Shown here piece after piece: positions 1-64,000 of a stretch of DNA of 64,000 nucleotides. A program made the translations under genes and the position numbers. The notes under the pieces were generated by a model. That model saw only the letters and a program-made list of their open reading frames with translations, was not told the DNA's origin and did no database searches. The stretch spans positions 16,314,930 through 16,378,929 of the forward strand of contig CM026427.1 in NCBI GenBank assembly GCA_014871385.1, read 5' to 3'. Every line of letters begins with the position of its first letter. Within the stretch, counting starts at the first letter, position 1. The stretch is from Ceratodon purpureus. Its lineage: Eukaryota > Streptophyta > Bryopsida > Pseudoditrichales > Ditrichaceae.

Positions 1-1507
1 CTTAATTTGTCATTATGGAAATATGGAAATTCATCAATAATCAAAATTAATAAATAAAATAATACTTGGTAATTCAAGATCATATGCATTGGCAGGTTGT
101 TCAAATCCTATTTTAGCAAATATTTTATGATTGGTGTACATCGAACTTAAAGCACATATTCTAACCTTGAATCAATAAAGTTACTAAAACACCAATGCTA
201 TTTTTTTTACTTATATATTTATGTACATAAAACAATGTTACACAAACTTCTTCTTTCTCATGCCCCAAATGTAAAGGTGAATTTTATTTGAATCATATTA
301 CATGAACATTTTCAAATCTTACATTTATATTCATGATTTATTGAATTTTCACAATTCATACATTAGATCACGTTGGATTAAAAAGTCATATATTAATTAA
401 AACTTTGAAAATTTATGAAACAAAATTTCATTTTATTTTAAATTTAAATAAAAACTTTTAAAAAATGAAAAAATTGACATCTATTTCAACAACTATACTA
501 CAAAAGTTATATATTTTTTTAAAACAGCTATTAATTTTTATAATGCCTAAAATTAAATAGAATAATTTTATTTTTTTCCCTTACTGTAATCTTTTGAATT
601 TTTTATTATTTAAAAATATTGACTTACTTCAAATTTTATGTTATTAAAAATGTAACAAATCAATATAGTTTACCATTATATTTAGAAATCAAAACCTTCA
701 TTTAATCCTAAATATCATATTATACTGAAACAAAATGTTTTAAACAAAAATAATGTTGATCATGTTTTACTATCTTTAATGAAATATATATACTTATATA
801 ATAATTATTAGCTCTTCAAACATGCTTACAAAGTTTTCCAATATATACTGCATATTTCTTCACCTTTTCTGATGCAATGTTCTGAAACCAAACATCACAA
901 CAACTAGGATATATTGCCAAAATTTGTTGTTACTTCAAGTCCATGAACAATTTTCCGATGGTATCATACAAATGATGCCGTTGCATATGTCCCATCTGTG
1001 GATGTTCTCATTGCAAATATATTACCAAACACATGACAAGCTATTGCATGATGGTGCAACACTAACAACCGACATCAGAAGGTGCACAAAACATTGTTCA
1101 ATCATCTTGTCTATTGATGAAAAATAACTTATTGCAATACGCTTTATAAAAATGGCAAGTATGTCTACCTTAAGTAGATATTTTGTATGTAGATAAAGCA
1201 ATTGGAAATTTCCACAACAATAAATGTTAAAGTTGTTAAAGCACCACTTGAAGCCATTAGTGTATATTGATTGCAAACTACAATTTGATTAATGGTTTAC
1301 ATTTTTTGAAGTTATTGATGCACATACAATCAATTTAAAATCCAATATTTATAAATTTAATTCAATAATAAAAAGAAACAGTTAAGATAAAACTAAATAA
1401 GTTGCTCAAACATAGGAGTAATGGTATTAAAACAAATTGACCATTGTACAGCAAATTTGATGCTTTGATAATTGTACTAATTATAATCACATGAAACTAA
1501 ATAAAAC
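1..1507. other. AT-rich intergenic DNA, no gene seen
   Basis: Very AT-rich, with many A and T runs and frequent stops in all frames. The few short open frames show no recognisable domain, codon bias or splice structure. I see no gene here. Confidence 0.6.
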
Positions 1508-1985
1508 AATAATGTAAGATGGTACAATAAAAGTATTGTTATAATTCATATACTATAATTTTATAAATTTTTAGACTCTAATTAAAAATTTGAAATCTTG
1601 TCATTTATTTTTTTAGTTTTAAAATAAAATAAAATTAATTTAATTTTTTTAATGAGTTGATAGAAAATTTTAAAAATTTCAAATAACAATTTAAAGTTAA
1701 AATTTTTAATAATATTTGAAGGATTTTTTTAAGAATTAATTTTTTTTTAGAAACTTGATTTAATTATCAAACTTTAATATTTAATGTATTTAAAATAACT
1801 ATCATTTTGTAGGATGCTCAAATTGAACACAAGTAAAAGAAATTGTATCATTATCCAAATACATAGAAAATTTGAATTTTCAACTATTCAAAAATATATA
1901 TTTACATTCATATTTTCTACATGATAAAGGATAAATGGGTCCTCTAAGTAAATTATCCAAAATATAAACGCCACAAAATTGTTAA
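1508..1985. repeat. Degenerate direct repeat, copy 1
   Basis: This stretch matches 2765-3240 in the same orientation and order. Both begin with AATAATGTAAGAT, pass through a TTTTTAxACTCTAATTAAAAAT block and a TTTAAAATAAAATAAAAT block, and end with GGATAAATGGGTCCTC followed by ATCCAAAATAT and ACGCCA. By eye the copies are roughly three-quarters identical, with small indels. They are separated by about 0.78 kb, so they could be old long terminal repeats of a short element, or a tandem duplication. No coding capacity is visible between them. Confidence 0.65.
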
Positions 1986-2764
1986 TATTGAGATTTTGAA
2001 TCCATAAATAAGTGCAAAAGAGTATTCTGGTATAGGTGTTTTGGTAATTTGCAAAGAAGTAACATTATAGCCATGAGGTGCAAACTTACTCTTTTCAACA
2101 CAAATGATTAAATTTACTTATAATGCATTGTCTAGTCACTTATATGTGTTAAATGTACATAATTAAATACAATATAAAAAATGATTGTACATTGTTCAAA
2201 TGATGTCGGGCAATGAAGGTTGTGGGCGCTCCTTGCAACATCTTTCTTAGTCCTTGCCTTCTATATTACAACTATAAACCAGAGGCAGTGCAATAATTCA
2301 CAATTGATGCATAGGGTCTTCTACCTTGGCTCCAAATTTTAAGTAATCAACTACAATGCAAAATATAATACAGAAAAAAACCACACTAGATGCAATATAG
2401 CTCAAAACCTCATCCATACAACAATAAAGAAGGCCATATTGAAATCTTATAGTAGCGCCCTACGTAATCATAGAGATCCTCGCACATTTTAATTCTACAT
2501 TATAAGGACCATAGTACGTTTTCCAGTATCTGAATTAAAAAGGCGATGATGAGGACTACGTATCGTTGTTGATCGATGACAAACAAAATACTATACTAAT
2601 TTGGAGACCGTATTCTTGTACCAAGATTACACAAAAATTTGTGCCTTGATTATCATGTTACATATCTGGACAAATAAATATTATGCGCTAAGAACTTGAA
2701 CTCCAACCTCAAATGCTCACAAATGTTTAAGCTCCAAATGAAACATCACAAAATAATAAAATAA
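1986..2764. other. AT-rich DNA between the two direct repeats
   Basis: Lies between the two degenerate direct repeats. No open frame with recognisable content was found, and no primer-binding site or polypurine tract could be identified with confidence. Confidence 0.5.
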
Positions 2765-3240
2765 TAATGTAAGATAGTATGTGAAAAAAAATTACAATCC
2801 ATACACTACATTTGTATAAATTTTTATACTCTAATTAAAAATCTGAAAAGTTGTTAAATATATAATATTATCTATTTCTTTAACTTTAAAATAAAATAAA
2901 ATGATAGTTTAATTTTTTACCAAATTGTTAGAAATTTTATGAAAATCAAATTTACAATTTAAAATTAAATTTTAAAAATTAAATTTGGAGAATTTATTAG
3001 AAAATTAAAAAAATTAGAGCCCTAATTTAATTATAAAATTTTAGTATTTGATATATTCAAAACAACTATCATCTTGTAGGATGCCCAAATTGAATACAAA
3101 ATAAAATAAAATTGTATCATTATTCAATCACATAGAAAATTTAATCTTCAACTATTCAAAAATGTTGATTTACATTTAAGTTGTCTACAGGATAAATGGG
3201 TCCTCCAAGTAAAACATCCAAAATATGGACGCCATGAGAT
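2765..3240. repeat. Degenerate direct repeat, copy 2
   Basis: Second copy of the repeat at 1508-1985. The 3' part is clearest: CTTGTAGGATGC, CAAATTGAA, CACATAGAAAATTT, CAACTATTCAAAAAT and GATAAATGGGTCCTCC recur in the same order with similar spacing. Neither copy is coding. Confidence 0.65.
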
Positions 3241-3697
3241 GTAGGGGTTAAACATAGCATGCAGTATCAAAAGGAAAAAAGAGGGAAAAAAAACAAAGTG
3301 TACAGATTATCAAGGAGGTGTTACAACAGCAACAGAAAACCCGGACACTAAAATCTGAAAGAAACTGATGGGTGATAATTCATGTCATTAGAAGACCAGC
3401 AAAAAGAATGTTACATTGGGCTGTTGCACACATTCATTGCGAGTGCACAATATCAGCAATGGTATGTCTAACATGTGGGCAACTCTAGCGTTGCATGTGA
3501 TGGTGACACACTCCGTATGAATGTAATAATTGGGTGACTGCGGTAGTCGGGAAAAATTGAAGAGCGCGGAACATTATGCCCAGTCTAGCCTAGTCTAGTC
3601 TAGTAAGGGTGGTACTCAACACCGACTTTATCATACAGCATTCATTGTAGATGATAAAACTGGTACAGCAGCATCTCCAAGCTCACGAGACAGCTTC
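3241..3697. other. Downstream flank of the GT14 gene
   Basis: Non-coding stretch beyond the stop codon of the minus-strand glycosyltransferase, so it probably includes that gene's 3' UTR. It contains a short run of TCTAG/CCTAG units near 3583-3604. No other gene is seen. Confidence 0.45.
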
Positions 3698-5812
3698 TTA
3701 CAAAAAGATACATTGCTCCGAACGGAACTTCGGTTTTGCCAACAGACGCTCAATCAAGCCTTGCAACCTCTGGGCTCCTGGACCTGGTCTCAGAACGGTG
3801 GAGTCCCCTCTCGTTGCACACGAATCCTCGCTAGCTGCACCACCTGTACAGGTTTTCAGATTAGTACAGATCTTGAAGGCAGGGTGGGAAAAAGAAATAT
3901 CAGATGCGTTACAAATATGAAAAAAATAGGCAAAGGATCAAAACTAAAATCGACGAGTGATAAGAAAGACAGCAACTGTTAACTCATAGTGACAAGGGTG
4001 TGTGGAGTTTAGAGCAGGGAGTTTGATTCGTACCTATACACCAACCTCCTGGGGTGAACTTTCCTGGAGTTCGTCCTAACAGTTGCTTGTCGATGAAATT
4101 CAGTACGGGGTCCTCTTTATCAAACTTTCGAGCGAAGGGAGCTCCACTTCCGGTCATGTTCTGGAAATCCTTCAGGGTAAGGGACAGTGGATGTTGCTTG
4201 GGAGGATTATCCCAGGCTATGTAGTGTAGGTCATGGTTTACAGTGGTGTTCTTGAATTCCGGGCTGTTGCAGATTACAGTGTGGAAGTAACCCTCTGGTG
4301 AAGATACAAAATTGGTGTAGTACATGAGGAGTACTCGTGGTAGGTTGTCCCAGCCCATAATTGTGTACTCCATAAACGACCTTGAAAGAACTGCCCATGC
4401 AGATCCTGCAATCGTGAGGGGGAAACGTTAGTGCCACACAAACAGGTTCGAAAAAACTGCTGGTACCAAGGAAAGCTCAGAGTGTGCAAGAGTATGCAAG
4501 TTTAAATCAAGACGAACTAAATCAAAAGCAATATTACATGGAGTAAATGTACACACTTGGTCAGTGTACGTTAAATCAAGGATTCGCAACCTAACCTGTA
4601 AATAATCGATAAGCTGTCGGGACTGCTCGCTTTTGAGTTGCCCAGAAAATGTCAGTCTTCCTGTTCATGTACAACCCTGGGTCGATAATGATAGGTTTGG
4701 CCCTTTGAAACCTGCATACGACAGGAAACAGACATCCTGTTTATACAAAGGACTTTCGAAATATCCCAATCCCCCAAGTACCGGTACCACAACCCAAAGA
4801 ACTGACACCAATGTCCCCACACCATCAACTCGTCGTAATTTCAAAAAGAAATAGTGTGTACTTACTCTTTCCATCCAATGTCGCTGGTGTGCTCAATGAA
4901 ATTGAGGTCCCGAGGCAAAAATGAAAATACGTGTAAAATGTCTGAAATTCCAATTCAATACATTACCACTAGTCAAAATTTGTAAGCTGTAAACTGAGAT
5001 TCTAAATGAACCAAGATCCTTTAAGAGGAATTATGTCTAACAATAAGTGGAATCTAATAACATAATGCAAATTAGTCAAAATAAGCCCTACTTCATGACG
5101 ATGAAAGCGTTACTGCTCAATTTTCCAGGAACCGCGAAATATAAAACTGCAGCTACAAATCTACCACGAATTCGACTATCTGACGAGACAGTTGAATCAG
5201 AAAAACCTGTAGAGGGTGACTTAGTGAAGAGTTTACGGGACAAACGGATTACTTACCATCTTGGGTAGCCAAAGGATAATCTGAAGCGCTCAAATTGATG
5301 AACCAGTCCCAATCCTTGAAGTTCTTCAGCAATATCGCAGCGCCGTGTAAAGTTGTGGCAACCATTGTTGGGCCCCGGTACGTCACTATATTTGCTTTTC
5401 CGATCAGAATTACATTCCCAACCTCTTGAAAGACAGGATCATTTCGCAAATATCTAGCTAACTCAACTCTTTCCTTGGGAGGAGCCTCAAGATCCAAGTG
5501 CAATACGTAGTAATTTCGCGGATGATAAAGAGCTTGTAAGGTCCGCCGAATTCGAATCCCGTCCCCCTTGTGCCCAGAGATTAGATAAGCAAGTCGAGGA
5601 GGCGCAGGCAGACTCACTACAGGCTCCTGGACTACATGATCTTCCACGAACATAGATTTCTCCTCTTTCTGTAGAAACTTAAAATACGTGCCCGTCGACG
5701 GTTTAAGACTGATTGCGAAAATTAGAAACAATACAAGGGATACAGATAAACTAGCAAGCAGGGGTATCCGCCACCTTCTCTCCATGGTTGAAAAACCATA
5801 GGAAGGAAGCAT
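3698..5812 (-). CDS. GT14 beta-glucuronosyltransferase (GlcAT14-like, type II Golgi membrane protein)
   Basis: Member of the plant GT14 / core-2-I-branching family (formerly DUF266). Known plant members add glucuronic acid to arabinogalactan-protein glycans in the Golgi; that function is inferred from family. Hand-built exons on the minus strand, in gene order: 5812-5257, 4941-4866, 4711-4596, 4405-4034, 3843-3698. All junctions are GT-AG and in phase, giving about 421 aa, a usual length. A short cytosolic tail is followed by a signal anchor at about residues 17-36 (PLLASLSVSLVLFLIFAISL). The catalytic domain starts near residue 72 with RLAYLISGHKGD. Family hallmarks are FINLSASDYPLATQDD, FLPRDLNFIEHTSDIGWKE, IIIDPGLYM, GSAWAVLSRSF, VNHDLHYIAWD and C-terminal TVLRPGPGAQRL. 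The ATG at 5812 is chosen because the frame upstream has only TTG; a second Met lies 9 residues in. The intron before the last exon has a TACTAAT branch-like site just upstream of its AG. Confidence 0.9.
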
Positions 5813-6980
5813 TGTGCTAACCCTCAAGAGACCTCAAGAGAATCACCAACTGCCCAATTTCACTCCAAAATCTGTACAGCACTAACTTGTGGTCCACAGA
5901 TCACCAGTACTCTACAAATACACCGCATAATTTGGAAAGCTCGCGTATACAGACATGCTGATGATGCAACTTAATGATAGAATCCTCTGAACGTAGACCC
6001 AAAGCGGTAACAACAGTCACCAAGCCCCGATTCCCGCTGAAGAGATGAACTCAAATCTGTTGGAGATCCCTGAATTACCCCAAAAACAACACGCCTTTTA
6101 TCAGCACAAAGACATCCACAGACAATCTCGTACTCAACAAAAGTGAAAACCAGATCACTGCATGACTGCTCTCAGATGCACAAAACAACCATCACACACC
6201 CACATTGAAGAGCACAGATCGACTAAAAGGAACTAGAACCACCTCCTCCTCCCCTGCTGTAACATGAACCCGGCTCCTCACCACTCAAACCGAACCAACC
6301 CCCGAGCATACACACACCTGACTATGACACACCACACAAAACCCTCCTCAAGCAATGCACGCCGGTCCTCGAACACCACGACATATCTCTCTCTACTCGC
6401 ACACAATGCAGCCAAAAGAGGGACGATCCAAACACACACACAAACAGGGACATCCTCAACCCGGGATCCGGCCACATCTAACAGACCCTAAGCACAGACT
6501 ACCAGATTAACAGCGAGTTCCACCAACCTTTTTATCAATTCCGCCACTCAAGCAACCCAGGGGTACGAACACACTCAAAAAGGACGACGAAAAGCCTGCA
6601 AAAGGCAACCTTGTAGATAGGATCCAGAGGAGCGAGACGGACTCTCCCGCAGTACGAAGATTGCTTGCATTATTCCTACAGCCCCTCGTTCCAGACACGA
6701 AGCTTGCACCAGACACCACACAACACTCACGGCGCTCACATGAAGGATCGATGCATTGCCATAACCCAAAAACGCAAAACGCATTGGCACGCGGAGTAGC
6801 CAAACACAGCTAAACCTAAACCCCGGCAAGCTCGCTTAGAACACAGCTTAAGGCCGTAACCCACATCGCAAATTCGACCTAACGAAACCCCCGAAGGGTG
6901 AACACTAAAAATTATGACCGAACCTTCACCAACTCACATGGTGACGATCTCTAGCTGCATCCGAGAAACACATCCATGCA
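5813..6980. other. Upstream region of the GT14 gene
   Basis: C/A-rich on the plus strand (CACACACCAC-type tracts), consistent with the 5' UTR and promoter of the minus-strand glycosyltransferase. Several open frames exist in both directions, but they are low-complexity and show no domain, so I do not call them. Confidence 0.4.
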
Positions 6981-6988
6981 AGCTTGAG

Positions 6989-7032
6989 TCGCTCTCTCTC
7001 TCTCTCTCGTCTCTCTCATCTATCTCTCTCGC
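6989..7032. repeat. (CT)n microsatellite
   Basis: A near-perfect CT dinucleotide run interrupted by CGT and ATCTAT. CT/GA tracts of this sort are common in plant promoters and 5' UTRs; any role here is inference. Confidence 0.85.
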
Positions 7033-7212
7033 ATGGAAGCTCTCCGTGATCCATCCTGTGCAAGCATGTGAGCAGTGACATGATTGCCTTGATTGCGATG
7101 CTCACCTTGATTGCGGAAGAAGCAGAAGCGCGCAGCATCCAGGTGAAGTGAGAGGGCGCCTAAGCATGGCAATGTGGGCCACTTGAGGAAGCGCCTCCCT
7201 TCGTCCTCGATC

Positions 7213-7237
7213 GATGCGATGCGATGCGATGCGATGC
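7213..7237. repeat. (GATGC)5 pentanucleotide microsatellite
   Basis: Five perfect GATGC units in tandem inside a locally GC-rich stretch (about 7080-7320). That stretch has overlapping open frames on the minus strand but no recognisable protein. Confidence 0.85.
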
Positions 7238-7439
7238 GAGCAGCGGAGGGAGTTGTGGAGTTGTGTTTTTGTGAGCTCTGCGGACACACTTGAGTGTGCT
7301 GTGCAGCAGGTTGAGCTTCCCCAAAACATGACAAAACTATGGCCAAAGTAAATTCTACAGTAAACAATTAGCTTTTAGTTTTTCCAAGGAACATCTAAAT
7401 ATAGAATGGAAGGCATGAACATGTGAATTGAACTTAGGA

Positions 7440-7690
7440 TCAGTGGAACTTCACCAACTTCATCTTTTATTTCACCAACTTCATTTTTTCATCAACTACA
7501 TCTTTTTCTTTTTTCTTTTTTCTTTTTTCTTCTTTTTTTTTTTTTGAGTGATCAACTCATCTTTTGCTTCACAACAAACAAACAAAACAAAACAAAACAA
7601 AACAAAACCAAAAAAAAAAAAAAAAAAAAAAAAAAAACTTCATCTTCTATTTCACCAACTTCCCTATTTCTTTTTTTCTTTTTTTGACAC
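7440..7690. repeat. Low-complexity T/A tract region
   Basis: Repeated units of the type TTTCACCAACTTCATCTTTT are followed by long CTTTTTT runs, an AAAAC repeat and an A run of nearly 30. Open frames across it are artefacts made of poly-Lys or poly-Phe. Confidence 0.8.
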
Positions 7691-8919
7691 AAACGAGAAA
7701 TTTTATTACCCGTTGCAAAGAATGATACACATGCCAAGCAGGAACTGTTGGTCAGAAAGAAGAACCTACAAAAATTAGAGGAAACACCCAACCGGTGGGG
7801 GTTGGAGATTCCAAGACTTCCCTTTTTTTTTTTTTTTCCACCAACTTCATGATCAGTAAATTTTTGTTTTGTTGTTTTCGTGAAGATTTTGTAGGGGTTT
7901 ATGAGTTTATGGTGGTGGTTTGTTTTTTATGTAGTTTTTGGTTTTGGACGTGGAGATTTGGTGTCTTTGCAATGGGTTTGGTACGTAGATTTTGTTGAAT
8001 ATATTTTATTTTATTTTTGAGTGAAATGGTGATAATTCCATTGCGATTTTGTTGAATATTTTTTAGATAAGGAGGAAGGGAAGGGGGGTTGCATAGAGGA
8101 TTAATTTTGGAAGTAGCTTTTTGTTTTGCAAGATGGTTTCGTTGAAGTGTGAATGCTCAAAATTGTATTACACTGAAAACAACCATTTTTATGTTTATTA
8201 TAGATTTTAGGAAGTTAAAATAAAGGATAATATTACATGATAGATGTTGCATATGGATGTAGTGTTGATTTTTGGTGTTGGCATTTAGGCTTATAATCTT
8301 GGATTGCTTGTAGATTTTCCAGAGTAGGTGGGTATTTTAGGTTTCTAGAAGTAACTTTTAGGCTGGGCTGATATCTAGGTTTTCACAAAAAAAATTATAG
8401 ATAATTGAGGGGGGTTGTTTTTCCATGGACTGGCTGTGGTTCTTGAATTCTTTTAATTGAGAGGGGCTCTTTTTAATTCACAGTAAATTTTAAGGAACGT
8501 GTCTGATCAGTTGCAACCTGGAATTCTGTTAAATTTGGGGGTTCGATGAGGTTCTATTTTGGATGCATTTTGACTAAAATGGGAATCAGACGAAGGTGAT
8601 ATGGAGGTGACTCTGGGTGCATTGTAGAGTACTGTAGCATGCTGCGGTGGTTTGGGGCAGGGATTTCCGGAGAACAGTGCAAAGCAATGAGCATGGGGGT
8701 GTGATTGTCCTAAATTAAAGGTTCATGTCCATGATCTTGGAGGGCCACAATCTTGGAGGCCGTGTGAGGAACAATCACAAATAAGCCCCATTTTACACTA
8801 AAAGAACCTTGGGCTCCAACACAAGTTATACCTTGTTCTTGGATGCGAGTATTGCAATTGGGGTATATTTTTGAAACAAGGTTATCAACATAAAATAATA
8901 ATGTTGCATTCCCAAAAAA
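7691..8919. other. Intergenic DNA, no gene seen
   Basis: Includes a second T run at about 7823-7838 and a T/G-rich stretch. No domain, splice-consistent exon set or RNA gene was recognised. Confidence 0.5.
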
Positions 8920-8954
8920 ATGTTACAACCTTATTGTTGATAAGGTTGTAACAT
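8920..8954. repeat. Perfect 15-bp inverted repeat (hairpin)
   Basis: ATGTTACAACCTTAT is followed by a five-base loop (TGTTG) and its exact reverse complement ATAAGGTTGTAACAT. It is not followed by a T run, so it is not a simple terminator-like signal. It is more likely the core of a small foldback element. Confidence 0.85.
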
Positions 8955-9207
8955 ATGGATCGGAGGTTTGCCACCTCTTCTACAAATATTTAGTTTTCTA
9001 AAAAAAAGGAATGCCTCTCAAAAAATGAATTTCTTGATTTTTGTTTATCATTGTAAACTAGAAAAGTAATTCAATACTAACCCGAGTCACTCTTGTTCAT
9101 ATCTAGTTCAGGGAAAGATATTTTCGTTTAGCGTTTGGTAATGACTAAGGTCAGATGTAAATAAGAAAGGTTTTGTAATTAAGTAATTGGACTATTGGTG
9201 ACAGATA

Positions 9208-9404
9208 CTCCATCCGTCTCACTAAAAGAGCATGGTTTGGTAAAATAATTAGTCTCAAAATAAGAGAGTGGTTTCTAAATTTGGCCAAATTATTTCTAAA
9301 TTTGGCCACTTGTTTCTAAATTTATCAAACTGTTTCTAAATTTAGAATTGCCTTTAAATTTGATATTATTAGCAAACCATGCTCTTTTAGTGAGACGGAG
9401 AGAG
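9208..9404. mobile_element. Stowaway-type MITE
   Basis: A 197-bp non-coding element with terminal inverted repeats of about 32 bp. The left end reads CTCCATCCGTCTCACTAAAA and the right end is its near-exact complement (TTTTAGTGAGACGG, then AGAGAG at the tip). It is bounded on both sides by TA (9206-9207 and 9405-9406), the target duplication of Tc1/mariner-type insertion. The CTCCNTCCGT terminus is the classic plant Stowaway signature. The interior is AT-rich, with repeats of TTTCTAAATTTGGCCA. It would depend on a mariner-type transposase in trans. Confidence 0.88.
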
Positions 9405-9405
9405 T

Positions 9406-9560
9406 ATTATTCATTGGATACTCTCTTAATATTTATTTCCATTCATGTATGGATCATCACTCTTAAGTGGGCTATTGGTCTCATGTATTATTCAGTGGAT
9501 ACTCTTTTAACATTCATTCCTATTCATGTATGCATCATGACTCTTAAGTCGATTTGACAG
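9406..9560. repeat. Imperfect tandem duplication, unit about 80 bp
   Basis: Two adjacent copies share ATTATTCANTGGATACTC, then CATTCATGTATG, ATCATNACTCTTAAGT. The first abuts the right end of the MITE and the second runs into the satellite that follows. Open frames across it are fortuitous. Confidence 0.75.
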
Positions 9561-9748
9561 TATTCAGTATCAAGTATCAAGTCAATTAGACAGTAGCCAA
9601 TATCAAGTATCAAATCAATTAGAGTATCAAGTCAATTAGACAGTAGTCAGTATCAAGTATGAAGTCAATTAGAGTACCAAGTATCAAATCAATTAGACAG
9701 TAGCCAATATCAAGTACAGTATCAAGTCAATTAGACAGTAGCAAGTAT
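9561..9748. repeat. Short satellite built on AGTATCAAGTCAATTAGACAG
   Basis: Irregular tandem copies of units such as AGTATCAAG, TCAATTAGACAGTAG and CCAATATCAAGTATC. Unit spacing varies, so it is a degenerate short satellite rather than a clean array. Isolated copies of TCAATTAGAC recur downstream as far as about 10.79 kb. Confidence 0.8.
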
Positions 9749-11566
9749 TTAGTTCTCATTGTGCCAGCATATGTGCAAGGTCAATTTGACTTAGTACCAT
9801 GCAAAATGAATGCATGTTCCTTGAGCATTAATTCCGGTCTAATTACTAGTTAATTAAATTATGATTATCATGTAAAGCAAAGAGAGTAATGAGTTGATGA
9901 ACTCAGCTCAAGCAAACCTCCGCATCATCATAATATCATCTCCATTACTCCATAATTCATATATGGTCCTAACATACTCATAGTCCAATTATGATATGTA
10001 TTCTTTACTACTCAACATTAATGAATCCTAGTTCTTTAATAGTTATGGACTTACTGTTCTCTAGTCCTAAGTACTAAAATGACTCTTGAGTAATTCTTTT
10101 TCATATTCTATGATTTCCCGTAAAGTCCTCTAAGGGTCAGGATACAATATAATTTCACTCTAGTCTTAACATATTATTCAAAAATATCTATGAGTCACGC
10201 TATTTAATCTCTCAAATAATTAGCTACTTTAGCCAAGTGGACTTCGATAACTATTTTAAACTCAATCTTGTTTTCAATGGTTGTAATTTTAAACTCATAT
10301 TTTACCAAAATGAGTTAACTTATAATCCACTATCACTCCCCAAATGATACTTCTTAAATTCTCTTATGTCAATTTGACTCCTTTCTATTCTAACTCTTTA
10401 CAGAGATTTTTCCTATCTTTCTAATAGTGAATAGTGTGGTCAATATGACATCATTCTTCCACTCTGTTAATTAGACTAGTCTCTTTCATTACTTGACACT
10501 ATGCACTTAGTGTATAGTTACAATTCTAGAAAATGTAGTCAATTAGACAATGCATGTAATTCAGAATCACTCTGGTAATGGTATTTATGTAATGCAATGA
10601 CAATTGCAAAATAGAATGCAGATATGTACTAAACCCAAGGACATAAGGTGAATTAACAATGCAAAATCAATTAAATACAATTCACAACAATCAAACTAGT
10701 GTATACAATAACGACTCCATTTGACAACAACTCTATACAGCCATTCATAGCCAATCAACAGTTCATAGTGCTCCAGTCAATTAGACTTACAAAATGGCTC
10801 AATCAAAATTGACAATGAGCAACTAGGAAAACAAATTCACTTGAAGACGATTTCCAACTGTATACACTAGGACTAACACTCGAGTAATTTAACTAGAAAT
10901 AACATAGAGTAGTGTTTTTTTATCTTGGTCTTTAGTTTTCTTATACTCTTGTAATGAAACTACAAATTCTACAAGTTACCCTTGACGCTTCAAATTTTAA
11001 CCCTTAATATCTCCTTATAAGCATCCCTTAGTCTAAAATGTTCACATTATCCTTCTATTTCCAATTACTTTAAGTGTTTGAATGAACTCAAATAATTTAG
11101 GAATAAAAAAAAAAAAAAAAAACAAAAAATAATTTGTTCTATTTTTGTTTTTTAGTTTTCATAACCTTCTAGTTTTTAAGTTTTTTATTTTTGGTTCAAT
11201 CAGGACGTACCCCGCTATGGTGCTATATTAAGTGGAGTGTGGTCCAAAGTTTTTATGCAAATTCAAAAAGAAGGGTTATGGTTGATAGTGAAGTAATTAA
11301 GATTAAATAAAATATCACATTTCCAAAAAATTATAAAAATTACACAAATTGGCATGGTCCAAATTTATTTTCTTACAATAGCTATCCTGATCCCATTCAA
11401 ATGGGATTGTTCACAATTATTTAGCTAATGAACATGGTCTCTCTTATGGCGATAGGTTGGTTTCACATTATTTAAATCAAGATGCAACGTGCAAGTAATT
11501 CACAAATATTATTACATCAATACTAAGAATTCATCTTGAAGAGGGTCCTTTTAAGAGTAGCATGTA
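9749..11566. other. AT-rich intergenic DNA, no gene seen
   Basis: No recognisable gene. Holds scattered copies of the GTCAATTAGAC / GTCAATTTGAC motif near 9779, 10371, 10533 and 10775, and an A run near 11107. Confidence 0.5.
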
Positions 11567-13282
11567 CAGTACCCGGAAGAAAAGATACGTGAATTTTACT
11601 TATCTCCAAGTTGACTAAAGTATGGACAGTGAACTTCAAGTGAGCACTACACTTTCACTTTGTGAGCAATTGCCTTGGGGTTTTCACCTATTTTTAGAAC
11701 TAGGAGTAAGGTTGTGAAAAGTAAATGATTTGTGTCTAATTATAGAAAAAATATATGTAAAGTAATAGTTCTCCATTGCCCTATCTAAAGTGTGTCCACG
11801 CCTTTTTCATGCATTAACTATTATTAGGCCTCATTATGGTATAATAATGTTTTGGGCCGCAGTTTAAAAAATATGTATGTATGTGATATTGAATTGTGAT
11901 TGCATTGTAAGTGTGGGGTTAACTTTTGAGATGATTGTGGGTGTTAGCGTGACTTTGTTTAGTATGTGGTATATTATTCTTATTGAAATAAGTTTGTTTG
12001 GTATTGTGGGTAGGTTGAGTGGTATAATCTTTTGAGAAAGATGAAGACTAGAGCGTTGACAGATGCTGAGAAAGGACAAGTGGTTGGAATGCACAAAGCT
12101 GGAAGCAAAGGTGTGGAGATAGCAAGAGAATTAGGTATGCCTTCTTCCACCGTTTATGGTGTTATAAACAGTTTCAAAAAACGAGGAAGTGTGAAGTCAC
12201 CAAAGCCAACGGGTAGGCCTCGAAAGTTTACAGAGCGGGATATGAGACAGTTAGAACGTCTCCTTAATGAAGATCGTCGTAAACCACTCACAGAAATTAC
12301 AAATGAGATGGCACGTGTTGCAAAGGTTGATAACTCGTACTTTAAGGAATGCTTTGCAGACCCTTGGTTATAGAAGATGTGTTGCAGTAAAAAAACCTTT
12401 TCTCAGTAAAAAGTACATGGCAGACAGGTTAGCATTTGCTAAAGAGCATAAAAACTCGACAAAGAAGGATTGGAAGAAGGTTATTTGGACTGATGAATCA
12501 TCTTTCGAAATAGGAAGGAGTTCTAGACAAATTAGAGTGTGGCGAAAGGCTTATGAAAGATATTCAGATAAATGTCTAGTACCAACTTTTAAGTCTGCGC
12601 GTACGTCGGTGATGGTTTGGGGTGCTTTTAGTGGCTTTGAGAAGGCTCCTTTGGTAATCATACCTTCAGATAAGCGAAGTGCAGGTGATTTTGTGGAACT
12701 TATTTACGATGGCGCTTTAACTCCATTTTATTTTATCCATAAACCTCACAAAGACATGTTACTTATGGAGGATGGCGCTCCAGTCCATCGCAGCAATTTG
12801 CCAAACAAGTGGAGACAAAAAATCGGTACAACGAAGTTGAAGTGGCCTGCCAACTCTCCAGATCTAAATCCAATTGAGAACCTATGGAAAATTATTAAAG
12901 ATGAAGTTCAAAGTAAATCCCGGCCAAGCAATGCACAAGAATTGGTGGAACAACTTCAAAGAGTATGGGAAGAGATACCTTTTGACCTCTTAGAAAACCT
13001 TATTGATACCATGCCTACACGTATGAAGGAAGTAATTAGTGCAAAAGGTGGTAGTAGTAGATTTTGAGTACTATATAGGAGAAAGTAAATTTTGTGTTGA
13101 TTTTGTTTATTTTTCTATATAAACAAATATTATTATTGAAATAAAGTCTACAGGCTTTCAAATGCAATTTCTTGCATTGAATTCCATGAATTTTCAACCT
13201 CGCATGAGCTCACCAAATTCTATGTTCAGTACATTTTTCTAGCACATAACACAGAATCACGTATCTTTTCTTCCGGGTACTG
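11567..13282 (+). mobile_element. Tc1-type (DD34E) DNA transposon, 1716 bp
   Basis: Bounded by 26-bp terminal inverted repeats that are identical base for base: left 11567-11592, right 13257-13282, both beginning CAGTACCCGG and ending ATACGTGA. A TA duplication flanks each side (11565-11566 and 13283-13284). CAGT termini and a TA target site are hallmarks of Tc1/mariner elements. The interior holds one transposase frame, broken once. Identical ends suggest recent insertion. An AT-rich left arm of about 470 bp precedes the transposase. Confidence 0.93.
12041..13067 (+). pseudogene. Tc1-like transposase, single frameshift
   Basis: Encodes a cut-and-paste transposase of about 340 residues if the break is ignored. 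The N-terminal half (ATG at 12041; the frame upstream has only TTG) has a helix-turn-helix (AGSKGVEIARELGMPSSTVY) and the GRPRK motif typical of Tc1 DNA-binding regions. The C-terminal half has the DDE catalytic core: D in IWTDES, D in LLMEDGAPVH and E in SPDLNPIENLW. Exactly 34 residues lie between the second D and the E, so it is DD34E (Tc1 type), not the DD39D usual for plant mariner-like elements. The frame shifts by one near 12327-12335, consistent with one extra base there. The first frame then stops at 12373, and the second frame is open to the stop at 13067. It is therefore probably inactive as it stands. Confidence 0.92.
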
Positions 13283-15604
13283 TACAATCGCGGTCCCAGC
13301 TGTGACCTATTTTGCAGCACTACCTCTGCAACAGAACTCTTGAATACACAGGCGATATCACTGGTCACCTTGACCATAGGTACTACTCTTTCTTATGACA
13401 ATCACTCAAGACTATGACACAGTTGTATGCTAGCTATTTGATAAAACCAAGTGGAGCAACATTGCAAATGAGCCAGTCCTTCAGGTGCTGGAACCTCAAG
13501 TCATGATATATTGGAACTGGATTGTACCACTGGTAACTTGGCTATTGAGTTTCAAACTCCAGTACAGCAGCCACATGGTGTGATCATGGAATTAGCCAAT
13601 GCAGTACATTCTTGCAATAAAGTAGAGTCTTATGTGTTTTTGTTTCGTGTGTAGCTGTAATGTGTTTTGTATCAAAGTAAACCCAAAACGAAGGTTATTA
13701 CACATGTAATTCTGAATGGATTGATCATTTCTGAAATTGAGTTCAGAAGCCTTCTCTTTGCCTATATATTTGCATTAGGATTTAGGGTTTTAGGGACTGG
13801 GAAACCTTTTAGTCTAAGCTGCTAAAGTTGTGAACTTGTCGCCCAAAGTCCAGCTAAAGAAACAACAATTACACTGTATACAAAAGGAGGCCAAATTCAA
13901 GAATGTGATTAGTGGAATTATAAAAGCAGCCTCTCGTGCTTTACAATGAAGAAGAACAAATGATGGAAAGGAAAAATCTGAGTATGAATTATGTCCTCCG
14001 AGGACAGTGTGATTGGAGGAAGGCTACAAGATAAATTAGAATCTAGATAGCATATGCAAAGCAGTAAGGTACAAAAAGCTTTGATTTTTTTACAACTGAC
14101 ATGAATGAATTAACCCCACAGTGGCTTTCTTTCTTATGCATTGGTAAAACTGTCACTTGGGGAACCAATACAGCGGCCCACGTGACAACACAAAATGAAG
14201 AATTTTTTCTTCAATGGTACCAATTATATCCCCAACCCTGCTTTGCTTTCTGTTCACCAGTGAACAGAGTCGTTTTGAACAAGAAGGAATAATTTTTTTG
14301 ACTCCCTCCCTGGAAAAGAATTGTGCTTCCCAGGCATCAACTGATGAGAGGAAGAAACCTTGGGAATGAACTCAGGGTAGACCCCTCAATCCATAGTATT
14401 CATTGCTCCCTCTACCAAACTCCAATAATTGTTGTTTGTCACACTTCCTTGAAATCATATTGCTGCTGCTCCTATCCTTGCTCTCCACTTCAGCATCTGT
14501 AATGATCTTAGATCTTGTCTCTGCCTGTTCCCACATTCTCATATCCTATTACCCATCTCAAGTAGATTACCAACTTCTCAATGGACTTATTGTATAATCT
14601 CAACTCTAGATCATTCAAAGGAGTTGTCACTTGTTGACCTTCTGCCCAATTTCTGAGACATATGATGGCATGTGATTTCAACTGCGTCCTTTTGGTTAAA
14701 TTGATGTTTGGTTGCAGGGATTTTCCTGAAACTGCATGTGAATCTGAGAGAAAAATTAGGGTTTATGGAGTCATTGTTGTTCGGAGTATGTCATTGCAGT
14801 TTTGTTTGGGCATGGTCACACTCTGACGATCTGTTGCTATTGCTAATGCTGAAACTTTTTCTTTCAGAAAGAGCTTGAGGTGATGATTCATCACACTTGG
14901 AGTTTCAGCACGATGGAGATTGTTCTGCCACTGAATATTGTTGACCATATTAACTTATACCCTAATAACGTGCACCGGTTTCTTCGTCGTTGTGCATACT
15001 AAGTTTGCCTATTTCAAGTAATCTTTCTTCAATTTGACGGCCGGCATTGTGATGCTGTAGGTTTGCTACTCACCCATGCTAGAAAAGGTTGAAAATGTGA
15101 ACCTTAAGTTACTCAAGGGATGCATTTTGTATGTGGGAACTCTGGTGACACAACACTACTGTACAGAATCGAGTGAAAGAAGTAATGCAATTAGAGAACG
15201 GCGGTATCAACAACAGCGAATCTTTAATTTTCTCAACTATATAAATTTAGTGATGACGTTATACCATCCGATTTTTCAACGTATTACTGTAAGTTTCCGA
15301 ATCTTCTTACTATTACAGTAATGACACGGCTAGATAATACTGCACCGTGAAGTACTTCACCGAAAGCACATTACTAGCAAATGCACCTAGTGAGCTCGTG
15401 TTTCCAAGTTAGTTGCAGATGTGTTTGAGTCCCTTTCTGTGTGGTTTTTTACTAACGACATCAGTTGATGAAGATTTTGGCGGCAGAAAAGTGGATAATG
15501 CTCACTTGAATGCCGGGGACGAAGGAGGGATCATGGTGTGATAGTGGTGTAGATATTAGAAAACGCCGCCCACTTCGAAGCATTAAAGGTGATGAGCTGA
15601 TCAA
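13283..15604. other. Intergenic DNA with a telo-box-like motif
   Basis: No recognisable gene. TTTAGGGTTTTAGGG at 13781-13795 resembles the telo-box found in promoters of plant housekeeping genes, but no coding exon was found nearby. Short open frames at 14101-14597 and 14763-14948 show no domain. Confidence 0.4.
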
Positions 15605-16404
15605 CTATTCATGCTTTGTGACGTTCCCTTTGACATGGTGATCACTCAGCCTTACTTTCAGTTTCTTCACGACCCCATTGCAAAGTTTGGCGACAAGGGT
15701 GGGGTCGTCCTTCAGAAATTCGTTGTAGCCGCTTATCTCTGAGATGTCACAGTAATTGTTCGCAACAAAACTGATAATTGAGTGCACAAGCTGCTCAGCT
15801 CGGCATTTGTTGCCGAGGAGAAAGTACTGGAAGATGCGGTCAGGATGGATGAGAGTCATCAGCTTCTCTTGGCAAAGATCATGGAGGAGGACAATGCCAT
15901 ACTTGTCGGAGGCACGGAGCAATTTATCCGCAAGTTCAGTCATGACATCATCTTTCACATGGCCGGTGTAGAAAAAGTGGATGAAAGCTTCCAGGGATCG
16001 GTGGTCCATGTCCATCTTCACCACCTGTGGGTTTACAATGTCCTTCAAGGCCGAGAACATGTTCTTGAATTCAACTGATTTGCCCATCTGTTTTCACGAT
16101 TGACACACACATTCCCTCATTTTGAGTGAGCAGAAATTGTTCTGATATTGTTCTAAAATCAGGGGACGGTACCTATTGAAGGGCAAAACATGTGGTTTAT
16201 TCAATTGATTCTTACCAGGGTGGATTTGTGTGCATGGACCAGCCTTCCGTCGTTCGCCTCCAGAATAACGTCAGTGTGTGGAGGGAGCATGGTCTCTGGA
16301 TCCCATGTGGTAATGAAGTTTTGCTTCTCCAGAAGCTTTTGCATCTGGTCTTGCAGCTCGTCCAGCTCGACATTGGAGCACATACAAGGAAGAAATCTCA
16401 CCAT
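15605..16404 (-). CDS. BTB/POZ domain protein
   Basis: BTB/POZ proteins often act as substrate adaptors for CUL3 ubiquitin ligases; that role is inferred from family. Two exons on the minus strand, 16404-16216 and 16087-15605, are joined by a 128-nt GT-AG intron in phase 0 (CTG|GTAAGA ... AACAG|ATG), giving about 223 aa. The first exon has a Gln/Glu/Leu-rich, probably helical segment (VELDELQDQMQKLLEKQ), then the first BTB strand (DVILEANDGRLVHAHKSTL). The second continues the fold (GKSVEFKNMFS, MDHRSLEAFIHFFYTGHV) and a helical C-terminal part (ADKLLRASDKYGIVLLHDLC, LVHSIISFVANN). The BTB core spans the intron, so the ATG opening exon 2 is unlikely to be the true start. The start at 16404 is the first ATG of the frame; a further 5' exon cannot be excluded. 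Confidence 0.78.
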
Positions 16405-17541
16405 TTGAGATCATCAGAGTTTTATGAGATTCTTCTGTCATACGATCTGCCTCCTACAACAGCTCCATCTTGAGAACCTGTGTTTGCATCGAGGTTTTAG
16501 TGACGACAAAAAGATGAACTGTGAGATGGGGTATACTGTTTCCACCATCGTTTTCAATGATTTATGCTTGATGAAACTCGTGATCATGCTTACGGACTGA
16601 ATTTATTATTCGGTCAACCAAGATCCCTGCACTTCCGATCTCTTTGCAATTAGTGAGGGTGAGGTTATGGGGTTGACAACAAGCAATATCGGTAGGAATT
16701 GTTTTCTAACAATGTGAACTGCATGACGAGAGAATCGTGAAGTACTTACAGGGGTCTGGAATAAGTCTCCCCTGCCTCTGAACGAAGGCATGCGAAAAGT
16801 CCAGCAATTCAACGGGTATAGAGATTTTGCCAAGGGGTGCACGTTACTTTTTTCAATTGCGTCCGTTGGGCGGCTTAAGGTTGTTAATTCTTATACCAAC
16901 ACATTCTAAATCTTGTGGTGGCAGGTTCATCCTCAGGTATTGTTGTTTTTTCACGACCAACACTGCAATGAAGGTCAATATTTTAGTGAGCACGTAAGCG
17001 GTGTCATAAGATGTTTGCTCAGTCGATAGCAATAAATGAAGCGACGTTTGCTGTCGTACCTACTTAATCAAATCCCGTGAACATATTCGCATCTTATCAA
17101 CACATATACCCTTGTCATACGCAAGCAAACTCTCGCAGGTTTCTATCAATACAATTGTGTAATCAGTATAGCACTCATAAGTGGAGTCGGAGAATGAAAA
17201 TCCCTCCTTATGTAATGTCGTTCACTGCATCACAACTGCGATTGGTCTGATCAAGGCAAAATTCCAACTGGAATGAAATAGGGTTACTGAAAACTGCTAA
17301 AAAATTAGATGGTTGGCACTAAGTCGTTGTTGGCTTGATAAGCCTACAGTGACAATGTTCTTGATGCTATCATCAAGGTGTTTCTCTTCACTATGTCTTG
17401 AAAAGGACAAGCGGTATCACTAATTGGTGGATATCGAAGTGAAGCAGCAATAAAACTTCACCAAAAACACGTTAAGAGTAACTACTAAGTTGTCTTCAAC
17501 TGGACTAACCTAGAGCAAGGCATCCTTTCGCTGTGGAAATG
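16405..17541. other. Intergenic DNA between the BTB and CRM genes
   Basis: Probably holds the BTB promoter and the CRM gene's 3' UTR (both minus strand). No other gene was recognised. Confidence 0.4.
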
Positions 17542-18939
17542 TCATCTCTTTCCTCGAGAAGCTCCTGGAATTGATCTGCTACTTTTCTGCCGACAAAAAA
17601 AGGATTCAACACCCAACTTCGTTGTGAGTACAAACTAATCTTCCTTTTTCCCGGTCTCTAGAATTAGAGATCAATTTCAAGAATCAAAAAGAGAGTGGAA
17701 GAAACAACATTAAACAAGTATCTTCCACTCATCGAAACATTACATACTCTGTTAACTTAAGTCCTTGGTATCATATTCAAAACCCTGAAGAGAATATCGA
17801 AAGTAAATTACCGATCTTGAGGCCAGCATATTTTTCCTCTTTTGAAACTTGTACGCTCTCTCTTCAGCCTCTTGTGCTGCTTTAAGCTTGCGCATGCTCG
17901 GTCGATACAGCAAAAACGTTCTCCCAATCCTACCCACGATTTGAGCTCCAGTTTTGCCCTCAAGCTGACTCGCAGTATCTGCAAGCTCTTCATCCAAGTT
18001 GTCCAATACCCTAATCTGTAAGTTTCAGTAAACACGACATCAGAATCTTTACACAAACAGGCATCACACACTAAGAACGGTGGCTAGAAATTTGAGATTC
18101 TTTCACATACTCAATCAATTTCATTGCGCATTCAACTCCAGAGCCACAGAGAAAAAAACAGATAAACACAAAAGAACAAACATGCAGACTGCAGAAATTG
18201 CCATAATCCAATAAACCAACTCAGCTAAAAAGTGATCCTGCAACAACTACGCACGAGAGTAGAAAATCACCTTCACAAGCTCATTTGCCTCCAATGCGTC
18301 ACTGATAGCTGTAATACAATTTGCAGTCAAGCCCCATTTCCCTACCTGAAAACCACCACGAGAACAACAAAAGAAATCAGTCTAATTCCCTTCATGACCT
18401 TCAACCTAAAATCTGCAAAACCCTGAAACTAAGAAACTGCAGCAACTGGGGGGTTTGGAACTAACCTGGTGCAAGCAAATATCACTGCCCAATTGATGCG
18501 CATACGCACGGAGCTCCTTCTTCTCCTTGCTTCCCAGCAGCCTGAACGTCCTCCTCACCTTCACACCATTCGAGGGCACATTCTTCTCCTCAGAAACAAC
18601 CACCTTCTCCTCCCTCTCCTGCTCCTGCTCCTCTAACCCTAACTCCTCCTCATACAAAGCCAAACCATCCTCCTCATCGTCCTCCTCCTCCACATCCGAA
18701 TCCCCACCTCGAGAACCAACACGAACCCTTCTCGGCGTCCAGCTCCTCCACGACCCCACATGCACTCTCTCCATCCCACATCGCATCCGAGAACATACCC
18801 ACCCAAGTGAAGACGACGAATTCACATGCTGTAAACGCAAATTCACATTCTGAACCGTGGCAGAACAGGAGGAAACAGACGACGATATCTGAATGCAAGG
18901 AGAATGTAAACTATGACGCTGCAAAGTGGTTGCAGCCAT
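17542..18939 (-). CDS. CRM-domain (YhbY-like) RNA-binding protein, probably plastid-targeted
   Basis: CRM domains are RNA-binding modules found in plant organelle splicing and ribosome-assembly factors and in bacterial YhbY. Exons on the minus strand: 18939-18466, 18345-18271, 18015-17812 and a proposed last exon 17586-17542, all in phase 0 with GT-AG borders, giving about 265 aa. The N-terminus (MAATTLQRHSLHSPCIQISS) is Ser/Arg-rich and acid-poor, like a transit peptide. A very acidic linker follows (DVEEEDDEEDG). The CRM domain covers about residues 134-230: KEKKELRAYAHQLGS, the GxxG loop in VGKWGLTANCITAISDAL, and GKTGAQIVGRIGRTFLLYRP. The last exon encodes only 14 residues ending basic (SRGKR). 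It is chosen because it follows a strong polypyrimidine-AG; without it the third exon reads on to a stop at 17752. A telo-box-like motif lies about 65 nt upstream of the ATG. Confidence 0.85.
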
Positions 18940-19001
18940 GATTCACAAACTGGGTCACAATGAAAACTTCAACAAAAATGGAGAGAAAATTCTCTGCAAA
19001 A

Positions 19002-19014
19002 GCCCTAAACCCTG
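19002..19014 (-). promoter_or_regulatory. Telo-box-like motif upstream of the CRM gene
   Basis: Plus strand reads GCCCTAAACCCTG, containing CCCTAAACCCT. Telo-boxes near transcription starts are known in plant genes for ribosomal and organelle proteins. It sits about 65 nt upstream of the CRM start codon, so it would be in the promoter or 5' UTR. The function is inference. Confidence 0.45.
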
Positions 19015-20209
19015 AGCTGCAAAAAATGGCTCCACAAGGTGCAGATGAGAAAATGGGGCATCAGATGAGTTGCAGGGTTTGGAGTTCAGGTCTAGAGATT
19101 GAGAGAATGATGGACTCTGATTCTTGTGCACTGGAAGTGGGAATTGGAATGGAGTTAGAGTGCAAGTTTTCTTGTGTTTTGTTGCAATCTGGGTGTTTTG
19201 AGAAGACGCGGTGATGGGAGGCGGGGCAACTGGATGAGATAGAATCGTCTTTGATACCGTGGGAGGGTTCGTCTATGAGCGTGTTCTGGTAAGAATAGGG
19301 GTTTCTGGTAAGGAGGAGGGTTTGTTTCGTTTCTGATAGTGCTGGAGAGTACTATTTGGAATCCTCTATCACACCTTGTTTTAATACTCCTTTACAATAG
19401 CACAACTTTGGGGGTTCTGTACAAATTTATCCTGTTTTAGATTGCGATACTACTACGTTGGTTTTGAACAAAGACATAGGTGGATTGAATTAGGTCCAAT
19501 AGTTTAAGGTCAAGATTTCATTGATGATGACATGTTTACATATTCATTCTTCAATGTATTTGAAATAAATATCATGCATAGATGGATAGATTTTGGGTGT
19601 TTGCATATTCTTCATTTTACAAAAAGTATTATTATACAAATTACTTCATATTAGAGAGTGAAGAAAATTATAAATTTAAATAAAATATTAATTCATCAAC
19701 ATATAACTTCTAAGCTATCTTGACGAAACATAGATGAATATTTTATAGAAGTTGGAAGATTAATGTACGAAGTGAAAGGTTTAAGGCTTTAAGCAAAGAG
19801 CATGAAAGGTCACAAGGGCATTGAATCAACCCTTTGGTCTTCCTTGTAACCTTTTAAAATCTCATAAAAAGTGAGTGGCTTCAACCAACTTCTCTTCGGT
19901 TCATTACTTTTTGATGCTTGTCCATACACTTGGACCCATCCACAAGCTATGGATTCTTTCTGAATGCTCCTTGTCAAACCATGGTGCATATGTTGAAAGA
20001 ATCAATTCAAGATCAATGACATTTTCAAAAACTCAATCTTGTAGTTAAACAATTTAGCATGCAATTACACTTGTAAATTTTCCAGCTTGATGCATTTTTA
20101 TACCACCAAAGCCTAGAGAAAGAACACTGATTACTCCCTCCAAAAAAATTAAACCTAATTGGTGAACAAATTTATAGTAGTTCCACTAGCGTCATATTGA
20201 AGTACTTGA
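19015..20209. other. Intergenic DNA between the CRM and SWEET genes
   Basis: Divergent upstream region for both genes, AT-rich from about 19.4 kb. TTACTCCCTCC near 20130 resembles one Stowaway terminus, but no matching second end was found. If the SWEET gene has a further first exon with its ATG, it should lie here; I could not identify it. Confidence 0.4.
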
Positions 20210-22116
20210 AAGAATAGGGGTTCTGAACAATTTGCGAAAATTACGATCCTTGATAAGAATCCCTCCGTCGGCGTCGATGAGTCGACGCCGTCGGAGCTTG
20301 CCCTCACAGCAGTTGGCATCACAGGTGACAACTTGCTCAACTATCATTCTCACTCAATCAAATGTCTTAATTAAAAAAATTAAAAAAATCACAGTTAAAG
20401 AAAAACATGAATTTACTGGTAATCCTACCTAATTGAGGTTCACATATTTCTTGTTGATTCAGCTCCTTGAAAGACATTGAGGCCATTTTTATTGCGTCAG
20501 TGTTGAATCAGCTCACCACATTATACATTTCAATGATAGACCAATTAATGGATTTGAGTGAATCCATTCGTGCAATGCTTGTGATGCTAACTTGGGAGCT
20601 TTGAATGGATGGCATTGGGCAGGCAATATATGTGCCTTCATCATGTTCTTTTCGCCATTGTGAGTTACACTCAGTGCCCTTACTCAACTAATTCTTAATT
20701 GATTTACATACATGAAAACCAACTCAATTAAGGAGAAGATGAGAGGTTCTAAAGCTTGCATTTGTTGCTCAAAACAGGCCAACATTCTATACAATAATAA
20801 AAAGAAGGGCAACTGGGCAGTTCTCAGGAGTGCCTTATGTTGCAACCTTGCTGAATTGCCTCATGTGGACGTTCTATGGAACCGACGCTGTGGCAGGGCT
20901 GATGTTGGTACTGACCATCAACGTTGCAGGGTTGATCATAGAGTCCACCTACATCTTCATCCATCTCCTCTTTAGCGACGCTGAGAGCAGGGTAAGACCC
21001 ACTTAACAAAATCAGCATAACTTAGTCCTTCATCTTCCCTAGAACATTCTTCCACCAGCTATATTCCAACACATCTTGAATAATTATCTACACTGTCAGA
21101 GTTATCTACATCTAGAATAATCATCCACACTGCCACGTGATATTAATCTATTATATCACTGATGTAAGTAAACTGAGCCAAATTATGGTGTTGGAAATGG
21201 GAGTCAAATGGATATGAGAGGTTCTTCCGTATTGTGTTTGCCGTTTAAAATGGATGAGTTCATGGTTGGGGTTGTGTGTGTGTGTGTGTTGTGCTGCTGT
21301 GGTGAACAGAGGAGAACAGGAGGTTTGTTTGCGGGAGTGATGTTCTTTTACATGATTGTGCTGCTGTGCGTTCTTGGGAGAGTGGAGATAGAGAATCGAC
21401 CTGTAGTTGTGGGCTCCATTTGCGTGGTGATTGGAAGTTTCATGTACTCCTCTCCCATGACCGTCATTGTAAGATTCAATTCTACCAAAACCTACCTCTA
21501 AAAGATAAATGTTATGGCTGCTGAGTTATAAGTGCTATATACTAATGATTTGATTTTTGAGTCAGGAGCCATGTTAAGTTTTGAAAATGAATTTTATTTA
21601 GAGTGTTCTATAATACGCATGTGAATAAACTTGAATTCGCAGGCTCAAGTCATAAGAGACAAGAGTGTGGAGAACATGCCGTTGTTTCTGTCAGCCTCTG
21701 CGTTGATCAACAGCATGGTGTGGACGTCCTATGGCATTATTGCCAAAGACATTTTTGTCATTGTATGACCTCAATGCTCTGCAAATTCAGGCATTATAAT
21801 TTCACAATCATTTGACCCTGCAAATTAGAGTACCCATGTGAGATTTTCCATAGCTTCCCATAACATGTGTGATTGATTGTTGGCTGGCCAGATTCCGAAT
21901 GCTCTGGGTGTCTGCGTGTGCATAATACAACTGCTGGTGTATGCACACGTCTCTGGATTTGCAGCTAAAGGAATGGGTCCTCCGCCTGGTACCTTGCAAA
22001 TGCAACCAGGGCAAGGATTCCAACCCATGATGACGCCTCCGCAGCAAGCCGCCAACAACACACCCATGCCACCTCCTCCTCCCCCGCCTCCTGCTATTGT
22101 TATTGCAAATACATGA
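20210..22116 (+). CDS. SWEET-family sugar transporter (5' end unresolved)
   Basis: SWEETs are seven-helix membrane uniporters for sucrose or hexoses, built from two MtN3/saliva triple-helix repeats. Exons: 20210?-20324, 20623-20659, 20778-20991, 21310-21468, 21643-21762 and 21892-22116, all GT-AG and in phase. The 37-nt second exon and 120-nt fifth exon match sizes I recall as characteristic of plant SWEET genes. Landmarks in order: LALTAVGITGNICAFIMFFS, PLPTFYTIIKRRATGQFSGV, PYVATLLNCLMWTFYG, RPVVVGSICVVIGSFMYSSP, SVENMPLFLSASALINSMVW, TSYGIIAKDIFVIIPNALGV. The C-terminal tail is Gln/Pro-rich and ends with eight consecutive prolines before AIVIANT. Exon 1 is open back to a TGA at 20207-20209 but has no in-frame ATG, so either an upstream start exon exists or the 5' end is damaged. 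Confidence 0.88.
21273..21290. repeat. (TG)n tract at the 3' end of a SWEET intron
   Basis: A TG dinucleotide run lies just before the acceptor of SWEET exon 4, where a pyrimidine tract is usual. The acceptor itself (GTGAACAG|AGG) is supported by phase and protein similarity. Confidence 0.75.
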
Positions 22117-22907
22117 CACCTTTGAGGGTGATATTTAATCACTCAAGCAGGGTTGCAGCGTGTGCCTTTTCTAGAGAACACACCTGGATTGTTGGTTGGA
22201 ATAAAATTTTCCACCTCGCAATGAGACTCGAGAGAAGAGTAAGTTGGTGATGTTGCATTGACTCATCATCCTAGAGTTTCTGCAACGGTCTTGAAGGAGA
22301 ATGTGAATTTGTAAGTTACGTTTATAACAAAGGTTCTGACGTCGAATTATTTGTTACTAGAACGAAATCAACCGAAGTGTTGGGCTGTCACGTGCAGTCA
22401 GGGTCGTCTCTTTCTGATTGACAATAATGCTTACATGAACAAAGCGAATCTCAATCATTGAAAACCATTACATGTTCAACAGATTACCGCACTTCAATAA
22501 TGTTCAACTGGAAATGTCGGTGGACGCGGTAAACTGTTCACAACCCCTATTTACAGTTACCTGAAGTAGTCAAAAGGGTTTTCCTTGAATCAGTAAATTG
22601 GTTAGGGAGAACAAAAGCATGACGACCCAAATTCGACCAGACTGACCCTAAATCCTGAAAAGGGCTAAGAGGTTTTAATTACATGAAAATTTCTGTAAGA
22701 ACTTCAGGAGCTTCGGAGGCGATTCTTTGCCTGCTCTGAACACATCTCGACACACGAGCTTGACAATAACGTCAGATATTAACAGTTCCAAAACTAGATC
22801 AGGCCTGAAATCTTCCAGAAACGAGGAAAGAAATGTAGTCCACGAAATGACTCATGGCACAGCTGAGACGGGATCTAGAGAGTTCCATTCTGACTGTACA
22901 AGGTCCA
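22117..22907. other. 3' flanks of two convergent genes
   Basis: Lies between the SWEET stop codon and the F-box/kelch stop codon, so it probably holds both 3' UTRs. No additional gene is seen. Confidence 0.5.
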
Positions 22908-24934
22908 TCAAAGAGCCAAGACTTGACATGCACCCCGGGGTAGTGGATCAGCGAACTGTATTTTGCCAGTGATATCTTCATAAAACTGCAGCGAGGCAGA
23001 TGACTTCGAATCTGTCTTGGAATCGGTCACCTCGACGACAGCCACAGCTGCTCGGCTTGTTCCTATCCGTGGTTGCAAGCCTGTTCCCACAATACAAAGC
23101 CTTCCACCCAGACTCACAAGCTCTGGGCCCCAGGCCAAAACAGGTGCAGAGTCTTCCAAGACTCCCTTGATGGTTTCCCAAGAGTCTTTCTTCCCGTTAT
23201 AGACAGAAATTTCATTCTTGCCTTCAAGTGAATGCGAGTCCCCGACAGCATACAGCTTGCCATTCATAGCAGCAGTTTTGGATTGCCAACCTGCTCCAAA
23301 TACGAGGGTCGGTTAATACGGGACCGCATTTTTAAACAGTGCAATTCAATGCACACATATTCATAGCTTACTGAATAACTTGGAACTCCTACTTCAAGGG
23401 AATCATGAGGAAAGGCTTGTGTGGGTGCCATCACCTGTATTGAGCCCATGGGCCATGTACACCCATTCATCTAGTTTTGGGTCGTAAACAAGCCCAACCA
23501 GATTCTCGCTGGAAGAATTCACGACATAAAACTTGTTGTCAAGAACAGCAGAGTCGTAAAGCTCCATGGAGATTTTCATCGACGAAATGAGACGCCATTG
23601 ATTGCTTTTCGGGTTGTAAGCCTCGGCAGTAGGTCCTGCATCCTGGTCACGTTCTGTAAACCCTCCAACGACATACAGCTGGTTGTTGATAACACCTGCT
23701 CATAGAGACCAAAGAACATGTGATCACAACGTTTGATAGGACCCACCTCATTCATGCAGTAGCACTTCGGGTGACATCGACAACACCAAGAGATTCTGTG
23801 TTCGTTAAAAGGTACAAGACACGGAAAAACTTGTTAGGTGAGTGAAATTTATTCATAACAGAAGGGCCGGGTTTCCTGAGAATAATCGACCTGCCATGCA
23901 TTTGGCCCGTGGGATGTTCAGAGGGGCTGCAGATTTCCAGCAGTAGAGTTGCATGTCAAAGTATGAAACACAGCTGCATGCATTGCCATTGTCGAGCTGG
24001 CCCCCAACCACAAACAGTTTGCCATCCACCACTGCAGATGCAGAGTTGCCAGCAGTGCGCTGTTCATTGGGCAGAGGTGGGAGTGCAAACCATCGATTTG
24101 ATTGCGGGTCATACCCATGCCACACGTTGGCTCTTGCCAGATCCTAATAAAAACATGAGGGCAGACAGTGTTCAGACATTACTCCATCCAACACTACGTT
24201 GCTCCTCAATCAGACCCTCAAACTTAAATTGTACATGACCACAGTGATCCAGTTGGTGGGATTGACCTAAACCTCTAAACCCACATACACACAACCCTGA
24301 CTTCGCCCACTTATCATATCATGACTCCTGCAGCATGACCTACAACTTTCACGGTTGTACCCTAAAATTTTCAGATTTGAAGTCTCCTCATGTAAAACAA
24401 AATGCCGATTTCTTACGTGGTCCACGTAAACAACCAATTAGAGCTTGCAAATTCTGCACTTAGAATTCGAAATGTGACGAAAGAACCATCTTTCGTGCTG
24501 ATTTTAGTTGAGAAGTTTAAATTTAAAATTAAAGATCACAATGTGTTGTTTGCCCACCTCGATCGCATCATCGCAGCTTTCGATCGTATTATTACGTCGA
24601 AGGGAAGTGTGAAAAGTAAAAGAAGTGAAGAAATGACGAGTGAAGAAAGAGTGCTCTCAGTACGCGAAGAAAGAGATACCTGAGTCCACAAAAAGAGCCA
24701 TTCTTCGGTCAGATTAAGCTCCTGCCGGATATCATACAGAACACGACCTTGCAAGAGTTTTCGCCAGCTGCGACAAACTGCACTAAGAACTGCGTGTTGA
24801 GCACGTGGTACTCGTGCCAAGCAAAGGAGAGCAAGCTCATCTGGAAGTGCAGGTATGAGACCCCGGCATGGCTCTTCCTTTGCCGCTTCCTTTGCTGCTC
24901 CTCTCCGTCTTCTAGAACCAGTCTCGGAAGTCAT
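22908..24934 (-). CDS. F-box/kelch-repeat protein
   Basis: Likely substrate receptor of an SCF ubiquitin ligase: the F-box binds SKP1 and the kelch propeller recruits the target. This is inferred from family; the target is unknown. Exons on the minus strand: 24934-24680, 24143-23891, 23695-23435 and 23290-22908, all GT-AG and in phase, giving 383 aa. The ATG at 24934 starts MTSETGSRRRRG; upstream codons in the same frame look like leader sequence. The F-box covers about residues 27-65 (LIPALPDELALLCLARVPRA, then VCRSWRKLL). Kelch strands follow: NVWHGYDPQSNRWFALPPLP, VVDGKLFVVGGQLDNG, VINNQLYVVGGFTERD, EAYNPKSNQWRLISSM, MNGKLYAVGDSHSLEG and LVSLGGRLCIVGTG. The first intron is 536 nt. A 0.7-kb repeat about 0.6 kb upstream is shared with the dephospho-CoA kinase gene. 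Confidence 0.92.
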
Positions 24935-25535
24935 TGTTGACCGTGACTGCACAATTTTAAACGTTCTAAGTAAAGAGCGACATTTCATCTCTCCCCACCA
25001 TGGACCAGGCTGCTCATACCATTCTAAAGACTGAAAGTGTGAAAAAGCAATGTTACGGTGCCTCATAGCACTGTATCTCGTCACTCTAGCACTGCATAGT
25101 GAATCCAAAACGTGTGATTCGCGTGCTCTCTTAGAATAAAATAGGGAACAGTGTTTGCACCTGGACTTTCGTCCCCTTCTGTCTGGATGACATTCAGCTC
25201 CTGCAATCTTGTAAACTTTCTAATCCTTTGTGGAACGCCTCATACAGAATGTGGTTTGCTAAAAAGAATCACAATGACTTCTAGCCTTCGTCATACGCCA
25301 TAAAATCCAATGCTCCACACAGAACCTGTACCGGAGGAATCAATTCCCCGTCTAAACCTACAAAGAACATCATACTATATATTCTCATTCACCGAAACCA
25401 CATACAGCGTCCCCTAGCTTGATGACCAATCTTGGAAAAGTGTTACCAAAAAAAAACATACAGTCAAACAAGTCTCAGTCGACTAATTACGATCTTTCCC
25501 TGGTTTGTGATGTACAACCTGATGCAAATAAAAAA
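24935..25535. other. Upstream region of the F-box/kelch gene
   Basis: Non-coding; the frame of the first exon stays open some 170 nt upstream without family similarity. Probably the 5' UTR and promoter of the minus-strand gene. Confidence 0.4.
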
Positions 25536-26310
25536 AACATATGGTAGCACACCCTACCTTAGCCCTATTAGTAGAAACCCTACGCCAGTCACATCACTCC
25601 TCCACTGCCCATTTCTCACACATCACTCTGCGCATCCAATCAAACATGGAACATCGCAATTCAGAAACCCTATCTCCAAACGCCCCACAAATCACAACAA
25701 CAACACTACAGTCTCATAACAAGAACATCAAGATGACAAAACGATCCTCGCCACATCTGTGAGACCCCACCTCCACTCACTCGCGCTCCCATATTCTGCC
25801 ATCTTCTGCACATCAATCTGCAACTTACAAACACACATCACCACGTATAAGACCTCGACATTTCTGTCTCTCCTAGACACCACATCTACACGCTCATCGC
25901 TATAAAACCTACCGCCACAAAAATCCACAAAAACCAAAAAGCACAACGCAATTGACACACCACAGCCACATCACCATCGCTAATTGCCTACCAACATGAC
26001 ATACAATCAAGACTGCACGTTACTTAATACAAAAAAACCACGAAACACACAACATCCATCTCCCCCCAAACCTTCCAATTCCACATCTAGATCAACATCC
26101 AACTCCTCCTTCCCAAAACCAACACATAAAAAGCCGGCCCACTTCACAACACATTTCCAATTACGCCAAACTCACACCAGCGACCTCCAGAACGACTCCA
26201 CATCCACGCATCGCACTCCAAAGACACCCTTAACCCATCAGCACGCAAACGAAGCCAGCCCAATTGGCCATGGAACCCCGGAGACGATCCGCATACCGAC
26301 CATGACGACC
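25536..26310. repeat. Upstream 0.7-kb repeat, copy 1
   Basis: Matches 29262-29975 in the same orientation over its whole length. Shared blocks, in order, include CGCCAGTC, GCAATTCAGAA, CAACAAGAACAT, AAGATGACAA, CCACCTCCACTCACTCG, TATTCT, GACATAATCAAGACTGCACG (with small differences) and CCCAATTGGCCATGGAACCC. By eye it is about three-quarters identical with indels. It is C/A-rich on the plus strand, so G/T-rich in the sense of the flanking minus-strand genes. No recognisable protein is encoded. Confidence 0.8.
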
Positions 26311-28008
26311 CACCAACCAAACGCTGGTTCTTAAGAAGCCCTCGCGGTGTTATATACATGCGTGACATACATACCCCAATCGACAACGACGCCTTCAACG
26401 CTGCAATGCAAGAAAGTACTGCTCCACACGCAACGCGCCCCAGTCGCAGTTGGTTGTGCGCTCATGACGATGATGATGTGGTTGCCTGCTTCCTCCACGC
26501 CTACCCAATTCTCGCATCCCCGAGTTGCAGGGTTACGATCCGCGAGTGAATTGCTCTGGCGAGAACTCCAGCATGTGGGCAACTGGGGCTGCAATTGAGC
26601 AAGTGATTGCGTACTCTGGCTGTGTGCTTGGATCGCAAGCAGCGCTGCACGAGGCTCTCATCATCACCCGGCTGCCTGCCCCTGTTACCCGCACAGGGAG
26701 TCCCACTTACCGCCGGTTGGGGGTTAGTACCATTGGTTGGAGGCTCTGTCCGGGGTGGTCGTTCCTCCCGACCGGTGGTCGGCGAGCGAAATAAGAGCGC
26801 ATTCGACACCCCTGGTAACTGGTTCCCTGAGTCTCTTCTTTATCTTTCCTACCCAGTTGCCCAACTGATGAGACATCTCTCTCACTTTCTCTGAAAGCCG
26901 GCGTCATGAGAGAAGTAGAGATGGCATGATTTTTTTTCTGATGGACTGTTGCTTTTTTAATTTTTTTGTTTAGAGAGAATTTTCAATGATTCTCAGTGAT
27001 TTTTAATGATTTGTATTATTTTTTGGTGATTTTTGGTGATTTTCTGAAGTGGTTGACTCGTGTGATTAGTTGATGGTTGACCCAAGAGAAGCGCAAAGAG
27101 ATGGTAGTTAAGGAAGGGGGTTCATTAATGGTGGAATGGAGTGAGTCATTCGGAGATGCTGTAGATGCTGTATGTGCGTAATTTGGGGATAACGCTCCTT
27201 GAAAGTGGGCTTGAGAGACGGAGGTTGCTTGTAGACGTAGCGAACGGGTTACAAATTACAATCGGTAAGTTATAATTCCATTAACAGCAGTTGAAGGAAA
27301 TTGGTGCAGGTTAATAATAGTGGTGGAATATAACATGACGTGAAGGGGAAGGAAGTAGTAAGGTACATGATGGCGAACATTATGCAGGATGGAAAGATAT
27401 GTGCAGACGGAGATTCCAAGGTGAAGACAGGGAGAACTTGACCAGGGATGAAGATAAGTGAATAAGAGAAGAAAAAGGATGAAGACTTCTTGAGTCTAAG
27501 TTGCTTGTAAGATGAGCTACCGGTGAGGTGGAGCTTGTTGTCGGCACGCGAACAGTGACGCGGAGGACGTTATTGGATTAGCAGTTCGGAGTGGAAATGC
27601 ACACGTCGTTGACATAAGAGCTGAAATAACAAGTTATCTAGAAGGATGGTTGTGAGTTCTACATCTACTCTATTTGAAGTGGTCTTGAGAGATCATCGGT
27701 ATGGTGATGAACTTGGTCCTCAAAATCATCATGGAACGAGAGTATTGTTGCTGGAAATGTGAGTATTCTGGAATGAAAGCCTTCTTCCACTCCGACCTTC
27801 CTCATCGACATCATGAGTATTAAAAGCATACTTTCATGAGGACGCCTTGAGTGATACCAAGAGCTGGGAAAATGTCGTAAAGCATACCGTGCAATTGGGA
27901 TGGTTACCTTCTTGAGTCAGGCCACCGGAAGTGCGGTCCACCAGAAAATAAGAATTTGGTAGCCTACCTGTACAAATCATGAATCACTACCCTTACAATT
28001 GGCTTTTA
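26311..28008. other. Intergenic DNA with a GC-rich patch, no recognised gene
   Basis: 26350-26900 is clearly richer in G+C than its surroundings and has several overlapping open frames on both strands (for example plus 26525-26794). None shows a domain I recognise. The rest, 26900-28008, is G/A-rich on the plus strand and has no supported coding exon; its end probably includes the 3' UTR of the dephospho-CoA kinase gene. Confidence 0.4.
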
Positions 28009-29209
28009 TCATCTCAGACGCAACACAAGTGCAACAGCTGCGGTCAATATAGCGGCTACTCCAAATCGGGAGAAGGCAAGTTCTTTCCAGGTGGGTGGAG
28101 CAGTGATGAGCGTCTTCAGCTTTTGGATTTGCAGGATCGTATCTTCTAAAGACCCGGAGTTGTCTATGACATAGTCGGCGAGATCACGTTTCTTGTCCAG
28201 CGGAAGCTGGGAGTCGATGCGCGCTCGAGCTTGCTCAATGGTGCTGTTGTCACGCTTTGTAAGACGTGCCTCCTGGGTAGCACGGTCCACCCACACTACC
28301 ACCACTGGGTGTGTGAGATAATTCATTTTCATCTCGATTAGCAGCGGGATGTCCATTATCACCACGGCAGTGCCCTGAATCCAATGCTTGAAAACCTCGT
28401 ACAAGAGGCCGAGAGAAATGCACGGTTGAATTGCTCTGAAAACACGGTACACCACAACATATACACCTTGAGCTAGGTTCATGAATTCAACATGAGTCCC
28501 TTCCGATTGAACGACGAGCGAAAGGACTGGAAGAATACCGATTGAGCAGGCCCCTCTTTGCAGGGTCGTTGAAGATTATTTCGCCCAACCTTGCACGGTC
28601 CACTTCTCCATCCTCTCGTAAGATGCCCTCGCCAAATACTGCGACCACCCTCTTCCAACCCCACGTGTTCTTGTCCATAGCCACCTGGAGAAAAACAATG
28701 GCCAGAAGCTCATCCTCAGTGGTTATCATTCCTGCATGTGGAGCTCATATTGCTATGTCATGTACTTGCTAAGCAGCAGAGAAAATCAGGTTTAGCTCAA
28801 CTAAAAGATTCAATTAGCTCTCAATGGAGTGAAACTACGAATGAAATCTGCACCAGTGACATTGAGAAGAACCGACTCCACTGATATGACCTAACTTGGT
28901 GAAGCACTGACATGACATGAGTATGAGGAACGAGAAACAATCTGCCGACGAAGAAACATCACGATACAACGTGTAAGTACGACATCTCTTTAACTAGTTA
29001 AAATGAGTTACCACTTGGCAGCTTGAAATCCTAAAGCCTGATAAGCAATTCACATAATATTCTTCGCTGTGAACTGAGACAAGAAGGCAGTGAATAAATA
29101 CCCTGGCAACTTTGTCCGCATCAACGACTGGCAGTCCCTCGCTCTCTAAGTGGCGAGAGACGGTGCTCTTGCCGGATGCAATCCCACCTGTAAGCCCCAC
29201 CAACCTCAT
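28009..29209 (-). CDS. Dephospho-CoA kinase
   Basis: Catalyses the last step of coenzyme A synthesis: ATP plus dephospho-CoA gives CoA and ADP. Three exons on the minus strand, 29209-29102, 28684-28539 and 28435-28009, have GT-AG borders in phase and encode 226 aa, a normal length. The ATG at 29209 is the first in the frame (MRLVGLTGG); the open frame further upstream starts only with TTG. The P-loop GGIASGKST lies at residues 8-16, followed by the substrate-site stretch VVDADKVAR. Then come [24 protein letters not shown] (the conserved DxPLLxE-type motif), [18 protein letters not shown] and [15 protein letters not shown] hydrophobic segment closes the protein (about 208-224, [18 protein letters not shown]), suggesting a tail anchor in an organelle membrane; the location is inference. 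The 417-nt first intron is larger than the second. Confidence 0.93.
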
Positions 29210-29261
29210 CGTTTCTCCCTTCTCTGTTCGTATATCCTCCAATTGCAGTGCACATACACTC

Positions 29262-29975
29262 TACCTTTGCTAGGAGTCCTTCGCCAGTCCCATCAATCCT
29301 CCTCTGCTCATTGTGCACATATCACTCTGCCCATCCAACGACATAGCAATTCAGAATCCCTAGAAATAGTTCACAACAAGAACATTAAGATGACAACATG
29401 GTCCTAATCACTGTGAGACCCCCACCTCCACTCACTCGGGCTTCAATATTCTTCCATCTTCTTCGCATTAACCTGGAAGATCCAAAGGCACATTAACACA
29501 TATGAGACCTCAGCATACTGGCTCTGTCCTAGTAATACATTAGCGTGTTATCAGTGTAAAACCTAGAGCCAGAAGTCCACAGAAAAAAAGCCATGCCGTA
29601 GTTGACACCACAAATACATCCCCATCGCCAATTGCCTCCAAACATGACATAATCAAGACTGCACGTGACATAAGAACAAAAACGAAACGGACAACATCTA
29701 CCCCTCCCTAAACCTTCTAATTCCACGGCTAGAATAACATCCAACTCCTCCTTCTCACAACCTCACGAAACAACTTATTCACAAACCAACACATAAAGCT
29801 GGCCCTCGTCCTACGACATTCTCAATTACACCTCACACACCAACAAGCTCCAGAACCAGTAAAGACCCACTCATCGTACACACAAGAGAGTCCACCACAG
29901 CACAAACTAAAGAAACCACCCCAATTGGCCATGGAACCCCCGGAGGCGATCCACATACCAACCAGCCAACCCACC
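29262..29975. repeat. Upstream 0.7-kb repeat, copy 2
   Basis: Second copy of the repeat at 25536-26310, same orientation. It begins about 50 nt upstream of the dephospho-CoA kinase start codon and so overlaps that gene's likely 5' UTR and promoter. The closing block CCCAATTGGCCATGGAACCC is identical between copies except for one added C after it. Confidence 0.8.
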
Positions 29976-31046
29976 AATTCAAAACCCTCTCATACAGCTG
30001 AACAACGGCTCAAATTGAAAACTCTACATCTCCCTGCAGCTGAATCTAGGCGAATTATGGCAGTATTGGAGACATTGATGGACAACAAGGTGGGCAGAAC
30101 GACAACCCTAATGACCACATAGACCATAAACTCCATGAACCACACTTGAATAAATAGACGAGTATACCACGGATCAAAACCTGATCATTGTACCGAACAA
30201 GAATCGTCACTCCTCACGAGCCAAAACCCTGCAACGAACTATCAATCACAGCCTCTTTTTCGCTCTCTCCCACAACCTAAATCACCAAATCAATTGGGAA
30301 ATGACAGAAAAGCGCACCACATGTCGCCTTTCACTGGCCCATAAATTGTGATGCTAGGAACAATCGCAGGCGATAACATCGACATGCATTCAAACCCCAA
30401 AAATTAGTAGCCAATGTGCTTGATCGGAGGTGGGCACTGGGACGGAAGGCACACCAATCCAGAGAGATGGGACAGTGCAAGAAAATTATCCCAGAAAACG
30501 ACACAGAACGAGAAGCAAAGTCCAAACAAAGATGATGCAAAACCCACCATGTGCAACAATCGGAAGTGCAGGATTGGCTTCTTCCGGGAGCAGAGTACAA
30601 TCGAGAGATGGCCATGGAGTGACTAGTGGCACTGCAATCCACCACTCTCGGAGAGGGAGGCGTGACGCAAAAAAGGTAAAGTTTCGCTGGGCCAGTGAAG
30701 GACGACATGTCGTGAGCCTTTTTCTATCTGCTCCTGTAATCCTCGTGTCTCTCTGTGTGTCTCTGGCTCTTGTTGGTGTTGTCAATCGCAGTGGATTCGA
30801 GGTTGGTCTGTGGGTTTGAGTTGATATAGTGCTTGCGAAGTTGAATTCAGTACTACATGCTTGGACTGAAGCACATCTTTAGTTTCTCAGAGGAAGGCAG
30901 AGTTTTAGACTTTTCAGCTGAAGCTCTAGTTGTTTGAAGGCTTTAGGGTTGAAGAGAATTGAGGTTGTTCATCTGTTGAGATTGCTGTGATTGCTGCAAT
31001 TGTGCCTTCTTCTTCTCCTTGTGCTGTGGTTACTCTATCTCTACCC
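29976..31046. other. Divergent upstream region
   Basis: Lies between the minus-strand dephospho-CoA kinase gene and the plus-strand plastid-type gene. It probably carries both promoters and the latter's 5' UTR. GGCTTTAGGGTTGAAG near 30940 is telo-box-like, about 100 nt before the plus-strand ATG. Several open frames (such as plus 30430-30819) overlap on both strands without recognisable content. Confidence 0.4.
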
Positions 31047-32920
31047 ATGGCATTGCAAACAGCGTCTGTAGCCAAGCTGTCTAGTCTCTGTAGAACGCTC
31101 CTTCCGCTCTCCAGTTGTATACAGCATGGAAACACGATGGGCGTTGCGCTCAAAGGCTCCTTCTTAACGCAAGGCAGTGAATGCGACATTTTGAGCTCCT
31201 CTTCTCGAAGCGCCTGTGCGTCAGAAGCTCGAAGGGCGTGGCGGCCCGTCATGGTGAGGGCAACCAGTTCACAAAGGTAACAAGCGTCCACTACCTTGTA
31301 ACATTGTCTTTCTTCAGGTGTTGGTATTTGCTTGTTCACAATCTTGTTAGCTCAGCGAGAATTACGCTTGTTTCGGATGTGGTTACACATCTCTGCATGG
31401 TTGCATAGAAATGCACTCTTTAACATCTGCAAACTTTGCGTGCGGGATGCAATTCTGAAATTGCCCTGCTTTGTTAGAACAGTATAGGGCACTTCATGAC
31501 GCTGTGGAACGTATCATAATTGTGCGAGCAATTGCAAATGAAGAATTTGAATATACTAGAAGCATTTGTGTTTTTGTATAGACGGGACAAATAGTTTATG
31601 ACCTTCTCTGTTAGTGGACATTAAGAAAAGAATTGATGTACTTACAAATCATGTGTGTTTTGTCGTGTATCCTTATGCTGGTTTTTTTCTCTGGATGCTC
31701 ATGAATTGAGCATTGTCTGCTTTATTACATGAAGGCAGGTGGACGCTGGATGACGTCGAGAGGATTTCGAAGGGAAAAGCTAGTAAAGCTAAGACAGGCA
31801 GTCGTAAAGTTCCGCACCGGCTTCAAGCTGGCGAACGAACGGTACTCTTCACATACGCCCTTTCATTGAATGCATGTCAAGCAATTGCAGACATGTGTAG
31901 AGATCATCTCTTGAAAGAATCGTCTAGGTTTAGTCAAAGAGAAATGGTTCTCAAAGAGGAATTTCCTCTTTGTCCGACTAAACTCTTGTGCTCTTTGTGC
32001 GACATGCCTTATCATTCGAATTTGCTGCTCTTCAGATGGTGTTGATTTTATTCTTTGTCAAAGCAGTCCTTCCCTGGCAGGCTTTCTAATATTTTCACCA
32101 TGGCTATCTAGTCCGACTAACTTTGAATTTTTGAACGATCAGTTTGCTGATTGATTTTATGGTGGCTCCGTGCAGGCATATGATCTAGCTAAGAAGAAGG
32201 GCTACTTGGTGCAGCGTGCAGTGTCGCGGAAATATCCATTAGTGAACACGTACCGAAACTTTTGTGATGCATCCTGCCGTTTGTGTATTTTCATTCAGCA
32301 GGTAATTTGATCCCTAAACTAGCATCGTAAACGTCTCCGATTGGGTTAATAATGTACCTATCACGATCAGGGGCTGTAAATATGCGTACTCCTTATTGAT
32401 CCTGAAATATTACACGAGGCATTACTCATCAGGATTCTCTTTTGGACCATTTCATTAAAAAATTAGTCCTTAGAAGTTTGCAGAACGACAGTATTAAACA
32501 CTGAGTTTTATTTTCACATGTGTACTTATAACCTTGGCAATGTGGTTACAGGGCCCAACAGGGGCCGACACTGTAGTCATCGACCTTACCCCTCTTCGAC
32601 TGAGCGGCGATGCTCTTGTGAAGATCAGAGAGCAAGTTGCAGAAGTCGTCCAGTCGACCTTGCAAAGCTTTTCTCCGGATGGGCAACAGGCAGATGGGTA
32701 TTCCAGTGCTGAAGAAGACAGTGAGGCCGAGAAAAGCGGCGAACCAAGCAGCGAATCCTCGAAGGAGGACGAGGAAGAGGAAGATGCCAATGCTGATGAG
32801 GAGAGTTTGAGCATCTTGCGAATTGAAACTGGAAGATCAGAGGCCAAAGCGATCTGTCAAGCTGCTTGGGATTTCTGGCAGGCTCACACGAAAACCGGCA
32901 AAGTTCCACTCGCGGAGTAA
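31047..32920 (+). CDS. Conserved-looking plant protein of unknown function, probably plastid-targeted
   Basis: I do not recognise an assigned function. Exons 31047-31276, 31739-31841, 32176-32301 and 32552-32920 join through GT-AG introns in phase to give 275 aa. The ATG at 31047 is chosen because upstream codons in the frame begin only with GTG. The N-terminus (MALQTASVAKLSSLCRTLLP) is rich in Ser, Ala and basic residues, like a chloroplast transit peptide. A basic central region follows (WTLDDVERISKGKASKAKTG, SRKVPHRLQAGERTAYDLAK, YPLVNTYRNFCDAS); its spacing looks like a small nucleic-acid-binding or ribosome-associated domain, but that is only a guess. Then comes a short strand region (VVIDLTPLRLSGDALVKIRE) and a strongly acidic Ser/Glu/Asp stretch at about residues 192-225. 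The C-terminus is a Trp-containing helix (AICQAAWDFWQAHTKTGKVP). Splice borders and codon structure make it a convincing gene. Confidence 0.8.
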
Positions 32921-35199
32921 AGCAATATGATGTTGGTGTGCAGTAATGTTTTTGGAATGCCAATTGTTGGTGCATCAGCTTCTAATCCTTCGTGTAAAAT
33001 TCTTGTGAGTAAGATTCATTTGAAATCAAAATTCAAGTTATTTCACGTCCTTGCAGGTGAAATTTATTCATAGGTAAATTATGAAGACATGTGACTGCTA
33101 ATCATTGAAGCTCACATTGAGGAGTATGATGAACTACCCTTATTTGTTGATCATCCGTTTCCGGAACCATAACCGTTGGAGACAGCTACAGAATGTTAGA
33201 CGAAGCTCTTTGCCGTTTCTTGTGGGAGGACAGAGTCATAAAGAATAACGGGTACATACAGTATATGGTGTTTGGATTGAATGTATGTCAAAGCTTTTGT
33301 TGGACTGTAAGTTTGCAACTACCTATTTGACACTTTCCAAGGCAGCATGATGGTGGAAAAGGACTGCAGCGAAACCATATTCTTCAGTTCCAGTTGCAGC
33401 CATTTCGTGTGCCCAGGACTATGTCAAGATGAGAGCTTGACAGTGTGCTCCCTGAAATAAGGCTAATCATTGAACTTTGCACAAGACCATGGTGTCTCTC
33501 ATTTGAATATACTCTTGCCCTGGGGGACACCAAAATCAATCCAACTTTCTTTCAGTAGAAACACCTATTTGAAGTTTCTACACGCATTTATTCCTGGGAT
33601 GGTTTGAACAATCAGCTTGGGAGTGAATGTACCTTGAGCGCACTGATGTCTACAAACTTGTGATCATTTTTCTCCTCAACCAAGTTAATCCTTCTTGCAA
33701 TATTGGGTCAATGGAAATCAGGCAAAACGCTGGTTGTTGGACACAACTCTAGAGCATTTCATCATGTTCAGCATGCTTTGACATGTTCTTGGGTTGTTTG
33801 ACAGATGAGCCATGGAACGCAACAACAGTGAGGAGCATTAATTGAACAGACAAAGAGAACCCATCTATGATCTATTGAGTCTACATGTGCTCGTGAATAT
33901 GACTGTTGAAAAAGTGTTGTGAATAAAGAGATCCACATATAGGCTTATAAAATATCAACAACATCAGTGGGCCATTGCTACCAGGGTCCAATAATGTTGT
34001 TGAAAGGCTTATAAGTTGCAAAACATATCTGGGGAGGGTTCCGAACAAAGCCAGCCTAGGGAGCAGCGCCTCAGTACTACTCCTACAATAGAACATCATC
34101 AAGCACATGACTGGCACATGATGAGCTTGTTGTTGCACCAAGCACCATGGTTGGCCTGGGCGAGCATTATTTGAGCCCAATCTTTGGCACATAGTCCACA
34201 TTATTTATAATTTTAAACAAGTAAAGTATGTCATTACTGTATACTAAATGGGAAAAGTATATTAGTTTTGACAGTCTTGGTCAAACAGCTGTTGTTCTAC
34301 AACGAACACTACTTTGAATTTGATATCAGAATGTGGCCCATTGTTGAATGGATCATTGCCCCAGGTGTTTTCCACACTGCCCCTGTAGATTTTGGAATTT
34401 AAATTGCTTGACTCCAACATTGCTCTGAATTTTGTAGAGGATGTTGGTCATAGGTGGAGGTTACAGTGTGTATCCATTATAATATGGAGATGTTTTATTA
34501 TGTTGTTTCTTTTTATTGTGTTATCATCAATTCTTAAAATATATTTTCAAAATTTTATCAATGAAGTGGAGGATTAGTGTACATTATTTTTATCCAAGAA
34601 AAAACTATTGTTGTATAAATATTCAAATTTGAAAATGATAGTAGATAATTCTTCTATAATGCTTGCTAGTTTTGGATGGTCACTTACACATTTTGACCTT
34701 AACACTTTTTTTTACTCAGATGTATAATTCTTTCTATCTCCTAGAAAGACAATTGCTCATCTTGACATCCTTCTATCTAGCCTTTGCTTTAGGAATTTTT
34801 TTTCTTAATTCACTGTTTATTCTTTACTGAAAAAATTGTCTAATGCAAATATTTTCAAAAATTATTTTTATCCTTAAAAATGCAATTTTATGTACGTTTC
34901 TTAAGTTATCATTTTTTATTGAATTTGGAGCAACAACTTACATGCATTTGGGAAAACTCAGATGAATAATTCTAAATATGTTATCTACAATTCTGATGAA
35001 GTTTAAGATTTTAGAAACAAAGATACGGGGCTTCCACTTTAAAAATTACAATTGAATTTTTTTTGACATCTCAAATTTCATCTAAATTTAATCAAAGGTC
35101 ATAGTTTTGTTGAAACTCACTCAAAACCATAGTTGTAGTTCATAAAAATTGGATTATTTTGGTTTGAGTCAAGAGTGATTCTATAAAGATAGAAATGCA
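32921..35199. other. Intergenic DNA, no gene seen
   Basis: Starts with the likely 3' UTR of the plus-strand gene and becomes AT-rich from about 34.2 kb. The 106-residue minus-strand open frame at 33881-34201 shows no domain. Confidence 0.5.
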
Positions 35200-35203
35200 T
35201 TAA

Positions 35204-36381
35204 CCCCCTAGAAGCCCTTGAGACCATATTCGGATTGCAATAATTCTGGGCAGGCTATTCTAAGGTTTCAAAATTTTATTATTTTCTAAGAAAATTAGTC
35301 CATGTAGTTTTCGGCGGTAGCTTTCCAATGGTACAAATTTCAAAACATTTGGAGTTACAATGCAAAAGTAATGAATTTTAGAAGCATATGTTTTAATTTT
35401 GGGCAGCAACAACCAATCAAAATCTCCCATTTTGTACCCAAATTGCTTATTATTCATAAGGGCAAAAAGTGACAAGACCAAATTTCAAATGATGGGCACT
35501 TGCAAAATGATGGGCCCAATATTTTTTCATCCATTCACATTCATGACGGTTTTCATCCAATATATTTGTCATCTAACTAACCATTTCCATCTAAAGAGGT
35601 TGTTAATGTTTTCATCCAAACGACAATAATAATCCAAAGTAGAGCTTTCATCCAAAACCCATTTGTCATCCACATAAAGTAATCCATCTATTATTCATTT
35701 TCATCCAAACTTAATTAGTTCATCCAATATCTATGACGTGGTAGGGGTCCATCCACAGGACCTCTTTTTACCAAAACTGCCCTTTGAAATAAAAAGGAAA
35801 TAAACAATTTACACTTCAAAAAATTCTAGAAATTTGAGATCTACTCCAATTGCGATGAATTTCTTGGTGGTTATTTCCGTCCTTAACTTCAACATATCAA
35901 CTGTTCGGATTTTTAGTTGGACATTTTTAGATTACCATTTAAGTAGTTTCAATCTTGGAGAATGTAAGGCAATTTCAGCATACCCCTTCTCACAAAATCA
36001 AGGATTATTTTCACTTCCCGAGCATGTATGAGGCTCAGACTTTGTGAGCTTATACCTAACTTCCATACCTAAAAGAATTAATGATCCTCAATAAATCAAA
36101 TGAATTTGCAAAGTATAGTTTTAGGGCATCAAAACTTAGATATAGTCTTGGTGTAATCTCAAAAAAGCCTTTTACAATGACTACCAATGTTATAATCTCG
36201 CAATCTATACGGTGGATTGTCCTCAAAAATTTGGAATATACACCTTTTTGGATAATGTAGGTACAAGATCTACGCTTACATATTCAATGTCAGATCTAAA
36301 TTTAGAAAACAATAGGTTTTCTATCAACAGGGGCATGCTTTTGGTAGTTTTGGCTCCAAAAACACCAAGGACCTTTAGAGG
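35204..36381. mobile_element. TTAA-bounded inverted-repeat element, copy A (1178 bp)
   Basis: Both ends are immediately flanked by TTAA (35200-35203 and 36382-36385). The left end reads CCCCCTAGAAGCCCTTGAG; the right end, on the other strand, reads CCTCTAAAGGTCCTTGGTG. The ends match imperfectly to each other and to copies B and C. An internal block ATTTCAGCATACCCC near 35971 and a nearby CCTAACT are shared with copy B. It has no coding capacity. TTAA flanks with CCC-type ends recall piggyBac-type elements, but no transposase is present, so the class is uncertain. Confidence 0.55.
35519..35735. repeat. Cluster of TTCATCCA motifs
   Basis: About seven copies of (T/G)TCATCCA(A) in roughly 215 bp at irregular spacing, inside copy A of the TTAA-bounded element. 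Copy B lacks this block, so it may be an insertion or local expansion. Confidence 0.65.
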
Positions 36382-36385
36382 TTAA

Positions 36386-37191
36386 ATAAAATTTATCTAA
36401 ATGTAACCAATTTCTCAAAAATGTCTTTTCATACATTATAAATAATTGACCATAGCAATGTTTAAAATACTTCCTATTTTGAAATATCTTAAACATGAAA
36501 AGGCCATGATCCAAAATTTTACCTCAACGGTCTACTTTGGGCTCTAGAGATCATTCAATGTAAATATTTCTACCTGACTTCTCGAAATAGATGGAAATCA
36601 ATCAAACCTTTGTAAAAGGTTTCAATATTATGGCACTCATAGCCATTAACTTTGGTGTAGATGATCATACATGTCTTGTAATAAAATCACAGTTCCTTTC
36701 TCACTTCAAATTAATATGGCAATAAAATTGATATGGTTGAACTTCTCAACATTTACAAATATGACTCCATTGCTTTGCTTGCAGTACAACAGCCAAGACA
36801 GGTGATTATGTTTCTGGGCTCTATCTCCTTATTCTTCTCTTTCATTGAAGGCAGTTCAAACTTTCATTTCCATGCCAAGAAGTTGGAGAAACAATGGTAA
36901 CAACCACCATCTGAACCTTGATAATCTTTCATTCCAAACAATAAAATTACGTGCTGGTTATGTTCCTTTCTTTTCTTCTTCTTTTTGTATAGAAAAAGAA
37001 AAAGAAAACACCTCATGTGCAAAAACACAAATATGTCCATTGCAACCTGCTTTAAGAATTAAAATACTAAGTTGCGCTCAAAGCCCTCAAGTTAATTAAG
37101 CATTCTCGATTTAAGCAATCAAAGCAATTAGCAGGAATTTTGCAAGTCACATCAATTGCAAATTTTATTTTAACATTTTTCAGATAGTTAA
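36386..37191. other. AT-rich intergenic DNA
   Basis: No gene recognised. The last three bases (TAA, 37189-37191) are the left target duplication of the CACTA element. Confidence 0.5.
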
Positions 37192-38165
37192 CACTAGTAG
37201 GAAAGGGCTCCAACTACACCAAGGATTTACACCGAAATGAGACATTGGTGTAGAAGTATTTTTGGTCCAAAGCTCTCATTGGTGCAAAATCCATTTCGGT
37301 GTTGACAGAAATTTGGCCGTCTTAGAATAGAAGAGTTAATACAATTTTGAGAAATCTGTCCAATGGCAAACACTTGAGTTCAACGTATCCCTCGGGCGTA
37401 TCTCTGGACTCTGGCTCTCACTTTTTCCAAAGTCTAATTATACCTTTTCACTACGATTGTGGCTTTCTTATGTCGAGAACAAGTTCAGTGCGACAGTATG
37501 TGAGTAACTTATGTGACTTTGTTAACCTGTAAATGGATGCAAGTTGAGCAGGTTCAGCAGTGAGATTTTGATGTAAGTTCACGTCGATACAAGTTCAGCA
37601 GGGCGTTGCTGGGCGGGGAGTTGTCCGAGATCTGGAGGATTTGGTGCCGGGAGCGAGCGTGGAGATTGCGGTTGGTGTGCGAGGTGGAGACGTGCGAGAT
37701 TTGTAAGTCGCGGTACTGAACTTGCAACCTGCTGAACTTGTATCGATTTCAGCAGGTTCAGATTTCGAATTGCACCCAGAACTTGCAAGCTGCTGAACTT
37801 GTATCGATTTGAGCAGGTTCAGATTTCGAATTGCACCCGGAACTTGTAAGCTACAACGCGGTGGTGCAGGTGCTGCCGGTGGTGGCGCACCGGTTGTTCT
37901 AAATAACATCCAAAAGCTGGAAAAATTACACGGCACTGTAACTATTGCGATCTACATAAGCGTGACCCACGTGGGTGTCCCAAAATAAAATGAGCTTCGT
38001 GGGGACCACTGCGTCACTGCAGACCCTGTTCACCTCTCTGTAAATAACCTTGTCAGGTGCCGGTTTACACCAAACAGTGATTCCAACTACACCATTTCTA
38101 AATGCCAAGATTAGCCTCAATTTCGGTGTAAGTCCCGGTGTAGTTGGAGCCCTCTCCTACTAGTG
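37192..38165. mobile_element. Non-autonomous CACTA (En/Spm, CMC) element, 974 bp
   Basis: Ends are CACTAGTAGGAAAGGGCTCC on the left and the complement of CACTAGTAGGAGAGGGCTCC on the right. The inverted repeat continues through CAACTACACC and a TTACACCGAAAT block for about 50 bp. A TAA target duplication flanks it (37189-37191 and 38166-38168), as expected for the 3-bp CACTA duplication. The interior has no transposase. It is GC-richer than its surroundings at 37580-37900 and includes an internal tandem duplication. Open frames there are fortuitous or captured sequence. Confidence 0.93.
37730..37845. repeat. Tandem duplication of about 57 bp inside the CACTA element
   Basis: Two adjacent copies of a unit running from CTGAACTTGTATCGATTT through AGCAGGTTCAGATTTCGAAT to TGCACCC(A/G)GAACTTG(C/T)AAGCT. 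A third partial match lies near 37540-37600 (AAGTTGAGCAGGTTCAGCAG). Confidence 0.8.
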
Positions 38166-38259
38166 TAAGGATGAATATGTTCGATATATGATGAAATTAT
38201 GTTTATATTTAAAAATACATGAACAATGAACTACAAACATGTATATTTCACAGTTAATC

Positions 38260-38430
38260 CCCTAGTGGAAAGATGGTAGTATTACACCATGTGAGTACAC
38301 CCCATACTGACTAGTTACACCTACAGTTACACTTACAATGGGTGTAACTAATCAGTATGGGGTATACTTGCATGGTTAGTCAGTATGGGGTATACTTGCA
38401 TGGTGTAATACTACCATCTTTCCACTAGTG
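38260..38430. mobile_element. Mini-CACTA foldback element, 171 bp
   Basis: The right end, on the other strand, is CACTAGTGGAAAGATGGTAG; the left end is the same with one change (CCCTAGTGG...). The inverted repeat continues through TATTACACCATG and a CCCCATACTGACTA block, so almost the whole element folds back. A 3-bp duplication ATC flanks it (38257-38259 and 38431-38433). A 25-30-bp internal segment (GTCAGTATGGGGTATACTTG) is duplicated near the right arm. It has no coding capacity and resembles a miniature relative of CACTA elements. Confidence 0.82.
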
Positions 38431-38433
38431 ATC

Positions 38434-41400
38434 ACATTGGTAAAACATTCAAAAATATTACAAAAGTGTGGGATGTACTTATTTTGGTGGCCACCTATCA
38501 CTTGTCCTTGTGCAGAATAAATGAGGCCATTGCAAATTCTAGTCAAGTTCAAACTAATGTTGCATTGGATTACAGCATAGTAGCACTGTAATTTTTTTTA
38601 ATTTTTTTTTTTGAAGCAAATGAAGAGAAATTCATTGCAAGAAGAAACCAGTACAAACCCTCATCAGACAAAACGTCCAGGGTAGGGAGAGGTAGCACTG
38701 TAATTTTGGATCAGCATACTTACACAATGAAATTATTGCCCCAATCTTTGTAGAATAACTTCCTTTGTTGCCCATTGCTGAAGTGTAATTTTCCAGTTTT
38801 CTATGAATTTTTTTTAATCTGTTTAACCATAAATGAAACATTCTGTTCGTGAAACATACACAAATATTTAAAGGCACATGGAGAAGATATCTGATCACTT
38901 GCTTAAATTTATGTATTTACACTGTGTTATGTGGATGTTTTCAGATTGAAAACAAGTGATAGAGAATGCAAAATCTCCACAAAGGACAGTGACATGGAAA
39001 TCGGGGTTACGTGTAGAATGTTTTTTTCATAATAGAATACCACATTTTTATGGCAACTACATCAGATCTCAACAATGATACCACGCTCTTCCACAAAATA
39101 TAAGACAACTTTACATATGGAGGGGTGCTTTCTATGAAGAATATATGGTCACATGTTCATATATTCTTCCATACTTCCATGCAACCAAAAATTCCAAACA
39201 TGCCAAGTCAGTTCAAACAGAGAGAAGGTTAGAAAAGGGAGGATTCAATTAGAGTTTTAGGGATCCAAATTGAAATTCAAGTACAGTAATCGTCAACAGA
39301 AATTCTTTCTACACCTAGGGAATAGTGTGGACTGTGAAAATTATGAGAAATTGATGGATCACAACCTCAGACTTTCAGGTGTTACGCTTTAATTGTCAAC
39401 AACTGCAAACCCTCTCTAGAAGTTATGGAGGAGCTGCAGTCTCCAGGCTCACAAGTTTCACTCAACATATCTTTCAAAGTTCTTTTAAACCCAATTCGGA
39501 TTTTGGGATTAAATAAAGTATTGAAAGTTAATATTCTTGCGTAAATCTTCTGAAGAGGAAGGTTTTACTGCAGACTAATTGTGTGAATTTTTTTTGGTGA
39601 ATTTACAATTTTGGGGGAATTTTTCATTGACAAACCCATTTACTCTTCAAACTTTGGCAAGGAATTCCTTTTTGAAGAGAAAACAACTTTGTCTGCTTGA
39701 ATGATTTTTATCCATTAGGATGCATTCTAAAATATCGTAGGTCACAGTATATGATGAATTTAGTGTACTAAATCAATTTATGTAAATAAAAAAATCAAGG
39801 ATTAAAAGCTGGAGTAGAATCATTCTTGACGGTACACCGCTAATCACCCTATTTAAATAGAAAAAATAAAAAGAGAGAAAGGAGGAAATTGACTTTCCGT
39901 CCATGTATCTTTACAGAAACAGTGGCGACTGTACGGTGAGTATCTGCCCAGTGCCCAGTGCCGAGTGACTGTATCAATGACTTGTATGTTTCTGTCTCAT
40001 GTCACCGATGGTGGAGCTTCAACACTACTAACTTATGCCTTGGCCCTTTGTGACCTACTCTGTACCCTCCTCCTGCCTCAGAATAGCCCCATTGCCACCT
40101 TTAGATTTGTTTCTGAATTGCACCTTAAGTATTGCCAGCTGGGAAAGGAAGGGGTGTGTTCACATTGCTATAGATTTTTCATATATCAAGAGAGCATATG
40201 CAAATGCTGAGAGAATGTGCTTTTATGTCCATTGATTTTTCGGCATGGCACCGGTTTGCAGATTTCATCCTGGCTTGAATAATTGTGTAATTAGTTCAAT
40301 GGACGTTTATTCCACTCACTGAATGGAGGAACTATACATTCATTAGAAAATTTTGGTTGCAGTTAATCCTCTCTAACACAATTCTTGTTTGGACAATATT
40401 TTTTAGAATACATTATATTTTTGTGCTATTGATTTTCCTATTCAAAATTTCCCCTTTATATGAAAACAATTCCAAACCCCCCATTTATCATATTACGGAA
40501 GAGATGTTGGTTATTTTCATCTACTGTAGTGGCACATCAGGGTTGCCATCTATTCGGATTTTAAAATTAAAAAATTATTTTCTATTAAAAAAATTGCCTC
40601 TCAAAGATGAGATTTAGTTTTTGCTTTTCAATAGAATGTCAATGGCAATTTACCACATGGTTGAGAAGTAACAAAACATTAATTACTAAGAATGATTAAC
40701 TATGATTTTGTCCTTATAATTTTTCATCTTTTGATTATACTTTTTGGAATACTTTTTTGGCCTCCTTGCTAGGGTACTAAGGCAGTAGCAACAAAATTAT
40801 GAAGCAGGAATCCATTTCATTCATCCTAGTTAAGGAATTAGCAGGAAAATTACGTGAAAATTCTTAAAGAATTCCGGCCAAAATCATGACATTTTGATGA
40901 AAAGAACAACTTTCTTATTTCCCACATAATTACTAAAGCTCAACAGTGATAAAATCTCACAGGGACAAATGAACGCCACTGGGTGTACCTGAAGCCACAT
41001 AATACAACTTCAGCTAATAGATTATAAATGCAGGGTGCCACATGTCTCTCCCTTTCAAGCTTTATACCGTAATCCCAATAATGCAAAACTTAATTAAGCA
41101 CTGAGCAGGAAATGTTGCTCAACTCACTCCTGAACACAAGCTCCAGCCCATCCTCAAGGGCCAATTAAGTTAACCAAAGTACCCTGCACTCGGAACAGGA
41201 ATCCGAAAACAAAGTTCGTTTTCAGCATGCACAGATCAATCGCACATTGCAAATAGTGTTGCACCTGCAGTGCCCTGGTCTTTAACTTACACTCTTCATA
41301 GAAAGCTCGGAGCTCCCACTTCTCCACCCTGTCACCGGCATGAATCGGTGTGTCTACGAAGCGGGAACTTGGCAGCCATGGATTCCAGCCCAGAGACATG

Positions 41401-42100
41401 ATTCAAACAACGGACGATATAATAATGAGAAATACTATCTGGAAAATGGCAAATTAAAGTGGCGACTTTCACTCTGGGATCCACAGCACACTGTAGACGG
41501 TGCTGCAAATCCTAGCAGAGAAAACTGCACCATCGCCAATTTTCAAACAGTCAACTCCTGTCGTTTCTCCACGTGGGGAGCGCACCAATAATTTAATAGT
41601 GGTTTCTTTCTGTTTCTGATGCAGGTGGGAATCGAGATCTTGCACCCCCAATAATTTAATCACTAAAAGTCCTCCCCCTAAACCGTGTTCGGAACCGAAT
41701 CATCTTCCCCGAATCCGTTACCAGACTGTTCCACCTCCAACTTTGCAGCCAAACGAGATGGTAGGAAAGCCACATCCATCTAACTTTGGATGGTCATGTC
41801 ACAATTTTCACCCTTATTTTTTAACTCTCTAAATTCATGCGTCGTTTCTCTTTCTCATCTATTAATTGTTGGTTACTTAACCTGTCTTTGGACCAAGTTT
41901 CGTATAACAGAAAATGAGGTTCATTCAAGGAAGTTCGTTGTAAACTGTGGGTTAAGTGCAGAAAGTTGATGAAAGTTGCGTCAAAAGGTTGCAGCGAGAG
42001 ACGGAGGCAGAGTCCAGGTTCCCCTGCGATTATTTCAACACGCCAAATAATGAATATTTCCGGCAATTTGTGGGAATTATTTTCTGCTTATTTTGCTCTA
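38434..42100. other. AT-rich intergenic DNA, no gene seen
   Basis: No recognisable gene. Open frames at 41154-41399 (minus) and 41340-41591 (plus) overlap and show no domain. Confidence 0.5.
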
Positions 42101-43205
42101 AAATAATGCAGGGGAGGGGGCTCTAGTAGGGCCTGCTCCAGGGGGCCGGCCTATTCCGGGCCAGGGTCCAAAAACCATCAAGAATTGCAGCTCGTTGGCC
42201 TGGCCTGCTGGCAGCGCTGTCCAGCCAACATCCTTTTCTGGAGGTGGCTCGCAGCGCGTCTGCCAGTTGCGGTTGCGCTGCCTTGCGCGCACGCATGGGC
42301 AATCGCCACTCCGGCACCACTCAATGATAATGGCACCAGCCCCGCATCAATCCCAACCTGGACTCGCCCTTGATGATCACTTGATGAGCATTGCAGGACG
42401 TGTGGACGGGCCGGGGAAGCTGGTCAACTGCTAGCAGTCGGAGTTCCGGACTCCAGTGACAGCTTCACTTACTTCCCGGCGGGTCTGAGGATGGTGACAT
42501 TGCAGGAACTTGCGTAGAACTGGCTTGGGGGAGCTGCGGCTGTCTTTGCGTGTGTCTGTCACTTGGGACGACTTTGCGGGCCACACTAAGTTGAATAGAT
42601 TTAAGTTATCTAGACTGTTTCTAGAATAGTTAAAATCAGTCTGATTGAAGGGGATTCGGTGACGTCGGAAATCGATTGCGGTGATGAGGTTTACAGGTTT
42701 GAAGGTGAGGTGATAATTTTTGGCGTTGGATTAGGAAGACATGGAGTGGTGGTGGTGGTGGAGGTTGAAGGATGTGAGCGTTCGTGAAGAATCGGTACCG
42801 ACGTGTAGAGGTTGAGTTTGTGGATCAGACTACGTACGCCTGGGATTATTGTAGCAGGTGTTTTAAGCCCTCAGGTGCCTACGGTGCATGATCAGGTTAA
42901 GGGTGATGAGTTTTACGCCGACTTGCGCCGAGGCACAGCTCTTGTGCTTACTCAAGCTGCGATCATTGCGGTGGAAATGGAGGGAAATGGCATTGATCAA
43001 GCCCAGCCGGACGGGCCAGCAAATTAGACTAACAAGCTTTGGCACCGAGGAGTGCATGGTAACGCCAAGTTCGGGTACAGAACCACTTAGGCGACAGAGA
43101 CGGGATTGTCGTAACAAAGAATTGTAATGGGCAGGGAGATGGTTTGGGAGGAGATACTCGCAGCACAGGTGGTGGCATTGTAGGGGAATTGAGTGGAATA
43201 TAGGC
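42101..43205. other. Upstream region of the Ig/TRP-like gene
   Basis: Opens with an abrupt GC-rich patch (about 42110-42560) and becomes mixed towards 43.2 kb. It probably holds the promoter and 5' UTR of the following gene. Overlapping open frames on both strands show no domain. Confidence 0.4.
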
Positions 43206-46200
43206 ATGACAAAGACAAACGGGGTGCTTGGCAGGCCTGCGGCACATGGACATTGCATGGGTGCAGCAGCAGCCACCTGGAGAGCGCGTCACTATTTCGA
43301 GAAACTAGTATTGTTGTGGATCCTACTGGATTTGGTGCATGTAGTTAGAGGGCAAAGCATCGAGTTTACATTCAAGCCACCGGGGTACTCTAATGTTGCA
43401 AGCCCGACATTTCAGTTTACGGTAGTTGCGGGTGCGAATGGCGTCAATCCCTGCGCAACGCAGCAGTGCTCCTTCCAATGCCAGGTAAATTATCACCATT
43501 CGGTTCCCCTTCTCAATTCAAAAGGATTTTTTTTTACATCTGCAACAATCCGTCTTCTACGAAACACATGTTTCTGGCTGAAAATTCATTGATTGCCTGG
43601 GGTTTTGAAAAAGTTAGTTTTTGCTCGCTGGTTGAATACAAGAAACGGATGCAAGAAGGTTCAATGTGGACAGTGATCATCAGAACTAATCTTAGAGATT
43701 CATTCCACGAAGGAACATTTGTCAGAATCGCAGAAATATAATACTTCTTAACCTCAAACCATCAAGCTTAAGGTGTTCTAGTGTGCACGTCAAAAGATTG
43801 TTTTCCGTATTTTCCGGTCCTCATAAGTTGCCTTTTTCGGCGTTACCTTGATCATAGGCAAGAGCTTGAAGTGCCGCTCAGCTGTTGACATGGCCAAGTA
43901 GACGTCTGTGAGCAGCGATAGCATGGCCAACAGTTGACGAACTTGAGTTAGCTGTGATTAGACCTGTACCGACCAACTTGCATTTAGGAAAAACAGAGCG
44001 CTAAACCTGCAGTTTCAAGCCATGCTAATTTATGTCCATCTTTACTACAGCGCCGTTCTTACTAGACTTCGAGTGAACTGAGAGTACACTGGCCAGAGAG
44101 GATTAATGTTTTGGTACGATGGAGGAGACTTTGTGCTAAGTGAGAGTTAATTCGAGATTAGACGTAGTACGAGACACCCTGGTTTTGTTCCAGCTCACCG
44201 AAGCCGCATTTGATGTGGTCAAACCATGTCAATGATCTTGTAACAGAAATCTCTACTTCACTTGGAGGTACTTGAAGCTGACGGACAAAACGGTTGCGAC
44301 TAATCAATGATGTGTGTTTGCATCGCAGCTGGACCAGAATGTGCTCCAGCCTTGCTCTGGGGGCACATACTCCGCTTTCAATCTCAGTGATACCTCTCAC
44401 ATACTCACTGTCAATGCCTACTCACCGAATGGAACTCTGGTACTGGCACCGAGCATGTATTCATGGACTGTAGGTAAGTCCACAATAATCCGTGCATGGA
44501 TCAACCATCATCTGGTGCTTTTTTTGACATTTATATATGCTTAGGGTTGCCAGTTTAAGTCTTATACAAACTTGTATGTATCTGGGTTGTAGATACCAAG
44601 CCGCCAACAGCTACTCTCTCTACGAATTCCCTCTTCACAAGCGCGATTAATATCACTGTTAATGTCACCTTCTCCGAGGAGTGCAGTGGAGGACGAACCT
44701 TTCAATGCACAAACACGGCCTGTGATGTAAGCTGCCTAACTTCTGCAAACATTGGAGACATGTTTCTTTGAATATGTTAGGAATTAGGGCTTCTTTTGGG
44801 GGAGGTTGAGGTTGAGGTTGAGATGTTGTTATATGTGTGGATTCAGTTGATAGTACGCGGACCGGCATTGGCGTATCCATCTACGCTTGTAATTATATCA
44901 CCTGGGATTGCGTATTCATTGCAAGTGGGGCTTTCAACCCTAGAGTCTACGGGCAAGGTAACTCTAACAACGCCGAGGGATCGGATCTGCGCCGACGCTG
45001 CTGGGAATAATTACCAACGATCTCCAAATTCCACCATTGTCGTCCGTTTCAGTATGTACTCCTGCCTTAGAAACCTTCTCTGCATTTTGTTCTAGAGAAA
45101 CTCGTTTCTTTATTGAGCAGACCGTCAGCTCTTAACCTGTTATGGTATTTTTTCTACTGATCAGGTCGGATACAGCCCACTTTGAATCTGTGGACACCTA
45201 TAACAAACTCCCAAGTGGTAATTGGTGACCAAGCTCGTACAGTGCAAGCAACAAAGACCACTGGCGATGTACCCATTTATCTGGATTTCAGTGAGCCTAT
45301 TCGTGGCACCGGTGCTGAGCTTCAAACGCTCCTCACCATCAGCCATGGTCTTCTTTTCCCACTCGCCAGAAAAAGCCGAGGCAACAGCCGCTTCGCGTTC
45401 TCGGTAACAACAGATTAATTCTTTTATGAGCATTTCATGGTCGTTTTGTTGTGAATCATCTGCTTTGCCTTGCTAACATCTTCCTTACTCACGTTTGAAA
45501 ATATTTCCCTGTTGAATTATAAGTTCGCAGATGTGAGGATTGTTTTCCAAAGAGTCTATCATAAGATTTATTTTTATTCTTGGTGGCAGTTGAGGTTAAA
45601 CAACACAGGAACAGTTGCTGTGACAGTAACGCTACCTGGCAATTCATCAGCTAGTCGGTATGGCGTTCGTGTGCTCGAAACAGCAAGAGTCTCCTTTCTT
45701 CATGGTATGCTAATGATCAATCCATTATTCTCCTTGTGCTTCTTTTCCATTGTACAATATGTCACGAAATTTTAGTAAATTAATTTAATGGTATTCCTTT
45801 TTCTGGCAGATGTTGACAGGCCACAAGTTCTGTTGAGCTCGACTGCTCGAGCACATACACGCAATCAACTTCTTCCTGTTTTAATTCAATTTACGAAGCC
45901 TGTATTTACGTTTAACAACTCAGGTGTAACTCTCACTGGTGGAGTGGTGCGAAGGTTAGTCATCCTCCCCGTAAAATAAATCATGTTTTCTTTGCTTCTA
46001 CCAACTTGATTGGTGCACTGTGTACTGCCAATTTTAAGCGTCACAGAAATGCACATGTGGTTGCAGCTTCAGGGAGATTACAAAGACTACATATGCTCTT
46101 GTCGTCTATGCCTTGGATAGTAGCATCGTTGGGATATCTGTGACTGAAAACCGAACCGTGGATATTGCTGGAAATCTTAATGTTGCTTCTTCAATGCTGC

Positions 46201-49200
46201 AAATCAAACACTGTGAGTTAACTTTCTTCAGCTCGTCTGGTGTAATTTATAGAGTCTTGAATGCAGAGCATGCTCTTTGCAGAAAAAGAGCTGTCAGTTT
46301 GAGGTTGATTTTGATCTTTCTTTGAAATGGCAGACTCTTCCACACCGGCAATCTCGATAGCCTTGTACTCGTTTATCACAGCAGGCATACTCGGCACTGC
46401 ATTTTTTTCTGGTGCTCTAGCTATCTCGTCTGCAAATCTTGCTGCTGCCGGCGCAATCTTTGGTCGACCAGGTAGTTGCATCGGCGCAGATGCATCGAAA
46501 AACCTCCTGGTGAGCTTCCCGAAACTTCGAAGTGCTTCTCAATCATCTTGATAATTTCGATTTGTATGATTTCGCTTATTTGACATGATACTGATTCATT
46601 CTATCGCAATTTTGTGCTGTAGGGAATGGCAGGTCACATGCAAGTACTTGCTCTGACAAGTTTTCTTGCAGTGAGCCTGCCAATTGAGTACTACGAAACT
46701 GCAAACGGCTTGCAGTGGCTAATCCCGCATGTGAGCACTCCATGGCAGAAGAATGAAGATGTAAATTACACAACCACCTTTGCTGCGAATGTGCAGACGA
46801 ATCTCACTCTCAGCGTTCGCCGAAGCATGATGACATCCGCATCTCATGTGCCATCGGGCGTTGGCGAACTCCGACTTCAAGCTCTCTTTTCGGCGTGCAG
46901 GATGATGCGCCAATGGCCCACTCAATACGTAAGTCTCCTTGAAATCCTTTCTACTTCTTTACAGCAGACCCACATTTTAGTTTACAATTAACGATTGGCC
47001 AAACGTGATTGTGAGTCTAAGCCAAATTTTGTTCGAAAGAATTGACATTACGAGCATGGTTGCAGGATAATATGAACTGCTCTCTCTACAGTGAAAGCTT
47101 AGCAACGACATACTGGTCTGGCACATACATGGAAAATTTTCTTCCTCGGAATCAAGTATCATATCTGTCTCGAACGCAAGATCGAAGGCGTTTAGGTGCA
47201 AATGGAACAGAATTTGGACCAGCCATGACAGCAGAAGAATACACGACATATTTTCTTGTAAGCAACGAATTGTAGATGTTGTCTGTGTGTAGCATCCGCT
47301 TATAAACATCTGCTGAGGCTCAGATCAAGCCATGAACATCTGACAAGTGCAGGCTGCTTTATGGAATCAGGACACTGAGTATTCATAACTAACTGGCTCT
47401 TTCTAATCACAGAATCAGGGTGCGAGTCTTAGTAGACTGCAGAAGGACTTGCTTGAAAGGAAATACACCGGGTGGAGCGATTTCTGGCGCAACATATTCT
47501 GGATTCTAGTAGTGTGCGGCAGTTTAATTCTTCTGCACATTCTTCTACTTTTATTCCTGCGCTGGAGAACCAAGACGCCACTCCACGGAGCCTTAAGTAT
47601 CCCCCGATTCGAGCTCTTTCTCCTCATTCTGGTCCTGCCAGCCATTTGCCAAGCGTCTGCCTTCGTTATAAGAGGTATGATCGATCTTATCCATCACATG
47701 TGCTAGATCAATTAAGTTCTGCATTCGTTGTCTTTAGCTCACCTTCAATCATTCCGCTTTGCCAAGGTGTACGATTTTAGAATGCAGTAACAGATTTGTC
47801 TTCGTCATACAGGAGGTACGAAAGCAGGAATCGCTGTGGGAGTACTCCTTTTGATAATACCAGTGGTGCTTCTGCTCATGACCGTCTTGTTGCTCGTCTT
47901 CGGGATCTTTCTTGGCAAACGCGTCCAGTACAAGGAGCTTCGTCCACATCCGCAAGAAGACGGAAAGCCTCGTCCTCCGCCAACTAGAATGCCACTATCT
48001 CTCATCACCGGCGCAGGCTACCCTGGAAGGTGGGCGAGGAAAGAATCAACAAGCTTAGCATTCATTCCAAGGTACGGCATCCTATTTGAGGATCGCAAGG
48101 GCCCGCCAAGACTTGTCACGATGATTAACGACTCAAGCTCATCACAAAAGAGCTCGACTCGCAGCGGATTTCGACGCAACACAATGTTGAACTCTGACGA
48201 CGAGCACGACGAGCGGGCCGTGTCACGGGCTTACACATTGTCCGGCTGCTTCCAATCCGCATACATTTTGGTGGACATCTCGCGCCGCATTGCCTTGGGA
48301 CTCATCTTCGGTGCATTTCGAGTGACCGACGAGTCATGGACGCAAGTATCACTCGCGATCGCTGTCACCGCGGTTCAGTTGCTGTACCTAGTCATTGCCA
48401 AGCCGTTCCAACGCCGCTTCGTGCAGTTCGTGGAGACGGTCTCCCTTCTGTGCGAGATCGGCATCTTCGTTGCCGCCATGGTCATCCTTGCGCAGAACCG
48501 CCCCTATGACGGCCACTTCGGAATCGGCGTCGTGATGCTTGCGCTGCTCGTGCTGAGCTTTGTGGCGCAGATCGCGAACGAATGGTTTGCCCTTATTCGT
48601 CAGCTCCTCGCGCTTTCGAACACCGAAGAAATCTCTCCCAAGGAAGGCCTCAAGGCATTCGCCATCGGGCTCTTCCTGCCACTCCTCCCGCGAAGCCGAT
48701 GGCCGCAATTCAATACGGCAACGGTTAGAACCGCCCCGCCAACTCTGAAACCGCCGCCGCCTCCGAGGAACCTTGACGTCGACCAAAGGGCAAGCACTTC
48801 CGGAGGGCAATACTACAGCAGCCCGCTCACCTCCCCGCGCCCTGATAACGGTACCGCCACGCAGAGTCCAAGGTCGCCGGTTTTCGGCAGCGTCACTAAA
48901 TCTCAAAAGCCGGTAGTCTCAACCACTGAGTACTGGCCCGGGGAAGACCTGCAGGAATGGGCGCGCCAAAACTCCATGGAGAGAAGGCGACAAGAAACCG
49001 AGCTCGTCGTCAATCCCATGGTTCAGGAAATTGCATCTGCGGATCCCATCTTTACGAAGTATCTCCAGGAAGCACCAACTTCCACCGCAGTGAGCAAATC
49101 TCGCCAACGACGTTCTCGAATTCACAGTGACTCGGGCTCTACTATCGTTCTCTCCGACGGTGAATCTGAAGAGAGCTCACATTCGCGGCAGCACTCCATC

Positions 49201-49224
49201 GAAATTGGACCTGCACTGCCATAA
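43206..49224 (+). CDS. Large membrane protein: Ig-like ectodomain repeats plus TRP-like (Flc/Pkd2-type) multi-pass domain
   Basis: Thirteen exons by my reading: 43206-43484, 44329-44473, 44593-44726, 44847-45051, 45165-45403, 45590-45704, 45810-45954, 46067-46212, 46334-46509, 46623-46928, 47066-47257, 47413-47674, 47813-49224. All are GT-AG and in phase; total about 1251 aa. A signal peptide (KLVLLWILLDLVHVVRG) lies near residues 34-50; a second Met at 43257 is an alternative start. Residues 50-470 hold Ig-like beta repeats with openings such as DTKPPTATLSTN and DVDRPQVLLSS and closings such as RICADAAGN and TVDIAGNLN, with many N-glycosylation sites. From about 475 come several membrane helices, including GHMQVLALTSFLAVSLPIEY, which resembles the Q-rich signature of fungal TRP-like/Flc proteins. 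A long luminal loop, more helices and a Ser/Pro-rich cytosolic tail follow. Ion or FAD transport is suggested for fungal relatives; here function is unknown. Confidence 0.8.
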
Positions 49225-49760
49225 TCTTCAGCATCCCTGTTTCCAGTTTATCATCATGATGATCGTTGTCCCTGCTCTTGTGTTCAACTTTGTATGCTCC
49301 GTCGTTGATTGCACAGAAGCAAGCCTTGGTGATGATCGTTACTTCAATCTTTGATAGCTTACGGTGATGGCAACTTTTTTCTTGATGTTTGCCTCACCTT
49401 AGATTCAATCGCAGGAAGTGATATTCGATTGCGTCCTTCGTGTACCATGTGGTTTCTAATCCGATGTAGAATGCGGAGCAAGAACAAACAGTAGATGATT
49501 TAGAGCTTCGACTTGATGCGATGATGTTTGGTAATTGTTTGAGTTCGGTGGCCATCAATGGCGTTGGACTCAACCAGTCACCAGGTTGTCGCCATTGTCA
49601 TCTGTACAACAGTTTCTGTAGCGTTCGTGTAACATCTTCGGAGTCTCCTTTCTAGTCCCAGAAACGTATCTGCCTATTCGGAGCTTGGCAGGTACAGCAA
49701 CTTTGCTCTCTCGAACTGTACAATAAATTTGGTAGAGTTAATTCATTCCTGCTTTCATCT
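49225..49760 (+). other. Probable 3' UTR of the Ig/TRP-like gene
   Basis: Mixed-composition sequence after the stop codon, with AATAAA at 49723-49728 as a candidate polyadenylation signal. The boundary is inferred. Confidence 0.4.
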
Positions 49761-51921
49761 CATGGACTGGTCTGTTCTTGCACTCATAACCTGATTTTCG
49801 TAGCTGGTCAGTCTTATTGTCTGTGCATGCTTGTGAAATTGAATGAAACACATTTAGCGCTTCGATGCATGAATCTTCTGAAATTGCCGAAGGCGATGCC
49901 CTTGACAGGACCCGATGCTCATTGCTGACGAGTAGGTCACAAAGATTGTTCTGAAGGGTCAGATTTTTTTATCGAACTACCATTTCATGCTTTTCTCCCC
50001 TAGTACTGTCCACATAACTTAATTTTTAAAGGGACAAATCTAACAATGTACCAGACAGACATATTGTCCATGCAGCTCGTAACTGTAGAGGTGGCATGCA
50101 ACTATTGAATAAGGACAAGGCTACAGTTTCTCATGATTATCCAGGGTTGCTTTGAAGTTCTTATGCCCTTCTGAGTACTGATTGATCAGCATCAAACAAG
50201 AATGAATAAGATCCAACCAGTGACGAGCAGGCAACCCATCGTCATGAAGATAACCTGTCTCACCGTTCTTATAACCGGTGCTAGCACATTGCCTAGATCA
50301 CATTACTCAGTCCATTGTTTGCATCTCACCTTAATAAATTGCCTTACAAAATGTCGCATGGAGTCCTGTATATAATTTACATTGCTGAAGGCGAGAAGAG
50401 ATCTAGAAAATTTGGGAGGCTCCCTTCGACATCGATTTCGTCGTCGAGAGCCCACTGGCCACTGTCCTCTTTTCAAAATTGCAATGCTACGCATTTTACA
50501 CATTCTTGGTGTCACCCATTTCTTGCAGTTGTCTGTTTTAGGTGCCGGACGATTCTGAGAGCAACAAATCTCTGTAATGTGTGTACTCTTCACAGGAACC
50601 GGTTCCAACATGAAACCGTTACTGGTTTCGTATAATTTGGTCATTTTTATAGTGCTCACTAAAGTTCAATAGCTATTACTGAAATCCGTCCAACGTTGTC
50701 TTCATTCTCCAGGCTTGACATTGTCAGCAAGAAACCAGAACTTCTTATGGTGAGGTTTTTATAGGAACTATTGTTGGTGGTGATTAGTGATGGTAGGTAC
50801 GATTAGCAAGTATTTGAGCTTGATCAGTGCCGGTCATGACGCGTAAGGATTCATTCCAGCACCGCTAAGATATGGGTCTTAAAACGAAATTTATCAGCTA
50901 CCTAAATCTTTGGTCGTTGAATTGGCGTGACTAAGTTACTGTACGTGGCGAGATGATGAAGAAATTAACTGTGCGCAGTGAGGAATGTGGGTGGAAGCGT
51001 AACACAGCTCATGTCTTCTGACAACCAACTCTGGCAACAAGTGAGAAATATGCCCACCTTTCCCCCCTCTCCCCGAATAAGTTATGCTTCAGGCCGAGGC
51101 TACCCGAACTTTAGTATGACTAAAAATATGGAGTTATGGAAATCATGGTCCTCCCACTTGCAAATTGCGGAGCAGCTGACATCAGGTGTGCGCATACACA
51201 ACGAAGAAGTTGCGAAGTACGACGGTTTACTGTAACGTCGTGTCAGTAATAATATGCTTTCCCTGTTGCAATGGAACTTCTGTTTTCATTTTTCTTATGA
51301 AGAAATATTTAAACCAAATTAAGGTAGAAGCACCTAAAACCAACAACTTAAGGATTTTCAGCCCTTTTTTTCAGGGTTATTTTTGGGGTGTAATTTTCAC
51401 GTGTAGAAAAATAGGTTTCTCATAGAATGCAAATTTTTTCAAAATTTTCTTCTCAATATTGAAATAGATATAAATTTTTAAAGACAAAAGTACTTCGTGA
51501 CCCAAAACTGATATGTTGACTTTTCCCATTGTCACACCTAGTTGGTACTAATTTCCACTCACGAGTGTACCCAAAACCACTAGCTTTTTGAGTGTTTTTG
51601 AGTGTTTTGATTTGTCAATTTGAATTGAGTAGTCTGACAATGCTCGTTTAATAAAGTTGCAGTCTTGGGGACATCTACAGGTTGGTTCTGGAGGTGCTAA
51701 TGGTTTTGGGTGCGTCTACCTTAAAAGAGTATCCTGCATGGTTGCCACACATGGACCAAATTTTCTTTGTTGAGAACTAAGATTCGCCTCTGAAAAATGA
51801 GGTACTTGAGTATGTTTTGTAATTTTTTCTTAAAATGGGTTTAAATGAATTAAAAGTAGCAAAATATTACTATAAATTTTTTACCTCACCTCATGATTAT
51901 CCAATTTCCTTGGTTTATTAT
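49761..51921. other. Intergenic DNA, no recognised gene
   Basis: Mixed composition to about 51.2 kb, then AT-rich. The open frame at 50978-51235 lacks an ATG start and any recognised domain. Confidence 0.45.
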
Positions 51922-51925
51922 TTAA

Positions 51926-52743
51926 CGCCTAAACGGCCATTGTCCTAGAATGGGTGTTTTTGAAATTTGGGCAGGTTCCCAAAAATACAAATTTATTTGA
52001 AAAATTTTGAAATTTTTTGTGGAAAAAGGTTTTTTCAAGAGGTTTATGGGGATATTTGTTTTCCTTTTTTTGAATGAAGTGAGGAAAAGTTATGCTCCTC
52101 TGAGCATAGAACGCCCTTCCACGGGCAGGCTCTCAGCCACTGTGAATGCCCAAAACTGCCCAAATCTACTCAAAGACGAAACTTTGAAATTCCACCAAAA
52201 ATTGAGATTTTAGTTTTTTTTTTAAATAAAAATTCCTATATATAGTAGAGGCACTAGAGCATGTTTCCGCCGTTTGGATTTTCAATCCAAAAATGTTCCA
52301 TATGCTATTTTTATTGTAAAAAAACGGCCTTTGTATGTAAATTTCAGCATACCCCCTTGTGGAAATTAATGATTTTCTCAAGGTTCTACACCTTGCATGC
52401 GCATGAGATTTTGTGGACATGTACCTAACTCACCTAGGAACAAGAATCTAAAGAGGCCTATTCCAAATCTACTCTAAAAAATGGTTCTTTTGGACCCCAA
52501 AATACTGTTATCCCCGTTTTGCAGGGTAAAAAAAACTTTTTTTTCAACTTTGAATGTTACGATTTCTCAAATGGTAAGGAATGAGAGTGTGAGATTTGAT
52601 AGGCATATAGACGTAGTAATTAGATACAAGATCTTATGGTTGGAAATACTAAAATTGGTTCCAATTTTGCATTATCCGGCTTGCTTTCAAAAGGGACTAT
52701 TTGGAGGCAGTTTTGAGCAAAAACACCCTTGGCCATTTAGGGG
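51926..52743. mobile_element. TTAA-bounded inverted-repeat element, copy B (818 bp)
   Basis: Flanked by TTAA at 51922-51925 and 52744-52747. The left end is CGCCTAAACGGCCATTGTCC; the right end, on the other strand, is CCCCTAAATGGCCAAGGGTG, so the first 13 or so bases match with two changes. Further in, GGGTGTTTTTG appears on both arms. Internal ATTTCAGCATACCCCC at about 52341 matches copy A. No coding capacity. Confidence 0.65.
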
Positions 52744-52747
52744 TTAA

Positions 52748-54655
52748 GACGGTCCTTTTGGGGCAACCCTCATGAAGCATTTGAAGTGAGGTTGGTTCCA
52801 GTGACCACTGACCACCCTGCATAATTCCAACATGTTATCAATACTAGGAAGAAAAAACATGGTCATGGAGGACATAATTTTCTTGACATATACTTTGATT
52901 CAATTTCTTCTGCCCAGAGTTAGTGTGCATTTACACTAAGGTTGAGTGTCCTGTGATCACCAACTTAAGCGACTTGACCTATTTTTAGCAGTAGTAAATT
53001 CGAAATAAAAATATGATCACATTTTAAATAGGTTTTCACGAGGATTGAAAAAATTTGCAACATGTAATTCGTATTTCTGAATTTTATACAAAATTCCAAA
53101 CTGCTAAGTAAGTTTTCACCTATTTGCGATATATACAAATGAGGTACATCTGTCCTTTCACAAATCAAGAGATTGGAACATCGCCATTTTGGGTCAGGGG
53201 GCGCTTATAGGTAGTCCAACCTTAATCCTAGTTTTGTTTGATGCTAACCCGCTTTAGAATTTCATAGGAAGTAGACCAAATTCTGTAGATAGCATGTAAG
53301 AGGCAAATTACCGTAGTCTTCTAGATGTATGTTGTGCCCTCTCCTTTTCTAAATAAGGGATTGCCCATAGCTAATAAAAGTGAAATCCTTTTATAGCAAG
53401 GTTATGGATGAGTGGATGATTATCAATCAAGAGTCCCAATTCCCACACCTATGTTCCCAATCTTCATATGTATGTTTCTTATTTTCAATTTTCATATATA
53501 TCTTACTCGTTTCGAGTCTTCATATCTTCTCGGTTTGAACTTCATGAACCCAATTTAAACCTTGTTATATGTTCTCATCTTTATTCCAGTTCCTCACCTT
53601 TGTTCTTAATATTTAATTTGTACTATTTATTGTTTGCACAAAGTTGGGATGCACTAAGATATGAATGAACTTTTTAAAACAAGCTCCATAATTTGTATGA
53701 AATATGTCTACAACTTTTATTTTACCATCTAGCTTATGTACTAGGTGAGAATCCATCGAATTCTAGCAAGTTGGAGTAGGAAAATATCATGTATCACATT
53801 TAATTCTTTTATAGATGCAACTTGTGGTTTCCATTAATGACAAGTGGATAATCAAATACCAAATAAGGATATTGGAATTATGATTAATTTTCATGGATAT
53901 GTTACTTTAAAACATTTGATGATGATTGAATGTGATTTTTGAACTTTCAACCTTATAGATAATTTCTAATCACTATAACTCACATATTATATTTTGAAAT
54001 GAATTTCATATGACTTGAGGAAATTATATATTTTGATACGTTAAAGTTTGGTCAAATATTCTAAGCCTTTTATGGGTTATACATGTAAAACTCATTGATC
54101 AAATATTCTAAGCCTTTTTACGGATTATACATGTAAAACTCATACGTGTAGTGGGAATTGTAAAGAGACTGAAAATTTGAACTTTCCATAGGCACCAAAG
54201 CCGCAACACATATTCCATCAATGAAATTACTTGAAGACAAATTTAATATACCTATGCCAACCATTTGAAATACTTTTAAAAACATCAATACCAGTGCCAT
54301 CAAATTGTTTTAGGTCTATCCTTCTCTACAAAAGAAGACTAGAAAACCACCAACATCTACTTCAATTGCAAGACCTCCCTAGGTAAATCCAAAAAGTGTT
54401 TTACTAGCTAAAGTTACTTTATTGAATGTTAGCAACGGATGTAATGTCTCTTGTCACGCATGAGATAGATTGTTGGTTGGCACAACTCTTTTCCTGTCGG
54501 CCATTGTTCACTCAGCAACACCAAGCCACTACATCTTCTACATCTACGTCCACCAAGATTCAAATTCGAAAGAGTTACCATAGGCTACTAGCAGCTTGGC
54601 CACTGTTTTGCCTAATAATTAATTAAAGTGCAAAAAGTGGTTAGGTAGTTCAAAA
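52748..54655. other. AT-rich intergenic DNA, no gene seen
   Basis: No recognisable gene or RNA. Contains an approximate local duplication of CAAATATTCTAAGCCTTTTA plus TTATACATGTAAAACTCAT near 54053-54142. Confidence 0.5.
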
Positions 54656-54800
54656 AATAATATCTCAAAGGTGAGCATTTTTTAATTTCTCAAAGTATTA
54701 TGGAGCAATAGTATCTCAAAGTTAGGCAAACAATATCTCAAAGTCAAATAATAATATCTCAAAGTCAAATAATAATATCTCAAAGTTGGGCAAACACGGT
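54656..54800. repeat. Interspersed AATATCTCAAAGT motif array
   Basis: Five copies of AATATCTCAAAG or AGTATCTCAAAG within 140 bp, two separated by the same TCAAATAAT spacer and two by TTGGGCAAAC-like spacers. Short, imperfect minisatellite. Confidence 0.75.
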
Positions 54801-56605
54801 CAAGAATTTCTAGAAAATTTAGGCAGATTTGAAAATAATTATTTTTTGCCTAAGGTGCTAGTAAACTACGATATATGAGATAAACGCTATCTCCAACCAA
54901 TAATGAGCCTGTGGCTAAGCATCAAAACTCTGCACAAAACAAACCCTATATTGACTAATCCTTATTTATATTTCATGTTTAGTTACTGGCTAGTTGTGAC
55001 TATAGTACCTATTCTTGAAAAGAGGGGGAGTAGTTCTTTACTTTTATTCCTCTGTCTCGTGGACATAGGTCTAGGAGTGGAACAAACAAACACTTCATTC
55101 ACATCGCTAGACTCCTTCAAAGACACAAGTTTTTCTCCTTGAGGAAATGTGGAGGATTCAAGAGGTGTCCGGATACTATTGGAAACTTTAAAAAAACGAT
55201 AAGTGAGATTACATTGTCAGCTTGTCAAATCAACGCTGACTGCCATAATAGGCTTTCATTTAGTTGATGATTTATTTTTATTATATCGGAAATTGAACTT
55301 TGATTGAATTTTGGTATGTAATAAAAGTAGTTCCCACCACTTTTGACCTTCAAAAATACATTATCTTTGAAAATTCTTATCTAGTATCTTATTTTTAATA
55401 ACTTTACAAGTATCTTGTTTTTTAAAAGTCTTTACAGATGAACTAAATTTAGGGTTTAAGATTTCATTTGTAATGAATCATTTTTCATTGTGTCAAAATT
55501 AAAAAACTAAAATCAAGAAAAAATTAGAGGTTTTGTTCATTTTAATTTAGATAAAGTATCAACAGTTATGTTATATTGATCATCTGCAATCACATGTTGG
55601 CCTAATAATACAAGTCCAAACATGACTCATGAGTCATTCCACACTGAAGTACATGAAATTATGATGTTAGAATGTTTAGCAAGGCCAGGTGTTAATTAAC
55701 ATTGTGATTAGAGAATATTTTCAGTAGCAACTTAGCATGTCTACAAGTGGGCATACAGATTCCTTCACAGAAATTTTTGTTTTGATTTAGAGTGGCTCTG
55801 TTATTCGTCTGGAAATATATCTTTATTCTTGCACATACATACAAAAAAATAAATCCTCAATTAAAGATGATTAAGGGTACTTAGTACAAAGACCCAAACA
55901 AGTTTATGTCAAATACTTTGTTCGCCTTGCCAATATGCTGATCATGCCTCAACACTATTAGCAAGTTATGGTTTGGCTGTGGCTACAATATTCTTATTTG
56001 ATTTGAGCATATCTCATGGTCTATCCACCTTTGAAAATGGGAATGAATTTTTTGATTATGGTCGATTAGGTTGTAACACTTAACTTGTTGGGTGGAACTG
56101 AGTGCGATTTAATCCGTAAACCGTGGAGCCTATAACCATGGACTCAACCAATCATAAAATCCATTTCAAAAGCTCTCATTACATATGCATGTGTAAATTT
56201 TCCATGCTGAAAATTTGAAAGCATTATGATTTTTAAAGTGAATTAGAAAACGAATTTATATAATTACAAAATATGATTCCATACAATGTCATCTAAATTT
56301 TTCACCACAAGTAAAATGGGCGTAAGGATGAATGAAAATCATTTGTTCATTAACAAAGAACACAATACCATGATAAAATGTTTAAAATTAACAAAGAACA
56401 CAATACCATGATATTATGTGGTGAACTTTCTATTATTATAAATTATTAAATTTTAATGTTTTTTCAAATTTTTACATGATTAAAGACAAGAGTTTGAATG
56501 CTTCATTTGATTAGTTGAGTAGCATATAATAAATTCCAACTTAATGTTCAAAATTGAACTTAAAAATCACAAAGCCAAAACAATGTATCACAATGTGAAA
56601 CTTTT
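54801..56605. other. AT-rich intergenic DNA, no gene seen
   Basis: No recognisable gene. AACAAAGAACACAATACCATGAT is duplicated within 60 bp near 56354-56413. Confidence 0.5.
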
Positions 56606-56609
56606 TTAA

Positions 56610-57110
56610 CCCCTAAAGCGTTTTGGCCATAAAATCCCAAATTCTGCCTCAAATCTGCCCTGTTTTAGTTCAAGGTAGAATTATGTAAAATTTAAACGTA
56701 ATTAGAAAAATATAACCGTAGGATCTAGTACCTAACTTGTACATGTATGTGTACACAAAATTTTAGACTGTAACTCCTCACCGTTTGGAAGATCATAAGG
56801 TTTGAACTTGAGTGAAAACTTTTTTTTGGTCCTGCCCGGCAGGGACAGCCACACTTCGGAGAGTAAAACAGCCAATTTTTTGAGATCTTGTGGTTGGAGG
56901 CTCTTCAGTTTTGGATTCTAAAGTGAGTTGGGAGTGTGCTCAAAAAAATTTGAAGAGAATACAACACACAAAAGCATTGGAAAACCACATTTCTAGTGAC
57001 GGGAGTCAAATGAAATGCATATACATTGGCTCTTTTTCCACACTACAAATGCCTAAGAAGATCATCTATTTTTTGAAATCCGAACGGTGTGTACGTGCAT
57101 TTGTATGGAA
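56610..57110. mobile_element. TTAA-bounded element, copy C (one end only, degenerate)
   Basis: Follows TTAA at 56606-56609 and begins CCCCTAAAGCGTTTTGGCC. The next 250 bp match the reverse complement of the right half of copy B: TCTGCCTCAAAT, TAGGATCTAGTACCTAA, CACCGTTTGGAAGATC. Near 57050-57095 it resembles the left half of copy B (CCTAAGAAG, ATCCGAACGG). I found no clean second terminus, so the end is approximate. Confidence 0.55.
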
Positions 57111-60100
57111 AAGAAATTTTGGAGGAAAAAAATCCAAAAAATAAACAAATCCAAAATAGATATGAATTTTATAGTGGTTTAGGAGGAGATAATGGTGAAG
57201 GAAAAATGGGTGATGAAGGTGACCCAATCACTGTAGATCTGTTTGACAGTTTTTATAAAACTTGGAACTTTGACTGAATATATTCACCTTAAACATATTC
57301 ACATCAAATCTTGAATGGAAAAAAAGTGATTAGATGTGCCTGGGAACAGTGGTATTAATAGAGCTCATCCATCTAAATAAAATTATAAACTTTGCTTATA
57401 TTTGTTTAATAATATTGTGCCCTGGCAATATGGAAATTGACCTTCCATATTGATGAAGCATATTTTTGTCACATTTTTCTTAGCTCCTATAGGAGTCAAC
57501 CTTTGTGCCATACCTTTGTCATGTGGGCACTCGATTGGAGGTGGATCGAAGAAACACTTAATTCACTATGGTCTCCTCTAAAGACCAAAGTTTTTTTCTC
57601 TTTAGCCCTTTATGACCCCATCCGATCATATTCTGATTGCATTGAGGTCCAAAGTGCGAACAACATAAAATCCATAACGAATAGGATTTCTAATCACATC
57701 AGAGTTGGAGAATTATAGCAAACATCATCCAAAAAAAATTTAATTTCACTTTAGGGTTGTGCAATTATCAAAATACATGTGAACAAAATGGAAAATAATT
57801 CAAATACTTGAACATAAAGAAAATATTCACAAATACAATACATGCATGATGTGGCATTTCTTGTGTTTAGAAATTGATTACCTTGTTTTAATTTCTCCAA
57901 TTGTATTATCTTCTTCACGTTTCACAAGTTTACGTATTCTAATCTTCATAAATTTGATCAATTTCTTTCACTTTTTAATATATAAATTTTTGTCATAGAA
58001 ATTACATTGATAAGTCACTTCACTTGTAAAATTCACAATAATTATGTGTAAGTTTATTTTAGACATGGAAGATTGCAATGGAGAGGTGTTGAAATGGGTC
58101 ATTAGTGGAATCCTTTTACTTCAATTCTTGAAAAACTAGTCCAAACTTTGTATAACTTTAAAGTCATAAACCCTCAAGACTTTCATTTGTGAATGTGCAC
58201 TATACAATTCAAGGACAATATGATTTTCCAATTTGACGGCATGATCTTACTAAGGTTTAGCAAAACACTTGTTTGATTAAGGTGTATTCACATTTATACG
58301 ATTAAATTTCATAAATAGTATAATTGATTCTAGCGGAGGGAGTGTTAAGAAAAAAAAATTACAAAAAATTGTATTATCTAGAATTACTCTAAGTCACAAA
58401 GGATTTAGAGTTTTGGATTTAGAATGTTTTTTTCAATCTTATCCTAATGTAGGGTTTAGACTTAAAGTTACGTTAAATTTAGAAAGACACCTTAAATTTT
58501 GTTTCATGGTATTATTATTGTTTCTTCCAAATTTTTGGTGAATATGAAAAACCTCGATGATATTAGGATATTAAAAAACTAATTTTGCTTGAGTTTGGAG
58601 ACCATCAAACTTTCCATATTTATTAGCTATTCATATAGTAGGAAAATAATGTTACGTCCAATCCAAAATCATGGTATCTTTAACTCAAATATCAGACACC
58701 TTCACAAATAAATCAACTTACTTCCAAATTTTGCAATAAAATCACAAATCATCTAAAACTAGTGAATTCTTTACATTTAGAGAACTTCCAAATGTAAGAA
58801 TCAGTGCATGGGCAAATCAGCAGCTAGTTATAGATTAGCCGACCAAAATTGACGTTTAGTCGGTAAAACTTGAATGTCTTAGGATATTTACCGATTGAAA
58901 AAACTAAAAAATCATCCATGTATTACACAAGTATCACATGGATATCACCCAAAATATCGTCAAATTATCATCCAGGGTATCATCTACCTCTACTGAATGA
59001 CTTCGGAGAGGATGTTAGCTGGGTAAAGTTCAAAATCTCCTCGATACCTGGTGGGAATGCAACAAATCAGCACAACTTCATTCACAACTTGCATATGCAT
59101 AAAATTTCCAAATTGGCAGGTGTGCCCCCAGCTTAAGTTAGTGCTGAGTTGAAGTGCATGGTGAGGTACATTGAGTTATATTTGGTAGTTATTAGTACAA
59201 CACAATTGGGAGCACTAGACAACTATCATACAAGTGTTAGCATGGGTCATTAATTAACTCTCACAAATGATTTGTTTCTGACTGATCTTAGGCTTTGCCA
59301 TGAAAAGTGCTAGTCCATGTGTCATATATGACATGTCAACACATAGGCTTTGTGAGCTTTTCCAATAAAGCTGTATTCAGGCAATATGTTCATAATTTAA
59401 TCATTATTTCTGGAACCTAAAGACTTAAAGCAACTTCATTCACACCCTGCACCTCTGTGCTCATAGATTCTAGCTTTAGATTCACATGCAATTTTTACTT
59501 ACAATTTGATGAAAAACACTGTTATATTCCTGGAAGATGAGAGTTACATGTTATTTTGTATTATAAAATTTCATAAATTTTGGTGAAAATTTTAAACTAT
59601 TATTACGTTTTGTGGTGTTTAAAAATAAAGTCACAATAAATGTCAAATATATTAAATAAACAAAAAGATTTTTTCACAATCAGAGAAAATGACAATGAAA
59701 AAATACAATGATGGATAAAAACATCAATATCGATTTGAAAACATATAGAACACTTTTCTAGTTGAAAGTTATTTTATTGAAAATGATTTAGTAATAGCAT
59801 TTCAACTTTAAAGTGGCTACAACCAAGTTTTATAGACAATTTTAGATGTTAGATTTTTTATGATTTTACAATCTATGAAGCTTTTAGAGTTCAAATTTGA
59901 TTCACATCATTAACAATTAATATAAAACAATGAAATTTTCATATTATACTTCCATTTATACCTTTAGTGCTTTGAAAGCAATGATATTTTGTACAAAAAT
60001 AGTCTTATATCTTAAGGAATAAAATTGCAAATATTAAATTTGAGTATCAAGAAATAGCTCTTATATGTAATGCATGGTCTAAAAATATTCATGACATAGG

Positions 60101-61744
60101 AAAGGGACCCCATCAATTACATTTTCTTTTAGCTTTGCTCCACCCATTCAAGGCCTCTTTTTCAATTCAAGGCCTCTTTTCCAATTTGACCATCCCAAGA
60201 AGATTTATACAAAGCAATGATTCATTCACAAATTTGGTGATATTTTCTTATGGTCAAAATCATATCAAAGTAACCTACAATTAATCCAAAACTACCCAAT
60301 CATGCAAATTTGCACAATTTAATTCATTTGATTTAATATATTCTTCCTTCTTTATATACTTTGATAACTTAAAAGGATCTTTAAGTTTGTAAGAAAGTTT
60401 GGGTGGTAGTTGGGCTCCAAATGACATACATTTCAAGGTTGGCCTTCAAACTTTGGCGCAACTTGGGTCCAAAACTCCAATCTACCAAATTGAATAAGAG
60501 CCGGAGAACTATGCTAAAACTTGAAGTCCACGCCCTTGCTTTCATTGAACCTGCCAAGTTTTCTACAATGACAAGTACATTCACTGAATGCTACCAAGTT
60601 AATGTCGTCATTGGCATCATAAACCACATTATCTACCTCCGATCATATCCTCAAACAGTGTGTACCAATGCACCTTGAGCTCTGATTAATTTGTGAAGGC
60701 CCACCTCGGTGTCAGTTGAAATTGCATGCAGATTGTTTGCGTATCCTAGTGTAGGTAGTTGAGAGCTTTCCTACAAATATGCTAAGAGCAAATGCGCATG
60801 AGAGGATACTGTGATATCACATGGTGCCCACAGGCACAAGTCAGTTGAGCGGGATGAGGAAGGTCCACAGGGAGAGTGTTCCTGGACTGATGGGGCCTGC
60901 AGTGGAAGAAAAAAGTATGCATAAAATCATCATGATTAAGATTCAAGACAAGCATTAAATGTTGCAACACCCAATTGCTTTTTCTAGATGCCTGATGGCT
61001 GATTGTACACAGGAGGGGGTTCTGTACGTACTATGAACTTGCTGCTCATTCATTTTATGGATAAGCTGCTGGAATCTCTTGGCATGATTTCTTCTGAATT
61101 TAACCCTCAAACGACATTGCAAGCCCGAGAGGCTTGTTTTGCTTGGAATAACTGGAATTTTTGGAGATATTGTGAATGCTTTACGGTTGGAAAATGGTTT
61201 TCTCAGAGTGAAGGTGTGTGCGCTTTCGACGCCTTCTACGTTGCTTTAAATTTGTTGATTTGTTGATCCATGGGAGCTTGTAAAATTAGTGTGGGGCTTC
61301 TGCTTGTTGAACTTTTGCGGTTGAACTTTTGCGGTTTATCCTTGTGTTTCAAAGGCATAGAAGCCGCTAGAATTTTGCGATGGTGGTGGAGCACTCAATT
61401 TTAAAGACTTTGATTCCTCTACCCAAGAAATGAGTTGCCAGCCTATGATTGCTAACCTTCTTGTTTGATTTTTTGTTGTTCCTTGCGGGCTACCCGCCCA
61501 GGCTATGAATTGATGTTTAAGGATTAATATAGCTCATAAACTTTAAATTAACTTGCTGCATCACAAAAGGACTTTGGGGCATGGCAATGTGCAAACTGTA
61601 ATTCATGAGACTAAAGTTTAATTGCCCATTACATAAGAGCAAAAGCTCTAAGCTTTGGTGCAATTTAGAAGTAGTTTTTTAACTTACAAGGTTGCCTCTT
61701 CATTAGACATGAGCTAATCTTCTGTACTACATCTTAGAAGGATG
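57111..61744. other. AT-rich intergenic DNA, no gene seen
   Basis: Open frames at 57437-57718, 58870-59136, 60403-60678 and 61003-61266 show no domain or convincing splice partner. No RNA gene was recognised. Confidence 0.5.
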
Positions 61745-61745
61745 T

Positions 61746-61917
61746 ACATGACAAAATTGAGAGACAAAAGAGTGGGCATTCACGACAAAATTGAGAGACA
61801 AAAGAGTGGGCATTCACGACAAAATTGAGAGACAAAAGAGTGGGCATTCACGACAAAATTGAGAGACAAAAGAGTGGGCATTCACGACAAAATTGAGAGA
61901 CAAAAGAGTGGGCATTC
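61746..61917. repeat. 34-bp minisatellite, five copies
   Basis: Five nearly identical tandem copies of a 34-bp unit containing GACAAAATTGAGAGACAAAA followed by GAGTGGGCATTCAC. The first copy has ATGACA where the others have ACGACA. Perfect internal identity implies recent expansion. Confidence 0.95.
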
Positions 61918-63535
61918 AAAGCTTCTTACAAATTGAGAAAAGAGGCCTTGTGATACTTTGGTTACTAAAGATGGACTTGAACTACATCTCCAACAACAAA
62001 ATATCTTTGATTTGAAACTAACAATTTGTTGTCTAACATTAATCTGAGGCATATTTTGACATATGTTGAATTGGGTGCATAAGTGCTGCAAAATAAACCA
62101 TTTCTGAGTTGCAAACATGTTCTTGTATGCTTGACGTTTTTTCAAGGAATGAAAATTGGACCATTTATAATTGGAAACATGTGATTTTTAGTGACAAGAT
62201 AAAGAAAATTTAATTTAATTCAGATGGATAGGAGATGGGAAATGCATTGGACCTCAACATATGCATTGGATCATGAAACATTGAGACAAATCCATCATCA
62301 TTTGGAGATTGATAGCCACTTTTGGACATGGTGCATGGTAAAGAAGTGAAGGTAGGATGGATATGCATTTGTAAAAATTAATTTTAGAAAACTTCTGGTG
62401 GTCATGTATATAGAATTACAATGAGGATTAAATAGGTTGGAATTTCAACAAGACAATAATTAAAGCACACAAACGAGAGTGTGCAAGAATAGTTGATATA
62501 AAAACCATTTCGACTCCTTCAATGGCCTCTTCAATCTCTAATTTGAATCTCTTTGAATACTTTTCAAACAATGCTTGAACAAATTTTTGTCTTTTTTTAA
62601 GAAGTATAAAAAAATTGTGGTAAATTATGCAATGTATTCCCAATTTTATTAAACATGTGGTTAATCTTCAATGTTCTTCTTGGTTCAACTAGTCGTATAG
62701 AAGTGAGAGTAGAAATATTGAAGTATGGAAAAATTCTTTCATGTCACCTACTACTTGGTTTGAAACATGTTAAATGTGAATGTCAAGTTGGCATGATTTT
62801 AGAGTATTTATTACATAAATTCAGCATAATTCAATGCTATTATAATTCATGTGGTTTTTTTGTTCTTAATGAAGTCATAGCCTTCTGAATGTTTTTATTG
62901 TACATCAAGTCCAAAACTTGTAATTTATTTTGCATTCAATTCAAGAGGATTGATTATAATTATTAAAAGAATCTTTGCATATGCTAACAAATTTAGATTC
63001 TTACAATAAGTAACATTTGACATAAAGTACCAATCTTTTTTATCTAGACAAGTTCAAATATTTCCACCTAAAATTCTATATTACCACAAAATCAACAACT
63101 TTTTAATATTTGTCAATCAAAGTCAACTTTCTATAAACATCATTTGAAGTATATTTTTAACTAACTTATAATTGGTGTAATTTATCCAAATTTTTGGACA
63201 TTTTACCTTGGAAGCCTTTTCTCTTTCATCTCAAATCCAAATTAATTCCAATTCATAGTCTTGGCATAACTAAAGATACTACTAAGATTAGAAAAACAAT
63301 TTAGTACAAATGAGTCTAGTTTTGGACTCTTTCACTTTTTACAATTTGGACCATTTTTTTGACATTGCATAACCATTTACGAATAAAATGTTTTTTTATT
63401 ATAATTTAGTGTAGACCCTTATAATTAATACAAAATGATTTTTTAGTTGGTAATATATTGGAATTTTTCATGATTTTTGGGGTATAAATTTATACTTTTG
63501 GATGAACCTGTATTACATGTATTAGTATTTAAGTT
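61918..63535. other. AT-rich intergenic DNA, no gene seen
   Basis: Very AT-rich. No supported coding exon. Confidence 0.5.
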
Positions 63536-63579
63536 AAAAGTGAACCTCCCTGTAGTTAAAAGTGAACCTCCCTGTAGTG
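63534..63579. repeat. Tandem duplication of 23 bp
   Basis: GTTAAAAGTGAACCTCCCTGTA(G) occurs twice back to back. Confidence 0.9.
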
Positions 63580-64000
63580 TAACAAAGTAAAAGTTAACAA
63601 TATTCAACTTGCTAAACAGTAGACTCGAATTCTCTCCCGCTAGTCATGCTTAATCGTATCTGATTTTTCCGCCAATATATTTTATAATTTACTCTAGATT
63701 CTGTCCAAATAGCTATTCAAGCACGATTTATGCAATAGAAGCTCTCAATCTGATGCCGAACTAGGCAAACCCCTTCAAGCAAGAGCTGCATTGGAAGGAA
63801 AACCGGAGAATCAAGTTCATGCAACCGCTCGCATTAAGCTGTGTCAACGACCTGAACTATTCTAGGCTAAGTAAGAAATTACCTCACCATGAAACCATTA
63901 CCGAAGAATGATTACAGTCCACTGATGTTGGAGGCGTGATTAGCGTTTTTGATTTCTTTACCTTCCAGATTTCGGCCAACTGATTAAACTGAGTGCATGA
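63580..64000. other. Window edge, no gene seen
   Basis: Composition rises in G+C towards the edge (from about 63.75 kb), so a gene may begin just beyond the window, but no coding exon can be supported. Confidence 0.35.

Follow-up and report, generated by a model that had tools for sequence, protein, structure and literature searches.

Is the DD34E transposase gene that lies in this moss sequence a foreign oddity, an assembly artefact or an ordinary resident of the genome? The window, by which we mean the whole 64,000-nucleotide stretch of Ceratodon purpureus DNA analysed here (G000:C7:16314930-16378929, from an assembly of 362.5 Mb in 151 contigs), carries at 11567-13282 a Tc1-type element that a sequence-only reading had singled out as an anomaly for plants. 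We conclude that the element is almost certainly an inactive member of a Tc1-like (DD34E) DNA transposon family that has many copies in the moss genome. It is genuine but dead, an ordinary representative of a known moss transposon kind, with a target preference that is mildly interesting.

The element in the window

The element is 1716 bp long, and the limits given for it in the sequence-only reading are exact to the base, with CAGT at 11567 and ACTG running up to 13282. That reading also described CAGT termini with TA on both sides, and we found 26-bp inverted ends, identical at both sides (tip CAGTACCC...), with TA at 11565-11566 and 13283-13284. The features, in window coordinates, are as follows.

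11565..11566, no strand: left TA target duplication, inside ATGTA
11567..11592, plus strand: left terminal inverted repeat, 26 bp, starting with CAGT
12041..12373, plus strand: transposase piece 1, 110 aa, helix-turn-helix (HTH) region, ended by a premature stop after a frameshift
12212..12226, plus strand: GRPRK motif in transposase piece 1
12267..13067, plus strand: transposase piece 2, 266 aa, in another frame, with part of HTH_Tnp_Tc3_2 and the DDE_3 catalytic domain
12492..12494, plus strand: codon of the first catalytic Asp (WTDES)
12771..12773, plus strand: codon of the second catalytic Asp (EDGAPVH)
12876..12878, plus strand: codon of the catalytic Glu (NPIEN), with 34 residues between the second Asp and this Glu
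13257..13282, minus strand: right terminal inverted repeat, 26 bp, ending with ACTG
13283..13284, no strand: right TA target duplication, inside TACAA

The GRPRK motif, likewise claimed earlier, is present at residues 58-62 of the 110-aa piece (P0001, own count), and the spacing from the second Asp to the Glu is exactly 34 residues, as had been stated. Both Pfam domains of the window transposase scored above the curated cut-off (DDE_3, E 1e-14; HTH_Tnp_Tc3_2, E 3.8e-10). The transposase region is frameshifted, with the HTH piece and the catalytic-domain piece in different frames, and because of this frameshift the window copy lacks the uninterrupted transposase frame of an autonomous element. 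Neither the frameshift nor the multicopy status described below figured in the earlier account.

Elsewhere in the window, Pfam matches were obtained for 5 of the 10 other open reading frames (ORFs) scanned (two Core-2/I-branching enzymes, BTB, F-box, and dephospho-CoA kinase), while the ORF at 47836-49224 had no Pfam match. No RNA family in the window reached its gathering threshold. At 61750-61918, we observed a 34-bp tandem repeat in five perfect copies.

Copies, frames, and related families in the genome

We searched the genome for the 26-bp end, allowing up to three mismatches, and obtained 93 forward and 85 reverse matches (178), whereas a reversed-pattern control gave 0; the matches are therefore not due to chance, and the family (family A), whose copies the earlier reading had proposed to count, is multicopy. 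The 100 end places listed are all exact and are spread over at least 10 of the 13 large contigs (C1, C2, C3, C4, C6, C7, C10, C11, C12, and C13); a relative with a variant tip is found on C9 (L065). By our own sum, contigs C1-C13 total about 356 Mb, with C6 at 110.5 Mb and the other twelve at 16.5-29.0 Mb. Places matching DDE_3, all families taken together, number at least 143 (150 of 238 candidates scored); this family search also matched in 3 of 14 control genomes, all prokaryotes. One DDE_3-match locus (L062, G000:C3:23312500-23316000) contains two perfect inverted repeats of 471 bp, set about 2.6 kb apart end to end.

We fetched 40 loci around the listed ends and then 20 more. In the first 40 together with the window, 37 of 41 loci have both ends exact, and 36 of these 37 paired copies, the window copy included, have TA on both sides, the exception being L044, which is without the right TA. 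The 31 near-full-length copies that we aligned differ by a mean pairwise K2P distance of 3.7% (median 3.1%, maximum 8.0%), and the nearest of them to the window copy, L010, lies on a different chromosome (1.0% K2P). Two copies, L019 and L020, show zero substitutions between them and common flanks and look like one duplicated insertion.

The triad, the ends, the flanking TA, and the dispersed copies together support the earlier identification of a DD34E Tc1 element in a plant genome, and they bear on two other accounts of the locus. That the element is a contaminant or marks a chimeric assembly junction is now very hard to credit. Copies with distinct flanks lie on many chromosome-size contigs; C6, with 30.5% of the genome, carries 32 of the 100 listed exact ends (hand count); and the window also has Core-2/I-branching enzyme, BTB, F-box, and CoaE pieces. 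The sequence-only reading had judged contamination less likely, and the dispersed copies on chromosome-size contigs now refute it; the single chimeric junction that the reading had named as fatal to its proposal is ruled out by copy number and dispersal, and we reject both. That the gene has been domesticated by the host, and is not part of a mobile element, is more improbable still and is likewise rejected, in view of the broken frame here, the exact ends, and the many closely similar copies. We thus retain a multicopy transposon family of the moss genome, with the window copy as one of its inactive members.

A 341-aa frame is intact in 5 of the 31 near-full-length copies (L015, L024, L026, L033, and L020). 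The two-part HTH and DDE_3 domain was found in the window, in two pieces, and in the intact frame of L020. In all five intact frames, normally conserved positions close to the triad are altered, at least one of them in L020 and several in the other four (L015, L024, L026, and L033), which form a family A subgroup. Judging from these sequences, we are unsure of the competence of the aligned family A copies.

Lesions are shared as well. The one-base frameshift of the window copy is common to 7 of the 31 copies (window included) on six contigs, and an internal stretch at element positions ~819-1190, which contains the codon of the first catalytic Asp, is absent from 9 of 32 loci examined. The loci of this dispersed, internally deleted derivative are L012, L035, L041, L043, L072, L074, L075, L083, and L088; its length is 1339-1349 bp in L012, L035, and L041, and L043 and L072 are apparently duplicates of one another. 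Where defective copies are dispersed with a lesion in common, the likeliest explanation is movement in trans by the enzyme of intact copies. Because its frameshift is common to several dispersed copies, the window copy was probably mobilised in the same manner. In the mechanism that we envisage, an intact sister copy would encode a transposase whose two helix-turn-helix units bind the 26-bp ends, the DDE triad of this transposase would cut the element out, and the excised element would be joined at a TA, mostly within TGTACA, so that the TA is duplicated; the frame-less window copy would probably have been moved by enzyme supplied from intact copies.

The genome holds further families. Family B encodes 337 aa within ~2.42 kb and has 31-bp ends (CAGTCAGG...), which gave 62 + 66 matches at up to two mismatches and 0 in the control. 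Three families are each described from one locus: C (L057), D (L058, 339 aa), and F (L064). Family E measures 1597 bp in two loci and has 8 ends at up to three mismatches. Over aligned parts, identity to family A is 51-55% for B, C, D, and F, and 24-27% for E and a further sequence, L061; over the catalytic part, A and E are 27% identical. A family B derivative of near-constant length, just under 1 kb and with ends carrying CAATTACG, was seen as at least 12 pairs on 5 contigs (hand count); it is likely to be a recently mobilised non-autonomous element.

When a profile built from five of this genome's related transposases was compared with solved structures, it matched Sleeping Beauty at E 4.8e-39, Tc3 at 6.3e-7, and Mos1 at 0.011. 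By this measure the moss proteins are closer to the Tc1 type than to mariner, and a 12-row tree agrees, although it is small, contains no fungal sequence, places Mos1 on a very long branch, and uses a Tc1 row entered by hand. Families A, B, C, D, and F cluster there (98/100) to the exclusion of Sleeping Beauty, Tc1, and the pair of E and L061 (90/75).

Target sites and head-to-tail stacking

The sites of the 37 paired copies are TGTACA in 28, AGTACA in 7, TGTACT in 1, and GGTACA in 1 (L044 is counted under AGTACA though without the right TA, and a few of the 37, such as L019/L020, are non-independent). As background, the remainder of the window has 4003 NNTANN sites, 27 of which are TGTACA. 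The 95 distinct 30-base flanks of family A end in GTA in 88 cases, in TGTA in 77, and in TACTGTA in 22, and 3 of the 95 are without a terminal TA. TACTGTA accounts for 22 of the 77 TGTA flanks, versus 13 among the 671 TGTA sites that the window holds. In family B, TGTA was found at 30 of 40 flanks, one wrongly placed stretch being counted as a miss, and TACTGTA in 1 of 29 TGTA flanks; the longer motif is thus special to family A. In family E, 1 of 8 flanks has TGTA.

Because the ends are CAGT, insertion into TGTACA restores TGTACA at both junctions. At one locus (L069, G000:C4:11269000-11277000, positions 1025-5924), three family A units stand head to tail with a single shared TA between them. 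Both inner junctions of this array read ACTG-TA-CAGT, the later units are spaced at 1593, and the flank preceding the array is TGTACAGTACTGTA. The last repeat may have been made by unequal exchange.

We considered that the outer TG and CA could be part of longer element ends, in which case there would be no target preference to explain. TG before TA (or CA after it) occurs at 65 of 74 half-sites, as longer ends would have it, and no empty site was seen: when the joined flanks of 38 copies were searched against the fetched loci, none was convincing, and the junction-spanning matches were weak or came from neighbouring or duplicated copies. However, GTA is preceded by different bases (T 83, A 11, and G 1 of the 95 flanks), although this is not an even comparison, since only flanks next to exact 26-bp ends entered it. 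Family B, whose end sequence differs, shows the same outer bias, and family E does not. Longer ends are thus improbable, and we read the flanking TA as a target duplication, not as part of a longer element, because of the known shape of the superfamily and the varying outer bases.

Returning to a true target preference, we propose, tentatively and at somewhat less than even confidence, that a moss Tc1 clade (at least A and B, whose ends differ) uses a near-fixed palindromic target, TGTACA, extended in family A to TACTGTACAGTA, which amounts to two of its own ends around TA. Insertions would then recreate targets at both edges, so that elements could pile up in head-to-tail order like the units of the C4 array, and the classical Tc1-type family E would be without the preference. 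If confirmed by empty sites, the preference would offer a simple reason for self-stacking and would count, to our knowledge, as strict among Tc1 elements. Among the open-licence papers that our searches listed, we found no TGTACA target for Tc1/mariner elements, the one paper that came up being, by its listing, a fish transcriptome, and no earlier description of this genome's specific families or of their TGTACA preference.

Origin and comparison with known systems

Sleeping Beauty, a fish Tc1-like element, shares with family A the DD34E triad, the two-part HTH, and a homologous catalytic domain (E 2.8e-31), but it falls outside the moss A-B-C-D-F group in the tree. Its preferred target is AT-rich, unlike TGTACA. 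Plant mariner-like elements belong to the same superfamily as Tc1 and also duplicate TA, but their triad is DD39D, whereas here the third residue is Glu, at a spacing of 34.

As for history, the family could have entered the moss lineage horizontally from fungi, as a basidiomycete-like Tc1, and then have been amplified, and we consider the chances of this to be about even. Such an entry is compatible with a resident multicopy family and concerns only how it arrived. Transfer from fungi has been proposed for the Physcomitrella patens elements (Castanera 2016, PMC4905642; Vendrell-Mir 2020, PMC7466625), and the trees in these two papers place the P. patens elements among fungal ones. The former describes the Tc1-mariner transposases Mariner2_PPa (P. 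patens) and TIR_1 (Pleurotus ostreatus), which we liken to ours by description, and puts a moss sequence into the basidiomycete clade. That the A-B-C-D-F group stands apart from Tc1, Sleeping Beauty, and family E also fits a fungal source. However, families as divergent from A as these, within one genome, fit a long residence in mosses or repeated entry as well. A search with a few short peptide patterns in viral (IMG/VR) and prokaryote (GTDB) contigs, collections unlikely to hold eukaryotic relatives, gave no confirmed relative.

The closest known systems are PpTc1 and PpTc2 of P. patens (Liu and Yang 2014, PMC4054914), which are described there as DD34E elements with CAGT...ACTG ends, a TA duplication, and multiple copies, all features in common with family A. 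They have 33-bp ends, lengths of 1584 and 1709 bp, and one 338-aa frame, whereas family A has 26-bp perfect ends, a length of ~1715 bp, and 341 aa. They also represent two lineages that are 26% identical, and by analogy our families A and E look like a mirror of this two-lineage picture. The same source reports DD34E Tc1-like elements, mostly fragments, in nine angiosperms. The view of such an element as an anomaly for plants is accordingly outdated, and the observation that the sequence-only reading had said would count against it, close DD34E relatives already common across land plants, is largely on record for one moss and these angiosperms.

The element kind and the idea of transfer are thus already in print (2014, 2016, and 2020). 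To these we add further related families, amplified broken and internally deleted derivatives, the TGTACA preference, and one head-to-tail array. Beside P. patens there now stands a moss genome with several Tc1 families, some with closely similar copies, and such a genome is useful for counting the entries of Tc1 elements into mosses.
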